DNA from: Pyramidobacter sp. C12-8
GTDB taxonomy: Bacteria; Synergistota; Synergistia; Synergistales; Dethiosulfovibrionaceae
Length of the DNA stretch: 64,000 bases
Assembly (NCBI RefSeq): GCF_002007215.1
Contig: NZ_MUHX01000001.1
Location: 62,001-126,000 of the forward strand
Reading direction: 5' to 3'
Part shown: positions 1-64,000 of the stretch, one piece after another
Numbering within the stretch: the stretch's first letter is position 1
Layout of the letters: every line of letters begins with the position of its first letter
The notes under the pieces: model-generated
What the model was told of the DNA's origin: nothing
The model's database searches: none
What the model saw: only the letters and a program-made list of their open reading frames with translations
Made by a program: the position numbers and the translations under genes

Positions 1-1200
1 ACGATCATCATCGCGCTCAACGGTATCCTCAGCGTTTACGGCAAGTTCTTCGCGCCCGAAGGCTCGCGGCTGCGCAGGTATTACGGCGGCGAATCCTTCG
101 TCTATCCCGTGTTTTATCTGATGGGCGGCGTGTTTACGCTGATCTACACGATGGACGCCACGATCCCCGCTTTCACGGGGCCCGAGTTCATCGTCAGCTC
201 CGCCACCGGCGGCACCGCCGTGCCTGCCATCGTCGTCGGCGTGGCGTGGATCATTCCGGTGAGCTGCGTGTTCCTGCCGTTCCTGCTGAACTACGGTCTG
301 GTGGACATGGTGGGAACGCTCATGGAGCCGTTGATGCGCCCCGTGTTCAAAGTGCCCGGATACGCTGCGGTGAACTGTATCGCTTCCTTCGTCAGTTCCT
401 CGTCGGTGGGCGTGCTCATCACCAATCGGCAGTACCGCAAAGGACTGTACACCGAGAAAGAGGCCGCCCTGATCGCCACCGGATTTTCCGCCGTGAGCGT
501 GGGGTTCGCCTACATGGTCATCAAAACCGCCGGGCTGGGCGACTACTTCCTGCGCGTCTATTTCTGCTCGCTGGTCATCACGTTGATGATCAGCGCCGTC
601 ATCTGCCGCCTGCCGCCGTTGCGGAACAAACGCAGCGTTTACGCCGACGGGCGCGCCCAGACCGAGGCGGAGATCCTGGCCCAGCGCGGCACGGGCAACC
701 TGATTGCCAAAGGCTTCGAGCGCGCCGAGAAAAAAGCCTATACGGCCGGAAAACTTCTGCCGGAAATCAGGGACAGCGTCCTCGATGCCATGACGGTGTA
801 TCCCAAAGTCCTGACGCTTCTGGCCGGCGTGGGCATCCTCGGGCTGATCGTCGCCACCTACACGCCGGTGTTCCAGTGGATCGGCAAGATCTTCGTTCCT
901 CTCCTCAAGCTCTGCGCCGTTCCCGACGCCGAAGCCATCGCGCCTTCGCTGCCCGTAGGCATCGCCGAGATGTTTCTGCCCGTCATGCTCATCGCAGACA
1001 AGGCGGGCGAGCTTTCCATCAAGGCGCGCTATATGGTCACCACGGTTTCCATCTGCCAGATCATCTTCTTCTCGGAGACCATCGTGGTCATGCTGGCTTC
1101 CAAACTGCCTCTCAAGCTGAGCGATCTCGTGATCTGCTTCTTCGAGCGCACCTTCATCGCCATCCCCATCACGGCGGCGTTCATGCACCTGATGTTCTGA
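1..1200 (+). CDS. YjiH-family membrane protein with nucleoside-recognition (gate) domain, 3' part
   Basis: The frame is open from base 1, so the true start lies outside the window; about 399 residues remain. It is a polytopic membrane protein with long hydrophobic stretches, including segments around 'AVNCIASFVSSSSVGVLI' and 'LTLLAGVGILGLIVATYTP'. The region 'EAALIATGFSAVSVGFAYMV' resembles the nucleoside-recognition/gate domain of YjiH proteins. The family is thought to act in the inner membrane, but its substrate is not established. The next gene is convergent and separated by a hairpin and transposase debris. The family call comes from overall pattern recognition; transported substrate cannot be told. 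Confidence 0.75.
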   Translation, partial: TIIIALNGILSVYGKFFAPEGSRLRRYYGGESFVYPVFYLMGGVFTLIYTMDATIPAFTGPEFIVSSATGGTAVPAIVVGVAWIIPVSCVFLPFLLNYGLVDMVGTLMEPLMRPVFKVPGYAAVNCIASFVSSSSVGVLITNRQYRKGLYTEKEAALIATGFSAVSVGFAYMVIKTAGLGDYFLRVYFCSLVITLMISAVICRLPPLRNKRSVYADGRAQTEAEILAQRGTGNLIAKGFERAEKKAYTAGKLLPEIRDSVLDAMTVYPKVLTLLAGVGILGLIVATYTPVFQWIGKIFVPLLKLCAVPDAEAIAPSLPVGIAEMFLPVMLIADKAGELSIKARYMVTTVSICQIIFFSETIVVMLASKLPLKLSDLVICFFERTFIAIPITAAFMHLMF

Positions 1201-1233
1201 TCCGAGCCGCATCTCGCTTTACGGAAAAGCAAC

Positions 1234-1265
1234 CCATCGGCAGCACTGTCCATCGGCAGCACTGT
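1234..1265. repeat. 16-bp perfect tandem duplication
   Basis: The unit CCATCGGCAGCACTGT occurs twice in direct succession just after the YjiH stop codon. It looks like a small slippage duplication. No function is visible. Confidence 0.8.
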
Positions 1266-1346
1266 CCTTGTGAACACTTCGTCCTCACTCGAGGTTCAAT
1301 GTTTCTTTTATTTCCCGTTGCACTTGGATTGTATACCTAAGAACAA

Positions 1347-1390
1347 AAAGACCTCCTGCAGTAGAATGAAATCTACGGCAGAAGGTCTTT
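1347..1390 (+). terminator. hairpin terminator between convergent genes
   Basis: An 18-bp stem with two mismatches (AAGACCTCCTGCAGTAGA against TCTACGGCAGAAGGTCTT) closes a 6-nt loop. A short T run follows on the plus strand and an A run precedes it, so it may work in both directions. It lies 147 bp after the YjiH stop. Confidence 0.65.
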
Positions 1391-1444
1391 CGTATTAACA
1401 AGAAAATATTCAAATGCAGAATATCTGGTAAAAGGGGATGAATA

Positions 1445-1785
1445 TATGCACCGTCATTGACCTCTGCGGCAAGATAGTAGGGGGTACAGAATCAGCACGA
1501 ACATGACGGCTTCTCCTGTGATCGATACGATCTGCGAAGCTTAAAAAACGAAAAGGTCACTGATAGACTCGCTCTCCAGAGTGACCAGGAGTCGCGGTAC
1601 AATATTAGAACTTGGATCAAGAATGCCACTTTCAGCCGTCAATGCCCAATAGAAACAGTTCCTACGATAATTCATCGATGGGAAACTTCTTCGGAACGCT
1701 TAAATCACGTACCTAAACCGCATGAAATTTGCGAACGGAATGCAACTGGCAGCCTGCGGAGTATGAAATGCAGCGCGGAATCAGA
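1445..1785 (+). pseudogene. decayed IS3-family transposase, catalytic (rve) part
   Basis: Reading the plus strand across frameshifts and stops gives the familiar IS3 order. 'CTVIDLCGKIVG' matches the TVIDLxSRxIVG region. 'QSDQESRYN' matches the HSDxGxQY catalytic block. 'SYDNSSMGNFFGTLKSR' matches CYDNAxxESFFxTLK, and 'QPAEYEMQRGI' matches the C-terminal TPxEyE segment. The glutamate of the DDE triad is replaced by G in 'MGNFF', and several stops interrupt the frame, so this is dead. It abuts the 3' end of the downstream permease and probably marks the left edge of an acquired block. Confidence 0.7.
1541..1586 (-). terminator. possible minus-strand terminator for the permease-amidohydrolase unit
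   Basis: GGTCACT and AGTGACC form a 7-bp stem. On the minus strand it is followed by TTTTCGTTTTTT. It lies about 200 bp after the permease stop, inside the IS3 remnant, so the dyad could be a coincidence within old transposase sequence. Confidence 0.35.
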
Positions 1786-1790
1786 ATGCG

Positions 1791-3143
1791 TCAGGATAAC
1801 TCATAGCTGTTCTCCACTTTGACCTTGCCGCTCTTGTAGCGGAGACTGCCGAAGAGAAAGGCGAAGGCGACCACGCCCAAGTTGCCTAACAACAGAGACA
1901 AGGGCAGCTTAAAGGACGAAGTGACGCCGGAGACAACAATGACCAGAAGATCTACGATGCATAGCGTTTTCAATGCGCCGTCGCTGATATGGAAGTCGGA
2001 CTTTTTCCAGACTTCCGGCAGCACCTTGGGCATTCTCCATAGGCACAGCACGATCATGGATTTGGTGATGGCGCCTACGGTAATAGTGATATTGCTGATG
2101 ATGCCGATATTAATATTGAAAGCGATGGGCACAAAGCCAACCACATAATAGAAAGCCAGCAAAATCAAGGGAGTTCGGTACTTGGGATGCAAACGGGCCA
2201 GAGAGCGGGGATACCAGCCGTCGTTGCAGGCCTGCATCAGGGGCTTGGTACAGGTAGCGATGGAACTGTTCAGGGTGGTCAGCAGGGCCATCCAACCGCC
2301 GCCGATGCAGAACAAGTAGTATAGGGGCTTGGACAGAATCGCAGAAGCCACGACGCTCAGAGGTTGACCGGCAACCTGATTGATAGGCAGCACTCCGGCG
2401 GCCACAATGCCAATCAAACCGTAGAACACGGAAACACCCAGAGTGGAGAACAGCATGACCCGGGGAATGTCGCGAGTGGGATTCCTGGCTTCGCCGCTCA
2501 TCTGAGTGACAAACTGGGCGCCGTCACAGGTGTAGCTCATGAGGACAGAAGCCTGCCACAGCCCCATAAATCCGCGGGTCATAAAGCTGGCGGGGTCGAA
2601 GTAGTTGCCGTCCAGCTTAGTGAGCCCGACAGCCGTGAAGATGGTCAGGGAAATGACCAGAAATATCACGGCCAGATTCTGGACTTTAGCAAATGCATTG
2701 ATGCCGAAAGTGTTGGTGATAAAAAGCAGTGTCAGTATGCCCAATGCAATAGTTTTTCGGGTGAGGGCAGGCAGGAAGGGCATGGCGTAGTCTGCGAAGG
2801 AAAGGGCGTACATGGACAGTGTAACACTGGTCAGCAGGGCAATCATAGAGTAGGTACCGGTCCAGCGGGGCCCCAGGAAGGTGCCGACCATAGAATAGTC
2901 GCCGCCTCTGTAACGAGCCACCGAGTTCAAAAAGATCTGAGGGGAGCGGGCCAAAATGGCGATGAGACCGCCAACAACGAAAGCGATGCAGATGCTTCGG
3001 CCGGTGTCATCAATGCCCCAGCCGGTCAGAGACATGATACCTGAACCAATGATGGAACCGATGCCGACTGCCATCAGGTCCCAGAAGCCAAGGACACGCT
3101 TCAGTTCTTTTGTGGACGATAGATTTTTCATATTATCTGACAT
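1791..3143 (-). CDS. APC-superfamily amino-acid permease
   Basis: A 450-residue inner-membrane carrier with about 12 hydrophobic segments. The N-terminal signature 'GFWDLMAVGIGSIIGSGIM' is the APC helix-1 substrate loop (GxGIGxxIGxGIF type). 'EARNPTRDIPR' is the usual cytoplasmic loop motif. It is a clear paralogue of the permease at 15881-17224. The start is supported by AAAGGAGAG a few bases upstream. It follows the M20D amidohydrolase by 84 bp on the same strand, so the pair probably imports and hydrolyses one substrate class, such as N-acyl amino acids. Base composition is less GC-rich than the native genes to the right. The exact substrate is unknown. Confidence 0.85.
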   Translation of the reverse strand: MSDNMKNLSSTKELKRVLGFWDLMAVGIGSIIGSGIMSLTGWGIDDTGRSICIAFVVGGLIAILARSPQIFLNSVARYRGGDYSMVGTFLGPRWTGTYSMIALLTSVTLSMYALSFADYAMPFLPALTRKTIALGILTLLFITNTFGINAFAKVQNLAVIFLVISLTIFTAVGLTKLDGNYFDPASFMTRGFMGLWQASVLMSYTCDGAQFVTQMSGEARNPTRDIPRVMLFSTLGVSVFYGLIGIVAAGVLPINQVAGQPLSVVASAILSKPLYYLFCIGGGWMALLTTLNSSIATCTKPLMQACNDGWYPRSLARLHPKYRTPLILLAFYYVVGFVPIAFNINIGIISNITITVGAITKSMIVLCLWRMPKVLPEVWKKSDFHISDGALKTLCIVDLLVIVVSGVTSSFKLPLSLLLGNLGVVAFAFLFGSLRYKSGKVKVENSYELS

Positions 3144-3227
3144 ATGTTACTCTCTCCTTTCGTAATTTGACATTTTGGCATTTACTTTAGACGGAGAACT
3201 CTGGATTACCGCTTGACTCAAAGGAGA

Positions 3228-4451
3228 TCACTCGCGGTAGTTTTGGGCGAACTCGGCTTTCAGATGCGCCAGCTTCTTTGGGTCGCCAGCCACCCGCAGG
3301 CCCGTCAGGGCCATCAGTTTACCGGCCAGCATGCACTGATCAATAGGATACTCATTGCAGGTCAGAAGAGCCGTCTCGTCCGCATGTCCCACGGGGACAG
3401 GCTCACCGTCATGCACAATGGGGAAGGTAATTTCCACCGTAGGGATCTTATAGGCCACACACCCCAAGTCAGAGGAAGCCTTGGGCAGATTACCGAACGT
3501 AAAGCGCGAGGAATCAATTCCCAAATCGGCAGCGTACTCCGCCGCGTAATGGTATAGAGAAGGAACGGGAGTGGCGCAGTACCACGGGGCGTCCCACTTG
3601 TAAACGGCAGTGGTATCCGTCATCAGTTCGGCACCCTTGATAATGTTGTCTACCCGTCGCATCAGGGAGTTCAATTCGGCGGAGTCGTTGCTCCGCAGTT
3701 CCACATTCAGCGTGGCCAGATCGGGAACAGAGTTGGCTGCCGTGCCGCCCTTGGAGATGATATAGTGGATGCGATTGGTTTCCAACATGTGTTCCCGCAG
3801 GAATTCCAAGCCCACAGTGGTCAGAATCACTGCATCCAAAGCACTGCGGCCCTTTTGGGGAGCGGAGGAGGCATGGGCAGTACGGCCTTTGAAGGTAAGC
3901 CAGTTATCATGGGTTGGCCAGACGATGGCCTTGCCGGTCACTTCCGAGCACCAGTCGGCGCCATAGTGGTTGGCCAGCATTAGATCCACCTCGTCCATGT
4001 AGCCGCCTTCCAGAATGTAATGCTTGGAACCCTCCAATTCCTCGGCGGGGGTGCCGTAGACGATGACAGATCCGACGGGGGCGAATGCCTCTTTCAGGCC
4101 CAATGCGGCGGAGAAGCCGGCGGCGGCGATCAGATTATGACCGCAGGCGTGCCCGTTGGGCAGAGCGTCGTACTCCAGCATCAGACCGATGGCGGGGCCT
4201 TCTTCCTTCCCCTTGAACACGGCCTTGAAGGCGGTAGGCATGTCCACGTCCTGATTGAATTTTGGATGCTTTCCAGTGAGGCCCCGTTGAACTTCAAAGC
4301 CCTCTTTTTCCAGCGCGTTCATCAACAGGGTGGATGACTGGAATTCTTCCCAGCCGACTTCCTTGAATTCCCAGATCTTTTTGGCAATCTTGTGAATTTT
4401 GTCCCTGTTCTCATCAATGATTTCCAGCATTCGTTTTTCTTCAGGGGTCAT
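3228..4451 (-). CDS. M20D-family amidohydrolase (AbgB / N-acyl-amino-acid hydrolase type)
   Basis: A 407-residue cytoplasmic metallo-amidohydrolase. 'EYDALPNG' (about residues 93-100) and 'HACGHN' (101-106) are the M20D metal-binding motifs, and 'TPAEELEG' (about 134-141) holds the catalytic/metal glutamates. Family members hydrolyse p-aminobenzoyl-glutamate, indole-acetyl-amino acids or N-acyl amino acids. There is no signal peptide, so the substrate must be imported, plausibly by the adjacent permease. AAGGAGGAAC lies at good spacing before the ATG. The gene is first in a two-gene unit whose promoter lies in 4452-4560. Which amide is cut cannot be read from sequence. Confidence 0.85.
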   Translation of the reverse strand: MTPEEKRMLEIIDENRDKIHKIAKKIWEFKEVGWEEFQSSTLLMNALEKEGFEVQRGLTGKHPKFNQDVDMPTAFKAVFKGKEEGPAIGLMLEYDALPNGHACGHNLIAAAGFSAALGLKEAFAPVGSVIVYGTPAEELEGSKHYILEGGYMDEVDLMLANHYGADWCSEVTGKAIVWPTHDNWLTFKGRTAHASSAPQKGRSALDAVILTTVGLEFLREHMLETNRIHYIISKGGTAANSVPDLATLNVELRSNDSAELNSLMRRVDNIIKGAELMTDTTAVYKWDAPWYCATPVPSLYHYAAEYAADLGIDSSRFTFGNLPKASSDLGCVAYKIPTVEITFPIVHDGEPVPVGHADETALLTCNEYPIDQCMLAGKLMALTGLRVAGDPKKLAHLKAEFAQNYRE

Positions 4452-4485
4452 TTTAGTTCCTCCTTTTCAAGAATTTAAGGATATT

Positions 4486-4549
4486 GTTTGGTGCCAAACG
4501 CATTTTCAGTGTAGCGTTGAAGCGTTAAAATTACGTTAATTTCTACGTT
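4486..4549. promoter_or_regulatory. candidate operator region: short palindrome and CGTT direct repeats
   Basis: Upstream of the amidohydrolase lie GTTTGGTGCCAAAC (4486-4499, near-perfect palindrome) and four CGTT words at 4515, 4523, 4534 and 4546, that is spacings of 8, 11 and 12 bp. BTAD/SARP-type regulators bind direct repeats about one helical turn apart, and one is encoded next door. This is suggestive only. Confidence 0.3.
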
Positions 4550-4563
4550 TGTTTTCTGACAAT

Positions 4564-4608
4564 GTAATAAAAAGTCCACAGGCTCTTATAATGAAAAAGC
4601 CTGTGGAC
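4564..4608 (-). terminator. terminator of the BTAD/AAA regulator gene
   Basis: An 11-bp perfect stem (GTCCACAGGCT / AGCCTGTGGAC) with a 13-nt loop is followed on the minus strand by TTTTTATTA. It separates the regulator from the amidohydrolase-permease unit, so that unit needs its own promoter. Confidence 0.8.
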
Positions 4609-4653
4609 GGTTTGTTCAGAGACAATAATTATTCACAGATGGATTCAGAGGAT

Positions 4654-6585
4654 TTATGATTTCCGCTCATTCTGGAGTTTTTGCAGAGCCTCTGCCCGCT
4701 TCGGATTCCCGCCGTATTCATAATGCCGAATGGCATAAGGAAGCAAGATCCACCAACGGTCGCCGGTTTTCTGCTTGTCATAGAATTCTGCGACAGTAGC
4801 GTGCCATAGCCGACGTTTTCCCATGGAGAGATTCTGGTAAACATAGTCCTTGTAAAACTGGTGCTTGAATTTATAAACAATACCGCTGCCCCAGGGTTGC
4901 TCCACGATGAACCCGGCGGCCAGCAACTGGTCCAACAATTCGATCTGCTCTTTAGAGGAAATGCCGGTCAGAAGTTCCAGGTCTTCCAGATTTGCATGCT
5001 CAAAGTGGATGGACAGAGCATCCAGAACCCGGCGCTGCTGGGCATCAAGACGGTTCAGCCGCAGTTGGATCAGCATGTCAAGCCGGGGCAGGGGCAATCC
5101 TTTTTTCCACCCTTCCTGGCGGATGACGCTCAGAGTCTCCATCAGCACCAGAGGATTTCCTTCTGAGCGAAGAAACAGTTCGTGAGTATCAGGGGTATTG
5201 GATGTGCCGGGGTTCTGTAGAGCTTCACAGATGACAGCAGCGGTTTCTTCCTCCGTAAAAGGGGAAAGAGGCAGAGAGGTAATGATATTCCGCTCCCGCA
5301 GCGCCAGCAACAGCCCGAGAATGTTCTTCTGCTCGTCAGTGCGACAGGTGGCAATAAGAAGTACTTGATCGTTGCCGAATTCAATCATAATTCGCTGCAG
5401 AAGCTGTTGACTGACAGAATCCATCCATTGGAGACTGTCAAAATACAGAATGACCTTTCGCTGACTTACCAGTTCTTTGAACAGTCCCAATACGCCGTTG
5501 ATCAGTGCAGCGGAAGTCCAGGCGCTGTTGTCGTCTTCTTCGCTGATTCGTCCGGAGAGCAGAAGCGGCAACAACTGAAGACTGCGCGCGGATAATTGGA
5601 GCGTCCCGGCGATACACAGACTTTCCAACTGAACAAACAGGTTCCTCCAAGCGCTCAGGGAAATTTCCTCCTCCACGCTATAACAATGGGAGGACAGTTG
5701 CAGTACGTCGAAACCGTGGTTCATCTCTAAAATCTGCCGCATCAGCGCAGTTTTGCCTACGCCGACTTCCCCCTCAATAACCACGGAGACGGTGGATTCC
5801 TCGTTCAAAAACCAGAAGATCCGTTCATCGATATACTGCAGTTCTGCCAAACGGCCAAAAAAATTATCATGGGCGCGAGGTCTGCGGAGAAAGGAAACTT
5901 TCTTCCGGTGGAGCAGCGTCCGGTACAGCAGTTCCACCGCGTGGGAGGGGGATTCAGACAGATCATCCCGAAGACACTTGACAAACTCCTGATACAGCTG
6001 AAGTCCCAGATCGTATTTTTCTGCCTGAGCAAAACGCTTCATGCCGGTGAGAACCATTTCCTCGTCCCATGGCTTCCAGAACTGCCAGATACCGATCAGC
6101 TCCTGCAGCCGGGCAACGTCCTCGCAAACGGCGGGGTTCTTCAGTTGATTTCCGATGTAGGACAGACTACGGGAAATTTGCAGCTCCCGTTTGCGTTCTA
6201 CCCAAGCCTCAAATTCCGGACAGCCTTTCAGATAGAAGAAGTTCAGAAATCGCTCCTGACACAGAGCAAATTCCGGATCCGGCGCGTCCCAGTCCGTCCG
6301 GACGCCGCACCGTTGGTTCAGCTTCAGCCCATTCCGTCCTTGAAGAATAATAACATTCCCCCCCAGACAGCGGCGGATCTGGAACAGAGCCTGACGCAGA
6401 TTTTTCCGGCCGGAGTCCTCGCCGCAGGATCCCCAGAAAAAAGAAACCAATTCGTCGCGGCTGGCGTTTTTCTCTACGCAGAGATAGTAGAAGATCCCCT
6501 CTGCTTTCCGGTAGGGGAAACAAACCAGCTCTTCGTTTCGATAAACACTGGGGGTACCCAGAAGCGTTACCTGATAATCTGACAA
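4654..6585 (-). CDS. large transcriptional regulator: winged-helix/BTAD N-terminus plus AAA ATPase domain
   Basis: 643 residues from the chosen TTG start; an in-frame ATG seven codons upstream contains the strong AAAGGAGG site itself, so TTG at 6585, eight bases after it, is preferred. Residues 1-95 resemble the SARP-type DNA-binding domain ('GTPSVYRNEELVCFPYRKAE', 'RKNLRQALFQIRRCLG'), followed by a helical BTAD-like region. Walker A 'GEVGVGKT' lies near residue 275 and a Walker B-like 'ILYFDSLQWMD' near 382, so this is a STAND/MalT-like ATPase switch. No C-terminal LuxR helix-turn-helix is visible. It is transcribed in the same direction as the amidohydrolase-permease pair, behind a terminator, and probably controls it. 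Architecture is clear; the signal is unknown. Confidence 0.75.
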   Translation of the reverse strand: MSDYQVTLLGTPSVYRNEELVCFPYRKAEGIFYYLCVEKNASRDELVSFFWGSCGEDSGRKNLRQALFQIRRCLGGNVIILQGRNGLKLNQRCGVRTDWDAPDPEFALCQERFLNFFYLKGCPEFEAWVERKRELQISRSLSYIGNQLKNPAVCEDVARLQELIGIWQFWKPWDEEMVLTGMKRFAQAEKYDLGLQLYQEFVKCLRDDLSESPSHAVELLYRTLLHRKKVSFLRRPRAHDNFFGRLAELQYIDERIFWFLNEESTVSVVIEGEVGVGKTALMRQILEMNHGFDVLQLSSHCYSVEEEISLSAWRNLFVQLESLCIAGTLQLSARSLQLLPLLLSGRISEEDDNSAWTSAALINGVLGLFKELVSQRKVILYFDSLQWMDSVSQQLLQRIMIEFGNDQVLLIATCRTDEQKNILGLLLALRERNIITSLPLSPFTEEETAAVICEALQNPGTSNTPDTHELFLRSEGNPLVLMETLSVIRQEGWKKGLPLPRLDMLIQLRLNRLDAQQRRVLDALSIHFEHANLEDLELLTGISSKEQIELLDQLLAAGFIVEQPWGSGIVYKFKHQFYKDYVYQNLSMGKRRLWHATVAEFYDKQKTGDRWWILLPYAIRHYEYGGNPKRAEALQKLQNERKS

Positions 6586-6607
6586 GGCAAATTCCTCCTT
6601 TCTCATA

Positions 6608-6646
6608 CTAGATCTTATTAAAATGCTGTATTATTTAAAGATCTAG
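6608..6646. promoter_or_regulatory. inverted repeat upstream of the regulator
   Basis: CTAGATCTT and AAGATCTAG form a perfect 9-bp inverted repeat with a 21-bp spacer, immediately upstream of the regulator's ribosome-binding site in AT-rich DNA. It could be an operator (autoregulation) or an mRNA leader hairpin. No clear -35/-10 pair was identified. Confidence 0.4.
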
Positions 6647-6675
6647 AAGTATTTAAGCTTATCTACAGGAGGGGA

Positions 6676-6888
6676 ATAAGAGGATATGAACTGACCGGCA
6701 ACGAATGGGATTGGATCAAAGATATCTTGTTACCAGCCCCAAACAGGTCAACACGGACGTCCAAGCAAAACACGATCCACGGCAGGGTGATGATATGAAT
6801 CGCTGGAAACGGGGCGCAGTGGAGAGAGTTTCCTGAAAGCGATGGCACATGGCAGGCAGTTTATGCGCGCTTCAGGTTACAGAAATAA
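6676..6888 (+). pseudogene. IS5-family transposase remnant (N-terminal part)
   Basis: After AGGAGGGG, the plus strand reads 'YELTGNEWDWIKDILLPAP', then 'NTIHGRV', an in-frame TGA at 6796, then 'GNGAQWREFPESDGTWQAVY' and 'ARFR', before a stop at 6886. This is the standard IS5/IS427 N-terminus (YELTDxEWxxIxxLLP, GxPWRDLPExYGxWxxVYxRF). The catalytic remainder is absent and the start codon position holds ATA. The rest of 6889-7005 is AT-rich with no recognisable gene. It likely marks the right edge of the acquired 1.4-6.9 kb block. Confidence 0.75.
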
Positions 6889-7005
6889 CTTTAGATGTAC
6901 GAGCCAAATGTAACACGAGAAGAGAATAAGCTGAGTCTTATAGTTTCTAATAAAACGATATTTACAACAACAATATTATAAGAATAGCCATAATATACAA
7001 TTATT

Positions 7006-7067
7006 GATATGCTCCCTCCATAATTGACAGTGATTTATCCCACTGCCCCTCATGGGGGGAGCATATC
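7006..7067. repeat. 62-bp imperfect palindrome (14-bp stem with inner 5-bp stem)
   Basis: GATATGCTCCCTCC pairs with GGGGGGAGCATATC (13 of 14 Watson-Crick, one T:G). The 34-nt interior contains CAGTG/CACTG, giving a nested hairpin. It lies 51 bp after the UPF0182 stop and exactly where AT-rich foreign-looking DNA meets GC-rich native DNA. There is no U tract on either side, so a plain terminator is not the best fit. It may be the end of a vanished element. Confidence 0.6.
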
Positions 7068-7117
7068 AGTGCGAACCGGAACGGGCCGAGGCTTTGCGTT
7101 TTCTCTACAATACAGCG

Positions 7118-9970
7118 CTACTGGATCCCTTGGGGGAACATCGCGTTCAGGCTTTTTTCCAGGTCGCCCATAGCCTGACCGTAGGCGTTCCAGTCGGCGC
7201 TTTTCAGGGCCTGCTGGGAGCGGTCCCAGGCGTTTTTCGCCTGACGCCCCAGGGCCTGGATTTCGCTGTCTCCGGCAGCGGGGAGCGCTGGCTGGAAGCC
7301 CGATTGCGGAGTCTGACCGGACGGGAGCGAGAGTGAGGCGTCCTGCTCGCCGGGCCGATAGTTGAGCAGTTTTTCCAGCGCGCCTTCGAACGTCTCGTCC
7401 CAGACGACGTGCCCGCCGCTGGAGAGGATGACTCGCTTGAGCTCGGGCAGGTCGCTCTGGCTGGCCTTGAGGTACAGCGGGCGCACGTAGAGCAGCGAGT
7501 TGTTGACGGGCACCACGAGCAGATGGCCGAGGATCACGTCGCTGCCGCGCTGCGACCACAGCGAGAGCTGGGCGCTGATCTCCGGCGTCTGGTTGATGAG
7601 GGCGCTGATCTGGTTGGGGCCGTAGATCAACGTCTGCTTGGGGAAGCGGTAGAGCACGAGCTTGCCGTAATTGGCGCCGTCGCAGCGGCCGGCCATCCAG
7701 GAGATCATGTTGTCGCGCCCCACGGGCGTGTACGGAGTCATCATCAGGAACTCGGGCTTGCTCTCGCCGATCAGCTTGTTCATCACGTAGTACGACGACA
7801 GCGTGCCCTCGTTTGCCTCGCCCTGCAGCGTGTTCCACACGTCTTCCTTGTTGTAGAAGGTGTTCGGGTCGGCCATGTGGTAGGTGCGGTAGATGTTGGC
7901 CTGCACGGAGAAGAGGTCGCGCGGATAGCGCAGGTGGGCGCGCAGCTCGGAACTCATCTCGCCGCCGGGCGTGAAGAGGCTGGGGAAGATGCGCCGCCAG
8001 CAGGCGATGATGGGATCCTGTTCGTCGATGACGTAAAACTTCATGTGGCCGTCGTAGGCGTCGACGGTGCACTTGACGCTGTTGCGGATGTAGTTGATGC
8101 CGCCGGTGAGCCGTCCGCGGCGGTAACGCTGGCCGACCGGCTCCGAGTAGGGATAGAGGCTCGACGTGGTGTACGCGTCGACGATCCAGACGATGCGGCC
8201 GCCGATCACGGCGATGTAGGGGTCGGAATCGTAGGTCAGAAACGGCGCGGCGCGGTTGAGGCGGGCGCGGACGTTGCGCTCGTAGATGACGCGGCTCTCG
8301 GGCGTGAACACGTCGGAGAAGAGGATCTTCGAGTCGCCGAACGCCAGCGTGTAGACGAGCCGCCGCCACAGCGAGCCGATGGGCACGCCGCCGTCGCCCT
8401 CGTAGGTGCTGCGCGCGTTGGATTCGCCCATGGGATAGTCGAATTCTTTCACCGACGTTTTGACGAAGGCGTAACTCATCGGGTTTTCGCCGAAATAGAT
8501 CTGCGGCCGGCTGATGGGCAGATCCACGGCGCTGACCGGCGGTAGGTCCTTGATCCAGAGGTTGGGCTGCCCGTTCTGTCCCACTTCGCGCGCGCCGTTC
8601 ATGACGATGCCGTAGCCGTGCGTGAACTCGAGGTGCTGGTTGACCCAGGTGCGGTTCTGCATGCCGCTCAGGTCCAGTTCGCGCGGCGCCAGCATCACCT
8701 GGCGCATCTTGCCGCCGATGGTGTAGCGGTCGATGTCGATGGCCGAGAAATCGTAATAGCTGCGGATCTCCTGGAGCTGCTTGTAGCTGCGCAGCAACGC
8801 GCGGTAGTCCCACAGGCGCATGTTCTCCAGCGTCTCCGGATCGGCCGCCGCGTCCTCGACGGTCAGCCCCGCGTCGGGCGTGATCTCGCTAGTCTCGATC
8901 TTGTCCATGCCGTAGGCGTGGAGCGTGGCCTCGATGTTGTTGCTGATGTATTCCTTTTCCTTCTCGAATTCGTTGGGCACCACGATATAACGCTGCACCA
9001 GCTCGGGATAGAGCCCGCGCAGCGCCACGTTGCAGACGACGAAGACGCCGACGACGATGCCGATGAATTTCCAGCTGCGGTTGCTCCTGATCGCGAACAG
9101 CAGCAGCCCCGCCGCGGCGAAAGCCAGCGCGGCCAGCGCCGACAGCGCCAGCAGCGTGGCGTGGATGTCGGTATAGCCGGGGCCGAAAACGACGCCGTTG
9201 GGGTTATAGAGCAGCAGATAGCGCTGCAGCACATACGACAGCCCCCAGAGCGCGGTCAGCACGGCGCCGAGCGTCAGCGCATGGGCGCGCACGGGGCGGG
9301 GGATCTCGACGCTGCCGAGGCGCGCGCCGCTGAAAAGGCGGAAGGCGTACAGCGCGCCGCAGACGACCAACACGTTGAACAGCAGATCCATGAGCCAGTT
9401 CTGCAAAAAATTCCAGAACGGCAGCGAGAACACGTAGAATCCCACGTCGTTGCCGAAAATGGCGTCTTTCACGCCGAAGGCGCCGCCGTGCGCGAACTGA
9501 AGGATCATCTGCCACTGCCCCATGGAGTCGGAACCGGCGCTGACGGCCATGAAAAGCCCGACGGCCAGCGGCAGCCAGCGGCTCCATTTGTGGTTCAGGA
9601 TCAGCGAAAGCACGTCGTTCGCGCCGGGGATGCCGCGGGCGACGCGCAGCGCCGCGCGCAGATTGGGATAGACGATCACGAAGGCGACGGCCGAAAAGAC
9701 GCCCAGCAGCGCCCACTGCGGCAGCAGCCGCGTCCAGAAGACCGACGTGAGATGTTCGGCCTCGTACCAGTAATAATCGGCGAGGAACGAGGCGATCATC
9801 GGCAGCCCGACGGCGACGATCAGCAGCAGCGCCAGCAAAAACAGCGTGCGCCTGCTGAAGGGCAGCGATACTTTGGGGAAAGAGGGGCGCTGTTCGCGGC
9901 GTTGCGAACCTCCGGTGCCGAAGGGGAACCCGCCGAAAGGGCCGTTTCCGTCTTGATTGTTCCAGTTCAT
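7118..9970 (-). CDS. UPF0182 family membrane protein
   Basis: 950 residues from ATG 9970, which is preceded by GGGAGG; an upstream in-frame start would add a 34-residue Arg-rich stretch without ribosome-binding support. A short Gly-rich cytoplasmic head ('GPFGGFPFGTGG') is followed by about seven transmembrane helices in the first 330 residues. A large extracytoplasmic domain (about residues 340-870) and a charged C-terminal tail follow. Order and length match UPF0182 (COG1615), whose function is unknown. It is the last gene of a minus-strand operon behind the DUF2993-like protein (52 bp gap). Its position next to a lipid-binding-type exported protein suggests an envelope role. Confidence 0.85.
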   Translation of the reverse strand: MNWNNQDGNGPFGGFPFGTGGSQRREQRPSFPKVSLPFSRRTLFLLALLLIVAVGLPMIASFLADYYWYEAEHLTSVFWTRLLPQWALLGVFSAVAFVIVYPNLRAALRVARGIPGANDVLSLILNHKWSRWLPLAVGLFMAVSAGSDSMGQWQMILQFAHGGAFGVKDAIFGNDVGFYVFSLPFWNFLQNWLMDLLFNVLVVCGALYAFRLFSGARLGSVEIPRPVRAHALTLGAVLTALWGLSYVLQRYLLLYNPNGVVFGPGYTDIHATLLALSALAALAFAAAGLLLFAIRSNRSWKFIGIVVGVFVVCNVALRGLYPELVQRYIVVPNEFEKEKEYISNNIEATLHAYGMDKIETSEITPDAGLTVEDAAADPETLENMRLWDYRALLRSYKQLQEIRSYYDFSAIDIDRYTIGGKMRQVMLAPRELDLSGMQNRTWVNQHLEFTHGYGIVMNGAREVGQNGQPNLWIKDLPPVSAVDLPISRPQIYFGENPMSYAFVKTSVKEFDYPMGESNARSTYEGDGGVPIGSLWRRLVYTLAFGDSKILFSDVFTPESRVIYERNVRARLNRAAPFLTYDSDPYIAVIGGRIVWIVDAYTTSSLYPYSEPVGQRYRRGRLTGGINYIRNSVKCTVDAYDGHMKFYVIDEQDPIIACWRRIFPSLFTPGGEMSSELRAHLRYPRDLFSVQANIYRTYHMADPNTFYNKEDVWNTLQGEANEGTLSSYYVMNKLIGESKPEFLMMTPYTPVGRDNMISWMAGRCDGANYGKLVLYRFPKQTLIYGPNQISALINQTPEISAQLSLWSQRGSDVILGHLLVVPVNNSLLYVRPLYLKASQSDLPELKRVILSSGGHVVWDETFEGALEKLLNYRPGEQDASLSLPSGQTPQSGFQPALPAAGDSEIQALGRQAKNAWDRSQQALKSADWNAYGQAMGDLEKSLNAMFPQGIQ

Positions 9971-10022
9971 GGGTTTAAACCTCCCTGCTCGATGTTTTTC
10001 AGCGGCGCGCGCCCGCGCCGTT

Positions 10023-10805
10023 TCAAGAAGCCCGCTTTTCCGCCGCGCTCTTTTCGGGCTGCGAAGCGGCATAGTCCCACCGCAGGCCGCCGGGCAGCGG
10101 CTTGGGGAGGATACGGCTGTGCACCGAGCATTGGCCGTCGCGGAACTCGACCTTGCTCAGGTACAGCGGCAGATTGTACTTTTTCATGTCGATGAAGGGC
10201 TGGATCTTCTGCAGCGCCCGTTCGACCGCTCCCGCCGAAACTTCTTGGCTGTTGACCTTGAGCCTGATGTCGTCGAGCCACAACGCCGTGCCGCGGGGAA
10301 CGATGCGGCAGGAAAGGTCGAGGCGGATCTTGAGGCGCATCAGGCGCAAGTCGGCGCGGTAATAGGCCGTGGCGTTGATGCGGCCGTCGCTCATCTTCAC
10401 CCGCACGCTCTGCCACTCTTTTTCGTGGCCGAAAACGTGGCGACGCAGAAAATCGTTCACGTCGTCCTCGGTGAAGGTCGCCTCGGCATGGCAGGCCAGC
10501 ATGGATTCCACGCGCGGGTGCTCCATGCCCGCCCACTGCGCCGGCGGCGTCACCTGCGCGTCGAAGCAGTCCATTTTCAGCGAACGGATGCGCATGCCAC
10601 GCACGTCGGCGTTGACGCATTCAAGATAGCCCCAGGGGATGTAACCGTTTTCGCGCGGCGCCGAGCTGAGCTGGAAATAGGCTTTTTCCGGCGCCAGATT
10701 GCGCAGGAACACGCCGAACAGTTCCTGGCCGCGGTCGGGCGCGCCCCAGGCGGCCGAAGCGCCGAGAAGAAACAGCAGGGCGAGGCATGATTTCAGATAT
10801 TTCAA
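10023..10805 (-). CDS. DUF2993/LmeA-like exported protein
   Basis: 260 residues with a cleavable signal peptide ('MKYLKSCLALLFLLGASAAWG'). The middle shows alternating polar/hydrophobic strands and the spaced segments 'FTEDDVNDFLRRHV' and 'KVNSQEVSAGAVERALQKIQPF' typical of DUF2993, a tubular lipid-binding fold. It probably acts in the periplasm. It follows transaldolase by 30 bp and precedes UPF0182 by 52 bp in the same operon. The family call is based on pattern and is moderately sure. Confidence 0.6.
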   Translation of the reverse strand: MKYLKSCLALLFLLGASAAWGAPDRGQELFGVFLRNLAPEKAYFQLSSAPRENGYIPWGYLECVNADVRGMRIRSLKMDCFDAQVTPPAQWAGMEHPRVESMLACHAEATFTEDDVNDFLRRHVFGHEKEWQSVRVKMSDGRINATAYYRADLRLMRLKIRLDLSCRIVPRGTALWLDDIRLKVNSQEVSAGAVERALQKIQPFIDMKKYNLPLYLSKVEFRDGQCSVHSRILPKPLPGGLRWDYAASQPEKSAAEKRAS

Positions 10806-10835
10806 AGAAGCGGCTCCTTTCGGGGAAGTCGTGGC

Positions 10836-11915
10836 TCAGACCAGCGCCGCGCGCTTGGCGGCAATGATGCCCATCATGTCGCGGAAGGACTGAGCGAACG
10901 AAGCCAGCCCGTCGGCCAGCAGTTTTTCGGTGACGGCGGCCAGCTCGACGCCGAGTGCCGGCAGCGCCGCCAGTTGGTCGGCGAAGCCGGGAGTGCGCGC
11001 GGTGTCGGCGGGCGTTCCCTGCTTCATGAACGCCTCGAGAGCCGACGGCGGCAGCGTGTTCACCGTGTCCCTGCCGATCAGGGAATCGACGTAGAGCGTG
11101 GGCGAATAGGCTTTGTTCTTCACGCCCGTACTGGCCCAGAGCGGGCGCTGCACGCGCGCGCCCTTGGCGGCCAGCGCCTGCCAACGCGGCGACGAGAACA
11201 GTTTCGCGAACCTGGCGTAAACGGCGCGGGCGTTGGCGACGGCGATACGCCCGGCCAGCGCCGGAGCTTTTTCCGCCAGCACGGGATCGAGCGCCGCGTC
11301 GATGCGGCTGACGAAGACCGAAGCGACCGAAGCCTGATCCAGCGGCAGCCCCCTGGCGGCGCGCCGCTCCAGACCACCGATGTACGCCTCGGCAACAGCT
11401 TCGTACTGTTCCAGCGAGAAGATCAGCGTCGCGTTGACGTTCACGCCCGCGGCGACGAATTCTTCCAGCGCGGCGGCGCCCGCGGGCGTGGCGGGGATCT
11501 TGATCATGGCGTTGGGGCAGTTCAGCGCCTTCCACAGGCGCAGCGCCTCCGACACCGTGGAGGAACAGTCGTCGGCGATAAGCGGATTGACCTCGAGGCT
11601 GACGAAGCCGTCGCTGCCGCGCGATTCGTCCCACAGCGGGCGGAAGAGCGCGCAGGCCTCGCGCACCTCGCTCAGCGTCAGTGCGTCGTAGATTTCCGCG
11701 TCGTTTTTGCCGGCGGCAATCAGCGCTTTGACGTCGGCGTCGTAATCGGCGGAGCCGGCCAGCGCTTTCTGGAAGATGGCGGGATTGGTGGTGACGCCGC
11801 GCACGCCCGCATCGAGCAATTTTTTCAATTCGCCGCCGCGGATCGCCCCGCGGCTGATGGAATCGTACCAGACGCTCTGCCCGAGCGCGTACGTTTGCTG
11901 CAGTATATCGTTCAT
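10836..11915 (-). CDS. tal: transaldolase
   Basis: 359 residues from ATG 11915, placed behind AAAGGAG; the open frame extends further upstream only as antisense of the exporter gene. The protein transfers a dihydroxyacetone unit between sugar phosphates in the non-oxidative pentose phosphate pathway. 'GVTTNPAIFQKAL' (near residue 40), 'EVNPLIADD' and the Schiff-base lysine in 'MIKIPATPAG' (near residue 140) are classic transaldolase motifs. 'WASTGVKNKAYSPTLYVDSLIG' matches the longer Tal2-type enzymes of about 360 residues. It is co-transcribed with a TauE-like exporter upstream and a DUF2993-like protein downstream, which gives no obvious pathway link. Confidence 0.93.
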   Translation of the reverse strand: MNDILQQTYALGQSVWYDSISRGAIRGGELKKLLDAGVRGVTTNPAIFQKALAGSADYDADVKALIAAGKNDAEIYDALTLSEVREACALFRPLWDESRGSDGFVSLEVNPLIADDCSSTVSEALRLWKALNCPNAMIKIPATPAGAAALEEFVAAGVNVNATLIFSLEQYEAVAEAYIGGLERRAARGLPLDQASVASVFVSRIDAALDPVLAEKAPALAGRIAVANARAVYARFAKLFSSPRWQALAAKGARVQRPLWASTGVKNKAYSPTLYVDSLIGRDTVNTLPPSALEAFMKQGTPADTARTPGFADQLAALPALGVELAAVTEKLLADGLASFAQSFRDMMGIIAAKRAALV

Positions 11916-11947
11916 GAAGAACGCTCCTTTCTGAAAAATCGGCGCCG

Positions 11948-12664
11948 TCACAGCAACAGGGACAGCCCCGAGACGACGATCATCGTCATCACGAAAACGC
12001 GAAAGAGCTTTCCCGACACGCGCTGTGCCAGTTTTAACCCCGCCAACGCGCCGGCCAGCACGGCCGGCGCGAGCAGCAGCGCCTCTTTCAGCAGCGAGGG
12101 GACAAGCAGCCGCTGTTGCGCCAGCCCGATCAGCGTGAACAGATTCAGCATCAGGAAAAAGGCCGAGATCGAGGCGCGGAACACGTCTTTCCTGACGTCG
12201 CCGGCGGCGAGGAAGATCGCGATCGGCGGCCCCGAGACCGCCAGAGCGCCGTTCAGCACGCCGCAGGCAAAGCCGACGCCCAGCTGCAGCGGCCGTTTTT
12301 CCGCGGGACATTTCCAGCCCAGCCACAGCAACGCGCCCGCCAGCGCGATGAAAAGCCCCGCCGTCGTCTTGAACGGCCCTTCCGGTACCGTTTTCAGCGC
12401 CCAGATCCCCGGCATCACGCCCAGCGCCGCGCCCGCCAGGATCGGCAGGATCAGCTGCAGGCGGATGCTGCGCCGCAGGTTCCAGAGGAAAAAAGAGTTC
12501 ATGAACGTCGCCGCGATCAGCGACAGCGGCGTCACCGCTGCCGGCGGCAGAAAGCGCAGCAGTACCGGCACGCTGATCATGCCCATGCCGAATCCGGACA
12601 CGCCCTGCACGGCGCCGCCGAAAAAGACGATGCCCGCTGCCGCGAGAAGATGCGCCCCATCCAT
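11948..12664 (-). CDS. TauE/SafE-family anion exporter
   Basis: 238 residues, seven to eight hydrophobic helices. The N-terminal 'AGIVFFGGAVQGVSGFGMGMISVPVL' and the internal repeat 'GVGFACGVLNGALAVSGPPIAIFL' are the two half-motifs of TauE/SafE proteins, which move sulfite or organosulfonates across the inner membrane. It sits 32 bp upstream of transaldolase and 9 bp downstream of an unknown gene in the same operon. The substrate is not deducible. Confidence 0.85.
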   Translation of the reverse strand: MDGAHLLAAAGIVFFGGAVQGVSGFGMGMISVPVLLRFLPPAAVTPLSLIAATFMNSFFLWNLRRSIRLQLILPILAGAALGVMPGIWALKTVPEGPFKTTAGLFIALAGALLWLGWKCPAEKRPLQLGVGFACGVLNGALAVSGPPIAIFLAAGDVRKDVFRASISAFFLMLNLFTLIGLAQQRLLVPSLLKEALLLAPAVLAGALAGLKLAQRVSGKLFRVFVMTMIVVSGLSLLL

Positions 12665-12673
12665 TGCGGCTGC

Positions 12674-13165
12674 TCAGCCCTGCAGGAGCTCCGACGCGGC
12701 GCCCTCGGAACGGAACAGCGTCAGATTGGCCAGCGTGTCGTCAAAGCTGTCGAACGGTCCCTTGCGCACTTCGACCGAGCCCATCATCGGGCCGCTGAGC
12801 CCCCAACGTTCGCCCGTGTCGCCGCGCCATTTCACCCACCACCAGCCGCCGCCTTCGAGCTTGTAGGCCGCGTAGCCGTCGCGCCAGCGCACCAAATCTT
12901 CGGTGACGCTGTCGGGATCGACGACGCCGAAATTGAAATCCTGCTGTTCCGGCACGTTTTCGGCAGTTTCCCGCTTTTCAGCCGCGCCGTCTCGTGCCAG
13001 CGCCGCCGCGAGACGGGCGAGGATGCGGGCGCCCTCGGCGCGCGAAACGCCCGAATCGAATTTCACGGTCACGCCGCCGTGCCCCGTGCGGAAGATCATC
13101 ACGCAGTCGTTTTCGTAAGGCAGATCTTCTCCGGCCGCCAGGTCTCTGGTCACATCGTAGATCAT
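12674..13165 (-). CDS. hypothetical protein
   Basis: 163 residues from ATG 13165, which follows GGGGGAGCG; the longer reading frame lacks a ribosome-binding site and runs through AT-rich DNA. The protein is soluble, with no signal peptide. It has a compact N-terminal half ('DCVMIFRTGHGGVTVKFDSG') and a Trp-rich stretch 'YKLEGGGWWWVKWRGD'. I do not recognise a family. It is the first gene of the operon that continues with the TauE exporter and transaldolase. Confidence 0.7.
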   Translation of the reverse strand: MIYDVTRDLAAGEDLPYENDCVMIFRTGHGGVTVKFDSGVSRAEGARILARLAAALARDGAAEKRETAENVPEQQDFNFGVVDPDSVTEDLVRWRDGYAAYKLEGGGWWWVKWRGDTGERWGLSGPMMGSVEVRKGPFDSFDDTLANLTLFRSEGAASELLQG

Positions 13166-13211
13166 GAAGATCGCTCCCCCTGTCGCAAGGCAAACGCAAT
13201 GCAACGGTCCC

Positions 13212-13217
13212 ATTATA
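13212..13217 (-). promoter_or_regulatory. -10 element (TATAAT) of the five-gene minus operon
   Basis: A perfect TATAAT on the minus strand lies 47 bp upstream of the first start codon at 13165. The -35 is poor (GTGCCA at a suitable distance). It is the best promoter candidate for the operon running to UPF0182. Confidence 0.45.
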
Positions 13218-13424
13218 TCCTGTCGCGCCGCTTTTGGCACCGAAGAATCGGGAAAAAAGAACACGGCAAAGGAATTTATATATGAGAAGAGAAATAGAAA
13301 ATGGGCAGTGTTCAAAGAGTTGGTTATGCAAACGCTGCATGTGAAAAGAGCACGTTTTCTCTATGGATACTTGGGGCTCTCCATACTTCCGCTCATTGTT
13401 GTTTTCCCATGAGAGGCTGTCCCA

Positions 13425-13488
13425 ATAAAAATACTCCTCTAACTCAATCGACACGCGGCTTTTCCTCGTGCGTCTGCTTTAGGGGAGT
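13425..13488 (-). terminator. terminator-like dyad downstream of patB-like gene
   Basis: On the minus strand ACTCCCCTAA and TTAGAGGAGT form a 10-bp stem with one mismatch, with a partly paired GC-rich interior, followed by ATTTTTATT. It lies about 290 bp after the aminotransferase stop. Confidence 0.45.
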
Positions 13489-13776
13489 GTGTTCAGCTTT
13501 TGAAATAGCCTTTGTATAGCAAGTCACAGCGCAAATTTTTTTAATAAATTCGGGAAAGACTTTGTCGCCGGAAAACGCAAAGGATGGTTGCCGATCGACG
13601 TGAGGAAGACGCCTCCAACTTGCCTTCCGGCGGCACCCACAATCAGACGATATATCTTAACGTCGAAAAGGTAAGGATATGAAGGAACCGTAGGCGCGCG
13701 TTAACGATGTTTCCACGTTATTCCCCATCTCAAGAGCGCTTAATTTCACGATATATCTTTTTCATTAAGAAGACAG

Positions 13777-14961
13777 TTAAATAAGTCCTCGCGCGTCCGC
13801 CGCTCTTTTGATTCGGGTGACAGATTCACCAATCACGCTCCGTGGACATCCCAGATTGAAACGCTGGAAGCCACTGCCTTCTGGCCCAAACATGATGCCA
13901 TCGTCAAGTCGGACATGCGCATCGTAAATCATAAACTCATATAACTGCTTGTCTGACAGTCCTAAGACACTAAAATCGACCCACGCCAAATAAGTGCCTT
14001 GCAATTCAGACACGACCATCATGGGAAGCTCTCGAGCCATCGACTCCCTGAAAAAGTCCGAGTTCCTCTTCAGATATTTCAGCACCCCGTCAAACCATGA
14101 AGCTCCTCGTGTATAGGCGGCTTTACATGCAATATAACCGAACAGATTGCAGGTAGTGATTCCGCATCGTTCAAGATGGTCTAGCAGTTTTTTTCTTTTC
14201 TCTCGTGAAGGAACGAAAATGTTGGAATATTTCAAACCTGGCAAATTAAAAGTTTTACTTGGTGCCGTGCAAACGACAACCTCGTTTTCGAGATGAGGAT
14301 TGGCGATCAGAAAGGGGACAAAGCGGTGAGGGGCGAAGGTGAAGTCGCAATGAATTTCATCGGTGACTATAAGCACGTGATGGCGCGCGCAGATTTCCCC
14401 CATTCTTCGCAGTTCATCGGCTGTCCAAACTCGTCCCACCGGATTATGAGGGTTGCAAAGGAGAAACATGGTGACGCCGTTACGGCGGATCTTCTCCTCG
14501 AAGTCGTCAAAATCCACATCATAATGAGAGCCGTCTCGCAGCAATGGAGAATTCACGATTCGCCGTCCGTTTCCCTCAATGGAACGCATGAAAGGATAAT
14601 ATACAGGTCGCGTAATCAATATGCCGTCATCCGGGCAAGTAAAACATTGAATGATCATTTTCAGTGCGCAGACCACTCCCGGCGTGTTCAAGATCCATTC
14701 TGGACGAGGCTCCCAACCGTGTCGTTTCTTCATCCAGTCACAGACGGCTTCGTCGCAGCCTTTGAGCTTGGTACTGTAACCGTAGATCCGGTGACCGGCC
14801 GCGCGACGTGCCAAGGCTTCAGCGACAGCCGAGCAAACTTCAAAATCCATGTCCGCCGTCCCCATGGCCAACGTATCAGGAGGGCAGGCGTTTTCTTTAA
14901 TGCTGTCCCATTTGATGCTGTACGTGTTGTGGCGATCGATTATCATGTCGAAATTGTACAT
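13777..14961 (-). CDS. MalY/PatB-family PLP enzyme (C-S lyase type), first copy
   Basis: 394 residues, fold-type I PLP enzyme. The cofactor lysine is in 'APSKTFNLPGLKYSN' (Lys about 236); 'NPHNPVGRVW' and 'VTDEIHCDF' are the substrate and PLP-binding motifs of the PatB branch. Known members cleave cystathionine or cysteine to ammonia, pyruvate and a thiol or sulfide; some are aminotransferases. AAAGGAG lies 13 bases before the ATG. It is divergent from the permease cluster beginning at 15881, and a second copy (18682-19890) lies inside that cluster, so both may serve the same sulfur amino-acid substrates. Confidence 0.85.
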   Translation of the reverse strand: MYNFDMIIDRHNTYSIKWDSIKENACPPDTLAMGTADMDFEVCSAVAEALARRAAGHRIYGYSTKLKGCDEAVCDWMKKRHGWEPRPEWILNTPGVVCALKMIIQCFTCPDDGILITRPVYYPFMRSIEGNGRRIVNSPLLRDGSHYDVDFDDFEEKIRRNGVTMFLLCNPHNPVGRVWTADELRRMGEICARHHVLIVTDEIHCDFTFAPHRFVPFLIANPHLENEVVVCTAPSKTFNLPGLKYSNIFVPSREKRKKLLDHLERCGITTCNLFGYIACKAAYTRGASWFDGVLKYLKRNSDFFRESMARELPMMVVSELQGTYLAWVDFSVLGLSDKQLYEFMIYDAHVRLDDGIMFGPEGSGFQRFNLGCPRSVIGESVTRIKRAADARGLI

Positions 14962-15880
14962 TTCTTGTCATCGCTCCTTTTCCCGGTAAAAATGGTATTC
15001 ACTCCACGAAGTGAAGCACTGCTGAAAGCAGACATATTGATAGCAAAAGAGTTTTCTTGTGATTTTTGTTCGCATGTTCTTCCTGTGTTTCTTTGGTCTA
15101 CGCTGAACGCGATAACAGATATGTTCTATATAATTTAGATGAAGCTATTTGTATGCATGAAATAACGTGTTGCATTTCGTCAATTAAAAGCGGTTTTTCT
15201 CGAAAATAGTTAATGATATAAACTGTCTGAGTTGATAATAACACCCTCATGGGGAAAGTTCAACAAAATGTTTTTTTAATTTGTATTCTATGACGAATGC
15301 GATGAATGGATTTCGTGTATTTATCATCTGCGGGACATCTGTCCTTTCATGGATTTTTTGCTTAAATCCTTGATATGACAGGATTATACGGATTTTATCG
15401 CGTCTTTTGCTTGGCGTATATTGCTCCTTGCGACACTGGCGGAAAAACTAAGGAAACCGTCTTACTGAAGCGCATGAAAGAGGAATTTTATAGGAAAATT
15501 TAAAACGAATATTGACGTATGGAAAATTCAATGATAGGATTCTAATAGTTTAGCATATGAACTATTTGGCCGCGAAAATTTTTCCCATCGTGCGTGCTGA
15601 ATTCTCATTCTATCATAAGGAAGCGCTCGAATTTTGTCTCTAGATTTCGCAGCACGTTTAGATGCGTGCGGAAGCAAGTGCTTTGGATCTTTTTAGGGGC
15701 TTGCTATGTGACATTCTGAGATGTTCTGGGCCGATATCTTTGGCGGTTCAAATGTAAGCTTGAGGCGTTTTTTTACATGTTGATTATTGAGATCCGAGTC
15801 TACTGCGTATGGGTAAAACTTTTGTAACCGCTATTTTATGCAGGGCTTTCGCTCTGTAAAAACAACAGGAGGTGGAAAGA
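14962..15880. other. 919-bp AT-rich divergent intergenic region
   Basis: It separates the minus-strand PatB gene from the plus-strand permease cluster. No open frame with coding character and no transposase trace was seen. A sigma-70-like promoter candidate is at 15512-15540, and AGCAAG...CTTGCT (about 15671-15707) can form a weak leader hairpin. Its length suggests complex regulation or an old deletion. Confidence 0.5.
15512..15540 (+). promoter_or_regulatory. candidate sigma-70 promoter for the permease cluster
   Basis: TTGACG, a 17-bp spacer and TAGGAT. It would leave a leader of roughly 335 nt before the permease start, so a closer promoter is possible. Confidence 0.35.
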
Positions 15881-17224
15881 ATGCAACAAGACGGGAACAA
15901 GGGCGGCTCTACTACCAAGCTGAAAAGATGTTTGGGTTTTTGGGATTTGATGAGCGCTGCTATTGGGCAAATTATCGGCGCAGGCATCATGACCTTGCTC
16001 GGGGCGGCGCTAGCCATGACGGGGCGATCGGTTCCGTTTGCGTTTATGATTGCGGCGGCAATTACTATTACGCAGTTTTTGCCAATGCTCTTTATCTCAG
16101 GTACGGTCCGTCTGCGCGGCGGACGCTATACCATGGCAGCAATGTTGTGTGGCACGAAGCTTGCAGGTGCGTACAGCATAGTTTATATCTTTCAAAACCT
16201 GTCAATCTCGATGTATGCGCTCTCTTTTGCCAGTTACTTCATTTCTCTGTTGGGCATCGGAAGCGAAAAAACCGTAGCGTTGGTCGTACTTACGATCTTT
16301 TACGTACTGAATTACTGCGGCATTGACAAATTTGCTTGGGCGCAAAATCTCATTGTTGTTTTTCTGATTGTGGCATTGGCGATGTTCGCTGCTGTCGGAG
16401 TGACGAAAATTGCCCCGAATTACTATGCTCAGTCCACTTTCTTTACGGGGGGCTGGATGGGAATGCTTCAGGCCGGTGCGCTGCTGACTTTTGCTACGGG
16501 CGGTGCTACTTGTATCATCGACCTTTCGGCGGAGGCAAAAAATCCCGTGCGGGATATTCCAATCATCATCGTGACGTCCACGTTGGGAGTCGCCGTATTG
16601 TATGCAGTGATTAGCATTGTTGCTGGCGGGGTCCTTCCCTTGGAGCAGGTAGCGGGGAAAAATTTGGCGCTGGTTGCGCAAACGATCTTCTCCAAACCGT
16701 TGTATGTTTTCTTCATGGTATGCGGCGCTGGATTTGCCCTGATTTCAACGCTGAACAGCCAGATGGCCTGGGCTCCGAAGCCCACTATGCAGGCCTGCGA
16801 CGATGGATGGCTTCCAGCAGGATTGGCGTCGACCAACAGATTCGGCGTGCCTTGGATCATTCTTGGGATCCTTTATATCATCGCTGTTGTTTGTATCGTT
16901 TCCGGTTTGAGTGTCGCGACTCTGGGAAGTATGTGTCTTGTCGCCAACAACGTCGTTCTGTTGGTAATCTGTGCCTGCACATTCAGGTTGCCAAAGATCT
17001 GCCCTGAAGAATGGGCGGCTTCTAAATTCAAGATCAGTAACGGCATGTTGAAACTTGTTTCTTTGATTGGCACCGCAGGATGTGCTTTCAATATCTGGTT
17101 CAATTTCATCAGGTTGAGCTATGCTCTCAAGATCATCAACCTTGTCGTCGTAGTCGGCGCTTTGATCTGGGGAGTCGTGCGCAGCAGGAAGGTACACATG
17201 ATTGTGAGCCACGAGAAAGCCTAA
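15881..17224 (+). CDS. APC-superfamily amino-acid permease, paralogue of 1791-3143
   Basis: 447 residues from ATG 15881, eight bases after AGGAGG; a GTG nine bases upstream overlaps that site and is rejected. The APC motif 'GFWDLMSAAIGQIIGAGIM' sits at the N-terminus, and 'EAKNPVRDIP' is the conserved loop. 'TKLKRCLGFWDLM', 'LSISMYALSFA' and 'FSKPLY' segments align directly with the first permease, so the two are paralogues. It is an inner-membrane carrier that opens a same-strand cluster with a DUF401 carrier, a PatB-like enzyme, an M20D amidohydrolase and a YfcC carrier. The substrate is probably an amino acid or derivative. Confidence 0.85.
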   Translation: MQQDGNKGGSTTKLKRCLGFWDLMSAAIGQIIGAGIMTLLGAALAMTGRSVPFAFMIAAAITITQFLPMLFISGTVRLRGGRYTMAAMLCGTKLAGAYSIVYIFQNLSISMYALSFASYFISLLGIGSEKTVALVVLTIFYVLNYCGIDKFAWAQNLIVVFLIVALAMFAAVGVTKIAPNYYAQSTFFTGGWMGMLQAGALLTFATGGATCIIDLSAEAKNPVRDIPIIIVTSTLGVAVLYAVISIVAGGVLPLEQVAGKNLALVAQTIFSKPLYVFFMVCGAGFALISTLNSQMAWAPKPTMQACDDGWLPAGLASTNRFGVPWIILGILYIIAVVCIVSGLSVATLGSMCLVANNVVLLVICACTFRLPKICPEEWAASKFKISNGMLKLVSLIGTAGCAFNIWFNFIRLSYALKIINLVVVVGALIWGVVRSRKVHMIVSHEKA

Positions 17225-17382
17225 ATTCATTCAGGTGAAACTTCCGCGTTGGGAAGCTGTCTTAAGTATTGGAGATAGATTTTACGATGACGGGGGCATG
17301 AAGGAGGATCGAAAACGGCTGTTGCCGCAGCAGTTTTGCTCTTTGTTTTGGGGCCGTATTTGAGAAGGAACGGGGGCGAGCT

Positions 17383-18600
17383 ATGGACATATTAAAACTT
17401 CTGGGTGTTTTTGCGATTCTCATTATCGTCATGTGGGCGAAGAAGCCTTTGTCAGTCGCGATGTTTTGTTCGATTATCGGCGCCGCCGCGTTCTACCAGC
17501 TTCCATTGAGCTCCGCATGGAGCGCCGTTGTCAAGGGTGGGGCGAGCTGGCCGACGTTGGAGGTTTTGCTGGTCTTTTATTCGATCACGTTCATTCAGAG
17601 AATGATGGAGAAACGTAAGAATCTGAGCAACTGCGAGATGGCTCTCAATGGGCTTTTCAATAATCGACGAGTCAACGTTGCCGTTGCGCCGTTTCTGATC
17701 GGCTGTTTGCCGGCCGTAAGCGCCGTGCTGCTCTGCAGTCCCATTGTGCGTAAGAGCGCGGGCGAAGCGCTCTCCATACCTGAAAAGGCAGCCTGTACGT
17801 CTTACTTTCGACATATTTCCGAAAGCTTTCTGCCCATTTACACAACGATCTTTATCGCTGTCACCCTTACCAATGGAACTGTGACGGTAAGCGATTTCAT
17901 GACGGCGATGTTGCCTATGGTGGTTGCGCTGTTCATCTCGGGATACGTCGTCTACCTGCGGCGGATTCCCAAGGACACGGGAACTGTCCCCGACAAGACG
18001 AGAGGTTATTACTGGAGATTGCTTATGACCAGCGTGTGGCCCATCGTTCTGGCCATTGTCCTCATCCTTGTGTTCAAGATACGTGTAGTTGTTGCTGTGT
18101 TCCTTTGCATCGTTCTCAACGTTTTTGTGGCGAAATTCTCGCTCGGAGAACTACTCCCTTTTTTGCGTTCCGCATTTGAAGTCCGTCTAATGGCGAACAC
18201 GTGGCTAGTGATGATTTTTAAAGAAATTCTGGCAGCTACCGGCGTGATCTCCAAGCTCCCTGCGTTCTTCGGCATGCTGCCTCTCCCGACCTTCATGATC
18301 TTTGCCATGGTGTTTTTCTTTGGCACGATTGTCGCGGGGAGCCAGGGAATCATTGCCCTGGCCATGCCTCTGCTGATGTCTACCCTCGCCGGGAAGCCCG
18401 TGCTCGCCATGTTTATCTTGGTTATGAGCATGAGCTATGCCGCTATGCAGATGTCGCCGGTACATGTCTGCCTGACGATCTGCGCTGAAGATTACGGTTG
18501 TTCTTTAGGAGCTCTGATTTATAAAACGCTGCCGATCGTGCTTGTTTTTGTGGGCCTCTCGTTCGCGTATTACTTCGTATTGTCATGGCTCGGTTTTTAA
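17383..18600 (+). CDS. DUF401 family membrane transporter
   Basis: 405 residues with about ten hydrophobic helices. The N-terminal 'VFAILIIVMWAKKPLSVAMF' and the 'FLIGCLPAVSAVLLCSPIV' and 'GTIVAGSQGIIALAMPLL' segments match the DUF401 (COG1906) pattern, a family in the ion-transporter superfamily with no proven substrate. It starts 158 bp after the permease, with GAAGGAACGG upstream. Its place between a permease and a C-S lyase hints at export or uptake of an amino-acid product. Confidence 0.75.
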   Translation: MDILKLLGVFAILIIVMWAKKPLSVAMFCSIIGAAAFYQLPLSSAWSAVVKGGASWPTLEVLLVFYSITFIQRMMEKRKNLSNCEMALNGLFNNRRVNVAVAPFLIGCLPAVSAVLLCSPIVRKSAGEALSIPEKAACTSYFRHISESFLPIYTTIFIAVTLTNGTVTVSDFMTAMLPMVVALFISGYVVYLRRIPKDTGTVPDKTRGYYWRLLMTSVWPIVLAIVLILVFKIRVVVAVFLCIVLNVFVAKFSLGELLPFLRSAFEVRLMANTWLVMIFKEILAATGVISKLPAFFGMLPLPTFMIFAMVFFFGTIVAGSQGIIALAMPLLMSTLAGKPVLAMFILVMSMSYAAMQMSPVHVCLTICAEDYGCSLGALIYKTLPIVLVFVGLSFAYYFVLSWLGF

Positions 18601-18681
18601 GGCGTGGCTGTTCTCAATTGACTGGTTCCGCAGGGCAGGGATATGGTTGTAACTTTTATTGAGACCTATAGGAGAAAGGAC

Positions 18682-19890
18682 GTGTTGCAGGTGAAATATG
18701 ATTTTACATCCATTATGGAGCGTCATGGCAAGGATTCAATCGCAGTGGATATGATCCCAATTCCGGGAGCGCAAGTGAAAGAAGGCTTCGACAAAATTCC
18801 CATGTGGGTGGCCGACATGAATTTCCCTACAGTCCCCACGATTCCCGAAGCCATCATCGCGCGCGCCAAGCACTCTGCATATGGATACTTCAGGCCGACT
18901 CAGGAGTATTTCGACGCTATCATTCAGTGGCAGGAAAGGCGGAACGGCGTCAAAGGGCTGACTGCCGAGTGTATCGGTTACGAAAACGGCGTGCTGGGCG
19001 GCGTTGTTTCCGCCATGAATATATTTTGTTCCAAAGGTGACAATATCCTAATCCATTCGCCGACCTATATCGGTTTCACCAAGAGTCTTGTCAATAACGG
19101 CTACTGTATTGTCCACTCCGCACTCAAGAGAGACGGCGCGGGTGTCTGGCGCATGGACTTCGAAGATATGGAAAAGAAGATTGCAGACAACAAAATCCAT
19201 GCCGCCGTGTTCTGTAACCCTCACAATCCTTGCGGCCGCGTCTGGGAGAGATGGGAAATTGAAAAGGCGATGGATATCTACAAGAGGTATGACGTGTTCG
19301 TCGTCTCTGACGAAATATGGTCCGATCTTACGCTTGCCGGCAACAAGCACATCCCTACGCAGTCGGTTTCCGAGGATGCCCGCGATCGCGTCGTCGCCCT
19401 TTATGCGCCGTCGAAGACTTTCAACCTCGCCGGCCTTGTCGGCGCCTATCGCATCGTCTATAACAAGTGGATGAGGGAGCGTATGGAAAAGGAGAGTTCG
19501 TTATCCCACTACGACTCGATGAACGTTCTTTCCATGCATGCTCTCATCGGTGCCTATAAGCCGGAAGGCTATGAGTGGGTAGACGAGCTTAAGCAAGTCC
19601 TCAGCGCTAACGTCGATTACGCTTACGATTATATTGTCAAAAATTTCGAAGGCGTCGAGCTTGCCAAACCGCAGGGAACTTACATGCTTTATCTTGACTG
19701 TACCAAGTGGTGCGAAGCTCATGGCAAGACAATCGATGAGCTTCAGCAGATGGGTGTCGCGGTGGGCGTCATCTGGCAGGATGGGCGTCCGTTCTTTGCT
19801 CCCAATTCGATCCGCATTAATCTTGCCGTACCGCTGAGCCGTGTCAAGGAGGCTTTTGACCGCTTGGATAAATACGTGTTCAACGCCTGA
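18682..19890 (+). CDS. MalY/PatB-family PLP enzyme (C-S lyase type), second copy
   Basis: 402 residues if the GTG at 18682, seven bases after AGGAG, is used; the GTG at 18691 (giving 'KYDFTSIMERHGKDS') is nearly as good, and the ATG-type start at 18643 has no ribosome-binding site. Motifs: 'PMWVADMNFPT', 'NPHNPCGRVWERWE', 'VVSDEIWSDL' and the PLP lysine in 'APSKTFNLAGL' (Lys 245). It should cleave cystathionine/cysteine-like thioethers or act as an aminotransferase. It is embedded in the uptake cluster, so imported sulfur amino acids are a plausible substrate. It is clearly related to the enzyme at 13777-14961 but not a close duplicate. Confidence 0.87.
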   Translation: MLQVKYDFTSIMERHGKDSIAVDMIPIPGAQVKEGFDKIPMWVADMNFPTVPTIPEAIIARAKHSAYGYFRPTQEYFDAIIQWQERRNGVKGLTAECIGYENGVLGGVVSAMNIFCSKGDNILIHSPTYIGFTKSLVNNGYCIVHSALKRDGAGVWRMDFEDMEKKIADNKIHAAVFCNPHNPCGRVWERWEIEKAMDIYKRYDVFVVSDEIWSDLTLAGNKHIPTQSVSEDARDRVVALYAPSKTFNLAGLVGAYRIVYNKWMRERMEKESSLSHYDSMNVLSMHALIGAYKPEGYEWVDELKQVLSANVDYAYDYIVKNFEGVELAKPQGTYMLYLDCTKWCEAHGKTIDELQQMGVAVGVIWQDGRPFFAPNSIRINLAVPLSRVKEAFDRLDKYVFNA

Positions 19891-20164
19891 TCCTCCGTTT
19901 GACAGGGCGACTCTAGAACTTTTCCCATAGGCGAGCGGCGGGGGCTTTCGCCTTGCCCGCAGGAAAAGATTTTGTTTCTTTTTTCGTTCGTTCCATTCCG
20001 GCGCGATATATTTGCGGGAGCTCGGAGCCCTGCACGACGGGCTTGGAAGGCTCTTCATTTCGGAAAGACGTCACGGTTTGTCGTGAATGGGAAATTCGCT
20101 GAAGTCGATATCTCCAAAGCTTTTTAGGCAGGAGAGTTCGAGCGTGGCAAGAGGAGTGATCGGC

Positions 20165-21400
20165 ATGATGAATGACATAGAGATCAGAAACGAAGCGGCG
20201 GCACAGCGTGATTATGTGATTGGTTGCCGAAGAGCGATACACCGGTTTGCTGAAACAAGCGGTCGCGAGGTCAGGACCAGCGCGTTCATCAAACAGCAGC
20301 TCGACGAGATTGGCATTCCCTATGAATCGCTTGTGAAAACTGGCATAATCGGTATTCTCGACACCGGCAGAGCGGGACCTCACATCGCTCTGAGGGCGGA
20401 CATCGATGCCTTGCCGCTGCCCGAGAATCCCGACAATCTCAAAAGGGCGCGAGTCGTGATATCGGATACGCCCGATGAAACCTGTCACGCGTGTGGACAT
20501 GACGCACACACGGCAATGCTTCTGGGAGCAAGCAAAGTCTTGAGAAAACATATCGGCGAACTGACGGGAGTCATTTATCTGTGTTTCGAAGAAGGCGAGG
20601 AAAATGGCGGCGGCATCCAGGTCATGTTGGACACACTCGCAACGAAAAAGGTCGACTCCTGCTGGGGAATTCACGTGTATAACGCTCTCGAATCCGGTAA
20701 AATCTGCGTTCAGGCCGGGCCGAGAATGGCCGGGGCCATCCGGGTCGAGCTGACGTTCGTCGGACGCGGCGGGCATGGCTCGCGCCCGGATCTGTCGATC
20801 AATCCCGTGTTTTGCGCGGCGAATTTCGTTAACAATCTGGCCGTCGCGTTCGTGAATCAAATAGACGCCAACGAGACCGTCACCTGCGGGATCACGGCCA
20901 TACAGGGCGGCCAGGTGGCAAACGTCATTCCGGACACGGCCACCGTTCTTGGTTCGCTCCGCTTTTTCAGCATGAGTGAGGGCGACAAAGCGGTCAGGAT
21001 ATTGCACGAAGTCGCGGAAAATACGGCTCGTATGCATCGTTGTAGTGTTGAATATAACGAGAGATACAATAAGATTTCCGTTGGGCCGACCATCAACGAT
21101 CCGCACTATTCCGAGCTCGCGACTAAAGCGCTGGAAACGGTTTTGCCTTATGGGACCGTGTCGCCGTGCGCGCCTTGGTACGCTTCGGATTCGTTCAGCC
21201 TCTGGCTGAACCGCTATCCCGGCGTATACGCTCATCTGGGAATCAACAATCCCGAATACGGGAGCGGCGCTCCCCATCACAACTCATATTTTGACGTGGA
21301 CGAGAACGTTTTGGATATCGGTCTGATCGCAACGCTGAAATACGTTAACGCTCTAGGAGAAGAGGCAACGCCGGGCCAAACTTCCAAAGAAAAAGCGTAG
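20165..21400 (+). CDS. M20D-family amidohydrolase, second copy
   Basis: 411 residues from ATG 20165, eight bases after GAGGAG; the longer frame to 20087 has no site. Metal-binding motifs are 'RADIDALPL' (77-85) and 'CHACGHDAHTAML' (107-119); 'FEEGEENGGG' (141-150) supplies the catalytic glutamate. The dimerisation domain follows ('GGHGSRPDLSINP'). It belongs to the hippurate/N-acyl-amino-acid/IAA-amino-acid hydrolase type, cytoplasmic. It sits between the PatB-like enzyme and the YfcC carrier, repeating the permease plus M20D pairing seen at 1.8-4.5 kb. The exact amide substrate is unknown. Confidence 0.87.
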   Translation: MMNDIEIRNEAAAQRDYVIGCRRAIHRFAETSGREVRTSAFIKQQLDEIGIPYESLVKTGIIGILDTGRAGPHIALRADIDALPLPENPDNLKRARVVISDTPDETCHACGHDAHTAMLLGASKVLRKHIGELTGVIYLCFEEGEENGGGIQVMLDTLATKKVDSCWGIHVYNALESGKICVQAGPRMAGAIRVELTFVGRGGHGSRPDLSINPVFCAANFVNNLAVAFVNQIDANETVTCGITAIQGGQVANVIPDTATVLGSLRFFSMSEGDKAVRILHEVAENTARMHRCSVEYNERYNKISVGPTINDPHYSELATKALETVLPYGTVSPCAPWYASDSFSLWLNRYPGVYAHLGINNPEYGSGAPHHNSYFDVDENVLDIGLIATLKYVNALGEEATPGQTSKEKA

Positions 21401-21423
21401 AGACTCGTCGAGGGGGAAAAAAT

Positions 21424-22845
21424 ATGACGGAGAAGAAGAGACAATCTGAGCAAAAGAAGAAGTTCAGAATGCCCCATTTGCTGTGGCTGATGCTCGGCCT
21501 GCTGCTTTTTTCCAGCCTGCTTACCTACGTCATTCCCGCCGGGCAGTTTGGCAAAACGGCCAGCGGCGCCCTCGATGGCACGAAGTTCAGCTATCTCGGT
21601 CACCAGACGCCGGTTAACTTGCTGAGGACGCTGCTGTCTATCTTTCCGGGGCTGACGGGTTCCGCTTCCATTATCATGATCGTGATGATTTGCGGCGCGT
21701 GCATGCAGGTCTTCTTGGACACGAAGACTTTTGACAGGCTGCTCGACTGGACTATCTACAAAACCGAGGGAAAAAGCGATACGCTGCTCATCAGCGCCTT
21801 GTTCTGTATGATGGTGTATTTAGGCGGTTTCGGTGGTTCCGACGCTCTGATCGCCGTCGTGCCGATCGGTATCGCGTTTGCGCGGAAAATGCGCCTTGAT
21901 GCGATCAGCGCTATCGGCGTCACGACATTTGCGACGTTGATTGGTTTCGGGACTGGCCCTACGAAGATGTACGTGATCCAGGGGCTGATGGGAACCCGCC
22001 TGTACGGCGGCTTCATGACGCGTTTTCTTATTCTGAACGTTTTCATGCTCCTCGGGCTGCTCATGTTGCTGAGGTATGTGCGGCGGATCCGCCGCGATCC
22101 GTTGGTCTCGCTGAAATATCAGGAAGAGCCGTTTTCCGGCGCCGACGTCGGCGCCGAAGGGGTCGGGGTACCTGCAGCCGTCATGGATTGGAAAATCGTG
22201 ATCAACATGTTCCTGTTTATCGGCCAGTTTGTTCTGATCACGGTGTACGGTTTGATGAGCAACGATTACAATATGCGCTTCTCCGTTCAGGCGGCGACGA
22301 TGATGGTGGTCGCGCTCGTGCAGGGGAAAATCTCGGGCATGTCCGCGGATGAACTCGGCGACTCGTTCGCCAAGGGGCTTGCGTCGATGGCCTTTGTGGT
22401 CTTTGTCATCGGCTTGGCCCGGAGCGTATCGATCGTACTGTCCGAGGGGAACGTCCTGCACACCATTGTATATGCGCTGACCAGACCGCTGATGGATCTG
22501 CCGCGTTGGGTCGCTTCGATCGGCATGATGCTGATCATCGCGGTGATCAATCCGATTATTCCTTCGGCCACGTCGAAGGGCGCGATTCTCGTGCCGATCA
22601 TCAAGCCGATCGGGGAAGTCCTGGGCTTGGCTCCGGAACTGGTCGTTCAGGCCTTTCAATTCGGCGACGGATTCACGAACATCATTTCCCCGATTCTTGG
22701 CTGGACGGTGGGCAGCCTGGCTATGGTGAAGGTTTCATTCCCGCGTTGGTTTGAGTGGGCGTTTGGCAAAGTTCTGGCGTTTATTGGCGTTGCGGCCCTG
22801 CTGATGTTTCTCTTTACGATTTCCGGCTGGACGTTTGCACTCTAG
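21424..22845 (+). CDS. YfcC-family (DcuC-like) transporter
   Basis: 473 residues, about 11-12 transmembrane helices. The start 'MPHLLWLMLGLLLFSSLLTYVIPAGQF' followed by about 40 extracellular residues is diagnostic for YfcC/ArcD2-type carriers. 'FGGSDALIAVVPIGIAFARKMRLDAI', 'NPIIPSATSKGAILVPI' and 'QFGDGFTNIISPILGW' are family motifs. Relatives exchange C4-dicarboxylates, basic amino acids or peptides. GAGGGGG precedes the ATG; it begins 23 bp after the amidohydrolase, so the two are co-transcribed and the carrier could import the amide substrate or export the freed product. Confidence 0.85.
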   Translation: MTEKKRQSEQKKKFRMPHLLWLMLGLLLFSSLLTYVIPAGQFGKTASGALDGTKFSYLGHQTPVNLLRTLLSIFPGLTGSASIIMIVMICGACMQVFLDTKTFDRLLDWTIYKTEGKSDTLLISALFCMMVYLGGFGGSDALIAVVPIGIAFARKMRLDAISAIGVTTFATLIGFGTGPTKMYVIQGLMGTRLYGGFMTRFLILNVFMLLGLLMLLRYVRRIRRDPLVSLKYQEEPFSGADVGAEGVGVPAAVMDWKIVINMFLFIGQFVLITVYGLMSNDYNMRFSVQAATMMVVALVQGKISGMSADELGDSFAKGLASMAFVVFVIGLARSVSIVLSEGNVLHTIVYALTRPLMDLPRWVASIGMMLIIAVINPIIPSATSKGAILVPIIKPIGEVLGLAPELVVQAFQFGDGFTNIISPILGWTVGSLAMVKVSFPRWFEWAFGKVLAFIGVAALLMFLFTISGWTFAL

Positions 22846-22998
22846 TTGGCACTGCCGCAGCCGGGGTTATGGCGTGAAAAATGGAATTTTATTTGCAAGA
22901 TATGAGTCGACCGCAGCTCGTTGGAGCGTCGCGCAGTTCGTGGGGCGAACGAAGGAGCGTTTCTCGCGAGGGAGATCTTGTTCAAGGAGGGGGTAAGC

Positions 22999-23538
22999 AT
23001 GGCAAGGTTGAAAGTTGGAGACATCCTGCCGGATTTTCGCTATGAGACTCCGTTTGAGCGCGGACTTCTCATGAGCAGCACCGCTTGCAAGGCAAACAGG
23101 ACGGCGCTGGTCTTCCTGAGATATTACGGCTGTACGTTATGTCAGTACGACATGCACGAGATAGCGGACAATTATCAGCATATATTGGGGGGCGGCGCTC
23201 AGCTGCTGGTCGTTTTGCAGTCTGAACCGAAGAAGCTGGCGCGGCAGCTGGCTCCTGACGCGTTCCCTTTTTCCATTGTGTGCGACCCGCAGCAGGAACT
23301 GTATCACCGCTTTGAGATTATGCCCGCGCGGTCCAAAGAAAGCATGCTGGATTCGGCGACGCTGAGAAAAATCGAAAAGGCTCGTCAATTGTTTTCCCAT
23401 GGCGAATATGAGGGCGAAGAACTGCAGCTTCCTGCTGTTTTTGTCTTCGACGGAAGATTGTCGATCTCTTACGTTCATTATGGAAAAACGGCCGGCGACA
23501 TTCCCGGTACGGACGAGCTGATTGCTCTTTTGACTTGA
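22999..23538 (+). CDS. AhpC/TSA-type redoxin
   Basis: 179 residues from ATG 22999, seven bases after AAGGAGGGG. It has the thioredoxin-fold peroxiredoxin layout: 'LKVGDILPDFRYETPFE', then 'LVFLRYYGCTLCQYDMHEI' with Cys45 and Cys48 and the strand 'QLLVVLQSEPK'. The active site is GCxxC rather than the PxxxTxxC of true peroxiredoxins, so it may be a thiol-disulfide protein. Cytoplasmic, no signal peptide. It closes the plus-strand cluster, ahead of a strong terminator, and could handle thiols or sulfide made by the PatB-like enzyme. Confidence 0.7.
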   Translation: MARLKVGDILPDFRYETPFERGLLMSSTACKANRTALVFLRYYGCTLCQYDMHEIADNYQHILGGGAQLLVVLQSEPKKLARQLAPDAFPFSIVCDPQQELYHRFEIMPARSKESMLDSATLRKIEKARQLFSHGEYEGEELQLPAVFVFDGRLSISYVHYGKTAGDIPGTDELIALLT

Positions 23539-23669
23539 TTCTTTCTTTTACGAGACGCCGCTCTCGTTTTCGTCGAGAGCCGAGCATTATTTATCGCCGC
23601 CCTGTGATTCTGCTGGCTGCGTCGTTTGTTTGCAAGCGTTTTTGTCTGAGGCCCGCGTCCCAAATAACA

Positions 23670-23714
23670 AAAAGCAGTTCGTTTTGCGCGTGGTGCGCAA
23701 AACGAACTGCTTTT
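23670..23714. terminator. strong bidirectional terminator
   Basis: A 20-bp perfect stem (AAAAGCAGTTCGTTTTGCGC with its complement) and a 5-nt loop, with T runs on both strands. It separates the redoxin (plus) from the MarR gene (minus). Confidence 0.9.
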
Positions 23715-23838
23715 CTTTCGGAACGTCTCCGTTGCAATGAAGGAAGGTATCGCCGTATTGAAACCAAGTGGCGTCCAGATGTTTCTCGAAGCCTTGGAAG
23801 CGACATGTCAGAAATTAGAAACAGCGCGAGCGCCTTTT

Positions 23839-24387
23839 TCAGCAACCCGTATAACGCGCTGACATATACCGCTTTTTCTCTTGAGCGTTGAGTTTTTTGC
23901 GAAATGTGCTGTTTACGCGTTTGAACCAAAGGATACGGTATCGAAGTACCTTAAAGAATCCATCGATTTCCTTAGGAGTACAATTTTTTAACAGATAATT
24001 GATCTGCGCGAGCATTCCCTCGCGATCATAGCTTTGGTGCGCCTCGCAGGTTTTGCGTCCCATTTCGGTGACAAAGATGCGGTACTCGCGCTTGTTATTG
24101 AGATTGACCTTGCGGGAGATCATGCCTTGCTTCTCAAGGCGCGAGACGATTTGAGAGATGGAACTCTTGGTACGGTTGGTAATTTCGGCCAGACGCGTCG
24201 CCGTCAACCCTTCCTCGGCTTGTATGTAGTTCAGCGTGTGAGCTTCCACTTCGCTTATGGCGATGCCCGTACCGTAGTCGCGCAAGATGAGCGAATAGCA
24301 GTTCATGACTGACTGATACCGGTACAGAGTCTCCACTTTTTCATCAAGACTTGCCAAAACGTTCTCCGTCTCGTGTAACTGTGCCAC
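23839..24387 (-). CDS. MarR-family transcriptional regulator
   Basis: 182 residues, GTG start behind GGAGGACTGACG. The winged-helix core is visible: 'ISEVEAHTLNYIQAEEGLTATRLAEITNRTKSSISQIVSRLEKQGMI' followed by the wing 'RKVNLNNKREYRIFVTEMG'. A basic C-terminal tail ('FRKKLNAQEKKRYM') is somewhat long for the family. It is convergent with the uptake cluster. A short palindrome ATTTGTCAAAT (about 24506-24516) in its upstream region may be its own operator. The ligand is unknown. Confidence 0.87.
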   Translation of the reverse strand: MAQLHETENVLASLDEKVETLYRYQSVMNCYSLILRDYGTGIAISEVEAHTLNYIQAEEGLTATRLAEITNRTKSSISQIVSRLEKQGMISRKVNLNNKREYRIFVTEMGRKTCEAHQSYDREGMLAQINYLLKNCTPKEIDGFFKVLRYRILWFKRVNSTFRKKLNAQEKKRYMSARYTGC

Positions 24388-24661
24388 CGTCAGTCCTCCA
24401 TTCGTTTATTCTTGCGCTCTTAGCATGCCGCCAGCGAGTCTCATTGCGGGCGTAAGTGTATTATAGCACGATTGGAGCCAGGAGCGGCAGAGAATTCCGA
24501 TTTGTCAAATGGGGTATTCGCAGACGAAAGGGTGCGCAATTGGCAAAGATTTTTTCAGGTACTATCCTAGCGAAAGCCTATGTGCCGTAACAACGCTTTC
24601 ATGCTTGCAAGCTGGCGTCGCTTGAGCTTGCTGTTCAGACAAATATGGTCTTCGTCTCTTC

Positions 24662-24690
24662 TGGACATGTTTTTCCGTATATGCTATCAT
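24662..24690 (+). promoter_or_regulatory. sigma-70-like promoter upstream of the HAD gene
   Basis: TGGACA, a 17-bp spacer and TATCAT, about 190 bp before the HAD start. The 24388-24879 gap otherwise holds the MarR promoter side and no gene I can support. Confidence 0.45.
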
Positions 24691-24879
24691 CTCTTGTCGG
24701 ATATAGATTGGATGCAATGCGAGGCGCCGCAGTTTCGGGAGAGACGCGAGGAATCCCGTTGGAGAACGTTCGTGCCGGCGGGCGGCGTTTTGCCGAAGGG
24801 GTGTGCTTGGCTTTTCCTGCGGCTTGTGAAAATGCACGAGTCTATCGCAAAGAGATTCATGCCTCGAAGGAGTTTTTTC

Positions 24880-25521
24880 ATGACCATCAGAGCGGTGCTC
24901 TTCGATTTCGACATGACCCTGATCGACACCAGCGGCGCGCTGCTGGCAAACGTCAACAAGATCGCCGATCATTTCGGCCGTCCCCGCTGCACGCGCGAAC
25001 GTCTGCTGGAGGTGATCGGCTACAATTCGCGCGATTTCTGGCGGGCGCTGCTCGGCGACGAGCGCCCCGAATACGGCGAGTACTACGTCAAAGAGTGCGC
25101 GCCTTACGAAGCGCCGATGATGACGCCCGCAGCGGGCGCCGTCGAATGCGTCGCGGAACTGCGCGCATTGGGCGTCAAAGTGGGCTGCGCCTCGAACCGC
25201 ATCGCGCCGCTCCGCGTCATCCGCGTCAAGCGCCTCGAACGCCTGATGGACTGCGTGGTCGGCGCCGACGCGGTGGCGCGCCCCAAGCCTGCGCCCGACG
25301 TGCTGCTCAAGGGCGCCGAACTGCTGGGCTGCGCGCCTGAAAACGCCCTTTACGTGGGCGACACGCCCATCGACGTGGAGGCCGCCCGCCGCGCCGGCAT
25401 GCGCAGCGTCGCCGTGCTCGCCAGCAACGCGGCCGAGACGCTGAAACGGGCCGGAGCGTGGTGCATCGTCGCCGATCTTCGCGAATTCGTCCCGCTGCTC
25501 AAGCGCGAGGGCTTGCTTTGA
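24880..25521 (+). CDS. HAD-superfamily phosphatase (phosphoglycolate phosphatase-like)
   Basis: 213 residues from ATG 24880, seven bases after GAAGGAG. The nucleophile motif 'LFDFDMTLID' (Asp9, Asp11), the helical cap, then 'ASNR' (motif II), 'KPAPDVLLKGAELLG' (motif III lysine) and 'VGDTPIDVEAARRAGM' (motif IV) are all intact. Members hydrolyse small phosphate esters such as phosphoglycolate; the cytoplasmic substrate here is not known. It is a single-gene unit with its own promoter candidate and a shared terminator with the convergent YjbR-EVE gene. Confidence 0.9.
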   Translation: MTIRAVLFDFDMTLIDTSGALLANVNKIADHFGRPRCTRERLLEVIGYNSRDFWRALLGDERPEYGEYYVKECAPYEAPMMTPAAGAVECVAELRALGVKVGCASNRIAPLRVIRVKRLERLMDCVVGADAVARPKPAPDVLLKGAELLGCAPENALYVGDTPIDVEAARRAGMRSVAVLASNAAETLKRAGAWCIVADLREFVPLLKREGLL

Positions 25522-25526
25522 GAAAC

Positions 25527-25575
25527 GAAAATCGCCGCCGACGGATCTTTGAGAGAGCCGTCGGCGGCGATTTTT
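25527..25575. terminator. bidirectional terminator between HAD and YjbR-EVE genes
   Basis: A perfect stem AAATCGCCGCCGACGG with its complement encloses a 13-nt loop, with T/A runs outside. It overlaps the stop codon of the minus-strand gene. Confidence 0.9.
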
Positions 25576-26708
25576 CATTTTATCCGGCGCGTTTTTGACG
25601 GTCTGTCCGCCTGTTTTTTCGCGGCGGGCGGCGCTTCCTGCGGATTTTCCGCCTCGAGGCGGTCGATCTCGCGGCGCAGCGTTTCGGGCATGCGGCGGGC
25701 GCTGCGCACGGCGCGGACGCCGAATTTTTTCATCAGCACCATGGGCAGCAGTTCGCGTCCGTAGCGGCGCAGCATGGCCAGGCGCATGACCCTGCTCATG
25801 CGCACGGCGCCGTCGTCGTAGTCGCAGGGGATATCGGTCTCGAGGACGCGGCACTTGCAGTAGATGGCCGACACGGGAGAACCGATGTACAGGTAGACGA
25901 GGTCGCCCGGGCGCACGCGGGCGGTCTGCTTCCACGTGTGCACGGGATTTTCGGCGAAGCCCTTTTCCACGTCGTAGTACCTGTAGTTGGCGGGCACGAT
26001 CCAAACGCCGTCGCTGAGCGCGGCGGAGCTTTTGCCTGTGCCGCGAGCCGCGAAGGCGTGGCTGGCCTCGAGCAATTCCATGACGCGTTCGTCGCCGAGC
26101 GAATCGTCGAGCGCGACGGTGACCCAGTATTTTTTGTTCATGTGGTAGCAGCGGAAAATTCCCCGTTCTTTCAGGAGCGCAGGCACGTCCGCGGCGTCGG
26201 CCTTGACGTTGAGCACGTCGACTTCGCCGTCTTTCCCGGGTTCGAGCTTGCCGCGGCCGATGCGCATGATCACGCCGTACCATTTGCGCGTGCGCGGTTC
26301 GCGGAACACGGCGGACGAATCGTCCTGCCACGGGAACTCGGGTGGGTTGCCGAAGCGCTCGCGGATCAGCGCGGCGACGCGGTTCGACTGGTCGGCGACG
26401 AAGTCGTGGGCGGTAAAGCACCGCTGCGCCAGATCGCGCAGCACGTCCGCGTAAGCCTGCCGTACCGAGGCCACGAAAGCTCCCGACTGGCTGGGGATGT
26501 GCACGGCCAGATACTCGTCGCCGGTGTCGAGGTCGTAAACGCGCCCGCGCACCTCGCCCCTGGCGTCGACACGGATGTCGGCGCGGAACTGGCCGTCCAT
26601 GAAGACGCGCGAACAGCGCCACTCCCCCCCGTCTTTTTTCAGGCCGGCGGCCTCGAAGCGCGAAAAGTCGGGCCGCCGCCGCTGGAAGATCTCGCTCTCG
26701 AGGGGCAT
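25575..26708 (-). CDS. MmcQ/YjbR-type protein fused to an EVE (PUA-like) domain
   Basis: 377 residues. The N-terminal part (about 1-110) carries 'FMDGQFRADIRVDARGEVRGRVYDLDTG', seen in long MmcQ/YjbR proteins. Residues about 115-225 are the YjbR core ('FPWQDDSSAVFREPRTRKWYG', 'CYHMNKKYWVTVALDDSL'), and residues about 232-310 resemble EVE ('GVWIVPANYRYYDVEKGF', 'RVRPGDLVYLYIGSPVSAIY'). The C-terminus is a Lys/Arg-rich tail. YjbR is a DNA-binding-like fold; EVE domains bind modified bases. A nucleic-acid role is therefore likely but untested. It is convergent with HAD and follows the GNAT gene by 13 bp. Confidence 0.75.
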   Translation of the reverse strand: MPLESEIFQRRRPDFSRFEAAGLKKDGGEWRCSRVFMDGQFRADIRVDARGEVRGRVYDLDTGDEYLAVHIPSQSGAFVASVRQAYADVLRDLAQRCFTAHDFVADQSNRVAALIRERFGNPPEFPWQDDSSAVFREPRTRKWYGVIMRIGRGKLEPGKDGEVDVLNVKADAADVPALLKERGIFRCYHMNKKYWVTVALDDSLGDERVMELLEASHAFAARGTGKSSAALSDGVWIVPANYRYYDVEKGFAENPVHTWKQTARVRPGDLVYLYIGSPVSAIYCKCRVLETDIPCDYDDGAVRMSRVMRLAMLRRYGRELLPMVLMKKFGVRAVRSARRMPETLRREIDRLEAENPQEAPPAAKKQADRPSKTRRIK

Positions 26709-26721
26709 TCCGGCGCCTCCA

Positions 26722-27267
26722 TTAAAGCCCGAGAGCCATCAGATACAAAGACTGGTACCCGCCGCCACGCAAACGGAAAGCTTTCTCGCGCACGCCATAC
26801 GTAACGAAGCCGAAGCGCTGGTACATCGCGACGGCCCGCTCGTTACCCGTTACTACGTCCAGTTCCAGTTGTTCGAACTGGGCCGCGCGGGCACACTCGA
26901 GCAACGATTCCATGAGCAGGGAGCCGATTCCCCACCCCCAGTAGGCGCGAAGCACGCACAATCCCGCGCTGGCGCGATGACGGCATTTTTCGCAGGGAAC
27001 GGGCGGCGCGAAACCGGCGCTGGCAGTCAGCACGCCGTCGACTTCGGCTATCAGCAGCAATTCCGTGGGACTGGCCTCCGACGCCTCGATAGAACGCCGC
27101 TGCGCTTCGGCGTCGACGGCGATCTCATCGGCGTAACGCAACATGAAGTCTGTTTCCACCGCGGCGCACCGGCGTTGCTCCAGCAACACAGCGGCATCTT
27201 CGGCGGCCGCGCTGCGCAGGACGCAGAGGCTTCCGTTTCTCAGCGTTGTTTTACGAAAATATTTCAT
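26722..27267 (-). CDS. GNAT-family N-acetyltransferase
   Basis: 181 residues from ATG 27267, preceded by AAAGG. 'LCVLRAYWGWGIGSLLMESLLECA' is the acetyl-CoA pyrophosphate loop (RxxGxG variant) and 'LELDVVTGNERAVAMYQRFGFVTYG' is the typical C-terminal motif. A 'CEKCRHRASAGLC' insertion before the acetyl-CoA loop brings three cysteines and a histidine together. The substrate is unknown; many such enzymes acetylate amines or ribosomal protein ends. It is transcribed with the M20 peptidase upstream (77 bp) and YjbR-EVE downstream. Confidence 0.85.
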   Translation of the reverse strand: MKYFRKTTLRNGSLCVLRSAAAEDAAVLLEQRRCAAVETDFMLRYADEIAVDAEAQRRSIEASEASPTELLLIAEVDGVLTASAGFAPPVPCEKCRHRASAGLCVLRAYWGWGIGSLLMESLLECARAAQFEQLELDVVTGNERAVAMYQRFGFVTYGVREKAFRLRGGGYQSLYLMALGL

Positions 27268-27344
27268 CCTTTTACCTTTCTTTACCGTGATTTCGATCGC
27301 GGTCCCTTCTTGGCGTCTCCGGGCTGTTCGCCGGAGACGCCTTG

Positions 27345-28487
27345 TTATACGCGGCTGATGAAGGAGGCCATCATGGCCACGCGAGGCACGAGCTGGTCGA
27401 GATAAACCTGCTCCTGCGGGTTGTGCATGAAGTCGCCGACCACGCCCATGCCGTCGATGGTGGGCACGCCGGCGGCGGAAATGTCGTTGCCGTCCGAACA
27501 GCCGCCCACCATGGGCGCCGCCTCGAGTCCCATGTCGAGGTCGGCGCCGACCTGCTGAAGCAGAGCGAAGAGCTTTCGGTTGGGCTCGCACTCGGCCAGC
27601 GGCGGGTGAGACAGTTTGATCTCGAACTCCACGCGCGCGCCGGGCAGCACGGCCCCGCGCCCGGCGAAAACGGCGCGGCCGCGTTCGACTTCCTCGGGCA
27701 CGCACATGCGCCAGTCCACGACCGCTTCGGCGTAATCGCAGACCACGTTGTCCGCGGTTCCGCCGCGGATCACGTTGGCGCTGAACGTGCTGCCGCCGGG
27801 GCCGTAATCCGACTGGCTCTCGGCGAAGAGGATCTGGTGCGCCAGCTCGATGTTGGCGTTGACGCCGCCCCGCGGATTATTGCCGGAGTGGGCCGCCTTG
27901 CCCCAGCATTTGATGAGGATCTGGCCGCCGCCCTTGCGGCTGACTTTGATCAGGCCGCTTTTCGCCACGGCCGGTTCGGCGACGATGCAGGCGCAAGCCT
28001 CTTTCGCCTTTTCCAGCAGCAGCGGACGGGAATGGAACGATCCCGTTTCCTCGTCGGAGTTGTTGACGATCAGAACTTTCTTGTCCAGCTTCACGCCCAG
28101 CTCCCGAAGCGCTTTCAGCGCCCAGATCACGGAGACGTCGCCGCCTTTCATGTCGACCACGCCGGGGCCGTAGAGGATATTGCCCTCCCGGCGCACCGGC
28201 ACCGTTCCCAGTGCGTGAACTGTATCGTAATGTCCGACGATCAGCAGCGTGCGGGACCCCGAGCCGATCTCGGTAACGAGGTGATCGCCCACTTCCGTCT
28301 GCGGCACGAACTGCGTCGCGGCGCCGAGTCGGTCTTTGTAGAGCGAGGCAAGCAGCCGCGCGCACGCGTCGGCGGCCGCCTTGTCCCCGGTCGGCGATTC
28401 GGAGCGGGCGAGCGCGACGAGATCGGCGACGATGTCTTCCCTGTGCGCTTCGAGATAATCGTAAATTTTCTTTTCCAGAGCTTTCAT
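27345..28487 (-). CDS. M20-family metallopeptidase (glutamate carboxypeptidase / CPG2 type)
   Basis: 380 residues from ATG 28487, eight bases after AAGGAGG. 'VGHYDTVHALG' (84-94), 'GPGVVDMKGG' (108-117) and 'NNSDEETGS' (142-150) are the dinuclear zinc ligands and catalytic glutamate of the M20A/CPG2 group. 'AAHSGNNPRGGVNAN' begins the dimerisation domain. CPG2 enzymes remove C-terminal glutamate from folate or peptide substrates. There is no signal peptide, so this one is cytoplasmic and differs from the two M20D enzymes in this window. The EamA transporter lies 69 bp upstream. Confidence 0.87.
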   Translation of the reverse strand: MKALEKKIYDYLEAHREDIVADLVALARSESPTGDKAAADACARLLASLYKDRLGAATQFVPQTEVGDHLVTEIGSGSRTLLIVGHYDTVHALGTVPVRREGNILYGPGVVDMKGGDVSVIWALKALRELGVKLDKKVLIVNNSDEETGSFHSRPLLLEKAKEACACIVAEPAVAKSGLIKVSRKGGGQILIKCWGKAAHSGNNPRGGVNANIELAHQILFAESQSDYGPGGSTFSANVIRGGTADNVVCDYAEAVVDWRMCVPEEVERGRAVFAGRGAVLPGARVEFEIKLSHPPLAECEPNRKLFALLQQVGADLDMGLEAAPMVGGCSDGNDISAAGVPTIDGMGVVGDFMHNPQEQVYLDQLVPRVAMMASFISRV

Positions 28488-28556
28488 GAAGGAACCTCCT
28501 TGCACAAACGCTTCGTTTTTTTTTCTTCGGTGACGGGCCGAGAACCGTGGCGGAGT

Positions 28557-29450
28557 TCACTTGCGCTCCGACTGCGATTGTCTCTGGGCGGCGAAGAACA
28601 GCGCCAGCCCGGCGAGTATGACGGCGATGCCTATGGCCTGCCGCGCCGAGAGCGTTTCGCCGAGAAACAGCCAGGCGAGGAAGCAGGTGCCGACCGGTTC
28701 GCCGAGGATCCCCATGGTGACGGTCGTGGCCGAGATCCACTTGAGCAGCACGTTGAACACCATCTGCCCGCCGATCGTCGAGACCAGCGCCAGACCGAGG
28801 AACGCCCCCCACGTGCCAGGCGCGTAGCCGGCGAACGGATAGCCCATGAAGAGCGCGTAGAGCGCCAGCACGACCGCACTGCTGCCGTAGCTGAGTACCG
28901 AATAGGGCACGGCGCCCATGCGGCGGCGCAGGATCTGCCCGCAGAAAAAGTACAGGCTGATGACGCCGCCGGAAACGAGCGCCAGCAGATCGCCCCACAG
29001 CGATTGGCTGCTGACGCTGAAATCGCTCCAGCCCACGACCGCCAAGCCGGCGATGGCGATCGCGCCGCCGGTCAGCGCGTGGGCGCTCAGCGTTTCGCCG
29101 AGGAACAGCCGCCCCCAGATCACCGAAAACAGCGGCTGCAGCGCCGCCAGCACGGTGGAACTGGCGACGGACGTGTAGCGCAGCGACTCGAACCACATCA
29201 CGTAATGGACGGCGAGGAAAAACCCGGCCAGCGCGCCTTCCGCATATTGAATCGGAGAAAGCGAGCGCAGCTCGCGCCGATCGTTTTTGTGGCTCAACAG
29301 CCACGGCAGCAGCGCCAGCGTGGCGAAAAAGAGCCGGTAGAAGGCGATGATGCCCGCCGGCGCGCGGGCGACCTTGGCGAAAACGCCCGACGCGGACAAC
29401 ATGAACACGCCGGCTGCCAGCGCCAGATAAATGACGGAACGAGATCTCAC
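28557..29450 (-). CDS. EamA (DMT superfamily) transporter
   Basis: 297 residues, GTG start behind AAGGAGG. Ten transmembrane helices in two EamA repeats: 'VFAKVARAPAGIIAFYRLFFA' in the first and 'LLKWISATTVTMGILGEPVGTCFLAWLFLGE' in the second. Members mostly export amino acids or small metabolites through the inner membrane. It is placed ahead of the M20 peptidase, which would fit export of surplus amino acids from peptide breakdown, but no substrate can be assigned. Confidence 0.87.
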   Translation of the reverse strand: MRSRSVIYLALAAGVFMLSASGVFAKVARAPAGIIAFYRLFFATLALLPWLLSHKNDRRELRSLSPIQYAEGALAGFFLAVHYVMWFESLRYTSVASSTVLAALQPLFSVIWGRLFLGETLSAHALTGGAIAIAGLAVVGWSDFSVSSQSLWGDLLALVSGGVISLYFFCGQILRRRMGAVPYSVLSYGSSAVVLALYALFMGYPFAGYAPGTWGAFLGLALVSTIGGQMVFNVLLKWISATTVTMGILGEPVGTCFLAWLFLGETLSARQAIGIAVILAGLALFFAAQRQSQSERK

Positions 29451-29651
29451 GGCGATTCCTCCTTGCCTTCGCAGTCACATCGGCGGATCGCTTTTGACGA
29501 CGACTGTAAAAGAATGCGGCGGTAAAATCCGGCGCGTCCGACCGAACCGCAAGGGCTCCGCCTGTCTTGGTTCAAACGAACTCCGGCGAGCGGGGCGTTC
29601 CGTTTTTTTAGATGCGCTGTCAAGGCTTGCGGCAACTTTGTTTGTATGAAA

Positions 29652-29667
29652 TGTTCCACGTGGAACA
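29652..29667. promoter_or_regulatory. parS-like ParB binding site
   Basis: TGTTCCACGTGGAACA, a perfect 16-bp palindrome (18 bp with flanking A/T), matches the bacterial chromosomal parS consensus. It lies in the 269-bp gap between the EamA and S9 peptidase genes. A second identical site is at 57861-57876. Confidence 0.8.
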
Positions 29668-29719
29668 TCAGAAACGGGGGCGGAAAACGCGGCGCGGTCC
29701 AGCGCGGTTTCTTCGTCGC

Positions 29720-31654
29720 TTAACCTTTCAAATGGCCGTCGAACCACGAGGCGATCTCGCGCAGCCGGGCGAGGCGGTTTCTGGGTCGGCCGGAGCGGCT
29801 CAGCTCGTGGTTCTCGCCGTTGAACAGGCACATGCGGCATTCCACTCCGAGCACCTTGAGGGCGGTAAACATCTGGAACGACTGGTCGCGCTCGCAGCGG
29901 AAGTCCTCCTGCGACTGGATCAGCAGCAGCGGCGTCTTGACGTTGGCGACGTGCTTGAGCGGCGATTCCTGCCAGGCCTGTTCGCACGCGTCCCACGGGC
30001 GGCCGCCGTGCTGGTCTTCCACGTAATAGTAGCCGATGTCGCAGCTGCCGAATTTCGACACCCAGTTGCTGATCGGTCGCTGCGCCGCGGCCGCTTTGAA
30101 AAAGTCCGTCTGCGTGACGATCCAGTTGGTCATGTAGCCGCCGTAGGAGCCGCCCGTGACGCCGACGTTCTTCTCGTCGACGAAGGGCAGGTTGGCGACG
30201 CACCATTTCGTGAACGCCATGATGTCGCTGTAATCCTTGACGCCGTAAAAGCCGCGGATGTCGTCGAAACCGCCGGGCCGTCCGTCGCCGCCGCGCGGGT
30301 TGCAGTAGATCACGGCGTAGCCGCGAGAAGCCCAGCACTGCATCTCGTGGAAATAGACGCCGCCGAAGGCGCTCTTGGGGCCGCCGTGGATGTGCAGGAT
30401 CGTCGGATACTTCCTGCCTTCCTCATAGCCCACGGGCTTCATGTACCAGCCGTCGAGCGTCCAGCCCTCGTTTTCGTAGCTCACGTGTTCGGGCGCGGAA
30501 AGCTGAAGCTCCTTCATGACGGCTTCGTTGTGGCGCGTCAGCTGACGCTCGCGGCCGTTTTCGAGCAGATAGAGTTCCTGCAGCTGCAGGCCCTTGAAGC
30601 CCGTCATGACCGCCGCGCCGTCTTTCCAGTCCCAGTTGTCCACCGTGTCGATCCCGTTGGTGAGAGCGGAGATGGAACCGTCGGCTTCGAGCGCGTAGAG
30701 TCGGCTCCGGAAGCCCTCGGTGGCGCAGTAGATCACGCGCCTCCCCTCGACGGCGAAGCCCTCCTCCTGATCGGCCGTGTTGTAGCGGCAGTCGCTGCCC
30801 ACGGCGTTGCGCAGGCTGCTGTCGAGAGCGGGCGTGACGGCGTCGAGCTTTTTGCCCTTAAGGAAGAAGAACTGGATGTTCTGATTCACGCCGACAGTTT
30901 TTTGGTCGCTGCCCGTGACCAGCGTGCCGTCCTTGTACCAGCCGGCGTCCTTGAAGCCGAACGTCAGCCCTTCGCTGAGGCAGGACAGTTCGCCCGTGCC
31001 CAGGTCGAGCTCGTAGACGTGGTTGGTCGTCGGCTTCACGTCCGTATACTCGACGGCGACGAGCAGCGCTTTGCGGCCGTCGTCGCTGAGATGGCAGCGC
31101 GCCACTTCCATATGCTCGGGCGTGACGCGCGTGAAGCCGCCGCTGGCGGCGTCGTACACGGCCAGCCCCGTGCGGCGCTGGCAGACGAAGCCCTTGCCGT
31201 TGGCGGTGAAGGGCAGCTGCTCAATCACGTAGTAGTCGGCGCCCTCGGGATTGTCGTAGACGGGCTCGAACGTCGCCGTCACCAGCCAGCGGCCGCCGCC
31301 GAGGTCGGCGATGGCGCTGGCCGGGCGGTCGATCGTGAACAGCTCGCGCGCCTCGCCGCCGTCCAGCGGCAGCGCGTAAAAGCGCGTGCTCTCCTTGGGC
31401 ACGTCGCCGCGCCCGGAGGTGAAGAGCAGCTCGCGCCCGTCGCGGCTCCAGGCGAAGAACTTCTCGGAGTTCGTGAACGTCAGCTGCCGTCCGCTGTCCG
31501 AGGCCAGGTCGTAAAGCCACAGGGCGCTGTCATAACCGTTCTTGTCGAAGTTGGCCGAGCTGACCACGTAGGCGATCTTGCCGCCGTCGGGCGAAAACGC
31601 GGGGCGCGAGAGGAACTTGAACTTTAACAGGTCGTCGTGCTGTACCGGTCTCAT
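29720..31654 (-). CDS. S9-family serine peptidase (acylaminoacyl/dipeptidyl peptidase type)
   Basis: 644 residues, ATG behind AAAGGAG. The N-terminal two thirds form a beta-propeller with TolB/DPP-like repeats ('FLSRPAFSPDGGKIAYVVS', 'NSEKFFAWSRDGRELLF'). The C-terminal alpha/beta hydrolase carries the nucleophile in 'GVTGGSYGGYMTNW' (Ser near residue 503), the acid in 'LLIQSQEDFRC' and the histidine in 'FNGENHELSRSG' (near 616). It trims N-terminal residues or dipeptides from short peptides in the cytoplasm. The M19 dipeptidase lies 57 bp upstream in the same direction, making a peptide-degrading pair. Confidence 0.92.
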   Translation of the reverse strand: MRPVQHDDLLKFKFLSRPAFSPDGGKIAYVVSSANFDKNGYDSALWLYDLASDSGRQLTFTNSEKFFAWSRDGRELLFTSGRGDVPKESTRFYALPLDGGEARELFTIDRPASAIADLGGGRWLVTATFEPVYDNPEGADYYVIEQLPFTANGKGFVCQRRTGLAVYDAASGGFTRVTPEHMEVARCHLSDDGRKALLVAVEYTDVKPTTNHVYELDLGTGELSCLSEGLTFGFKDAGWYKDGTLVTGSDQKTVGVNQNIQFFFLKGKKLDAVTPALDSSLRNAVGSDCRYNTADQEEGFAVEGRRVIYCATEGFRSRLYALEADGSISALTNGIDTVDNWDWKDGAAVMTGFKGLQLQELYLLENGRERQLTRHNEAVMKELQLSAPEHVSYENEGWTLDGWYMKPVGYEEGRKYPTILHIHGGPKSAFGGVYFHEMQCWASRGYAVIYCNPRGGDGRPGGFDDIRGFYGVKDYSDIMAFTKWCVANLPFVDEKNVGVTGGSYGGYMTNWIVTQTDFFKAAAAQRPISNWVSKFGSCDIGYYYVEDQHGGRPWDACEQAWQESPLKHVANVKTPLLLIQSQEDFRCERDQSFQMFTALKVLGVECRMCLFNGENHELSRSGRPRNRLARLREIASWFDGHLKG

Positions 31655-31711
31655 GCGAAAAATCTCCTTTCAGCGAATGTATTGAGAAAAATCAGCCTGC
31701 GCCGCCGGTCT

Positions 31712-32746
31712 TTAGCCGATCGTGCGTTCCAGGAATTTCAGCAGGTTCTCGCCGAGCGCGCCGCGAACCTCGTCCTCGCTGAATCCGCGGGCCAAAAGAG
31801 CGGCCGTCAGCCGCCAGCTCTCGTCGTAGAACGGCACCGCGTCCTTCGGCTCGCGATTGTTGCCGACGCGGAACTCGTCGCAGAAGTCGAAGCCGAAGCA
31901 CAGATGTTCCGCGCCGGCGACCTGTTTGACGTGCGCGCCGTGTGCCGCCAGCTCGTCGGGATCCGCGCGCCCCGCGCCGTTCGCGTCAAGCCGGACGAAG
32001 TCGCTGCAGGCGTTCATGCCCATGACGCCGCCGCGCTGCGCGAGCGCGGCGATCTGCTCGTCGGTCAGATTGCGCGCCACCGGCGTCAGCGCGCGGCAGT
32101 TGGAGTGGGAAGCGATGAACGGACGTTTGGTGAGCGCGCAGAGATCCCAGAACCCCTCGTCGTTGAGGTGCGAAACGTCCAGATACATGCCCAGCCGTTC
32201 CGCCTCGTCGGCCAGCCGCGCGCCGAAATCCGTCAGGCCGCCCTTGCGCCCTTCGCGCCGCGGCTGGAAGAAGCAGCCGTCGGCGGCGTAGTTGCGGCGG
32301 CTCCAGACGATGCCGATGCCGCGCACGCCCAGCTCGTAAAAGGCGCGTAGCAGATTGAGGTCGTTGCCCAGCGGCTCGGCGCCTTCGAACGACAGGAGCA
32401 GGGCGATCTTTCCCGCCGCGCGGGCGGCGCGGATCTCCGCGACGCCGCGGCACAGGACCAGGTCGGGACACTGCGCCAGCTCCTCGTGCATGCAGGCGAT
32501 CTGGTCGAGGGCGCGGCGCAGCGCCATTTCCGGCACGTGCCGGTCGTCGATGAAGATCGACGAGATCAGCAGGTCGACGCCGCCCGCGCGGATCTTTTCC
32601 AGATAATCCGTCCTGAAAACGTCCGTCCTGCCGCCCTCGAGGCGCTTGGCGGCGAGCAGGTTGAGCAGGTCGTAGTGCGCGTCGGCCACAAAGCAATCAT
32701 GGTGCAGCGCCTGCGCCCGCTCCTTCAATTCCGGGGTGATGTCCAT
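31712..32746 (-). CDS. M19 membrane-dipeptidase family protein
   Basis: 344 residues from ATG 32746 behind AAGGAGG; the longer frame lacks a site. The zinc ligands of renal-dipeptidase-like enzymes are visible: HxD in 'VADAHYDLLNLL', the bridging glutamate in 'LLSFEGAEPLG' and histidines in 'YLDVSHLND' and 'IASHSNCRALTPVARNLTD'. Bacterial members cleave dipeptides, including D-residue and dehydro forms. No signal peptide. It lies upstream of and probably co-transcribed with the S9 peptidase. Confidence 0.9.
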   Translation of the reverse strand: MDITPELKERAQALHHDCFVADAHYDLLNLLAAKRLEGGRTDVFRTDYLEKIRAGGVDLLISSIFIDDRHVPEMALRRALDQIACMHEELAQCPDLVLCRGVAEIRAARAAGKIALLLSFEGAEPLGNDLNLLRAFYELGVRGIGIVWSRRNYAADGCFFQPRREGRKGGLTDFGARLADEAERLGMYLDVSHLNDEGFWDLCALTKRPFIASHSNCRALTPVARNLTDEQIAALAQRGGVMGMNACSDFVRLDANGAGRADPDELAAHGAHVKQVAGAEHLCFGFDFCDEFRVGNNREPKDAVPFYDESWRLTAALLARGFSEDEVRGALGENLLKFLERTIG

Positions 32747-32877
32747 AAAGTTCCCTCCTTGGCGAAATACTGCCATGATTATAACGCGAAAGCTCTATTG
32801 CGTCCCCATGGTGAAGGAAAAAAACGGCGCTCCCGGGACGACCGCCCCGTTTCGCGGAAGCGCCTTTCACGAAAAGA

Positions 32878-32912
32878 GCCGCGGCGAATGAGAATCGATC
32901 GTTCGCCGCGGC
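32878..32912 (-). terminator. terminator of the autotransporter gene
   Basis: GCCGCGGCGAA and its exact complement flank a 13-nt loop; on the minus strand TCTTTTC follows. Downstream, a further GC-rich imperfect dyad (about 32825-32865) may back it up. Confidence 0.65.
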
Positions 32913-33005
32913 GCTTCGGTGCGGTGCTTGTTTTTCCGCCGCGGAACGGCGGCGTGTATCGCGTTTTTTTGCTTTTCTTCGTCCGCGGCAGTTTGTTCCC
33001 CGCTT

Positions 33006-36000
33006 TTACCTGATCTTGCCCGAAGCGCGCAGCAGGCGCTCGAGGCGCTCCACGCGTGCCTCCATTTCCGCCTTGACCGCGGCGATCTCTCGCGCCTGAT
33101 TGGCTTTGCTCTCGACGAGTTCGTGCTTGAGCGAAGACACCTCGGCCTGCAGCTCGGCGTTCTCCTTCTGCATCACGTAGACGCTGCTGATCGGGCCGGA
33201 GCGGTAGCGTTCGGGGATCTGGTCTTTGTCTTCCTTGCGCCCGATCTTCCAGGTCAGCCCGGCGTTGGCCATCGACTCGCCGTGATGCGTGACGGACACT
33301 CCGGCGTGGACCATGAAGTCTTCTTTCAGATAGTGCGCGAAGCCGAGGGCCAGCGCGTACTCGCCTCTGTACGCTCCGAAGCCGGCCATGATCTGGCTGG
33401 GTTCGACGGGGTCGTACTGCATCGGTTTCAACCCGGCGAGGGCAGATCCGAGCGCTCCGGTGCTCTTGATTTCGCTTCTCAGTTCGCCCATCTGGTTGTA
33501 GACGTTACCGAAGTTGTTGTAGATGTTGTTGAACTGTGTGTCGACGGCGCTGAGGGCGTCGCCGACGTTATGGTACGTGCCGCCGCGGATGACGTAGGTG
33601 GGGGCGGAGACGGAACCGTCGTTGTTGACGGAGGAGCCGCCGCCGAAGTGATTGGAGACGCTCGACGAGACGCCCCAGAGCTGCGAGCCGTTGACCGCGT
33701 CGGCGCTGGTCTGAGTGACGTCTCCCTTGGCGACGTTGACGATCTTGCTGCCGGTCGCGTCGAAGCCTTTGGCGGTGACTTTGCCGGCGAAGGTGGGCGC
33801 GTCGACGACGCGCACGGTCACGTCTCTTTCGTCGCGGGTGATTTCAATGTTGCTGCCGTTCTTGAACTGGACGGTATCGTTCTTGGCGACGACGATCGAT
33901 GGTCCTCCATTGGTCTGAAGGTTCCATTTGCCGCCCTGCCCCGCGTCGGGATCGAGGCCGATCGTGACGACGCCGCCCGCGACGGTGGTAATGACGCCGT
34001 TGGCGCCGACGAACTTGATGTCCGGCGTCGCGCTTTGTCCGAGCGTGACCGTGTGCGCGGGAGACGTTGTGGAGTCGCTGAGGGTGAATTTGTAGGTCGC
34101 GGCCCCGCCTGCGGCGGAGACGGCCGCCCGAAGTTGGGCGACGTTGACGGCGTCGGTATCTTCAAAACCGGCTGCGACGTTGGTGATCTGGCGGGTGCGT
34201 CCTGTCGTCTTGTCGCCGATGGAAAGCGCGCCCAAGGTGGATTGCCACGCGCTGCCGCTCTCCGTGGACGCGGCTCCGGTGGAAGGATCATAGCCTTGCA
34301 CGTTCGCAGCCGTATCCGCCACGCTGTAGGAGCCCAGCGCCACGCCAGCATCCGTTGTAGCTTTCGCTCCATAGCCGCCAACAGCGGTAGCGGTCTGCGC
34401 GTTTGCCGCGCTGTCTGCGCCCAGCGCCATCGACCAGCCGCCGGAAGCGTTTGCATGCCAACCCATGGCGACATCCATGGTCTTTTTCGTTGCGCTTCCC
34501 GCGCCGATGGCAACGGTCCAGTCCCCTTCCGCCGTACTTTCATTGCCGACAGCCACTGCCATTTCGCCTTTGACGGTCAGATCGCTCCCCAAGGCGATGC
34601 CTTTCTGTCCGCCGCCATCGTCCATACCGATAATAGTATTTCCATGACCGACAGACGTTCCCAGACTATCGGATACGGAACTGGCGCCTACCACGACGCT
34701 CCCGCCGTTCACCGTGTTGGTCAGGCCGACGGCCACATTCTGGTCGCTGCCGCTGGAGTTCTTGGTGTAGATCCACTTTGTCGGGTCGGACGGATCTTTT
34801 TCCGCCGTATAGCCGACCAGGTTCCCGACACCGAGGACAGTATTCTGTTCTCCGAAAACCTTTGTCAATTTATGGTCGTAATTATTATAATCCGTACCGA
34901 AGACTGCGTTATGCACGCCGTCCACGGTCAGGCTCTGGCCGACGACGATGCTGTTGTTCCTTCCATTCTTGACGCCCGCCAGCGTGTTGTTGTTGCCGAG
35001 GACGGTGCTGTTGTTGCCGGAAGACGAGGAGGAAATGCCGATGACCATGCTGTCCGTCCCGGTCGCTCCGTCGTTGGCATAGTTCGTCCCCGCTCCCTGT
35101 TTGTCGCTCTTCACGGAATAGTAGCGGACGGCGCCGTTTGCTATGGCCGCATTCAAAGCTTTCATCTGCGCCACGTTGACGGCGTCGGTGTCTTCCGTGC
35201 CGGCCGCCACGCCTGTGATCTGGCGAGTGACGCCTTTTGAAACGTCGCCTACGGAAACGGCGGCTGCGGTGGCTTTCCATGTTGCCGATGTATTCGTAGA
35301 AGCCGTATCGGTCGACGGATCATAACCGGCAGCTCCCTTGTCCACGGAAGCGATGGAGCCGCTGCCGAGCGCTACACCGCCGTCTTTTTCCACATCCGTA
35401 TTGTAGCCGAGCATCACCGCATTGCTTATGTTCGCCGTATGCGATTTAATCGGTACATTTTCCGTCACCTTATATTTCTTTTCAAGAATAACATTGCCCG
35501 AAGCATCTTTCATCGTATACGTTTTCGTTACAGTCTTCTTTTCCGTAGCCATGGATCCAAGGATTACATTATTTTTGCCGCCGTCCTTGTGGTGATAATC
35601 CCCGATCACTACATCGGCCGTACTGCCGGACATATTATTCCCGGTACCCATCATAGACATACGTTCCACATTCGTACCTGTATTTCCATATCCGTTGATC
35701 GTATTATTGATGCTGGGTGTATTTCCTGTACCGGTAAGGATATTTCCGGAGCCTATGATCTGGGAATGGACAGCATAATCTGAAGTATTTCCGTTCCCCA
35801 TGGTGACCACGGAACCGCCGCCGGTCGACATGGCCAGTCCCATCGCTTTCCTGATCTCGTCATGGCTCAACCGTCCGGTTCCGCCAGCATATCCTTGTCC
35901 CTCAAATAATATAGCATTACCCCAATACTCGTTCATACTGTTTCCATCTTCATCGGTCGGTGCCGTCCAGAAAGAATGTGTAACGCTATTGCCCGCGCCG

Positions 36001-37757
36001 AAAACAAGAGCCCCGTTGGCGCCTTCTGTTTTGTTCAGGGTACCGACGACAGTGTTTGCCATCCCATCATTCTGGTCCGCCTTATTTGACGCTACCGTAT
36101 TAAGACCGCCATAGACAGAAGCCAGATAACCGTCAAAGCCGGAATCGCCCGCTTCTACAATGGATTTGATCCCTGTCACGGTCTCCTGCCAGCCATAAGC
36201 TTTTGCGCCATGGCCAAGAGCCACATTCATTCCGCCGCCGTCCCTGGTTCCGCTCTGGGCGTGATACCCGACAACGACGCTGGCATGTTTCTGCTGGATA
36301 TCGGAATCGGCTTTTTCTTCCGGTGTCATGGAGCCGATGATTACCGATTCCTTGATTGCACCAAATGTTTGATAATCGCCGATTACGATGCCCGAGTTGG
36401 GATTGGTCGTTTCGTTGTTGTTCCCGATGATGGTGAGGCTTTCCGTCCCCTTCATGTAGGTGTCGTTGCCGGAAATTTTGTTGCCCATGCCGATGACCAG
36501 ATCCGACGCGCCGTTGCGTGTGATGCCGGAATATCCGGAAACGGTGCCGGCATCCCGTTCCGTGATGCTGTTGTTGTCGCCGAACACGTTCTGGCGGTCG
36601 CTGTTCGTCACGGTATTCTTCTTGCCGATGACCCGTACGTCTTCGCTGTCTTTGACGTTGTTCTCCTCGCCCAGCACATACGTGTGTTTTACTTTTTCTC
36701 CGGTATTCTTGTACCCATTGATCATGTTGTAGCGGCTGGCATCGCTGTCTGTTCCCGTCAGCGTGTTATTGACGCCGATCAGCTGTGAGGTCATGGCGTA
36801 GTTCGCCTTGTTGCCGCCGCCGATGGCCAGCACCGCCCCGCCGCCTTCGGACGATTTGACGGCGCCGCGCAGCGTGTCGGCAAACTCTTTGGCCGAATCT
36901 CCGCCGCCGGTAAACATGCTGATCCCCGATATCGTGCCGATGGAATTTTCCACTTCGTTGCCGGCGCCGAAGATCAAGGCGCCGTTGGCGTTGCTCGTGC
37001 GGTTCGCCGTACCGACGACGCTGTTGGCGATCCCTGAAACTGCCGAAGAAGAGCTGTTCGATTCGATGCTGTTCAGGGAACCGACGATATTGGCCCCCAT
37101 ATTCTGCGTAACGTGGGATGACCAGTTGCCGCCATCGTATTTTCCGGAAATGATGGAGTACGTGCCGAGCACGGAGGAAAACGCTCCCTGATTGTAACTG
37201 TTCGCGCCGATGGTGGTGGCGTTGATGTTCACGTTTCTCGATTTGACGTTGAACACGTTGGAGCCGTCGACTTCCACGTCGCCGAGTTTCCCGACGTATT
37301 TGTGGTCCCCGATCATCGTGCTGCCGGAGCGAGCGTAGGCGTTCTGACCGATGGCGACGCTGCTCGCCCATTTCTTCTCATCTGCCTGCCCGAATTTGAA
37401 GAATTTTTCCTGATTGCCGTACATGTTCTCGACGAAAGCGTTCTTGCCGATGGCGATGCTGCCTTCCTGCATGACGTAATCGTCGATCTGCGCGTGGTCG
37501 CCGATGACGACCGCGCCGTTGGTCGCCGCGTTGTTGCGAAGCTGCGTATCGTTGCCGATTCTGATGTTCTGGTTCCCCGGCTCGACGAACGTCGTCACGC
37601 CGTTCGGAGCCGCCGTTCCCGGCACGGGGCGCAGCAGCATCAGGCCGAGCGCCACGGCCGCCAGCGCGCCGCCTTTCAGGACGGCCGACGAATTTCTTTT
37701 CGTCCCATGCGCCTCGGGAGCGGAGCGGTGCGGACCATGCGTGTTTCCCTTTTCCAT
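33006..37757 (-). CDS. YadA-like trimeric autotransporter adhesin with post-barrel coiled coil
   Basis: 1583 residues from ATG 37757, eight bases after AAGGAGG. An extended basic N-terminus leads into a signal segment ('[22 protein letters not shown]'). The passenger is built of left-handed parallel beta-roll repeats (VIGDHA..., VVGYHA..., VALGSGS...). Stalk/neck modules follow: '[21 protein letters not shown]' near residue 850, a copy near 1195, and '[20 protein letters not shown]' near 1340. The outer-membrane anchor is about 1440-1515 ('[21 protein letters not shown]'). After the last strand ('AGLTWKIG') about 65 residues continue as coiled coil to the C-terminus. Trimers should display the head on the surface for adhesion. 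Head segments recur about 325-340 residues apart (near 259/584 and 325/667). A terminator and an AT-rich leader flank it, so it is a single-gene unit. Confidence 0.9.
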
Positions 37758-38030
37758 CAATAATTTCCTCCTTCTGGAACTTCAAAAAATATCCACGGAA
37801 TTGTGGGGTGAAAACGTATTTTGCAGAAACAACAAAACAAATTCATGGTAACATGTTTATCTTTATAATAAACCTGATTATTAAGTTAATTTCGGCTCGG
37901 GGGGGGTAAGATAATTATTTCGTATAAGATTATTTAAATTCATCGTCTCGATGAAAAATGGACGCCCGCGCGAAAGGTATCGCGAAGGCATGGAGGAATG
38001 CAAGAAGAAAGGTTTTGCGGCGCCCGGCGA
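37758..38030. other. AT-rich leader/promoter region of the autotransporter
   Basis: Low-GC DNA (notably 37840-37935) between the adhesin start and the citF terminator. It probably holds the adhesin promoter, but no confident -35/-10 pair was found. No gene is seen. Confidence 0.5.
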
Positions 38031-38084
38031 AAAAAAATCTGCCGCGTCCTTCGCTCTTTCGCGAGGGGCGCGGCAGATTTTTTT
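38031..38084. terminator. terminator of the cit operon
   Basis: AAATCTGCCGCG and its perfect complement flank a 22-nt loop, with seven or more A/T on each side. It follows citF on the minus strand and could act in both directions. Confidence 0.9.
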
Positions 38085-38193
38085 CGGGAGTTCCGGTTTT
38101 CGGGGCTCGGGGGTGAAGTACGCAAACTTGGCGAAATGCCGCTCCGATTATGCCGCGAAAGCGGGAACAAGCCCTCGCGGGGAGCGCGGCGCG

Positions 38194-39750
38194 TTACGAT
38201 CTTTCGTACGGCTTGATCTCGCGCACGACGTCGAGGATCGTGCCGTCGCGGGCTTCGAGGATGGCGACGACTTTGTCGTTCCATTGCAGCGGATCGGGGC
38301 GGCCGACGAGTGCGTAGGCTTTTTCCTGGAGCTCTTTGATACTCACGTGTGTGACGCCGGCGCGGTCGAGGCAGTCGACGATGTCCTGCCGTCTGGGGTT
38401 GACGGCGACGCCGTAATCGGTGACGACGACGTCGACGCACTCGCCGGGGGTGGTGACGGTGACGACGCGTTCGCAGACGGTGGCCATGCGGCCGCGGGTC
38501 AGCGGCGTGACGATGACGGTGCACTTGGCGCCGGCGGCGGTGTCGGGATGGCCGCCGGGCGCGCCGCGCAGCACGCCGTCGGAGCCGGTGATGACGTTGA
38601 CGTTGAAGTCGACGTCGACTTCCAGCGCGGCGAGGATGACGAAGTCGAGCTTGTTGACGAAGGCGCCCTTGTTGGCGGGGTTGGCGTATTCGCCGGCGCT
38701 GATCTCGTAATGGCGGGGATTGGTGCGGATGTCGTCGATGGCCCCGGTGTCGAAATCCTGCGTGTCGACGACGCAGCCCACCAGGCCCTTGCGCTGCAGT
38801 TCGCAGATGGGGCCGGCGATGCCGCCGATGGCGAAGCTCATCGTGATGCCGCGCTCGCGCATGAGCGGCTCGATGAAGCGGTTGACGGCCAGCGAGGGGC
38901 CGCCCGCGCCGGTCTGGAAGCTGAAGCCGTCCTTGAACCACGGCGTGGCGGCCATGACTTGGGCGGTGGCCTCGGCCATCATCAGATCGCGGGGATTTTG
39001 GGTCATGCGCGCGGCGGCGGAGGCGATCTTTTTCGGATCGCCGATCTCGTCGACTTTCACCACGTAGTCCACGTTGACGCCGTGGATCGAAGCGGGAAAG
39101 TTGGGGTAGGGCACGAGCGTGTCGGTGATGACGACGACCTTGTCGGCGTATTCCGAATCGACGACGGCGTAGGAGAGCACGCCGCAGTCGCTTTTGCCGC
39201 CGACGGCGCGGCAGTTGCCGTACTCGTCGGACGTGGGAGAACCGATGAAGGCCACGTCGATGTGCACGTCGCCCTCCTCGATGGCGCGCACGCGGCCGCC
39301 GTGGCTGCGCAGGATCGCGGGCGTCTTCAGCTTGCCGCGGGACACTACTTCGCCCATGCGGCCGCGGATGCCGCTGGTCTGAAGTCCGGTGACGATGCCG
39401 TCTTCGATGTAGCGGGCCACGGGATCGTGCGCCGTGCCCAGGCTGGAGGCGGCGATGGTGATGTCTTTGAGGCCGAGGGCGACGATCTCCTTCATGACCA
39501 TGTTGACGACAAAGTCGCCGTCGCGGAAGTGGTGGTGGAAGGAGACGGTCATGCCGTCCTTGAGTCCGCACGCCACGATGGCCTCTCGGATGGAGGCGAC
39601 GATTTTGCTTTCCCGCGGCTTTTCGCAGATGCGCGTGCGCGGGCCCTGCTTTTTTATGTACCGGCCGTCGCGGGCGTAAGCGCCCGCGTAAGGTTTCCAG
39701 CCCTGAGCGATCAGTTCTTCGGGAATTTCCCGGCCGACTGCGTTCAGCAT
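38194..39750 (-). CDS. citF: citrate lyase alpha subunit (citrate CoA-transferase)
   Basis: 518 residues from ATG 39750, which is one base after the citE stop and preceded by GAGGGGGAAC. Citrate lyase splits citrate into acetate and oxaloacetate; the alpha subunit exchanges the acetyl group on the acyl-carrier subunit for citrate. Segments such as 'GMTVSFHHHFRDGDFVVNMVM', 'AFIGSPTSDEYGNC', 'TGAGGPSLAVNRFI' and 'GGHPDTAAGAKCTVIV' are typical CitF. Length is normal for the family. The order citD-citE-citF with overlapping genes makes a single operon. The helper genes citC, citX and citG are not in the window. Confidence 0.95.
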   Translation of the reverse strand: MLNAVGREIPEELIAQGWKPYAGAYARDGRYIKKQGPRTRICEKPRESKIVASIREAIVACGLKDGMTVSFHHHFRDGDFVVNMVMKEIVALGLKDITIAASSLGTAHDPVARYIEDGIVTGLQTSGIRGRMGEVVSRGKLKTPAILRSHGGRVRAIEEGDVHIDVAFIGSPTSDEYGNCRAVGGKSDCGVLSYAVVDSEYADKVVVITDTLVPYPNFPASIHGVNVDYVVKVDEIGDPKKIASAAARMTQNPRDLMMAEATAQVMAATPWFKDGFSFQTGAGGPSLAVNRFIEPLMRERGITMSFAIGGIAGPICELQRKGLVGCVVDTQDFDTGAIDDIRTNPRHYEISAGEYANPANKGAFVNKLDFVILAALEVDVDFNVNVITGSDGVLRGAPGGHPDTAAGAKCTVIVTPLTRGRMATVCERVVTVTTPGECVDVVVTDYGVAVNPRRQDIVDCLDRAGVTHVSIKELQEKAYALVGRPDPLQWNDKVVAILEARDGTILDVVREIKPYERS

Positions 39751-39751
39751 T

Positions 39752-40663
39752 TTACAGTTCCCCCTCGTAAATGCCGCTGGCCTTGGCGAGCGCGATGACG
39801 CGCTCGGCGCCGGGCACAAAGGCGATGTCGATCATTTTGCCGTTGATGGTGAACACGCCGACGCCTTTGGCGGCGTTTTCGCGGTAGGCTTTGACGAGCG
39901 TCTCGGCGGCGGCGATCTCCTGCGGCGTCGGCGCCAGCATCTCGTGGACGATGCGGATCTGCCGGGGATTGATCAGCGACTTGCCGTCGAAGCCCATGTC
40001 CTTGTTCTGCTGCATTTCGGCGCGGAAGCCCGCCTCGTCGTCGAGATCGGTGAAGACGGTGTCGAAGCACTGCACGCCGGCGGCGCGGGCGGCGATCAAC
40101 ATCTGGCCGCGGGCGGCGAGCATCTCGATACCGCCGGGGACCGGCTTGACCTGCATGCACTTGCGATAGTCGCCGCCGGAAAGGGCGATGCCGAACAGGC
40201 GGGGCGAAGCGGTGCAGATCTCGTAAGCGTTGAGCACGCCCTTGGGGCTTTCGATGGCGGCCATCAGCAGCGTGCGCCCTTCCTCGACGCCGAACTCGCG
40301 TTCGGCTTCGGTCACCGCGGCGTCCACGGTTTGCACGTCGTCGGCGCTCTCGGTCTTGGCGATGCGGATGCCGTCGGCGCCGCCGGCCACGGCCACGCGC
40401 ACGTCCTCGCGCCAATGCGGCGTGTCGAGGCCGTTGATGCGCACGAGCACTTCCGTGTCGCCGTAATCGACGGTTTTCAGCGCGTGATAAAGCGAAAAGC
40501 GCGCCGCGTCCTTCTGGTTCTCGGCCACCGCGTCTTCGAGGTCGAGCATGATCGAGTCGGCTCCGTAAATATACGCGTCCTTGATCAGTCCGGGCTTCTG
40601 CGCGTTCATGAACATCATCGTGCGGCGCAGGCGGAACTTTTCCGGTTTCGGGCGGGGGATCAT
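39752..40663 (-). CDS. citE: citrate lyase beta subunit (citryl-ACP lyase)
   Basis: 303 residues from ATG 40663, which overlaps the citD stop in an ATGA arrangement and follows GGGAGGCGAG. It is a TIM-barrel HpcH/HpaI-type lyase that cleaves citryl-ACP to oxaloacetate and acetyl-ACP. 'SIMLDLEDAVAENQKDAAR', 'RINGLDTPHWREDV', 'AAIESPKGVLNAYEI' and 'GKSLINPRQI' are the CitE signatures with magnesium and substrate residues. Cytoplasmic, acts in a complex with CitD and CitF. Confidence 0.95.
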   Translation of the reverse strand: MIPRPKPEKFRLRRTMMFMNAQKPGLIKDAYIYGADSIMLDLEDAVAENQKDAARFSLYHALKTVDYGDTEVLVRINGLDTPHWREDVRVAVAGGADGIRIAKTESADDVQTVDAAVTEAEREFGVEEGRTLLMAAIESPKGVLNAYEICTASPRLFGIALSGGDYRKCMQVKPVPGGIEMLAARGQMLIAARAAGVQCFDTVFTDLDDEAGFRAEMQQNKDMGFDGKSLINPRQIRIVHEMLAPTPQEIAAAETLVKAYRENAAKGVGVFTINGKMIDIAFVPGAERVIALAKASGIYEGEL

Positions 40664-40965
40664 GCGATCTCGCCTCCCCAGGGATACGGTCCGTCGGCGT
40701 CGCGCTGGCAGCCGCGGTAATAGGCGCACTCGACGCGCGCCGTGATGGTGCAGTCCAGCGCGCCGTGGTCGCTGACGGTGACGGCGGCGTTTTTCACGCC
40801 GAGGCGCGCCAGCGTGGCGAGCACGGTCTCTTTGATCTGGCGGCCGTACTGGTTGATGACGGTGCTTTCAAGGTTCAGGCTGATGCCCGACGGCGCCGGC
40901 TCGAGCGTGACCATCACGTCGCTCGATTCGAGCGTGCCGGCCACGCCGGTGGTTTTCAGTTCCAT
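40660..40965 (-). CDS. citD: citrate lyase acyl carrier protein (gamma subunit)
   Basis: 101 residues, ATG behind GGAGGTC. The prosthetic-group serine is Ser14 in 'AGTLESSDVMVTLEP', where phosphoribosyl-dephospho-CoA is attached. 'NLESTVINQYGRQIKETVLATL' is the second conserved block. It is the first gene of the citDEF operon; 83 bp separate it from tctA upstream. Attachment of the prosthetic group needs CitG and CitX, which must be encoded elsewhere. Confidence 0.93.
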   Translation of the reverse strand: MELKTTGVAGTLESSDVMVTLEPAPSGISLNLESTVINQYGRQIKETVLATLARLGVKNAAVTVSDHGALDCTITARVECAYYRGCQRDADGPYPWGGEIA

Positions 40966-41048
40966 GGCTTTGACCTCCTGACAGGATTTCTACGATAATT
41001 CCAAGGAGAAAGCGCAGCCGGGAAAGCGCTGCGCTCGATCGGACAAAA

Positions 41049-42560
41049 TCAGGCGTTCGCCGACGGTTTCTTTTTTCCGAAGAAGGAGGCGACGATGGGG
41101 TAGACCAGCAGGGTGACGCTGAGCACCATCAGGGAGCCGGCGATGGGGCGCGAGAACATGCTTACCAGGTCGGCGCGCGAGATCGTATAGGCGCGGCTGA
41201 AGTTGCTCTCGCAGATCTCGCCCAGCACCAGGCCGAGGATCATGGCGGCGCTGTTGAAGCGGCAGACGGCGAAGATCAGCCCGACGATGCCGGCGACGGC
41301 CATGATCTTCACGTCGGCGATGCTCATGTTGGTGGCGTAGGAACCGATGATGGCCAGCATGACGATGATCGGGCCGAGATAGCTGTAGGGGATGGCGAGG
41401 ATCTTCGCGAAGACCTTGGCGATACCCATGGCGACGATGACCATGAGGATGTTGGTGACGAGCATGGAGGCGAACGTGGCGCTCAGGTACTGGGGCTGGT
41501 TGGTGAGCAGCAGCGGTCCGAGCTGCACGCCCTTGAGCACCAGCGCGCTCATCATCACGGCCGCGGCGTTGCCGCCGGGGATGCCGAGCGAGAGCAAAGG
41601 CACCATGGCGCCGCCGGTGGCGGCGTTGTTGGCCGATTCGGATGCGGCGATGCCGTCGATGATGCCGGTACCGAACTTCTCGGGATGCTTGGAGAGCTTC
41701 GTTTCCGTGGAGTAGCACAGGAACGAGGCGATCGTCGCGCCGGCGCCGGGAAGGATGCCGATGATCGTGCCGATAATGGAGCAGCGAAGCACGAGCCACT
41801 TGATCCTCAGCCACTCGGCCAGCGAGGGCATCTTCGTGTCCACGTGACCGCCGCCGACGCCTTCCTTGGCGTCGAGGCGGTCGCTCTTGCGCGTCTGCTT
41901 GAGCACCTCGGTGACGGCGAAAATACCGATCAGCACGGGGATCATTTCCAGACCGGCCAGCAGTTCTTTGGAGCCGAAGGTCATGCGCTGCACGGCGTAC
42001 ATCCTGTCCTGGCCGACGCAGGCCAGAAGCAGGCCGATCAGGCCGGAAATGATCGTGCGCAGGATGTTGGACGAGTCGAGGCAGGCGAGGATCGACAGAC
42101 CCATGAACGTGATCGCGAACAGGTCGGAAGGGCCGAACGACAGCGCCGCCTGCGTGAGCTGCGGCGAAAGCAGCAGCATGCAGAACGCCGAGACCAGACC
42201 GCCGATCGCCGAAGCGCCGAGGGCCACGCCCAGAGCTTTGCCGGCTTCGCCGCGCTGCGCCATCGGGTAGCCGTCGAACGTCGTCGGCGCGCTGGAAGGT
42301 ACGCCTGGAATCTTGAACAGGATTGCCGTGATCGAGCCGCCGGTGATGGCCGAGCAGTAAACGGCCACGAGGAAGACGATGGCCGGCACCGGCTCCATGC
42401 TGTACGTAAACGGCAGCCCGAGCGCCACGGCCATCGTGGAGCTGACGCCGGGCAGAGCGCCGAAGATCGTCCCCATCACGATGGCCATGACCACCATGAA
42501 AAACACTTGCGGCTCCATCAGCACGCTGAAGCCGCTTTGCAGCAATTCAAAAGTCGACAT
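41049..42560 (-). CDS. tctA: tripartite tricarboxylate transporter, large permease TctA
   Basis: 503 residues with about 11-12 transmembrane helices. 'MGTIFGALPGVSSTMAVALGLPF' near residue 30-52 and 'GTIIGILPGAGATIASFLCYSTE' are the two duplicated TctA loop motifs. 'ESANNAATGGAMVPLLSLGIPG' is a further family signature. With TctB and TctC it takes up citrate-like acids using an ion gradient. It lies between tctB (14 bp gap) and citD, strongly suggesting citrate as the substrate. Confidence 0.93.
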   Translation of the reverse strand: MSTFELLQSGFSVLMEPQVFFMVVMAIVMGTIFGALPGVSSTMAVALGLPFTYSMEPVPAIVFLVAVYCSAITGGSITAILFKIPGVPSSAPTTFDGYPMAQRGEAGKALGVALGASAIGGLVSAFCMLLLSPQLTQAALSFGPSDLFAITFMGLSILACLDSSNILRTIISGLIGLLLACVGQDRMYAVQRMTFGSKELLAGLEMIPVLIGIFAVTEVLKQTRKSDRLDAKEGVGGGHVDTKMPSLAEWLRIKWLVLRCSIIGTIIGILPGAGATIASFLCYSTETKLSKHPEKFGTGIIDGIAASESANNAATGGAMVPLLSLGIPGGNAAAVMMSALVLKGVQLGPLLLTNQPQYLSATFASMLVTNILMVIVAMGIAKVFAKILAIPYSYLGPIIVMLAIIGSYATNMSIADVKIMAVAGIVGLIFAVCRFNSAAMILGLVLGEICESNFSRAYTISRADLVSMFSRPIAGSLMVLSVTLLVYPIVASFFGKKKPSANA

Positions 42561-42574
42561 TCCGATTCACCGCC

Positions 42575-43120
42575 TCACGAGATAAGAGATTGGGCCTGAG
42601 ACACCAGCGACTCCAGCCAAAGCGCGAAGTTGCGCGCCTGCGGGATGGTGCCGCGGGGCAGATTGACCGACAGCAGGACGCTGAAGACCACATAGAGGAG
42701 CAGCGTGACCAGAATCGAGAAGACGAGCAGGCGCGCGACCTTCCGTTCGCCCAGCAGCATGCCGTAGAAGAACAGCATCAGGAAACACGTGCCCATGAAG
42801 CCGAGCGGTTCGAGCACAAAGCAGGCCGCCACGACGATGACGATGCCGAGGAACAGACGGCTGGCGAAAAATCCGCCGATGGAAGCGAAAAAGGCGCCCA
42901 GCGAAAACTCCGCTTTGCCCCTGTTTTTCATGACGATGCGCGCGATGTTGATCGCCACGCAGATCAGAAGCAGAACGATGATGACGTTGGGCCACACGTC
43001 GGGCTTGAGGGCGTAGGGATTGCGCAGGACCTTGGCGGGAACGGGCGCCTCCAGCACGTGGAACGCGTACGTGTAGGCCAGGCCGAGCCACAGCAGAACG
43101 TTGAGAATCAGTTCGAACAC
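42575..43120 (-). CDS. tctB: tripartite tricarboxylate transporter, small permease TctB
   Basis: 181 residues, GTG start, four transmembrane helices, which is the normal TctB layout ('VIIVLLLICVAINIARIVM', 'LFLGIVIVVAACFVLEPLGFMGTCFLMLFFYG'). It partners TctA in the inner membrane. The ribosome-binding site is weak (AAGGTGG). It follows tctC by 118 bp, a gap containing a hairpin that may set the high tctC to low tctBA ratio. Confidence 0.87.
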   Translation of the reverse strand: MFELILNVLLWLGLAYTYAFHVLEAPVPAKVLRNPYALKPDVWPNVIIVLLLICVAINIARIVMKNRGKAEFSLGAFFASIGGFFASRLFLGIVIVVAACFVLEPLGFMGTCFLMLFFYGMLLGERKVARLLVFSILVTLLLYVVFSVLLSVNLPRGTIPQARNFALWLESLVSQAQSLIS

Positions 43121-43183
43121 TGATCCGCACCACCTTTCAGGGATTGAGGAAGCTTGTGCTACAATAAACGTTGACAGAGTAAA

Positions 43184-43214
43184 GAAAAAAAGGGGAGCGG
43201 CAAAGCCCCCCTTT
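43184..43214 (-). terminator. hairpin after tctC (partial terminator/attenuator)
   Basis: On the minus strand AAAGGGGGG and CCCCTTT pair around a short loop, followed by TTTTTTTC. As tctB and tctA follow on the same strand, read-through is expected; such hairpins commonly protect binding-protein transcripts. Confidence 0.65.
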
Positions 43215-43238
43215 CGTGGTTGCGGCGCGCAGGAGGAA

Positions 43239-44231
43239 CTACTTGGCGTAGTAATCCTTCTTCAAAACTTCCTCGGACTTCAGATACTCGGTGAAGGTCT
43301 TGTACTCGCTCTCGAACAGCTCGGCGAACTCCTTGGGCGCGGCGAAGCCGGGGCGCTCGTCGTAAGCGCCGGCCACGAGGAAATCCTGCCATTCCTTGGT
43401 TTGAACGGCCTTCTCGATGGCGGCGACCAGCGCGTCGATCGCGGGCTGAGGCGTGCCGGCCTTGGCGAAAATGCCGCGCCAGGTGCCGATGAAGGAATCG
43501 ATGCCCAGCTCGCCCGTGCTCTCCATGTTGGGATAGAGCTTCATGCGCTTTTCGCAGATGGCGCACAGCGGCACGATGTCGCCCGCCTGGATCAGCCCGG
43601 CGATCTCGTCGGTGCCGGTGATCATCATGTCGATGTGACCGCCCACCAGCGCGGAGTTCATCTCGGAACCGCCGGAGTAGGGCACTTCGTTCACGTCGAG
43701 CCCGGCCAGCGTCTGGCGCAGCGAAGCGCCGTCGGCGCCCGTGGCGGTGAGCATGCCCACGTTGATCTCGAACGGATGCTCCTTGGCGTACTTGATCATC
43801 TCGGAAAAGCTGTGATAGCCCTTCTGGTCCATGGCTTTCTTGGAGCCGGCGATGATGTTGATGGAGTGGACCAGTTTGGCGACGGGAATGAACTCGGAGC
43901 GGAAGTTCATCGAAGTGGCCCCCTGCAGGTCCTGCATGATCAGGCTCTGCGTGCCCAGCATGAAGGTGTAGCCGTCGGCGGGCTGCTTGTAGGTGTACTC
44001 CACGCCGTTGACGCCCGAGCCGCCGGAAACGTTAACGACCTCGACCTCGACGCCGAGGATGTCCTTGAGCAGCTTGGCCATGGGGCGGATCGTGCTGTCG
44101 GCGCCGCCGCCCACGCCCCAGGGGCAGACCACGTCGATCTTGCGGGTGAACTTCCACTCTTCGGCCCCCGCGGAAACGGCCGCGGCGCCGAGCAGGGATA
44201 CGGCCAACAGAGCATACACGAACTTTTTCAC
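43239..44231 (-). CDS. tctC: tripartite tricarboxylate transporter substrate-binding protein TctC
   Basis: 330 residues from GTG 44231, eight bases after AGGAGG; a TTG two codons upstream is too close to the site. Signal peptide 'KKFVYALLAVSLLGAAAVSAGA' directs it to the periplasm. 'IDVVCPWGVGGGADSTIRPMAK' and 'VVNVSGGSGVNGVEYTY' are the carboxylate-binding loops of the Bug/TctC family. It captures the substrate for TctAB. It is divergent from the LysR regulator, with a 163-bp shared control region. Confidence 0.93.
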   Translation of the reverse strand: MKKFVYALLAVSLLGAAAVSAGAEEWKFTRKIDVVCPWGVGGGADSTIRPMAKLLKDILGVEVEVVNVSGGSGVNGVEYTYKQPADGYTFMLGTQSLIMQDLQGATSMNFRSEFIPVAKLVHSINIIAGSKKAMDQKGYHSFSEMIKYAKEHPFEINVGMLTATGADGASLRQTLAGLDVNEVPYSGGSEMNSALVGGHIDMMITGTDEIAGLIQAGDIVPLCAICEKRMKLYPNMESTGELGIDSFIGTWRGIFAKAGTPQPAIDALVAAIEKAVQTKEWQDFLVAGAYDERPGFAAPKEFAELFESEYKTFTEYLKSEEVLKKDYYAK

Positions 44232-44394
44232 TTGCAATTCCTCCTTTAAACGTAAACGAGATTGAGTTAATGACGCTGATTTTATTATTCAACTTTTTTA
44301 GGGAAAATGCCAATACTAAAAGTTTTATGCGCCCATAAGGTCACAATTATGGTCAAAGATATTTATACAGTATACATTTAAGGAGGCGGCGTGA

Positions 44395-45306
44395 TTGAAT
44401 TTGAAACACGCTTCTTACATCATGGCTATTCTCGAGGCGGGCAGCATCACGGCGGCCGCGAAAAAACTCCTCATTTCCCAGCCGTCGCTGTCGCAGACCG
44501 TCAAAGCCGTGGAAGACGAACTGGGGCTGCCGATCTTCGACCGCCACGCCAAGCGGTTGACGCTCACCTACGCCGGCCAGCGCTACGTCGAAAGCATGCG
44601 CGAGATCATGACGGCCGAGCGGAATCTCCTCAGCGAGATCGCCGAAATGAAAAACGATCACCGCGCCACGCTGCGCATCGGCATTTCGGCGCAGCGCAGC
44701 ATCTCCCTGCTGCCGCAGATCCTGCCCGCCTTTCTCGCCCGCTATCCGCTCGTCACCGTCGAACTGAAAGAACTGCCTTCCGTCCGCCTCGAGGAGCTGC
44801 TCAGCAAGGGCGGCTGCGACGTGGCCTTCATCACCACCGCGTCGAAGCAGAACGACCTGGAGTACCGCCTGCTGGAAAACGAACAGATCGTCCTCATGGC
44901 CTCCAAGCAGACGGCCATTTCCCGCCGCATCGGCCAGGGGACCGAAATCGAACTGAGCGAAGCGCGGGAGGAAAACTTCGTCAACCTCACCTCGGGGCAC
45001 AGCGTGCGCACCATCCAGAACCACCTCGCTCAGCTGTGCCAGTTCGAGCCGCGCGTGCTGCTCGAACTGTTCAACATGGAAGCCGCCAAATTGGTCACCG
45101 CCCAGCTCAACGCCGTGATGGTCTGCCCTTACGGCTACATCCAGGGGGACACGCGCGTGGAAACACTGACTAAATGTTATCCGCTGCGCTGCCATGGCTT
45201 CGAGCGGCATTTCTACTTCTGTTATCGGAAAAAGCTGCGGCTTTCCAGCTATATGCGCGACCTCTTCGACATCGCCCGCAGCAAGTGTCAGTATCATACG
45301 ATGTAG
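44395..45306 (+). CDS. LysR-family transcriptional regulator
   Basis: 303 residues, TTG start eight bases after AGGAGG. The N-terminal winged helix is classic: 'AILEAGSITAAAKKLLISQPSLSQTVKAVEDELGLPIFDR' (residues about 11-50). The effector domain follows ('LRIGISAQRSISLLPQILPAF'). The gene is divergent from tctC, the usual LysR arrangement, so it likely controls the tct-cit operon in response to citrate or a related acid. The C-terminus has several cysteines ('CYPLRCHGFERHFYFCYRKK'). Confidence 0.93.
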   Translation: MNLKHASYIMAILEAGSITAAAKKLLISQPSLSQTVKAVEDELGLPIFDRHAKRLTLTYAGQRYVESMREIMTAERNLLSEIAEMKNDHRATLRIGISAQRSISLLPQILPAFLARYPLVTVELKELPSVRLEELLSKGGCDVAFITTASKQNDLEYRLLENEQIVLMASKQTAISRRIGQGTEIELSEAREENFVNLTSGHSVRTIQNHLAQLCQFEPRVLLELFNMEAAKLVTAQLNAVMVCPYGYIQGDTRVETLTKCYPLRCHGFERHFYFCYRKKLRLSSYMRDLFDIARSKCQYHTM

Positions 45307-45338
45307 TCCGCGCCGATTGAAAGCGCGTGTCGAAGGCG

Positions 45339-45382
45339 AAAAAACCTTTCGGGCGGGAACGTTCCGTCCGAAAGGTTTTTTT
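45339..45382 (+). terminator. terminator of the LysR gene
   Basis: AAAAACCTTTCGGGCGG and CCGTCCGAAAGGTTTTTTT form a near-perfect 16-bp stem with a 6-nt loop and a T7 tail. Confidence 0.92.
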
Positions 45383-45423
45383 GCAGCTGCGCCGTTTGCT
45401 CCCCGGCGCGCGGCGGCAAGGGC

Positions 45424-45462
45424 CCCGCAAACTATGTCAGCGCTTTTTATCAAGAAATAGCA
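45424..45462. mobile_element. MITE-like repeat, truncated copy
   Basis: ACTATGTCAGCGCTTTTTAT and CAAGAAATAG match the right end of the full element at 63356-63511. The left part is missing. The flanking TA has become CA. Confidence 0.65.
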
Positions 45463-45506
45463 TAAGCGCGGCGAAGCTGGGAATCGGTAGCGGAATCTCA
45501 CGAAAA

Positions 45507-45560
45507 ACACAGCCCGCAGGCAGCTCTGGAATGTTCTCCAAAGACGCCGCGGGCTGTGTT
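45507..45560 (-). terminator. terminator of the acetamidase unit
   Basis: AACACAGCCCGC and GCGGGCTGTGTT form a perfect 12-bp stem with a long loop; the minus strand continues with TTTTTC. It lies 48 bp after the acetamidase stop. Confidence 0.75.
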
Positions 45561-45607
45561 GTCTTAAAAAGTCTGCTTCGTTAGTCCCTTTATGTTCCAG
45601 GGAAAAA

Positions 45608-46498
45608 CTAGATTCCGCCCAGTTTCAGGAGCTTCTTGGGGGCGCGCACGCGGAACGTGTGCAAATCGTTGACTACCTGGCTGATCTGAATGTCACAGGT
45701 GGCGCTGAGAAGGCGGTACGCATCCTGAAATTCCAGTCCGGTTTTTTTCATCAGATAATTGACCATGTCTTCGACGGCGGCACGCACGCCGTCTTTGAAT
45801 TCCTTTGCGGAAGCGATCGTGTACATGCTGTCCTTTGTCTCCACCATAGGACGTTCGAGGCGCGTTCCTTTGACCACGGTCGTTTTCATCAGGATCGTGC
45901 CGGCCGTTTCGATGCCGGTGCCGCTGAGTTCTCCGTCGCCCATGCAGGCGTGCAAGTCGCCGACGGCCAGCAATGCCCCTTTGACGGCGACAGGCAGATA
46001 GACTTTGGAACCGACGGTGATGACTTTCGTGTCCATGTTGGAACCATGATCGCCGGGCACGGCACAATGAATGTCGCCGCTGCGGGGCGCCACGCCGATC
46101 ACGCCCACCATCGGCGTCAGCGGCAGGATGATATCCTTGCTGAAATGGGCATAGCCGTCCTCGATCGGAATGATTTTCGTATTGGCTTTTTTCGTCTTCC
46201 CGCCAAGCACGCCCAGTCCCGGCGACGTGACCATGACGCCCTGCGGCGCAAAATCAATGCCAAGGATCTCGACGCACAGCACATCGTCCGGCTCGGCGCC
46301 GTTAACGTAAATCGGGCCGACCGAACAGTCCATGATGGAAATGTCGATGTCGGGGCGCAGCACGCTGGAATCTTTGATCTGACCACTGTAGCAGTCGTCG
46401 GTTTCGACGGTGAAAACTTCGCCGTCGTCGACGAAATACGCCGGCTTGTTGTCCTGGTTAAAAGAGAAAATAACTTTGTCTTTTCCTAAAAACTGCAT
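45608..46498 (-). CDS. acetamidase/formamidase family protein
   Basis: 296 residues, soluble. 'GPIYVNGAEPDDVLCVEILGID', 'PRSGDIHCAVPGDHGSNMD', 'VAVKGALLAVGDLHACMGDGELSGTGIE' (split across the motif) are family hallmarks with the metal-binding histidine in GDLHACMGDGE. Members hydrolyse short amides, releasing ammonia and a carboxylate, in the cytoplasm. The start has only a weak ribosome-binding site. It is 14 bp behind the aromatic-type permease gene, so the carrier probably brings in the amide or its amino-acid relative. Confidence 0.9.
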   Translation of the reverse strand: MQFLGKDKVIFSFNQDNKPAYFVDDGEVFTVETDDCYSGQIKDSSVLRPDIDISIMDCSVGPIYVNGAEPDDVLCVEILGIDFAPQGVMVTSPGLGVLGGKTKKANTKIIPIEDGYAHFSKDIILPLTPMVGVIGVAPRSGDIHCAVPGDHGSNMDTKVITVGSKVYLPVAVKGALLAVGDLHACMGDGELSGTGIETAGTILMKTTVVKGTRLERPMVETKDSMYTIASAKEFKDGVRAAVEDMVNYLMKKTGLEFQDAYRLLSATCDIQISQVVNDLHTFRVRAPKKLLKLGGI

Positions 46499-46512
46499 TC
46501 AGCACACCCGCT

Positions 46513-47727
46513 TTACCACGCGCTCGGAAGGATGCCCGCGAGGTCGAAAATCGCGTAGACGGCCGCACCGCAGAAGAGGACGATCAGCAGGCCCTGAACC
46601 CAGCCCGCGCTGTACCAGCCGCACTTCCAATGTGGCTCGACGTCGCCGCTTTTGCGCGAGCTGTTCAGCATCATCACGGGCAGGATGGACATGATCACGC
46701 CGCCGAATGTTCCGGCCAGATAAATTGCGTCGACGAAGCCGACCATGCCGCTGTAGGCCAGCAGAAATGGAGGCACGCAGACGCAGATCACCGAAACGAG
46801 CCGGGTCATGAAATCGGTCTCGGACTTGAAATGGAACATGTCGACGATGTTCGTCAGGAAGCTGCCGCCGACGGCCCAGTAAGAAGTCATCATAGCGCAC
46901 AGGGCGAAGATGTTGGCGACGAAGAAAGCCCACTGGCCAAGGGCTTCACCCCAGGCGATCGTGGCGACCTGCGTGACTTTTTCGGGGCCGGTCAGAGAGA
47001 TGACGGCCAGGGGCACAAGAGCCAACAGCACGGCGGTGAGAAACATGCCCGTGGTGATGGCCTTGGGCAGTTCCCGAGGATCATGGCGCAGGCCGCGGGC
47101 CATTTCGGGCACGGCGTACTGAGCGATGTAACAGAAAATCGCGACGTTAAACACGGGCACGGCGTACGTCCAGTTGGCGTAAAGAGCGCTGTTCACATTC
47201 GCCTTGTCGGAGAGAAACGAAGCCGCGATAATCACGCCGACCATGACCATCATGCCGGTGCTGATGATTTTTTCGGCGACGCCGGTAGCCTTCAGACCCA
47301 GCCAGACGACGATGACGGCAGGAACGGCGAACAGCAGACTGCCCATTTGATTGGGAATGTCGAACATTTTGGCAAGAATATTGCCGCTGCCGGTCATGTA
47401 GGCAATCATGCAGCCGATCGAGTTGGCTGCCACGGAGATGAAGATGAGCGCGGCTCCCAGTTTGCCGACATAACGCTCGGCCAGTCCGGGGAGCTGCAGA
47501 GGTTTTTCCGTGCGCAATGTCGTCTCGGCGACGTACAGCATCGAGAATGTCGTGAAAATGCCGGCGACAATCAGCCACAGCAACAGAACCGGCCAGCCGG
47601 CCTTACGGCTCGAATAGGCCAGCCCGAGAATGCCGGAACCGATATTCGCGCCGACGACGATCATCGTCGCTTCCCAGAACGTCAGCTTGTGAACTTTCAA
47701 CGCGGAACTCTGTTCGTGAGTGCTCAT
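46513..47727 (-). CDS. aromatic amino-acid permease-type transporter (Trp/Tyr permease family)
   Basis: 404 residues from ATG 47727 behind AAGGAGG; the longer frame has no site. Eleven hydrophobic helices; 'ATMIVVGANIGSGILGLAYSSRKAG' is the helix-1 motif of the hydroxy/aromatic amino-acid permease family. 'AVPEMARGLRHDPRELPKAI' is the conserved cytoplasmic loop. It is an inner-membrane symporter, first in a two-gene unit with the acetamidase. The exact substrate is unknown. Confidence 0.82.
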   Translation of the reverse strand: MSTHEQSSALKVHKLTFWEATMIVVGANIGSGILGLAYSSRKAGWPVLLLWLIVAGIFTTFSMLYVAETTLRTEKPLQLPGLAERYVGKLGAALIFISVAANSIGCMIAYMTGSGNILAKMFDIPNQMGSLLFAVPAVIVVWLGLKATGVAEKIISTGMMVMVGVIIAASFLSDKANVNSALYANWTYAVPVFNVAIFCYIAQYAVPEMARGLRHDPRELPKAITTGMFLTAVLLALVPLAVISLTGPEKVTQVATIAWGEALGQWAFFVANIFALCAMMTSYWAVGGSFLTNIVDMFHFKSETDFMTRLVSVICVCVPPFLLAYSGMVGFVDAIYLAGTFGGVIMSILPVMMLNSSRKSGDVEPHWKCGWYSAGWVQGLLIVLFCGAAVYAIFDLAGILPSAW

Positions 47728-48011
47728 CCATATTTCCTCCTTGAAAAGCATAATCTATCTTTATGACAGTATTTTTATAAAAGATAATATCATGATATAA
47801 GTCAGTATATCATGGAATGTCGAAGTGTCAAAATAACCGCAGCAGGGATTGGAGGAAGCACCGCATGTCATCCGAGGCGTACGGAGAGAGTTTTTTATCG
47901 GGAGGTTTCAGTCTTTCGGAACGCTGCTTCTTTCAAGATAACGGGATCTTCCCATTCGAGCCGGAGCGATCGCCGCTGGCGGGACAGAGGACCGGGTTCC
48001 GGGAGGGGGTC

Positions 48012-49316
48012 TTAAGAATCGGCGCGATCTTCCGGTTCGGAGGCTTCAACATTTTCTTCGCCGCCGGGCTGAAAAGCGGTCATGTCAGTGAGGTGCTCCA
48101 CGGCGTCGAGGCGGCGGCGCAGGACGCGGCTGCGGCGGCCGGTCTCCTCGATGGAGGAGGCGGCGGCGTTGAGCTGACGCCTCGCTTTGTCGAGGGCTTC
48201 GCCGAACTTGCCGAACTCGCCGCGCACGGAGGCGAGGAGTTCCCACACTTCGCCGCTGCGCCGCTGGATCGCCAGCGTGCGGAAGCCCATGCGCAGGCTG
48301 CTGAGCAGGGCCGCCAGCGTGGCGGGACCGGCGACGACGACGCGGTACTTGCGCTGCAGGCGTTCGGCCGCGGCGGGGTCGCGCAGCACTTCGGCGTACA
48401 ATCCTTCGATGGGCAGGAAGATCAGGGCGAAGTCGGTGCTGTGCGGCGGCGCGATATACTTTTCGCAGACGTCTTTCGCTTCGCTTTCGAGCACTTTGAG
48501 CAGGCTTGCGCGCGCCGCGCCAGCGGCCTGTTCGTCGCCGCACTGCGAGGCGTCGCAGAGGCGGTGATAATCTTCCAGCGGGAACTTGCTGTCGATCGGC
48601 AGCCACACGGGACGCGCCTGCTCTCCGTCGCCCGGCAGGCGCACGGCGTACTCGACGCGCTCCTGCGAATCGGGGCGGATCGCCACGTTGGCGGCGTACT
48701 GCTCGGGCGAAAGGATCTGTTCGAGGATGGCGCGCAGCTGCATTTCGCCCCAGGAACCGCGCACCTTGACGTTGGTGAGCACGCGCTTGAGATCGCCGAC
48801 GCTGCCGGCCAGGCTGCGCATCTCGCCCAGCCCCTTCTGCACGGCTTCGAGCTGCCGCTGCACGAGCGCGAAGGAACTGCCCAGACGCTTGTCGATGGTC
48901 TCCTGCAGGCGCTCTTCCACGCCGGCGCGGATCTTTTCCAGCTGTGACTGGTTTTCCCGACGCAGTCCGAGCAGGTCGGTCCGCAGCGATTCGAGGCGTT
49001 TGTCCACGGCGGCGTTGAGGTCGCCGCTGCGTTTTTCCAGCCGTTCGATGCGGTCGGCCTGCAGGTCGCCGATGACGCGCACCGACTCGGTGAGGCTCAT
49101 CGAGCTGGCGCGCAGCGTTTCGTTCAGCTCGCGGCGCATTTCCGAATTTCGCCGCAGCGCCTCCTCGCTCTGGTCGGACAGTTCCTGCTGGAGCAGTTCC
49201 ATGAGCAGGTCCTCCGTGGCGATGCGGCCGCGCTTCTGGACAAAGATGAAAACGACGCAGGCGGCCGCCGCTCCCAGCGAGCAGACCGCCGTGATCCATG
49301 GCAGATAGTTTTCCAT
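48012..49316 (-). CDS. rmuC: DNA recombination protein RmuC
   Basis: 434 residues from ATG 49316 behind GGGAGAAC. An N-terminal membrane anchor ('WITAVCSLGAAAACVVFIFV') is followed by about 150 residues of coiled coil and the RmuC nuclease-like core. Core motifs are 'VRGSWGEMQLRAILEQIL', 'LPIDSKFPLEDYHRL' and 'PPHSTDFALIFLPIEGLYAEVL'. RmuC limits inversions at short inverted repeats. It is a single-gene unit. The 48-260 bp on its left hold only shadow frames. Confidence 0.93.
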   Translation of the reverse strand: MENYLPWITAVCSLGAAAACVVFIFVQKRGRIATEDLLMELLQQELSDQSEEALRRNSEMRRELNETLRASSMSLTESVRVIGDLQADRIERLEKRSGDLNAAVDKRLESLRTDLLGLRRENQSQLEKIRAGVEERLQETIDKRLGSSFALVQRQLEAVQKGLGEMRSLAGSVGDLKRVLTNVKVRGSWGEMQLRAILEQILSPEQYAANVAIRPDSQERVEYAVRLPGDGEQARPVWLPIDSKFPLEDYHRLCDASQCGDEQAAGAARASLLKVLESEAKDVCEKYIAPPHSTDFALIFLPIEGLYAEVLRDPAAAERLQRKYRVVVAGPATLAALLSSLRMGFRTLAIQRRSGEVWELLASVRGEFGKFGEALDKARRQLNAAASSIEETGRRSRVLRRRLDAVEHLTDMTAFQPGGEENVEASEPEDRADS

Positions 49317-49499
49317 GTGTTCTCCCGATTTCGTAAAGATGGCGTTCTTTCCGTCATTGTAGCACAGAAATAAAATATCAGTTTCCATAGGTTATTGTTT
49401 GTTGACATATTTTGTCGTTCCGACCGTCAGTGGCGCCATCGGCGACGGGATGAGAAAAACAGGAAACCGCCTCGGAAAAACGGCCGGAGCGGCTTCTTA

Positions 49500-49625
49500 T
49501 ACTAATTCTTGATAGAAAGTATTAACGTAATTTCCCGGGCGCTGTGGGGGAGTTCAGTCGCTCGGGACTGTCTCGACCGCCGCGCAAGCCGCCCGTCCCG
49601 CTTTGTGGAGCTCCCTTGCCGCGTC
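49500..49625. mobile_element. MITE-like repeat, decayed copy in inverted orientation
   Basis: Starting with TA then CTAATTCTTGATAGAAAG, it follows the reverse complement of the 63-kb element through GGGGGAGTTCAGTCGCTCG, CTCGAC and GCTTTGTG to about 49625; the far end is decayed. The 49317-49787 gap holds nothing else of note. Confidence 0.7.
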
Positions 49626-49787
49626 ATGCGGCGCAAGACGATTTTCGACAGCAGGAAAGATCCTGAGCGGGCGATGATCGCTGCCGCGAGAAAGAGCCCC
49701 GCCGGCGTTTTGTTCCGCAGCGTCGATTTTCATCCGCCGGGTTTTGAGGTATACTGAATAAAATCTGTCGGCAGAGGAGGCGGCGTC

Positions 49788-50816
49788 GTGGTCAAAATTC
49801 TCGATTTCAGCGTGCGGGCCAATCCGCTCGGCACGCCGGAAGCCATCAAAACGGCGCTGACGGCCGCCATTCGCGAACAGTGCGACGCGCCCGTCGACCC
49901 CGACTTCACCGCGCTGCGCCAGACCATCGCGCTGCGCCACGGCGTGCAGAGCGGACAGATCGCCGTCTCGCAGCGCGAAGAGGAGCTGATCGCGCTGCTC
50001 GCCGCCAGCGCCGGCGGAGCGCGCCGCGCGCTGCTGCCCGTGCCGTGCCCGCGTTCGTACGAGCGCGTCCTGAAACGCTGCGGCCTGGACGTGAAAAGTT
50101 TCGCGCTGCCGCTCAAGCACAATTACCGCATTCCCCGCGGCGCGCTGGCCGAAGCGCTGGACGGCTGCGACCTGCTCATCCTCGGCAATCCCTCCTTTCC
50201 GTCCGCCGCCCTCATGCCGCCCGCCGAGCTGCTGTCCGAACTCGACCGCTGGCTGGCCGGCGGCGGCTGGCTGATCCTCGACGAACGGGCCGTCGATTTC
50301 ACCTACGGCAGCATCACCAACTCGCTGTGGTCGGGCGTGCGCCGCGAACCGCGCGCCGCCCTGATCCGCTCCTTCACCGATTCTCTGGCGCTCTCGCTCT
50401 GTCCGCTCAGTTACGCCGTCGGCGGCGAAGGCTGGATCTCCGCCCTGCGCGCCCGCCAGTTCGCGCCCGCGCTCAGCCCGCTCGCCCATTATCTGGCGCC
50501 CGCGCTCGAACGCATCATGCCCTTCCGTTCCAGCACGGTCGACGTGGTCACGCGCCTGATGCCGCGCCTGATCGGGCGCCTGCGCCGCATCTCCGGGCTG
50601 CGCCCGCTGCCCAGCGACGCCAACTGGGTGCTCTGCCGCCTCGAACGCGACGACATCACCGCTCCCGAGCTGGCCGCTCAGCTGCGCCGGCGCTCCATCC
50701 TCATTCTGCCCTGTATCGACGAACGGCACTTCACGCTCGGCCTGCGCGTCCCCATCGAGACCGACCGTTTCATCAAGGCCGCGCGCGAGATCCTGATGCC
50801 GAAAACGAAAGCGTGA
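49788..50816 (+). CDS. PLP-dependent aminotransferase-fold protein (HisC/CobD-like) lacking the catalytic lysine
   Basis: 342 residues, GTG start seven bases after AGAGGAGG. The N-terminus 'ILDFSVRANPLGTPEAIKTAL' matches HisC/CobD proteins ('DFSxNxNPLGxP'). The substrate motif NPNNPTG has become 'GNPSFPSAAL', and 'WLILDERAVDF' keeps the PLP-ring aspartate. Where family members have SLTK/SFSK, this protein reads 'RSFTDSLAL', with Asp198 in place of the Schiff-base lysine. It is therefore probably not an ordinary transaminase, unless another lysine substitutes. A GC-rich terminator follows; it is a single-gene unit. Family assignment is fairly sure, function unknown. Confidence 0.75.
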   Translation: MVKILDFSVRANPLGTPEAIKTALTAAIREQCDAPVDPDFTALRQTIALRHGVQSGQIAVSQREEELIALLAASAGGARRALLPVPCPRSYERVLKRCGLDVKSFALPLKHNYRIPRGALAEALDGCDLLILGNPSFPSAALMPPAELLSELDRWLAGGGWLILDERAVDFTYGSITNSLWSGVRREPRAALIRSFTDSLALSLCPLSYAVGGEGWISALRARQFAPALSPLAHYLAPALERIMPFRSSTVDVVTRLMPRLIGRLRRISGLRPLPSDANWVLCRLERDDITAPELAAQLRRRSILILPCIDERHFTLGLRVPIETDRFIKAAREILMPKTKA

Positions 50817-50828
50817 TTCGAGAAAAGA

Positions 50829-50869
50829 CGCGGCCGCCGGCCGGAAGAATTTTCCGACCGGCGGCCGCG
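50829..50869. terminator. GC-rich terminator hairpin
   Basis: CGCGGCCGCCGGCCGG pairs with CCGACCGGCGGCCGCG (one mismatch) around a 9-nt loop; the plus strand continues CGTATTTTAT. It ends the aminotransferase-like gene. Confidence 0.7.
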
Positions 50870-50918
50870 CCGTATTTTATCCTCATGGACCTCGCACGAG
50901 TTCAAGGCGGAACAGGGA

Positions 50919-51287
50919 TTATTTTATGGCTCTGCCGATTTTTTTGTCCAGCCGCCACTGCGGCGGCGCGCCGTCGTCGCCCCAGTACTCGTCGATGGAG
51001 ACGATTTTGCCGTCTTGCACGCGGAAGAAAGAGACGACGTGAAAGGACGGGCCGCCTCCCGCGGCGAAGACGCGGAGCGCCGTGACGATCAGCCCGCCGA
51101 TCCGTTCGACCCGTTCCACTTCGCCGTCCCACGCGCCGGGATATTCGCAGTTGACCTCGATGAACTCTTCGGCGCTGAACGCTTCGTTCGTGTTGTGCCA
51201 GAACACGCAGGCGCCGGGCGCGAAGAACCTCCGCATGGAGGCGGCGTCCTGCCCCAGCGTCGCCTTCCAGAAATCGCGTATTTCCAT
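50919..51287 (-). CDS. NTF2-like (SnoaL/DUF4440-type) protein
   Basis: 122 residues forming a typical NTF2-like cone: 'IRDFWKATLGQDAASMRRFFAPGACVFWHNTNEAFSAEEF' then strands ending 'FHVVSFFRVQDGKIVSIDEYWGDDG', the usual C-terminal motif. Members are small binding proteins or isomerases; no ligand can be named. It lies 16 bp behind the MazG-like gene and is co-transcribed with it. Confidence 0.8.
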   Translation of the reverse strand: MEIRDFWKATLGQDAASMRRFFAPGACVFWHNTNEAFSAEEFIEVNCEYPGAWDGEVERVERIGGLIVTALRVFAAGGGPSFHVVSFFRVQDGKIVSIDEYWGDDGAPPQWRLDKKIGRAIK

Positions 51288-51303
51288 GTGGATTGCCTCG
51301 CTT

Positions 51304-51657
51304 TCACCGTTTGCGGTTGTCGCCGCGGCACTGGTCCGCCGGGTACTTGCGCGCGTTTTTCGCTATTTTGCGTTCCAGCGCGCGGCCGAGGTCGATGCCG
51401 TTCATCTGCGCGAAGCGCAGCACGAAAAAGAACACGTCGGCCAGCTCGTCCTCGATGTGCCCGCGCGTTTCGACCCCGGCCAGCAGCTCTGCCTGCTGCT
51501 CCACGCTCATGAAGCGGAAGATCTCCAGCAGCTCGCCGGCCTCGGTGGCGATGCCGATGGCCAGGTCTTTGGGATTGTGGAACTGATCCCAGTCGCGTTC
51601 TTCGCAGAAACTGCGCAGCCGGTCGCTCAAGGCGCGCAGGCTGTCGTTGTCCGTCAT
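51304..51657 (-). CDS. MazG-like nucleotide pyrophosphohydrolase
   Basis: 117 residues from ATG 51657, six bases after GGAGGTG. 'IATEAGELLEIF' and 'EDELADVFFFVLRFAQ' supply the ExxE and ExxD magnesium sites of all-alpha NTP pyrophosphatases, closest in length and pattern to the RS21-C6/dCTPase type. It would hydrolyse aberrant or surplus (d)NTPs to monophosphates. First of a two-gene unit with the NTF2-like protein. Confidence 0.9.
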   Translation of the reverse strand: MTDNDSLRALSDRLRSFCEERDWDQFHNPKDLAIGIATEAGELLEIFRFMSVEQQAELLAGVETRGHIEDELADVFFFVLRFAQMNGIDLGRALERKIAKNARKYPADQCRGDNRKR

Positions 51658-51727
51658 GTTTTTCACCTCCGTGACGCTTTATTTTTATACGAGAGACGCC
51701 GTTTTGGCAAGACGCTCTTTCGCTCCA

Positions 51728-51762
51728 TAAAAAAACGCCCCGATCCCCAAGGATCGAGGCGC
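51728..51762 (-). terminator. terminator of the 48-aa gene
   Basis: On the minus strand CGCCTCGATCC and GGATCGGGGCG pair around TTGG, followed by T7. A second hairpin (CCTTTTCCCC / GGGGGAAAGG, 51778-51801) sits between it and the small gene's stop. Confidence 0.88.
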
Positions 51763-51801
51763 TGAAAGGTCGCAGAGCCTTTTCCCCGTGCGGGGGAAAG
51801 G

Positions 51802-51948
51802 TCACTCGCCGAGCAGGGCGGTCCTGACGTAGCCGGTGGCGTTGCGGACGAGCAGAAGCTTCTTCTCGCCGCAGCCGACGATCACGCGGTAACTGCCGTT
51901 GCGCTCGCAATACTTTGACGCTTTTCTCAGTCTTTCATTGTACGACAT
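51802..51948 (-). CDS. small basic protein, 48 aa, unknown
   Basis: An ATG at 51948 opens a 48-codon frame with the wobble-GC codon choice of native genes: 'MSYNERLRKASKYCERNGSY', then 'RVIVGCGEKKLLLVRNATGY', then 'VRTALLGE'. A GGAGG lies 14 bases upstream, rather far; an in-frame ATG seven codons earlier is the alternative. Two cysteines and nine Lys/Arg make it basic. It is followed directly by a hairpin and an excellent terminator, which argues for a real transcribed gene. No family is recognised; it could also be the tail of a decayed gene. Confidence 0.5.
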   Translation of the reverse strand: MSYNERLRKASKYCERNGSYRVIVGCGEKKLLLVRNATGYVRTALLGE

Positions 51949-52132
51949 GTTTCTGTTGCTGACCTCCATATTTCTGTTACCTGTTACGGTACTGCTGCGC
52001 CGCCCGGAAGCATTGCGTTCCCGTGAGCCGAACGCTTTCGACCGAGGGCGGTTCTTTAATGCTCATAGCATTATCTTAATATTCTACCACAGATTTGTTT
52101 TTCCGCAAGAGGTGATATCGTTGCTGTGTCGT

Positions 52133-52235
52133 TGTTCAGTGATAATGTCACTCGTAACTGTTCAAAGAAAGTGTCACGCTGAGATAATACCGTTCATGAA
52201 ACAGGAGCGAATGACATTGTCATGTCAAAAGCTGA
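52133..52235 (+). mobile_element. possible IS21-type terminus with start of istA
   Basis: TGTTCA-7 bp-TGTCAC occurs twice in direct repeat (52133-52151 and 52159-52177), the style of multiple end repeats in IS21 elements. A frame follows from 52196 ('MKQERMTLSCQKLI') that resembles the start of IS21 transposases and is cut at 52236 by a MITE-like repeat. The rest of the element is missing. Confidence 0.35.
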
Positions 52236-52324
52236 TACAGTTTCTCGATTAAAATATTAAATGGGCAGAGCGTCCCGAGGAAGATTCACGGCGCCCTTAA
52301 ATTCAAACTTTTTATAAGGATGCT
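52236..52324. mobile_element. MITE-like repeat, internally deleted copy
   Basis: TA then CAGTTTCTCGATTAAAA, GCGTCCCGAGGAAGATTCAC and a right end CTTTTTATAAGGAT match the 63-kb element with most of its middle lost. It interrupts the IS21-like frame at a TA. Confidence 0.65.
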
Positions 52325-52380
52325 TTGAGAGGACGCGGGAATTTTACGAAAAAGACGGGATTTCGATCGAGCAATATATA

Positions 52381-53661
52381 CTAGGGCATCAGCAGATTGG
52401 GCAACCAGGTGGAAATCTGCGGCACCAGCGTCAGCACGATGAGCATGACGACCAGCGCGGGGAAGAAGGGCATGAAGCCTTCGAAAACCTCTTCGATCTT
52501 CTGGTGCGTGATGTCTGCAAGGATATACAGCCCCATGCCGACGGGCGGAGTGGCGATGCCGATAGTGAGGGCGAAACACATCAACACTCCCAGCTGGATC
52601 GTGCTGACGCCGAGTTTTTCCATCAAGGGCAGAAGGATGGGCGTGAGCAAGATCATGGCGCTGGAAGCGGACATGAAACAGCCCAGAACCAGAAGCAGCA
52701 GATCGATCAGAAAAAGCACGAGGTACTTGTTCTGCGTCAGGCTGAGGATCAGCGTCGCTAGTTTTGTGGGCAGCATCTCCATGGTGAGAATGTAGGACAT
52801 GGTGGAGGCGAAACCGAACAGGATCAGGCTCGAGGCGGCCATGATCATCGAATCTCTGACGGCGTTCCACAGCGCGTTCCACTTCAGCGTGCGGTAAATG
52901 GCGCCCAGCAGCAGCGAGTAAAGTACGGCCACGACGCCGGCTTCGGTGGGGCTGACGGAACCGGAGGTCATGCCGATGACGATAATAACGGGAGCCAGCA
53001 GCGACCATACCGATTTTTTGAAGATGCGCCAACGTTCCTTCATAGGGGTGTAACTGCCGCGCGGAAAAATGTCGGGCCGTCTGATGGAGATGCGCGCGCA
53101 GACAAGCATCAGCGCCAGGCTGATGACGACGCCGGGAACAATGCCGGCGATGAACAGTTTGGCGATGGACGTGTTGGTAACGACGCCGAACATGATAAAG
53201 AACACGCTGGGCGGGATGATCGGCCCGACCATGGATGACGCCAGCGTGATGCCGGTGCTGTATCTCAAGTCATATCCCTTGTAGGTCATGGACTTGATCT
53301 CGATCGGCCCGAGCGCGGCGCAGTCAGCGGCGGCCGCGCCGGAAATGCCGGCGAAGACCATGGAACACAGACAGTTGACGTGCGCCAGTCCGCCGGGCCA
53401 GTGCCCCACGCAGGCATTGGCGAAGCTGAAGATCTGATCGGCGACGCCGCAGACGCCCATGATGTTGCCGGCCATCATGAAGAAGAAAATGGACAGAAGG
53501 CTCCAGGACATGGAACCGTCGATGACGCCTTGCGCGATCAGATACAGCGGCAAGTCTCCCAGCCAACAGCCCACGGCGACCGACGTACCCATGGCGACAA
53601 TGACCGGCGCTTTGAGGAACAGCATCATGATCAGCGTTGAAATGAGACCGACGGATACCAT
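52381..53661 (-). CDS. TRAP transporter large permease (DctM)
   Basis: 426 residues, about 12 helices. 'AINGVCGVADQIFSFANACVG'-type loops, 'ANVNCLCSMVFAGISGAAAADCAALG' (approximate) and 'TLASSMVGPIIPPSVFFIMFG' correspond to DctM motifs, as do 'IGIATPPVGMGLYILADI' near the C-terminus. It forms the ion-coupled channel for the solute delivered by DctP. Its ATG overlaps the DctQ stop (TAAATG) behind GGAGGAG. Last gene of the five-gene operon beginning with RraA. Confidence 0.92.
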   Translation of the reverse strand: MVSVGLISTLIMMLFLKAPVIVAMGTSVAVGCWLGDLPLYLIAQGVIDGSMSWSLLSIFFFMMAGNIMGVCGVADQIFSFANACVGHWPGGLAHVNCLCSMVFAGISGAAAADCAALGPIEIKSMTYKGYDLRYSTGITLASSMVGPIIPPSVFFIMFGVVTNTSIAKLFIAGIVPGVVISLALMLVCARISIRRPDIFPRGSYTPMKERWRIFKKSVWSLLAPVIIVIGMTSGSVSPTEAGVVAVLYSLLLGAIYRTLKWNALWNAVRDSMIMAASSLILFGFASTMSYILTMEMLPTKLATLILSLTQNKYLVLFLIDLLLLVLGCFMSASSAMILLTPILLPLMEKLGVSTIQLGVLMCFALTIGIATPPVGMGLYILADITHQKIEEVFEGFMPFFPALVVMLIVLTLVPQISTWLPNLLMP

Positions 53662-54156
53662 TTACCGCTCTCCTCCTTCGGGCGCAGGACCGGATTTTTC
53701 AATTTTACCGACGGCGATGCGGTGCAGGTTGTACAGGCCGTTCCAAATGACGGCAAAACTCAGCAGATAGACGGGCAGCAAGTTGGTCTCGGGCGGGAAG
53801 GGAAGGTACTGTTCGGGCGTGCCCATGCCGACAAGGCCGGTGTAGTCGTAGGTGGCGTACAGCAGGATAAAGCCGAAAACGACGCAGGCGGCGTTGATGG
53901 CAAATTCAGTAAGACGCCGCAGCGTACGGGGGAGATAGTCCACGATAATGCCGACCCGGGTCTCGGTGTTCTTGAGGAAATGCGAGGCGACGCCGGGAAT
54001 GATGGAGAACAAACCCAAAAACGTCAGCAGTTCCACCGTCCACGCGACAGGACGCCCCATCATGCGTGAAACGATCTGGAGCGTGGCCGTTGCGATCATG
54101 AGGCAGCCGTTCAGGGCGAGAATCCAGTCGATGATTTTTGCGATCTTCTTAGCCAC
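53662..54156 (-). CDS. TRAP transporter small permease (DctQ)
   Basis: 164 residues, GTG start after GGGAGATC, four transmembrane helices. 'RMMGRPVAWTVELLTFLGLFSIIPGVASHFLKNTE' is the DctQ signature region. It pairs with DctM in the inner membrane. It is separated from DctP by a 94-bp gap containing a perfect hairpin. Confidence 0.9.
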   Translation of the reverse strand: MAKKIAKIIDWILALNGCLMIATATLQIVSRMMGRPVAWTVELLTFLGLFSIIPGVASHFLKNTETRVGIIVDYLPRTLRRLTEFAINAACVVFGFILLYATYDYTGLVGMGTPEQYLPFPPETNLLPVYLLSFAVIWNGLYNLHRIAVGKIEKSGPAPEGGER

Positions 54157-54188
54157 AGGGATCTCCCTCTCTCAAAAGATTCTCTCCA

Positions 54189-54230
54189 GATGTGGAGCAG
54201 AGGGTCCCCCCGGACCCTCTGCTCCACATC
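54189..54230 (-). terminator. perfect intercistronic hairpin between dctP and dctQ
   Basis: GATGTGGAGCAGAGGGTCC and its exact 19-nt complement enclose only four bases. There is no U tract, so it more likely stabilises the dctP message or attenuates than fully terminates. Confidence 0.75.
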
Positions 54231-54250
54231 GTACAGATGGGAAAGCTGGC

Positions 54251-55243
54251 TTACTGGATGGCGCGGATACGTTCGGCAAATCCTTTGGGGATATAGTTGC
54301 TGTTCTCGAGTTCTTCGAGAAAGCCGTCCATCTTCGCTCTCCATGGGGCGAGATCGACTTCGATGATCTCGACGTTGTATTCTTTTTTCATGAGTTCGAT
54401 GATCTCGGCGCTGCGTTTGTTGGCCTGTTCGGTCACGTAGTCGCCGGCTTTGTCGACTTCGTCGAGAAGGATTTCCTGCTGTTCCGCTGTCAAACGCTGG
54501 AATTTACGGTCGTTCATGACCACGGCGACCTGCTGAGGGTATTCGTTCGTGACGGTCAGGCAGGGAGCGACTTCGCAGAATTTTTGAAAATAGGCGTCGA
54601 CGACCGGGCACGTGACGGCATCCACTGTTCCCTGTTTGAGGGCGAGATACGTCTCGGAATAAGGAATGACGGTGACGGCGCAGCCAAGGGCTTCCCATGC
54701 CTTGACGCTGGTGGGGTTGGAGTTCATGCGCAGTTTCAGTCCCTGAAGGTCTTCCAGCGAGCGGATCGGTTTGCGCGAGGCGATGACCCGGAAAGGACCG
54801 CGCAGCCAGTTGCGCTTCCTGTCGACGACGCGAAGTCCCGCTTTCTTGAGCAGGGGCTCCTCGATTTCTTTCTCGACGTCGCTGAGCAGAAAACGCCGAT
54901 AGTGCTCGTTGTCGCGAAATATGTAGGGCAGCGAGGACACGCGCACGAGGGGCGAGTACATATCGTAATAGCCGTAGCCGTCGGCGTAGAAATCCTGTAC
55001 GCCGCGGACCATGTTCTCGATCTGTTTCTTGTTGTCGCCGAGAACTTCGCCGAAGTAACATTGAATCTCCACTTCGCCGTTGGTACGGGTTTTTACGTTC
55101 TCGGCCATCATCTTCAAAGCCTGGCTCTCGTAGTGATCCTCGATCATCTTGTTGCCGAGGCGAAGTTTCGTCGCGGCTTCGGAAGGAACGGCGTTCATGG
55201 CGGCGCAGACGCAAAGCAGGGACAGAGCGATACGTTTCAGCAT
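54251..55243 (-). CDS. TRAP transporter solute-binding protein (DctP)
   Basis: 330 residues from ATG 55243 behind AAAGGAGAG. Signal peptide 'LKRIALSLLCVCAAMNAVPSEA'. 'LEDLQGLKLRMNSNPTSVKAWEALG' is the DctP motif with the carboxylate-binding arginine; 'VPYSETYLALKQGTVDAVTCPV'-like sequence follows (here 'VIPYSETYLALKQGTVDA'). It captures a carboxylate in the periplasm for DctQM. In the operon it follows a nitrilase and an RraA-type protein, which suggests a substrate that also carries an amide or a cleavable 2-oxo/hydroxy acid. Confidence 0.92.
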   Translation of the reverse strand: MLKRIALSLLCVCAAMNAVPSEAATKLRLGNKMIEDHYESQALKMMAENVKTRTNGEVEIQCYFGEVLGDNKKQIENMVRGVQDFYADGYGYYDMYSPLVRVSSLPYIFRDNEHYRRFLLSDVEKEIEEPLLKKAGLRVVDRKRNWLRGPFRVIASRKPIRSLEDLQGLKLRMNSNPTSVKAWEALGCAVTVIPYSETYLALKQGTVDAVTCPVVDAYFQKFCEVAPCLTVTNEYPQQVAVVMNDRKFQRLTAEQQEILLDEVDKAGDYVTEQANKRSAEIIELMKKEYNVEIIEVDLAPWRAKMDGFLEELENSNYIPKGFAERIRAIQ

Positions 55244-55320
55244 CAGAATACTCTCCTTTTCGAAATTCACAGCGAATGGTTCGCTGTGTTCAGTGACAGA
55301 GAAAGGACTTTCGGTGGAAA

Positions 55321-56148
55321 TCACTCAGCCGGCCATACGTAAGCGCCCGGCTGCCGGTTTTTGAGGCTGGGCAGCTGTTCGCGGATCTGATTTACATAAT
55401 CGGGATCGATCTCGGCGTAGATGATCGTTTCGCGGTCTTCGGCGCAGGCGACCGTGACGCCCCAGGGATTGATGATCATGGAACGGCCGTAGGCCTGGAA
55501 CGCCGGCTTCTTGCCGATCTGAGCGGGAGCGACCACGTAGCATTGATTCTCGATGGCGCGGGTTTTGAGGATGCATTCCCAGTGGTCCTTGCCCGTGAAC
55601 AGCGTGTAGTTGGCTGGCACGAACATCACCTTCGCGCCTTGAAGGGCCATGATGCGGTACATTTCGGGGAAGCGCATGTCGTAGCAGATCGACAGCCCCA
55701 CTTTGCAGAACTCGGTGTCGGCGACGACGATCTTATGCCCCGGTTTTTTCGTGTCCGACTCGCGCGTGGAAGGCCCGTTCTCGATCTCCACGTCGTACAT
55801 GTGGATCTTTTCGTAGCGGGCGGCCAAATCTCCCCGAGGATTGTAAAGCAGCGTCGTGTTGTAGAGCCTGCTCTCGCCGGGAACGACTTCGCCGATACTG
55901 CCGCAGTGCAGCCAGATCCTGTGCTGCTTGGCTTTGGCGGCGAAAAATTCGCTCATCGGCCCGGGAATCGGTTCGGCGCTGGCGAAGACGCCATCCTTTG
56001 GGCCGCAGTAGTGAATGTTCTCCGCCATGGCGACGAACCGCGCGCCATGAGACGCCGCTTCGTCGATAAAACGGCCGACCTTGTCGAGATTGGCTTTCTT
56101 ATCGGCCTGCGAGTCGATCTGCAGCACGGCCATTAAAAATTTGCTCAT
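55321..56148 (-). CDS. carbon-nitrogen hydrolase (nitrilase superfamily, Nit/omega-amidase type)
   Basis: 275 residues from ATG 56148 behind GGAGAG. The catalytic Glu-Lys-Cys set is intact: Glu43 in 'FVAMAENIHYCG', Lys114 in 'RYEKIHMYD' and Cys155 in 'GLSICYDMRFPEMYR'. It most resembles omega-amidase/deaminated-glutathione amidases, which hydrolyse omega-amides of 2-oxo acids in the cytoplasm. It follows the RraA gene by 14 bp and precedes dctP by 77 bp, so it should process what the TRAP system imports. Confidence 0.9.
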   Translation of the reverse strand: MSKFLMAVLQIDSQADKKANLDKVGRFIDEAASHGARFVAMAENIHYCGPKDGVFASAEPIPGPMSEFFAAKAKQHRIWLHCGSIGEVVPGESRLYNTTLLYNPRGDLAARYEKIHMYDVEIENGPSTRESDTKKPGHKIVVADTEFCKVGLSICYDMRFPEMYRIMALQGAKVMFVPANYTLFTGKDHWECILKTRAIENQCYVVAPAQIGKKPAFQAYGRSMIINPWGVTVACAEDRETIIYAEIDPDYVNQIREQLPSLKNRQPGAYVWPAE

Positions 56149-56162
56149 GGTCGGTTCTCTCC

Positions 56163-56834
56163 TTATTTGGCGTTTTTCTCGAAATATTCTTTGATCAGAG
56201 CGCCGGCGCGAGTCACGTCGGCCATATGTTCGCCCTTGGCAATGCGATCCTTTTTGCCGGGCTCGGCGTTCTGAATCTCGATGGCTTTCTTGCAAACAGC
56301 CGCGGCCTCGCCGGCGGGAAGCGCCACGAAACCGTTTTCGTCGGCCACGATGATGTCGCCGGGATTGACCGTTACGCCGCAGCAACTGACGGTCGTGTTG
56401 ATCTCGCCGTCAAGACCGAACAGGCGCGTGGTGATGGCTGACAGACGGCGATACAATACGACCAGCCCCATCTCGCGGATCTCTTCGATGTCGGTGGCGG
56501 CTCCGTCGACGATGACTCCTTCTACACCGCTGATGTGCAGCGCCCAGGAAACCACTCCGCCCAAAGCGGCGTACTGCTGGTCTCCGGCGCGGTCGATCAC
56601 AAGCACGTCGCCGGGGCCGACCATTTCGGTGACTTTGTGCAGCAGGGTGGAATCATTGGACGCCAGCTTGACGGTCACGGCGCGCCCGGTAAACCTTTTG
56701 CCCGGGAGGGAGATAAAAAGCGGCGCAGTGTTAAAGCCGAAATTGCGGAAGTGCCCGATTGTCGCCGGTTCGGCCTCCTCGATGGCGGCAAGTTCCTCAT
56801 TGGACAGAGTGACAACGCTGGGATTGATGATCAT
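56163..56834 (-). CDS. RraA-like protein (HMG aldolase / oxaloacetate decarboxylase type)
   Basis: 223 residues from ATG 56834 (AAAGGAG is 12 bases away, slightly long). 'GPGDVLVIDRAGDQQYAALGGVVSWALHISGVEGVIVDGAATDIEEI' contains the GGxxxxxA..G.V.DG..RD-like block of the RraA/HMG-aldolase fold, although 'GAATD' replaces the usual GxxRD arginine. 'VNPGDIIVADENGFVALP' is the second hallmark. Enzymatic members cleave 4-hydroxy-4-methyl-2-oxoglutarate or decarboxylate oxaloacetate. First gene of the RraA-nitrilase-TRAP operon, so a catabolic rather than RNase E role is likely. Confidence 0.85.
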   Translation of the reverse strand: MIINPSVVTLSNEELAAIEEAEPATIGHFRNFGFNTAPLFISLPGKRFTGRAVTVKLASNDSTLLHKVTEMVGPGDVLVIDRAGDQQYAALGGVVSWALHISGVEGVIVDGAATDIEEIREMGLVVLYRRLSAITTRLFGLDGEINTTVSCCGVTVNPGDIIVADENGFVALPAGEAAAVCKKAIEIQNAEPGKKDRIAKGEHMADVTRAGALIKEYFEKNAK

Positions 56835-56988
56835 TGACGGTACGTCTCCTTTTATTGAGAATAAACGGAACGCGAACAGAAGAACCGGCCTTGCGCTGAT
56901 AATAGATAACATTGTAAACAATACTCATGTGATGTCAATATTGCTGATTGATTCCGGATTCTGAATTGAAATGATTACTCCAGAAAAT

Positions 56989-57023
56989 CGAGCCCCCCGA
57001 ACTTCCATCAGTTCGGGGGACTC
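56989..57023 (-). terminator. terminator of the amino-acid-binding protein gene
   Basis: CCCCCCGAAC and GTTCGGGGG with outer CGAG/CTCG pairs enclose an 8-nt loop; the minus strand continues ATTTTC. Confidence 0.75.
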
Positions 57024-57054
57024 GGTCTTTATAAAGCGGATTGTGGCGCGCGGA

Positions 57055-57807
57055 TTACTTTTTTCCCAGCTTCCACTTCTCGCGCAGGGCGGGGAGGGTG
57101 CCGTCGGCTTCCATGGCGGCGATGGCGCCGTCGAGTTTGTTTTTCAGCGCGGTGTTGCCGAGGTTGACGGCCAGCGCTTTGCCGGCGCCGGTGAGCTGGA
57201 AGGTGTAACCGCGCACGGCCTTGCCTTTGAAGCTGGGCAGTTCGAGGATCTTGTCGGCCACGGGCACGTCCATGAGGGTGAAGTCACTGCGGCCGGTGAC
57301 GATGTCCCACAGGCACTCTTCGATCTTGGCGAAGTTTTTGATCTGGAAGCCGAGTTCGCCCGCCAGCGGCGTGAGGAAAACGTCCTGCGTGGTGCCGACG
57401 GGCACGCAGCCGCGCAGGCCGCGCAGGTCTTCGAGCTTTTTCACGGCGACGTTGGGCGCGGTGACGAAGGAGGCCATGGTGGGCACGTAGGGAGTGGAGA
57501 AGAGCACGCGCTTGGCGCGGATGGGCGTGGCGCTCATGCCGGCGGCGATGACGTCGGCGCGATCGGTGACCAGCGAGGGGATGACCATGTCGTAATGGCC
57601 CGTGTCGAGCCAGACGATCTTTTCGCCGAGACGGCGGCCGATCTCTTCCATCAAATCTTTGTCGAAGCCGTCCAATTCGCCTTTTTCGTTGAGGAACTCG
57701 TAGGGCGGGTAGGTACTGGCGGTGGCCACGCGCAAATCGGCGCGGGCCGCCAGCGGCACGGTTGCAAGCGCCGCAAGCGCGGCGACGGTTTTCCCGAAAA
57801 ATTTCAT
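57055..57807 (-). CDS. amino-acid ABC transporter substrate-binding protein (family 3)
   Basis: 250 residues from ATG 57807, nine bases after AAGGAGG; the ATG two codons earlier is only three bases from the site. Signal peptide 'KFFGKTVAALAALATVPLAARA'. 'LRVATASTYPPYEFLNEKGELDGFDKDLMEEIGRR' is the SBP_bac_3 start and 'LVTDRADVIAAGMSATPIRAKRVLFSTPY' the family signature (type 'GRADxxxxGMxxTxxRxxxxxFSxPY'). It binds an amino acid in the periplasm. No permease or ATPase gene adjoins it, so the rest of the transporter is elsewhere. Confidence 0.9.
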   Translation of the reverse strand: MKFFGKTVAALAALATVPLAARADLRVATASTYPPYEFLNEKGELDGFDKDLMEEIGRRLGEKIVWLDTGHYDMVIPSLVTDRADVIAAGMSATPIRAKRVLFSTPYVPTMASFVTAPNVAVKKLEDLRGLRGCVPVGTTQDVFLTPLAGELGFQIKNFAKIEECLWDIVTGRSDFTLMDVPVADKILELPSFKGKAVRGYTFQLTGAGKALAVNLGNTALKNKLDGAIAAMEADGTLPALREKWKLGKK

Positions 57808-57848
57808 CCTCATTGCCTCCTTGAAAATGACCGGCGTTGACGGCCGCT

Positions 57849-57888
57849 GTGCGATGAAAATGTTCCACGTGGAACATTTTCATCGCAC
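57849..57888. promoter_or_regulatory. parS-like site at the centre of a 40-bp perfect palindrome
   Basis: TGTTCCACGTGGAACA (57861-57876) is identical to the site at 29652. Here it is extended by 12 perfectly paired bases on each side (GTGCGATGAAAA and its complement). It lies 42 bp upstream of the amino-acid-binding protein start, so it could also affect that promoter or form a hairpin in its leader. Confidence 0.8.
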
Positions 57889-57966
57889 GACAGTCGGCGG
57901 CTGGATCCCTTTTTCCGCGCCGCCGGCGCGGAAGCGCTCTTTCACTGCACGCCGTATTATAGAGCA

Positions 57967-58001
57967 AAAAAAATCGCCATGCAATAATAAAATTGCATGG
58001 C
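57967..58001 (-). terminator. terminator of the MocR-type regulator gene
   Basis: GCCATGCAAT and ATTGCATGGC pair perfectly around six bases; on the minus strand GATTTTTTTT follows. Confidence 0.92.
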
Positions 58002-58023
58002 AAACGCTTTTGTTTTTGGACGG

Positions 58024-59400
58024 CTAATCGGCGATCAATTCGGCAAGGACGCGCAGCCCTTTTTCGAGTTGGTCGCGCGGCGGCGTGCAGAAGGCGACGC
58101 GCACGGCGCGGGCGGGCGGCGTTTTGCCGACGGCGAAGCGTTCGGCGGCGGCGACGCGGACGCCCCGTGCCAAAGCGGCCTGCTCGAACTGGACGCTCGC
58201 GAAGCGTCCGGGCAGCGTCAGCCAGCGGAAGATGTCGGCGTCGCCGCCGCGGCATATCGCGTCGGGCAAAATCGCGCGCACGAGACGGCTGCGCTCGCCG
58301 ATGTGCCGCCGGTGCGCGACGATGATACGCTCGAACTGGCCGGAGGCGATGACGCGGGCCGCCAGTTCGGCCATCATCGGCACGACGCCGACGTTGAGGC
58401 TGTACAGCGCGCCGGCGACGGCCTCTTTGCAGGCGTCGGGCACGGCCACGCAGGCGGCGCGCAGCCCCGGAGCGATCACTTTCGACATCGTGGCGATGTA
58501 GAGGCTGCGCTCCGGCACGAAACTCGACACGGAGGGCACGCCGCGCTGCATGAGCTGGTTGGTGCCGTCCTCGATCAGCAGCGCGTCGTGGGCGCGCAAA
58601 ACGGCGGCGATCTCGCGGCGGCGGTCTTCCGGGAGCGTGGCAGTGGTGGGGTTGTGGCAGGCGGAGATCAGGTAGACGCCGTGGATCTTTTCGCTGCGGC
58701 AAAGACGTTCGAGGTCGGCCGGTTCCATGCCCTCATCGCCGCTCCTGACGGGGACGAGTTTGACGCCGAACATGGCGGCGGCCGACTTGACGCCGGGATA
58801 AGTGTGGTCGTCCACGGCGATCTTTTCGCCGCGGCGGAACAGCGAGGCGAAGATGGCCGAGATCGCATTCTGGGCGCCGTTGGCAAACAGGATCTGCTCG
58901 CGGTGCGCCTCATGTCCGCACAGGCGCATGAACGTAACGGCGGCGTCCTTCTGCCACTCGTCCTCGCCCTGGGCGTGGAAGCTGAACAGCGCGGCGGCCT
59001 CGTCGCTGCGGAAGAGTGAGCGGGCCATCTCCAGCAGCGCGGCGTTGGCAGAATCCTCCGGCTGGACGCTGCCCATGTCGATAACGTGCGCTCCTTCGGC
59101 GCGTTCGAGAAACCGTTTGTCGGTGAGCGCGCTGTACGCCACGAACGTGCCGCTGCCGACGGTGGCGGTGAGCAGCCCCTTGAGCTCGCAGAGCTTGAAG
59201 GCTTTGGCCACGGTACTGACGTTGACGTCGAGAAAGTCGGCCAGTTCGCGCTGCGGCGGCAGACGCGTGCCGGGCTTGAGCGCGCCCGACGCGATATCCT
59301 CCTCGAGCGTGCGCGCCAGCGTCAGATAGAGCGCGCGTTCGCTGCGGTCCAGCTTCGGCCGCCAGCTCATCGGATAGTCGTCGAAGGAATTGTAGGGCAT
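58024..59400 (-). CDS. MocR/PdxR-type regulator: GntR DNA-binding domain fused to aminotransferase domain
   Basis: 458 residues from ATG 59400, six bases after GAGGTG. Residues about 15-85 are the GntR winged helix ('LARTLEEDIASGALKPGTRLPPQRELADFLDVNVSTVAKAF'). The rest is a fold-type I aminotransferase domain with 'SACHNPTTATLPEDRRREI', 'IEDGTNQLMQ' and the PLP lysine in 'YIATMSKVIAPGLRAACV'. Such proteins sense PLP or an aminated ligand and control amino-acid or vitamin B6 genes. It may control the adjacent amino-acid-binding protein gene or a divergent target. Confidence 0.92.
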   Translation of the reverse strand: MPYNSFDDYPMSWRPKLDRSERALYLTLARTLEEDIASGALKPGTRLPPQRELADFLDVNVSTVAKAFKLCELKGLLTATVGSGTFVAYSALTDKRFLERAEGAHVIDMGSVQPEDSANAALLEMARSLFRSDEAAALFSFHAQGEDEWQKDAAVTFMRLCGHEAHREQILFANGAQNAISAIFASLFRRGEKIAVDDHTYPGVKSAAAMFGVKLVPVRSGDEGMEPADLERLCRSEKIHGVYLISACHNPTTATLPEDRRREIAAVLRAHDALLIEDGTNQLMQRGVPSVSSFVPERSLYIATMSKVIAPGLRAACVAVPDACKEAVAGALYSLNVGVVPMMAELAARVIASGQFERIIVAHRRHIGERSRLVRAILPDAICRGGDADIFRWLTLPGRFASVQFEQAALARGVRVAAAERFAVGKTPPARAVRVAFCTPPRDQLEKGLRVLAELIAD

Positions 59401-59621
59401 GATCGTCACCTCGCCGTTCCATTATAGACGAGAGCCGCCGCCATTTCGCGTTTTGTTTTTGTTGTTTTCGCGGAAAGCAAGTTGACCGCGGTGTTATAAT
59501 TTAACCGACGCACGATGAAGAGCCGCGTGTTTCGCTCTTTTGCCGCGCGTTTTTTATCGGCCGGCGCCGTGCCGAAGGCAGCGTGCGGGGCGGCCTGCCG
59601 TATCATGTGAAACAAGCGAGT

Positions 59622-59650
59622 TTGACAGTGCTAATACCGCTCTGTATAAT
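59622..59650 (+). promoter_or_regulatory. near-consensus sigma-70 promoter of the zinc operon
   Basis: Perfect TTGACA, exactly 17 bp, and perfect TATAAT, 82 bp before the first start. No obvious Zur-type palindrome was identified around it. Confidence 0.85.
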
Positions 59651-59732
59651 GAAAAATAAGGGCTGGACGAATGCCCGGAGCCGCCGGCGGCAGTATGGAC
59701 GGCGATTTTTTCGGACTGGAGGAGAGGCAGGC

Positions 59733-60029
59733 ATGAAGAAAAAAAGAATATTGAACCTCGTGGTCTGTCTTTTCCTGGCCCTTTCGGTGCTCTGTTCGGT
59801 GGCGTATCTGTTCATCGAGGCCGTTCACGACTGCCACGGGCACGGCTGTCCCATCTGCGCGCAGATGGACGAGTGCGTCAAGGCGCTGGCGGGCTTCGCC
59901 GTCGGCGTGGCGGGCGCGTACTTTTACGCCGCGCGGTATGTCGGTGCGGCCTGCGCTTCCGCGCAGAGGAAGAGTCTCCGGCGCGAAAATGTGACGCTGG
60001 TGGCTCTGAAGGTCAAGCTCTCCAATTAG
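59733..60029 (+). CDS. small membrane protein with Cys/His metal-binding motif, zinc-operon associated
   Basis: 98 residues from ATG 59733 behind GGAGGAGAGG. One N-terminal helix ('ILNLVVCLFLALSVLCSVAYLFI') leads into 'EAVHDCHGHGCPICAQMDEC', a dense Cys/His cluster, then a second hydrophobic stretch and a basic tail. Short proteins with the HDCxGxxCPIC motif are known next to zinc uptake genes, where they may chaperone or sense zinc; I infer this role from context. It is the first gene behind a near-consensus promoter, 73 bp before the ZnuA-like gene. Confidence 0.75.
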   Translation: MKKKRILNLVVCLFLALSVLCSVAYLFIEAVHDCHGHGCPICAQMDECVKALAGFAVGVAGAYFYAARYVGAACASAQRKSLRRENVTLVALKVKLSN

Positions 60030-60102
60030 ACGGCGCGCGTTTTTTCATGCGCGTGTCGGTTTGCAAGTCGAATTTTTGAATAGAATTGGAGAGATCCCTT
60101 AG

Positions 60103-61140
60103 ATGAAGAAAAAATTTTTCGCTCTGTGTGCCGCGATGGTTTTCGCTTGCGGCGCCGCTTTTGCCGCTCCGGCGGCGGACGCTGAAAAGCTCAGCGTCAT
60201 TTGTTCCAACTTTGCCGAGTACGATTTCGTCCGTCAGATCACGGGCGACCTGGCCAACGTGAAGATGCTGCTGCGCCCGGGCATGGAAAGCCACAGCTTC
60301 GACCCGACGGTAAAAGACATTCTCGACCTGCAGAACTGCGGGCTGTTCGTTTACGTCGGCGGCGATTCCGATGCCTGGGTCGACAAGGTGCTGGCCTCTT
60401 TCGACAAGGGCAAAGGCCCCCGCGTCGTGAAGCTGATGGACTTGGTGAAGACGGTTCCGGAGGAGATCGTCGAGGGCATGCAGCACGATCACGACCACGA
60501 CGGCGGCAATGATCACGGTCATGCTCACCATGACCACGGTCCCGACTGTGACCACGGGCACGATCATGACGCCAAGGAAGAGGGGCATCATCACCACGAC
60601 GGCGAGGAGCCGGAGCTGGACGAGCACGTGTGGACGGCGCCCGAAAACGCGATCCAGATCGTGAAGAAGCTCAGCGAAGTGGTTGCTGAGCTGGATCCCG
60701 GGAACAGGGGCCAGTACGCCAGCCGCGCCGCCGTGTATCTTGAGCAGTTGCGCCGGCTTGACGATGATTTCCGCAAATTGATCGAGGGCTCGAAGCGCCG
60801 CGAGATCATCGTCGGTGACCGCTTCCCCTTCCTGTACTTCTGCCGCGAATTTGGCCTGAAGTACTACGCTGCGTTCCCCGGCTGCTCGACCGAGACGGAA
60901 CCGAATCCCGAGACGGTTGCTTTCCTGATCGACAAGGTGAAGCAGGACGGGATCCCCGTCGTGTTCCACATCGAGCTGTCGAACGGCCAGATGGCCCGCG
61001 CCATCGCCGACGCCACGGGCGCCCAGGTGCGGCTGCTGAACGCGGTGCACAACGTCAGCGCCGAGGATTTCGAAAAGGGGATCACCTACCTCGACCTGAT
61101 GCGCCACAATCTGAACGTCCTCAAAGAGGCGCTGAACTAA
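60103..61140 (+). CDS. znuA: zinc ABC transporter substrate-binding protein (ZnuA-like)
   Basis: 345 residues with signal peptide ('FFALCAAMVFACGAAFAAPA'). 'SNFAEYDFVRQITGD' and 'GMESHSFDPTVKDILDLQNCGLFVYVGG' contain the first metal histidine; a long His/Asp-rich loop spans about residues 126-166 and is diagnostic for zinc-specific binding proteins. 'DEHVWTAPENAIQIVKKLSE' supplies another histidine. It delivers zinc to ZnuBC across the inner membrane. Its stop is one base before the znuC start. Confidence 0.93.
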   Translation: MKKKFFALCAAMVFACGAAFAAPAADAEKLSVICSNFAEYDFVRQITGDLANVKMLLRPGMESHSFDPTVKDILDLQNCGLFVYVGGDSDAWVDKVLASFDKGKGPRVVKLMDLVKTVPEEIVEGMQHDHDHDGGNDHGHAHHDHGPDCDHGHDHDAKEEGHHHHDGEEPELDEHVWTAPENAIQIVKKLSEVVAELDPGNRGQYASRAAVYLEQLRRLDDDFRKLIEGSKRREIIVGDRFPFLYFCREFGLKYYAAFPGCSTETEPNPETVAFLIDKVKQDGIPVVFHIELSNGQMARAIADATGAQVRLLNAVHNVSAEDFEKGITYLDLMRHNLNVLKEALN

Positions 61141-61141
61141 A

Positions 61142-61897
61142 ATGAGCCTCCTCGCGTGCCGTAATGCGAGCTTCGCCTACGACGGCAGGAAGGTCCTGGA
61201 GGACGTCAGCTTTGAGGTCTCCTCCGGCGGCTACCTTTGCATCGTCGGCGAAAACGGAGCCGGCAAGAGCACGCTGATGCAGGGACTGCTGGGCCTCGTC
61301 AAGCCGGTCGGCGGTTCTGTGGAAGTGGGCGCAGAGGCGCGCATGGGAGGCATCGGATATCTTCCCCAACAGACGGCGGTGCAGAAAGACTTTCCCGCCA
61401 GCGTCGAGGAAGTGGTGTTGTCGGGCCAGCTGCGGCGCTGCGGCCTGCGTCCCTTTTTCGGCAAGGGCGACCGTCGGGAAGCCGAGGCGAAGCTGCGGCT
61501 GGTGCGGATGCAGGATTTCAGAAAGAAATGTTTCCGCGATCTTTCCGGCGGCCAGCAGCGCCGGGTGCTGTTGGCCCGGGCCCTGTGCGCCACGCGTTCG
61601 CTCCTGCTGCTGGACGAACCGGCGGCGGGGCTGGATCCCCGCATGCAGGACGAAATGTACCAGATCCTGAACGAGCTGAACCGCGAGCAGGGCATGACGA
61701 TCGTCATGATCACTCACGACGTGCGGAGCGCCCTGCGCTGCGCCCGGCAGATCCTTCATCTCAACGGCCGCCAGCTGTTTTTCGGCTCCGTTGAGGAATA
61801 CTCGCAAAGCGCGGCCGGCCGCCGTTTTATCGACGGCGGCCCGTTCCGCGTCTTGAGCGGTGCGGCTGCGGAAGAGGGCGGGGCGAAGTTATGCTGA
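61142..61897 (+). CDS. znuC: zinc ABC transporter ATP-binding protein (ZnuC-like)
   Basis: 251 residues. Walker A 'GENGAGKST' (36-44), Q-loop 'GYLPQQ', signature 'LSGGQQRRV' (near residue 138), Walker B 'LLLLDEPAAGLDPR' and the H-loop 'VMITHD' are all intact. It powers uptake with ZnuA and ZnuB. Translation is coupled on both sides: one base from znuA and a 7-bp overlap with znuB. Confidence 0.95.
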   Translation: MSLLACRNASFAYDGRKVLEDVSFEVSSGGYLCIVGENGAGKSTLMQGLLGLVKPVGGSVEVGAEARMGGIGYLPQQTAVQKDFPASVEEVVLSGQLRRCGLRPFFGKGDRREAEAKLRLVRMQDFRKKCFRDLSGGQQRRVLLARALCATRSLLLLDEPAAGLDPRMQDEMYQILNELNREQGMTIVMITHDVRSALRCARQILHLNGRQLFFGSVEEYSQSAAGRRFIDGGPFRVLSGAAAEEGGAKLC

Positions 61898-62721
61898 ACG
61901 AACTTTTGCAGATGCTGTCCTATCCTTTCGTGGTCAACGCGCTGATCGTCGGCTGCCTGGTCTCGCTCTGCGCTTCGCTGCTGGGGACCAGCCTGGTCCT
62001 GAAGCGTTATTCGATGATCGGCGACGGTCTGGCTCACGTGGCCTTCGCGGCGCTGGCCCTGGCGAAAGCGCTCGACCTCGCGCCGCTGAGCCTGGCGATT
62101 CCCGCCTGCATTGTGGCGGCCTTCCTGCTGCTGCAGATCAAGAGCAGTTCGCGGATCCGCGGCGATTCGGCGACGGCCGTGCTGTGCAGCGGCGCGCTGG
62201 CGGTCGGCGTGGCGGCGGTCTCGCTTTCGACGGGGATGAACGTGGACGTGTGCAATTACATGTTCGGCAGCATTCTCGCCATGAGCCGTTCCGACGTGAT
62301 CCTCTCGGCGGCGCTGAGCTGCGCGGTGCTGTTGCTCTACGTCTTGTTCTACAACCGCATCTTCGCCGTCACCTTCGACGAGACGTTCGCGCAGGCGGCG
62401 GGGATCCATACAGGGCGCTACAACATGATCATCGCCCTGCTCACGTCCGTAACGGTCGTTTTGGGAATGCGCATGATGGGGACGCTGCTGATCTCCAGCC
62501 TGATCGTTTTCCCGTCGTTGACGGCGATGCGGATCTGCCGCCGTTTCAGGAGCACGGTGCTGCTGTCGGCGGCGATCTCGGTCGGCTGTTTTTTCACGGG
62601 CATGTTCCTTTCCTATCTGTATTCGATTCCCACCGGATCGTGCATCGTGATCGTCAATATGGCGCTTTTCGCCGCCGCCGTCGCCGGCTCGCACTTTCAC
62701 GGGTTCCGGCGGCCGCAGTGA
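61891..62721 (+). CDS. znuB: zinc ABC transporter permease (ZnuB-like)
   Basis: 276 residues, about eight to nine helices. 'CASLLGTSLVLKRYSMIGDGLAHVAFAALALA' is the ABC-3 family signature (RxSxxGDGLSHxxF), and 'MMGTLLISSLIVFPSLTAMRI' the conserved C-terminal region. It forms the inner-membrane channel. A gap of 22 bp separates it from the next gene of the operon. Confidence 0.95.
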   Translation: MLNELLQMLSYPFVVNALIVGCLVSLCASLLGTSLVLKRYSMIGDGLAHVAFAALALAKALDLAPLSLAIPACIVAAFLLLQIKSSSRIRGDSATAVLCSGALAVGVAAVSLSTGMNVDVCNYMFGSILAMSRSDVILSAALSCAVLLLYVLFYNRIFAVTFDETFAQAAGIHTGRYNMIIALLTSVTVVLGMRMMGTLLISSLIVFPSLTAMRICRRFRSTVLLSAAISVGCFFTGMFLSYLYSIPTGSCIVIVNMALFAAAVAGSHFHGFRRPQ

Positions 62722-62743
62722 CGCAGGCGGGCTGAAAAGGACG

Positions 62744-63355
62744 ATGAAAGAAATGATGAAATTCAGAGGAAAAAGCGCGTTTGGGGCGTTTCTGCTGGCG
62801 CTGCTCGCGCCGGCTCTTTTCGCCGCCGTGCCTCTGCCGGAAGAGGAGGCGGAGAAGCTGGAGGACTATCTGGCGGAGATCGACGCCCAGGCGGGGATGC
62901 TGATCCTCGAGGGGCCGGACATCTCGCTTTACAACTATCCTCACGACATCGAGAAGGACCGCGCCGCCTTCGATCCGCGTAAAATCGACATCGTCGTCGG
63001 CAACCGCCTCTACATGACCCAGATCAACGACTGGTTCCTGAACTTCGACAAATACGCGGGCAAGTCGGTGGAGATCGAGGGCTTTTACATGGACTTCGAC
63101 GGCTTCACCTACGTGGGGCGCAAAGGGCCGATCTGCCCGTTCTGCACGGGCGGATACGTGAACTTCGAGTTCAAGTACGACCGCGACCTGTCGGCGCTCC
63201 AGTCCGAAAAGTCATGGGTCAAGGTGCGCGGTATCCTGCGCGAGGGCAGCGTGCCCTCCGTCTTCGAAAAGGACACGATGGAGCCTTTTTACTACATCGA
63301 GGCCATCACGGTCGAAAAGATGCCCAAAGTCGGCAAAGCGACCGTGCGCGACTGA
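62744..63355 (+). CDS. exported protein resembling the C-terminal part of DUF1980/TIGR03943 proteins
   Basis: 203 residues; ATG 62744 is only three bases after AAAAGG, and ATG 62753 is an alternative. A signal peptide ('FGAFLLALLAPALFAAVPLP') is followed by an acidic stretch and the beta-rich region 'VGNRLYMTQINDWFLNFDKYAGKSVEIEGFYMDF' and 'GRKGPICPFCTGGYVNFEF', with a CPFC pair. This combination resembles the extracellular half of TIGR03943 membrane proteins that accompany zinc transporters. Here no membrane domain is attached. It is probably a periplasmic zinc-linked factor; the exact role is unknown. Confidence 0.65.
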   Translation: MKEMMKFRGKSAFGAFLLALLAPALFAAVPLPEEEAEKLEDYLAEIDAQAGMLILEGPDISLYNYPHDIEKDRAAFDPRKIDIVVGNRLYMTQINDWFLNFDKYAGKSVEIEGFYMDFDGFTYVGRKGPICPFCTGGYVNFEFKYDRDLSALQSEKSWVKVRGILREGSVPSVFEKDTMEPFYYIEAITVEKMPKVGKATVRD

Positions 63356-63511
63356 TACTATTTCTCAATTAAAAGGCTGAACCCAAGGGCGTTGCGAGGA
63401 AGATTCACAAAGCGAGCTGCGCAGACTGCGCAGCAGTCGAGGTAGTTCGAGCGACTGAACTCCCCCGCAGCGTCTTGAAACTATGTTAGTGCTTTTTATC
63501 AAGAAATAGTA
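63356..63511. mobile_element. MITE-like repeat, complete copy
   Basis: A 152-bp element bounded by TA on both sides. Ends CTATTTCTCAATTAAAAG and CTTTTTATCAAGAAATAG are inverted repeats (15 of 18 match). The interior has no open frame. Its left TA touches the stop codon of the preceding gene. It defines the family found also at 45424, 49500 and 52236. TA duplication is typical of IS630/mariner-type transposition. Confidence 0.8.
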
Positions 63512-63529
63512 TGAGCGCCGCTGTAAAAG

Positions 63530-63580
63530 AACGGGAGCCTGAACCCTGCTCAAAGAGCAAGGGACAGGCTCCCGTTTTTC
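63530..63580. terminator. bidirectional terminator
   Basis: AACGGGAGCCTG and CAGGCTCCCGTT form a perfect 12-bp stem; the interior pairs further (TGCTC/GAGCA). TTTTTC follows on the plus strand, TCTTTT on the minus. It serves the zinc operon and the convergent hydrolase gene. Confidence 0.85.
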
Positions 63581-63604
63581 GTGGCGCGCCGCGTTTTTTA
63601 TGGC

Positions 63605-64000
63605 TCAGCGTTCAAAGCCGAGCAGGCGAGCCGGCGTGTCGCGGAACATCATGCCCAGTTCGGCGTCGTTGAAGCCCTGCGCCGCGAGCAGATTCGCGTA
63701 TTGTAAAAGTCCCTCGTCGGAGTAGGGCGATTGCGGTTGCCCGAAATCGGTGGAAAGGATCACCCGTTCCACGCCTACGGCCCGGATCTGCGCGGCGATC
63801 GTCTCGATGGGCGTGCGTTTGTAATAGGTCGTGAAGTAACAATGTTCGACGATCGCCCCCAGCGCCGCGGCCTCGCGCTGCTGGTCCGTTGTGTAAACGT
63901 CGGCAGGATTGTCGGCGTGCGTCAGGATCACCTGACAGCCCGTCTTTGCGCCGGCGCGTGCCAGCGCCAGTCCTTCCGCGGCGCTGACATGCCCCGTGCC
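63605..64000 (-). CDS. metal-dependent hydrolase (DUF6282/amidohydrolase-like), C-terminal part
   Basis: The frame is open to the window edge, so only the last 131 residues are seen. 'GCQVILTHADNPADVYT', 'VEHCYFTTYY' and 'VERVILSTDFGQPQSPYSDEGL' resemble the later strands of a TIM-barrel metallo-hydrolase, with His and Asp at positions expected for metal ligands. The C-terminal 'GFNDAELGMMFRDTPARLLGF' is the usual closing helix of amidohydrolases (xxNPAxLLGL). Substrate unknown; the family name is tentative. Confidence 0.65.
   Translation of the reverse strand, partial: GTGHVSAAEGLALARAGAKTGCQVILTHADNPADVYTTDQQREAAALGAIVEHCYFTTYYKRTPIETIAAQIRAVGVERVILSTDFGQPQSPYSDEGLLQYANLLAAQGFNDAELGMMFRDTPARLLGFER

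Follow-up and report, generated by a model that had tools for sequence, protein, structure and literature searches.

A perfect 40-bp palindrome in Pyramidobacter sp. C12-8 as a probable member of a chromosome-wide array of parS sites

Introduction

Chromosomal ParABS is the system closest to the locus described here, and a review of it asks why the number of parS sites varies and why the sites cluster (PMC7333895). In the experiments cited there and in PMC5815017, extra parS copies are tolerated only around the origin, and ectopic parS is described as harmful outside a permissive zone (PMC5815017, PMC7333895). Noc of Bacillus subtilis has roughly 70 palindromic sites round the chromosome, which avoid the terminus (PMC4331003), and four residue positions separate ParB from Noc according to PMC7383237. 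The ParB of Pseudomonas aeruginosa is described as binding half-parS sequences of 7 bases genome-wide (PMC10419367). Palindromes can also change by template switching, whose signature, as given in PMC8794818, is one flank replaced by the reverse complement of the other.

The window analysed here is a stretch of 64,000 nucleotides (G000:C100:62001-126000) of the draft genome of Pyramidobacter sp. C12-8 (G000; 2,668,344 bases), which contains a parS-like core at the centre of a longer perfect palindrome.

Results

The palindrome and its surroundings

The sequence-only reading, which claimed a 40-bp perfect palindrome around a ParB target in the leader of an amino-acid-binding protein gene, is confirmed on both points: the sequence, GTGCGATGAAAATGTTCCACGTGGAACATTTTCATCGCAC, has arms complementary at 20/20 positions and no loop, and its near edge lies 36 bases upstream of the SBP_bac_3 start codon on the minus strand (Table 1). 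Strong folding is predicted for the hairpin in this presumed leader, so a local effect of the palindrome on the SBP mRNA is possible. A TATAAT-like box on the minus strand at 57956-57961 is conserved in three species as judged by eye, and a promoter scan called no promoter. No U run follows the palindrome, and the terminator scan calls no terminator at its position; the terminator-like hairpin is the one behind the upstream gene. The window holds two exact cores and two 3-mismatch matches, against a mean of 0.54 matches in shuffles, and the second exact core has an arm of 1 bp only. A further perfect inverted repeat at 23670-23714, with 20-bp arms, a 5-base loop and A/T ends, is probably a bidirectional terminator.

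Table 1. Features of the window and related loci in other genomes; numbers are window positions and L numbers are loci.
Feature	Position or loci	Strand	Basis or remark
Perfect 40-bp palindrome, parS core with 12-bp arms	57849..57888	.	Arm complementarity; comparison with G003 and G001
parS core TGTTCCACGTGGAACA, one of 55 exact genomic copies	57861..57876	.	Consensus match
Second exact parS core, without long arms	29652..29667	.	Orthologous sites in G001 and G003
SBP_bac_3 gene (extracellular solute-binding protein family 3), downstream of the palindrome	57055..57813	-	
GntR-type regulator fused to class I/II aminotransferase, upstream gene	58024..59397	-	
Intrinsic-terminator-like hairpin 3' of the upstream gene, apart from the palindrome	57974..58003	-	Kept in G001 and G003
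TGTTTCCCGGGAAACA in relatives	L051, L054, L057, L059, L060; ParB loci L133-L136		
Near-parS sites	G002, e.g. L110-L121, L221-L234; G004, L122-L126		

Copy number in the genome and in the phylum

The parS consensus, TGTTYCACGTGRAACA, has 55 exact matches in the 2.67-Mb genome, all of the form TGTTCCACGTGGAACA, and 77 matches within two mismatches, while its reversed control has 0 exact matches and 1 within two mismatches. A chance repeat is ruled out by 55 copies against none in the control and about 0.001 expected. The search for all parS sites and the comparison of their flanks, which the sequence-only reading had proposed, recovered a large family of exact copies, but long arms at only 5/55 of them.

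Exact copies number 54 in each of the two sister species (G001 and G003), and G138, a second genome of the same species, has 57; G002 and G004, the other genus members, whose fragmented assemblies are both 82-83% complete, have 0 and 2 consensus matches. Of the 185 genomes in the phylum, the 179 outside the genus hold 0-3 copies each, which among the places listed are mostly TGTTTCACGTGAAACA. The 16-mer is multiplied in this genus to more than 50 identical copies, against 0-3 in the relatives searched. No report of such a parS array was found in the parts of the open-licence literature consulted.

For the comparisons below, the sites retrieved were 55/55 in G000, 50/53 exact TGTTCC-type sites in G001 and 53/54 consensus matches in G003, and those of G138 were taken by position only.

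Conservation within the genus

An orthologous exact site exists for 38/55 sites in G001, 38/55 in G003 and 31/55 in both, under loose orthology criteria that leave a few assignments (identity 65-85%) doubtful, and the DNA is about 92% identical. In an ungapped comparison, the flanks vary at roughly 9-28% of positions over the 16 nt next to the core. Because only exact sites were retrieved, these figures describe positional conservation and not the rate of core loss.

This conservation of position between species bears on the reading of the site as a small element, mobile or repetitive, that spread by insertion, a reading that is hardly probable at all. Five sites that abut a similar bidirectional terminator and two sites of L042 that share flanks would fit it, but the flanks overall share nothing beyond 1-2 bases and no common ends are seen. 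The candidate was rejected since no sequence is shared beyond the core, except in the L042 pair and for a terminator that adjoins several sites. The five terminators, at L024, L025, L026, L029 and L048 of G000, carry GGAAGCCGATGA or a variant directly against parS; a search of the window for the terminator sequence found beside several sites gave 8 matches against 4.2 expected, so that it is not clearly repeated there. The L042 sites, at 2001 and 4051 in G000, stand 2 kb apart and share about 30 left-flank bases as well as the first part of the right flank, suggesting a local duplication.

G002 has 83 near-sites within two mismatches (control 4), none of them perfect, and G004 has 32 (control 2), of which the two consensus matches are not perfect palindromes either. 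Among the 47 G002 near-sites that were examined in context, on 26 stretches and out of the 83 genome-wide, 43 lie outside called genes. Several G002 near-sites, among them two that precede parA by about 770 and 830 bases, stand at places where the G000 clade has a site, so dispersal is probably older than the sampled members of the genus, with the strict, perfect form of the site probably confined to one clade. Since near-sites are many and no perfect palindrome is seen in either genome, not even ahead of parA in G002, G002 and G004 may read the site differently, which counts against the array reading; the ParB of G004 has Ala at the normally conserved Ser172.

The parS core and its ParB

Two exact copies of the 16-mer, 117 bases apart, stand just upstream of rsmG-parA-parB, the place expected for parS, where rsmG is our reading of the frame and parA and parB are supported by profile matches. 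The genome has a single ParB_N gene. Because of these two copies and this one gene, the dispersed 16-mer is well supported as the organism's own parS, in agreement with the first reading of the core.

The encoded protein is 319 residues long and carries ParB_N and HTH_ParB domains. PDB chains of Spo0J, ParB and Noc align with it, and the offset of residue numbering was inferred from this alignment. The four residues that tell ParB from Noc read R-K-S-G here, with the ParB-type R173 and G201 retained; positions 179 and 184 are variable among ParBs. Its GERRxR motif reads GERRFH: the third Arg is His in 5/5 genus members, while 17 relatives have 14 Arg, 2 Gln and 1 Lys. Lys stands at position 204 in the 4/4 genus members that reach it and Arg in 17/17 relatives, and the N terminus of the genus proteins is extended, basic and rich in Ala and Lys, all three comparisons being made by eye. 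By these comparisons the ParB of the genus is altered in its CTP motif and in one DNA contact, changes that are suggestive. The R82A variant of Spo0J, at the same motif position, is described as spreading with diminished activity (PMC4331003). It may be speculated that a ParB that slides less needs, or tolerates, more loading sites.

Genus members have one ParB-type gene, while two are found in 13/21 other genomes, whose second copies carry the Noc-type residues Q173, K179 and R201 and fall below the NCBIfam cut-off for Noc. One ParB-type gene was also found in G006, G020 and G021, in which parS is not expanded.

As a separate observation, TGTTTCCCGGGAAACA, which has a Noc-like centre and parS-like ends, occurs near a parA-parB-type ParB in G005:C3, G007:C2, G009:C1 and G010:C7, and the ParBs of these four genomes read R-K-K-R at the four specificity positions. 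Sites and proteins together possibly represent a natural intermediate between ParB and Noc specificity.

Placement along the chromosome

By our own codon-usage gene calls, 50/55 sites are intergenic, against 86% coding in 464 kb sampled (p = 2e-37). Neighbours were called on both sides of 48 sites, which divide into 21 convergent, 21 co-directional and 6 divergent settings; the convergent share compares with 13% expected from the convergent share of intergenic bases (p = 1e-7). G001 and G003 have the same placement pattern.

With 55 copies here and few in relatives, either ParB works all over the chromosome or the site gained a second use. One form of second use is that the dispersed copies serve another protein, for example a transcription factor with parS as its operator, at which ParB binding would be incidental. 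The intergenic position of the sites, some of them upstream of genes as in the window, is what such an operator would show, but the excess between convergent genes and the mere six sites between divergent ones do not suit it. The dispersed copies are moreover identical to those upstream of parA, so ParB would bind them anyway, and this explanation is improbable.

The main contig of G138 (2,777,081 bases) allows distances from dnaA to be taken. The gene lies at 172 kb, and a pair of sites with the same 117-base spacing lies at 160 kb, about 12 kb away. The 57 sites are spread unevenly with respect to their distance from dnaA (KS p = 3e-5): density reaches 60 per Mb within 100 kb, and 23 sites fall within 300 kb and 40 within 600 kb, so that 34/57 lie more than 300 kb away, 17 more than 600 kb and 3 beyond 1 Mb. 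The largest site-free gap is 390 kb (p = 0.012), in a genome whose terminus position is uncertain; a dif-like pattern gave one match with 3 mismatches, at G138:1,135,328, which is not relied on. On C1 of G001 the base skew switches sign somewhere between the 185-205 kb and the 245-265 kb samples, and C1 carries no sites other than those at 357 and 362 kb, which leaves a long site-free stretch around the switch. Clustering near the origin, which is a usual trait of parS and does not define the sequence, was not found as such: the sites are densest there yet dispersed.

This layout recalls nucleoid occlusion, in which the ParB of the genus would act like Bacillus Noc and couple division to segregation. 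The number and spread of the sites are similar, they are sparse far from dnaA and lacking around the G001 skew switch, and the single ParB-type gene of the genus, where relatives often have a second copy with Noc-type residues, together with the changed motif, Lys204 and N-terminal extension of its product, would accord with a protein that took over such a role. Against this, the target is parS and not NBS, since the centre is CACGTG at all 55 sites and that of NBS is CCCGGG; the extension itself reads as basic and Ala/Lys-rich; three relatives with one ParB-type gene show no expansion; the second copies score below the Noc cut-off; and there are the few sites near the antipode. We regard a Noc-like function as unlikely.

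Extent and origin of the arms

Arms of at least 9 bp are found at 5/55 sites (9, 9, 12, 14 and 16 bp) and have no common sequence, while pairing of flanks across sites yields arms of this length in 0.03% of 5,940 pairs. Between species, 24 position pairs have changed on both sides and yet stayed paired, against a mean of 5.9 and a maximum of 15 in 500 trials in which right flanks were shuffled among sites; this test was ungapped and used site pairs with at least 86% identity over at least 1200 aligned bases (G000-G001, 31/38; G000-G003, 34/38; G001-G003, 32/39). The arm at L004 measures 16 bp in G000 against 27 bp in G001, and the changes are symmetric.

The 12-bp arms of the window site are identical in G003 (L215), while the G001 ortholog (L086) keeps the core with an arm of 2 bp. 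Lack of arm conservation in relatives, which together with equal ParB binding had been named as grounds for giving up a role for the arms, is seen in one sister species and not in the other. In G001 the right flank is nearly the same, and the left diverges along some 17 bases and does not complement it, so one flank was replaced as a block. The proposal that the arms are a functional device is left unsupported by their rarity, their lack of shared sequence and the 2-bp ortholog; they are real but secondary, and presumably no part of the recognition signal.

That the sites are RNA hairpins, namely terminators, 3' stabilisers or leader structures in which the match to parS is secondary, is highly improbable. 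The strong hairpin predicted in the SBP leader and the symmetric arm changes would be expected of such hairpins, as would the terminator-like elements, which lie within 100 nt of 28/55 sites and include T runs starting 14-16 nt ahead of the core at L009, L010, L020, L021 and L041; one near-site of G004 even forms the tip of a terminator-like stem (L124). The window palindrome, however, has no U run and is not called by the scan, arms are missing at most sites, and a 16-base identity from loop to stem at 55/55 sites exceeds what a hairpin needs. At the imperfect sites of G002 (the same 47 near-sites), the sense strand has 14 G-U against 22 A-C pairs and thus no preference for G-U, and long arms are found at sites between convergent, co-directional and divergent genes alike. 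A family of terminators or mRNA hairpins was accordingly rejected on gene contexts and wobble counts, and the mRNA-structure role suggested by the sequence-only reading finds no evidence for the family. Two Rfam matches, far below gathering scores, were taken as chance.

Since both the flank-replacement signature and symmetric changes are seen, template switching is taken as the most likely cause, and the arms would have arisen by homogenisation of inverted repeats. Symmetric changes could also reflect selection on a stem, against which the wobble count and the mixed contexts speak, although such selection may act at single sites.

Discussion

The palindrome probably belongs to an array of about 55 parS sites that extends over the chromosome, and the arms would be by-products of template switching. 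The copy number of the sites, their conserved positions, their placement, the gradient from the origin and the symmetric arm changes are direct observations, while ParB binding at the dispersed copies, template switching as the source of the arms and the function of the array are inferences. The copies stay between genes, many of them where convergent genes end; they are densest near dnaA and become sparse far off. Identical 16-bp targets are indistinguishable to ParB, so the single ParB should nucleate at every copy, and its binding at the dispersed copies is predicted from this identity. Nucleation at parS would then load ParB along the greater part of the chromosome, at the highest density close to the origin, and the array would hold ParB, possibly with SMC or division regulators, across the same span and not only at the origin. 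A perfect 16-bp inverted repeat would in turn nucleate fold-back template switching, which would occasionally copy one flank to the other and so produce a longer palindrome.

Extra parS outside the permissive zone is reported to be harmful, which tells against the array reading, and this lineage must differ in some way. A tentative idea, to which we give a limited chance, is that the modified ParB, with GERRxH, Lys204 and the basic N-terminal extension, is a chromosome-wide organiser that acts at quiet gene ends through more than 50 conserved parS sites and perhaps replaces the Noc-like paralogues of relatives, so that the centromere would be spread and not a point.

With about 55 perfect sites, many of them at the same places in several species, the lineage is a natural exception to parS clustering. 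The array makes the question of clustering directly testable and could show how ParB changes its role, and the arms form a natural series in which palindromes grow around a single short motif.

Among known systems, chromosomal ParABS is the closest. The two have in common the 16-bp consensus, a single ParB carrying ParB_N and HTH_ParB domains, and copies near dnaA ahead of rsmG-parA-parB; the difference is that about 55 dispersed sites are found here, while the highest examples given in PMC7333895 have 20-23 origin-proximal ones. Noc/NBS of B. subtilis, as described in PMC4331003, has in common tens of palindromic sites for a ParB-family protein that are spread chromosome-wide and sparse away from the origin, but here the sequence is that of parS, ParB-type R173 and G201 are present and parA is adjacent. 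Half-parS binding in P. aeruginosa likewise takes ParB beyond the origin region, as is predicted here, where the sites are complete and perfect. Quasipalindrome correction, in the account of PMC8794818, also makes one flank the reverse complement of the other and changes several bases symmetrically, whereas in this lineage the same presumed mechanism would have been nucleated repeatedly by one protein-binding palindrome.
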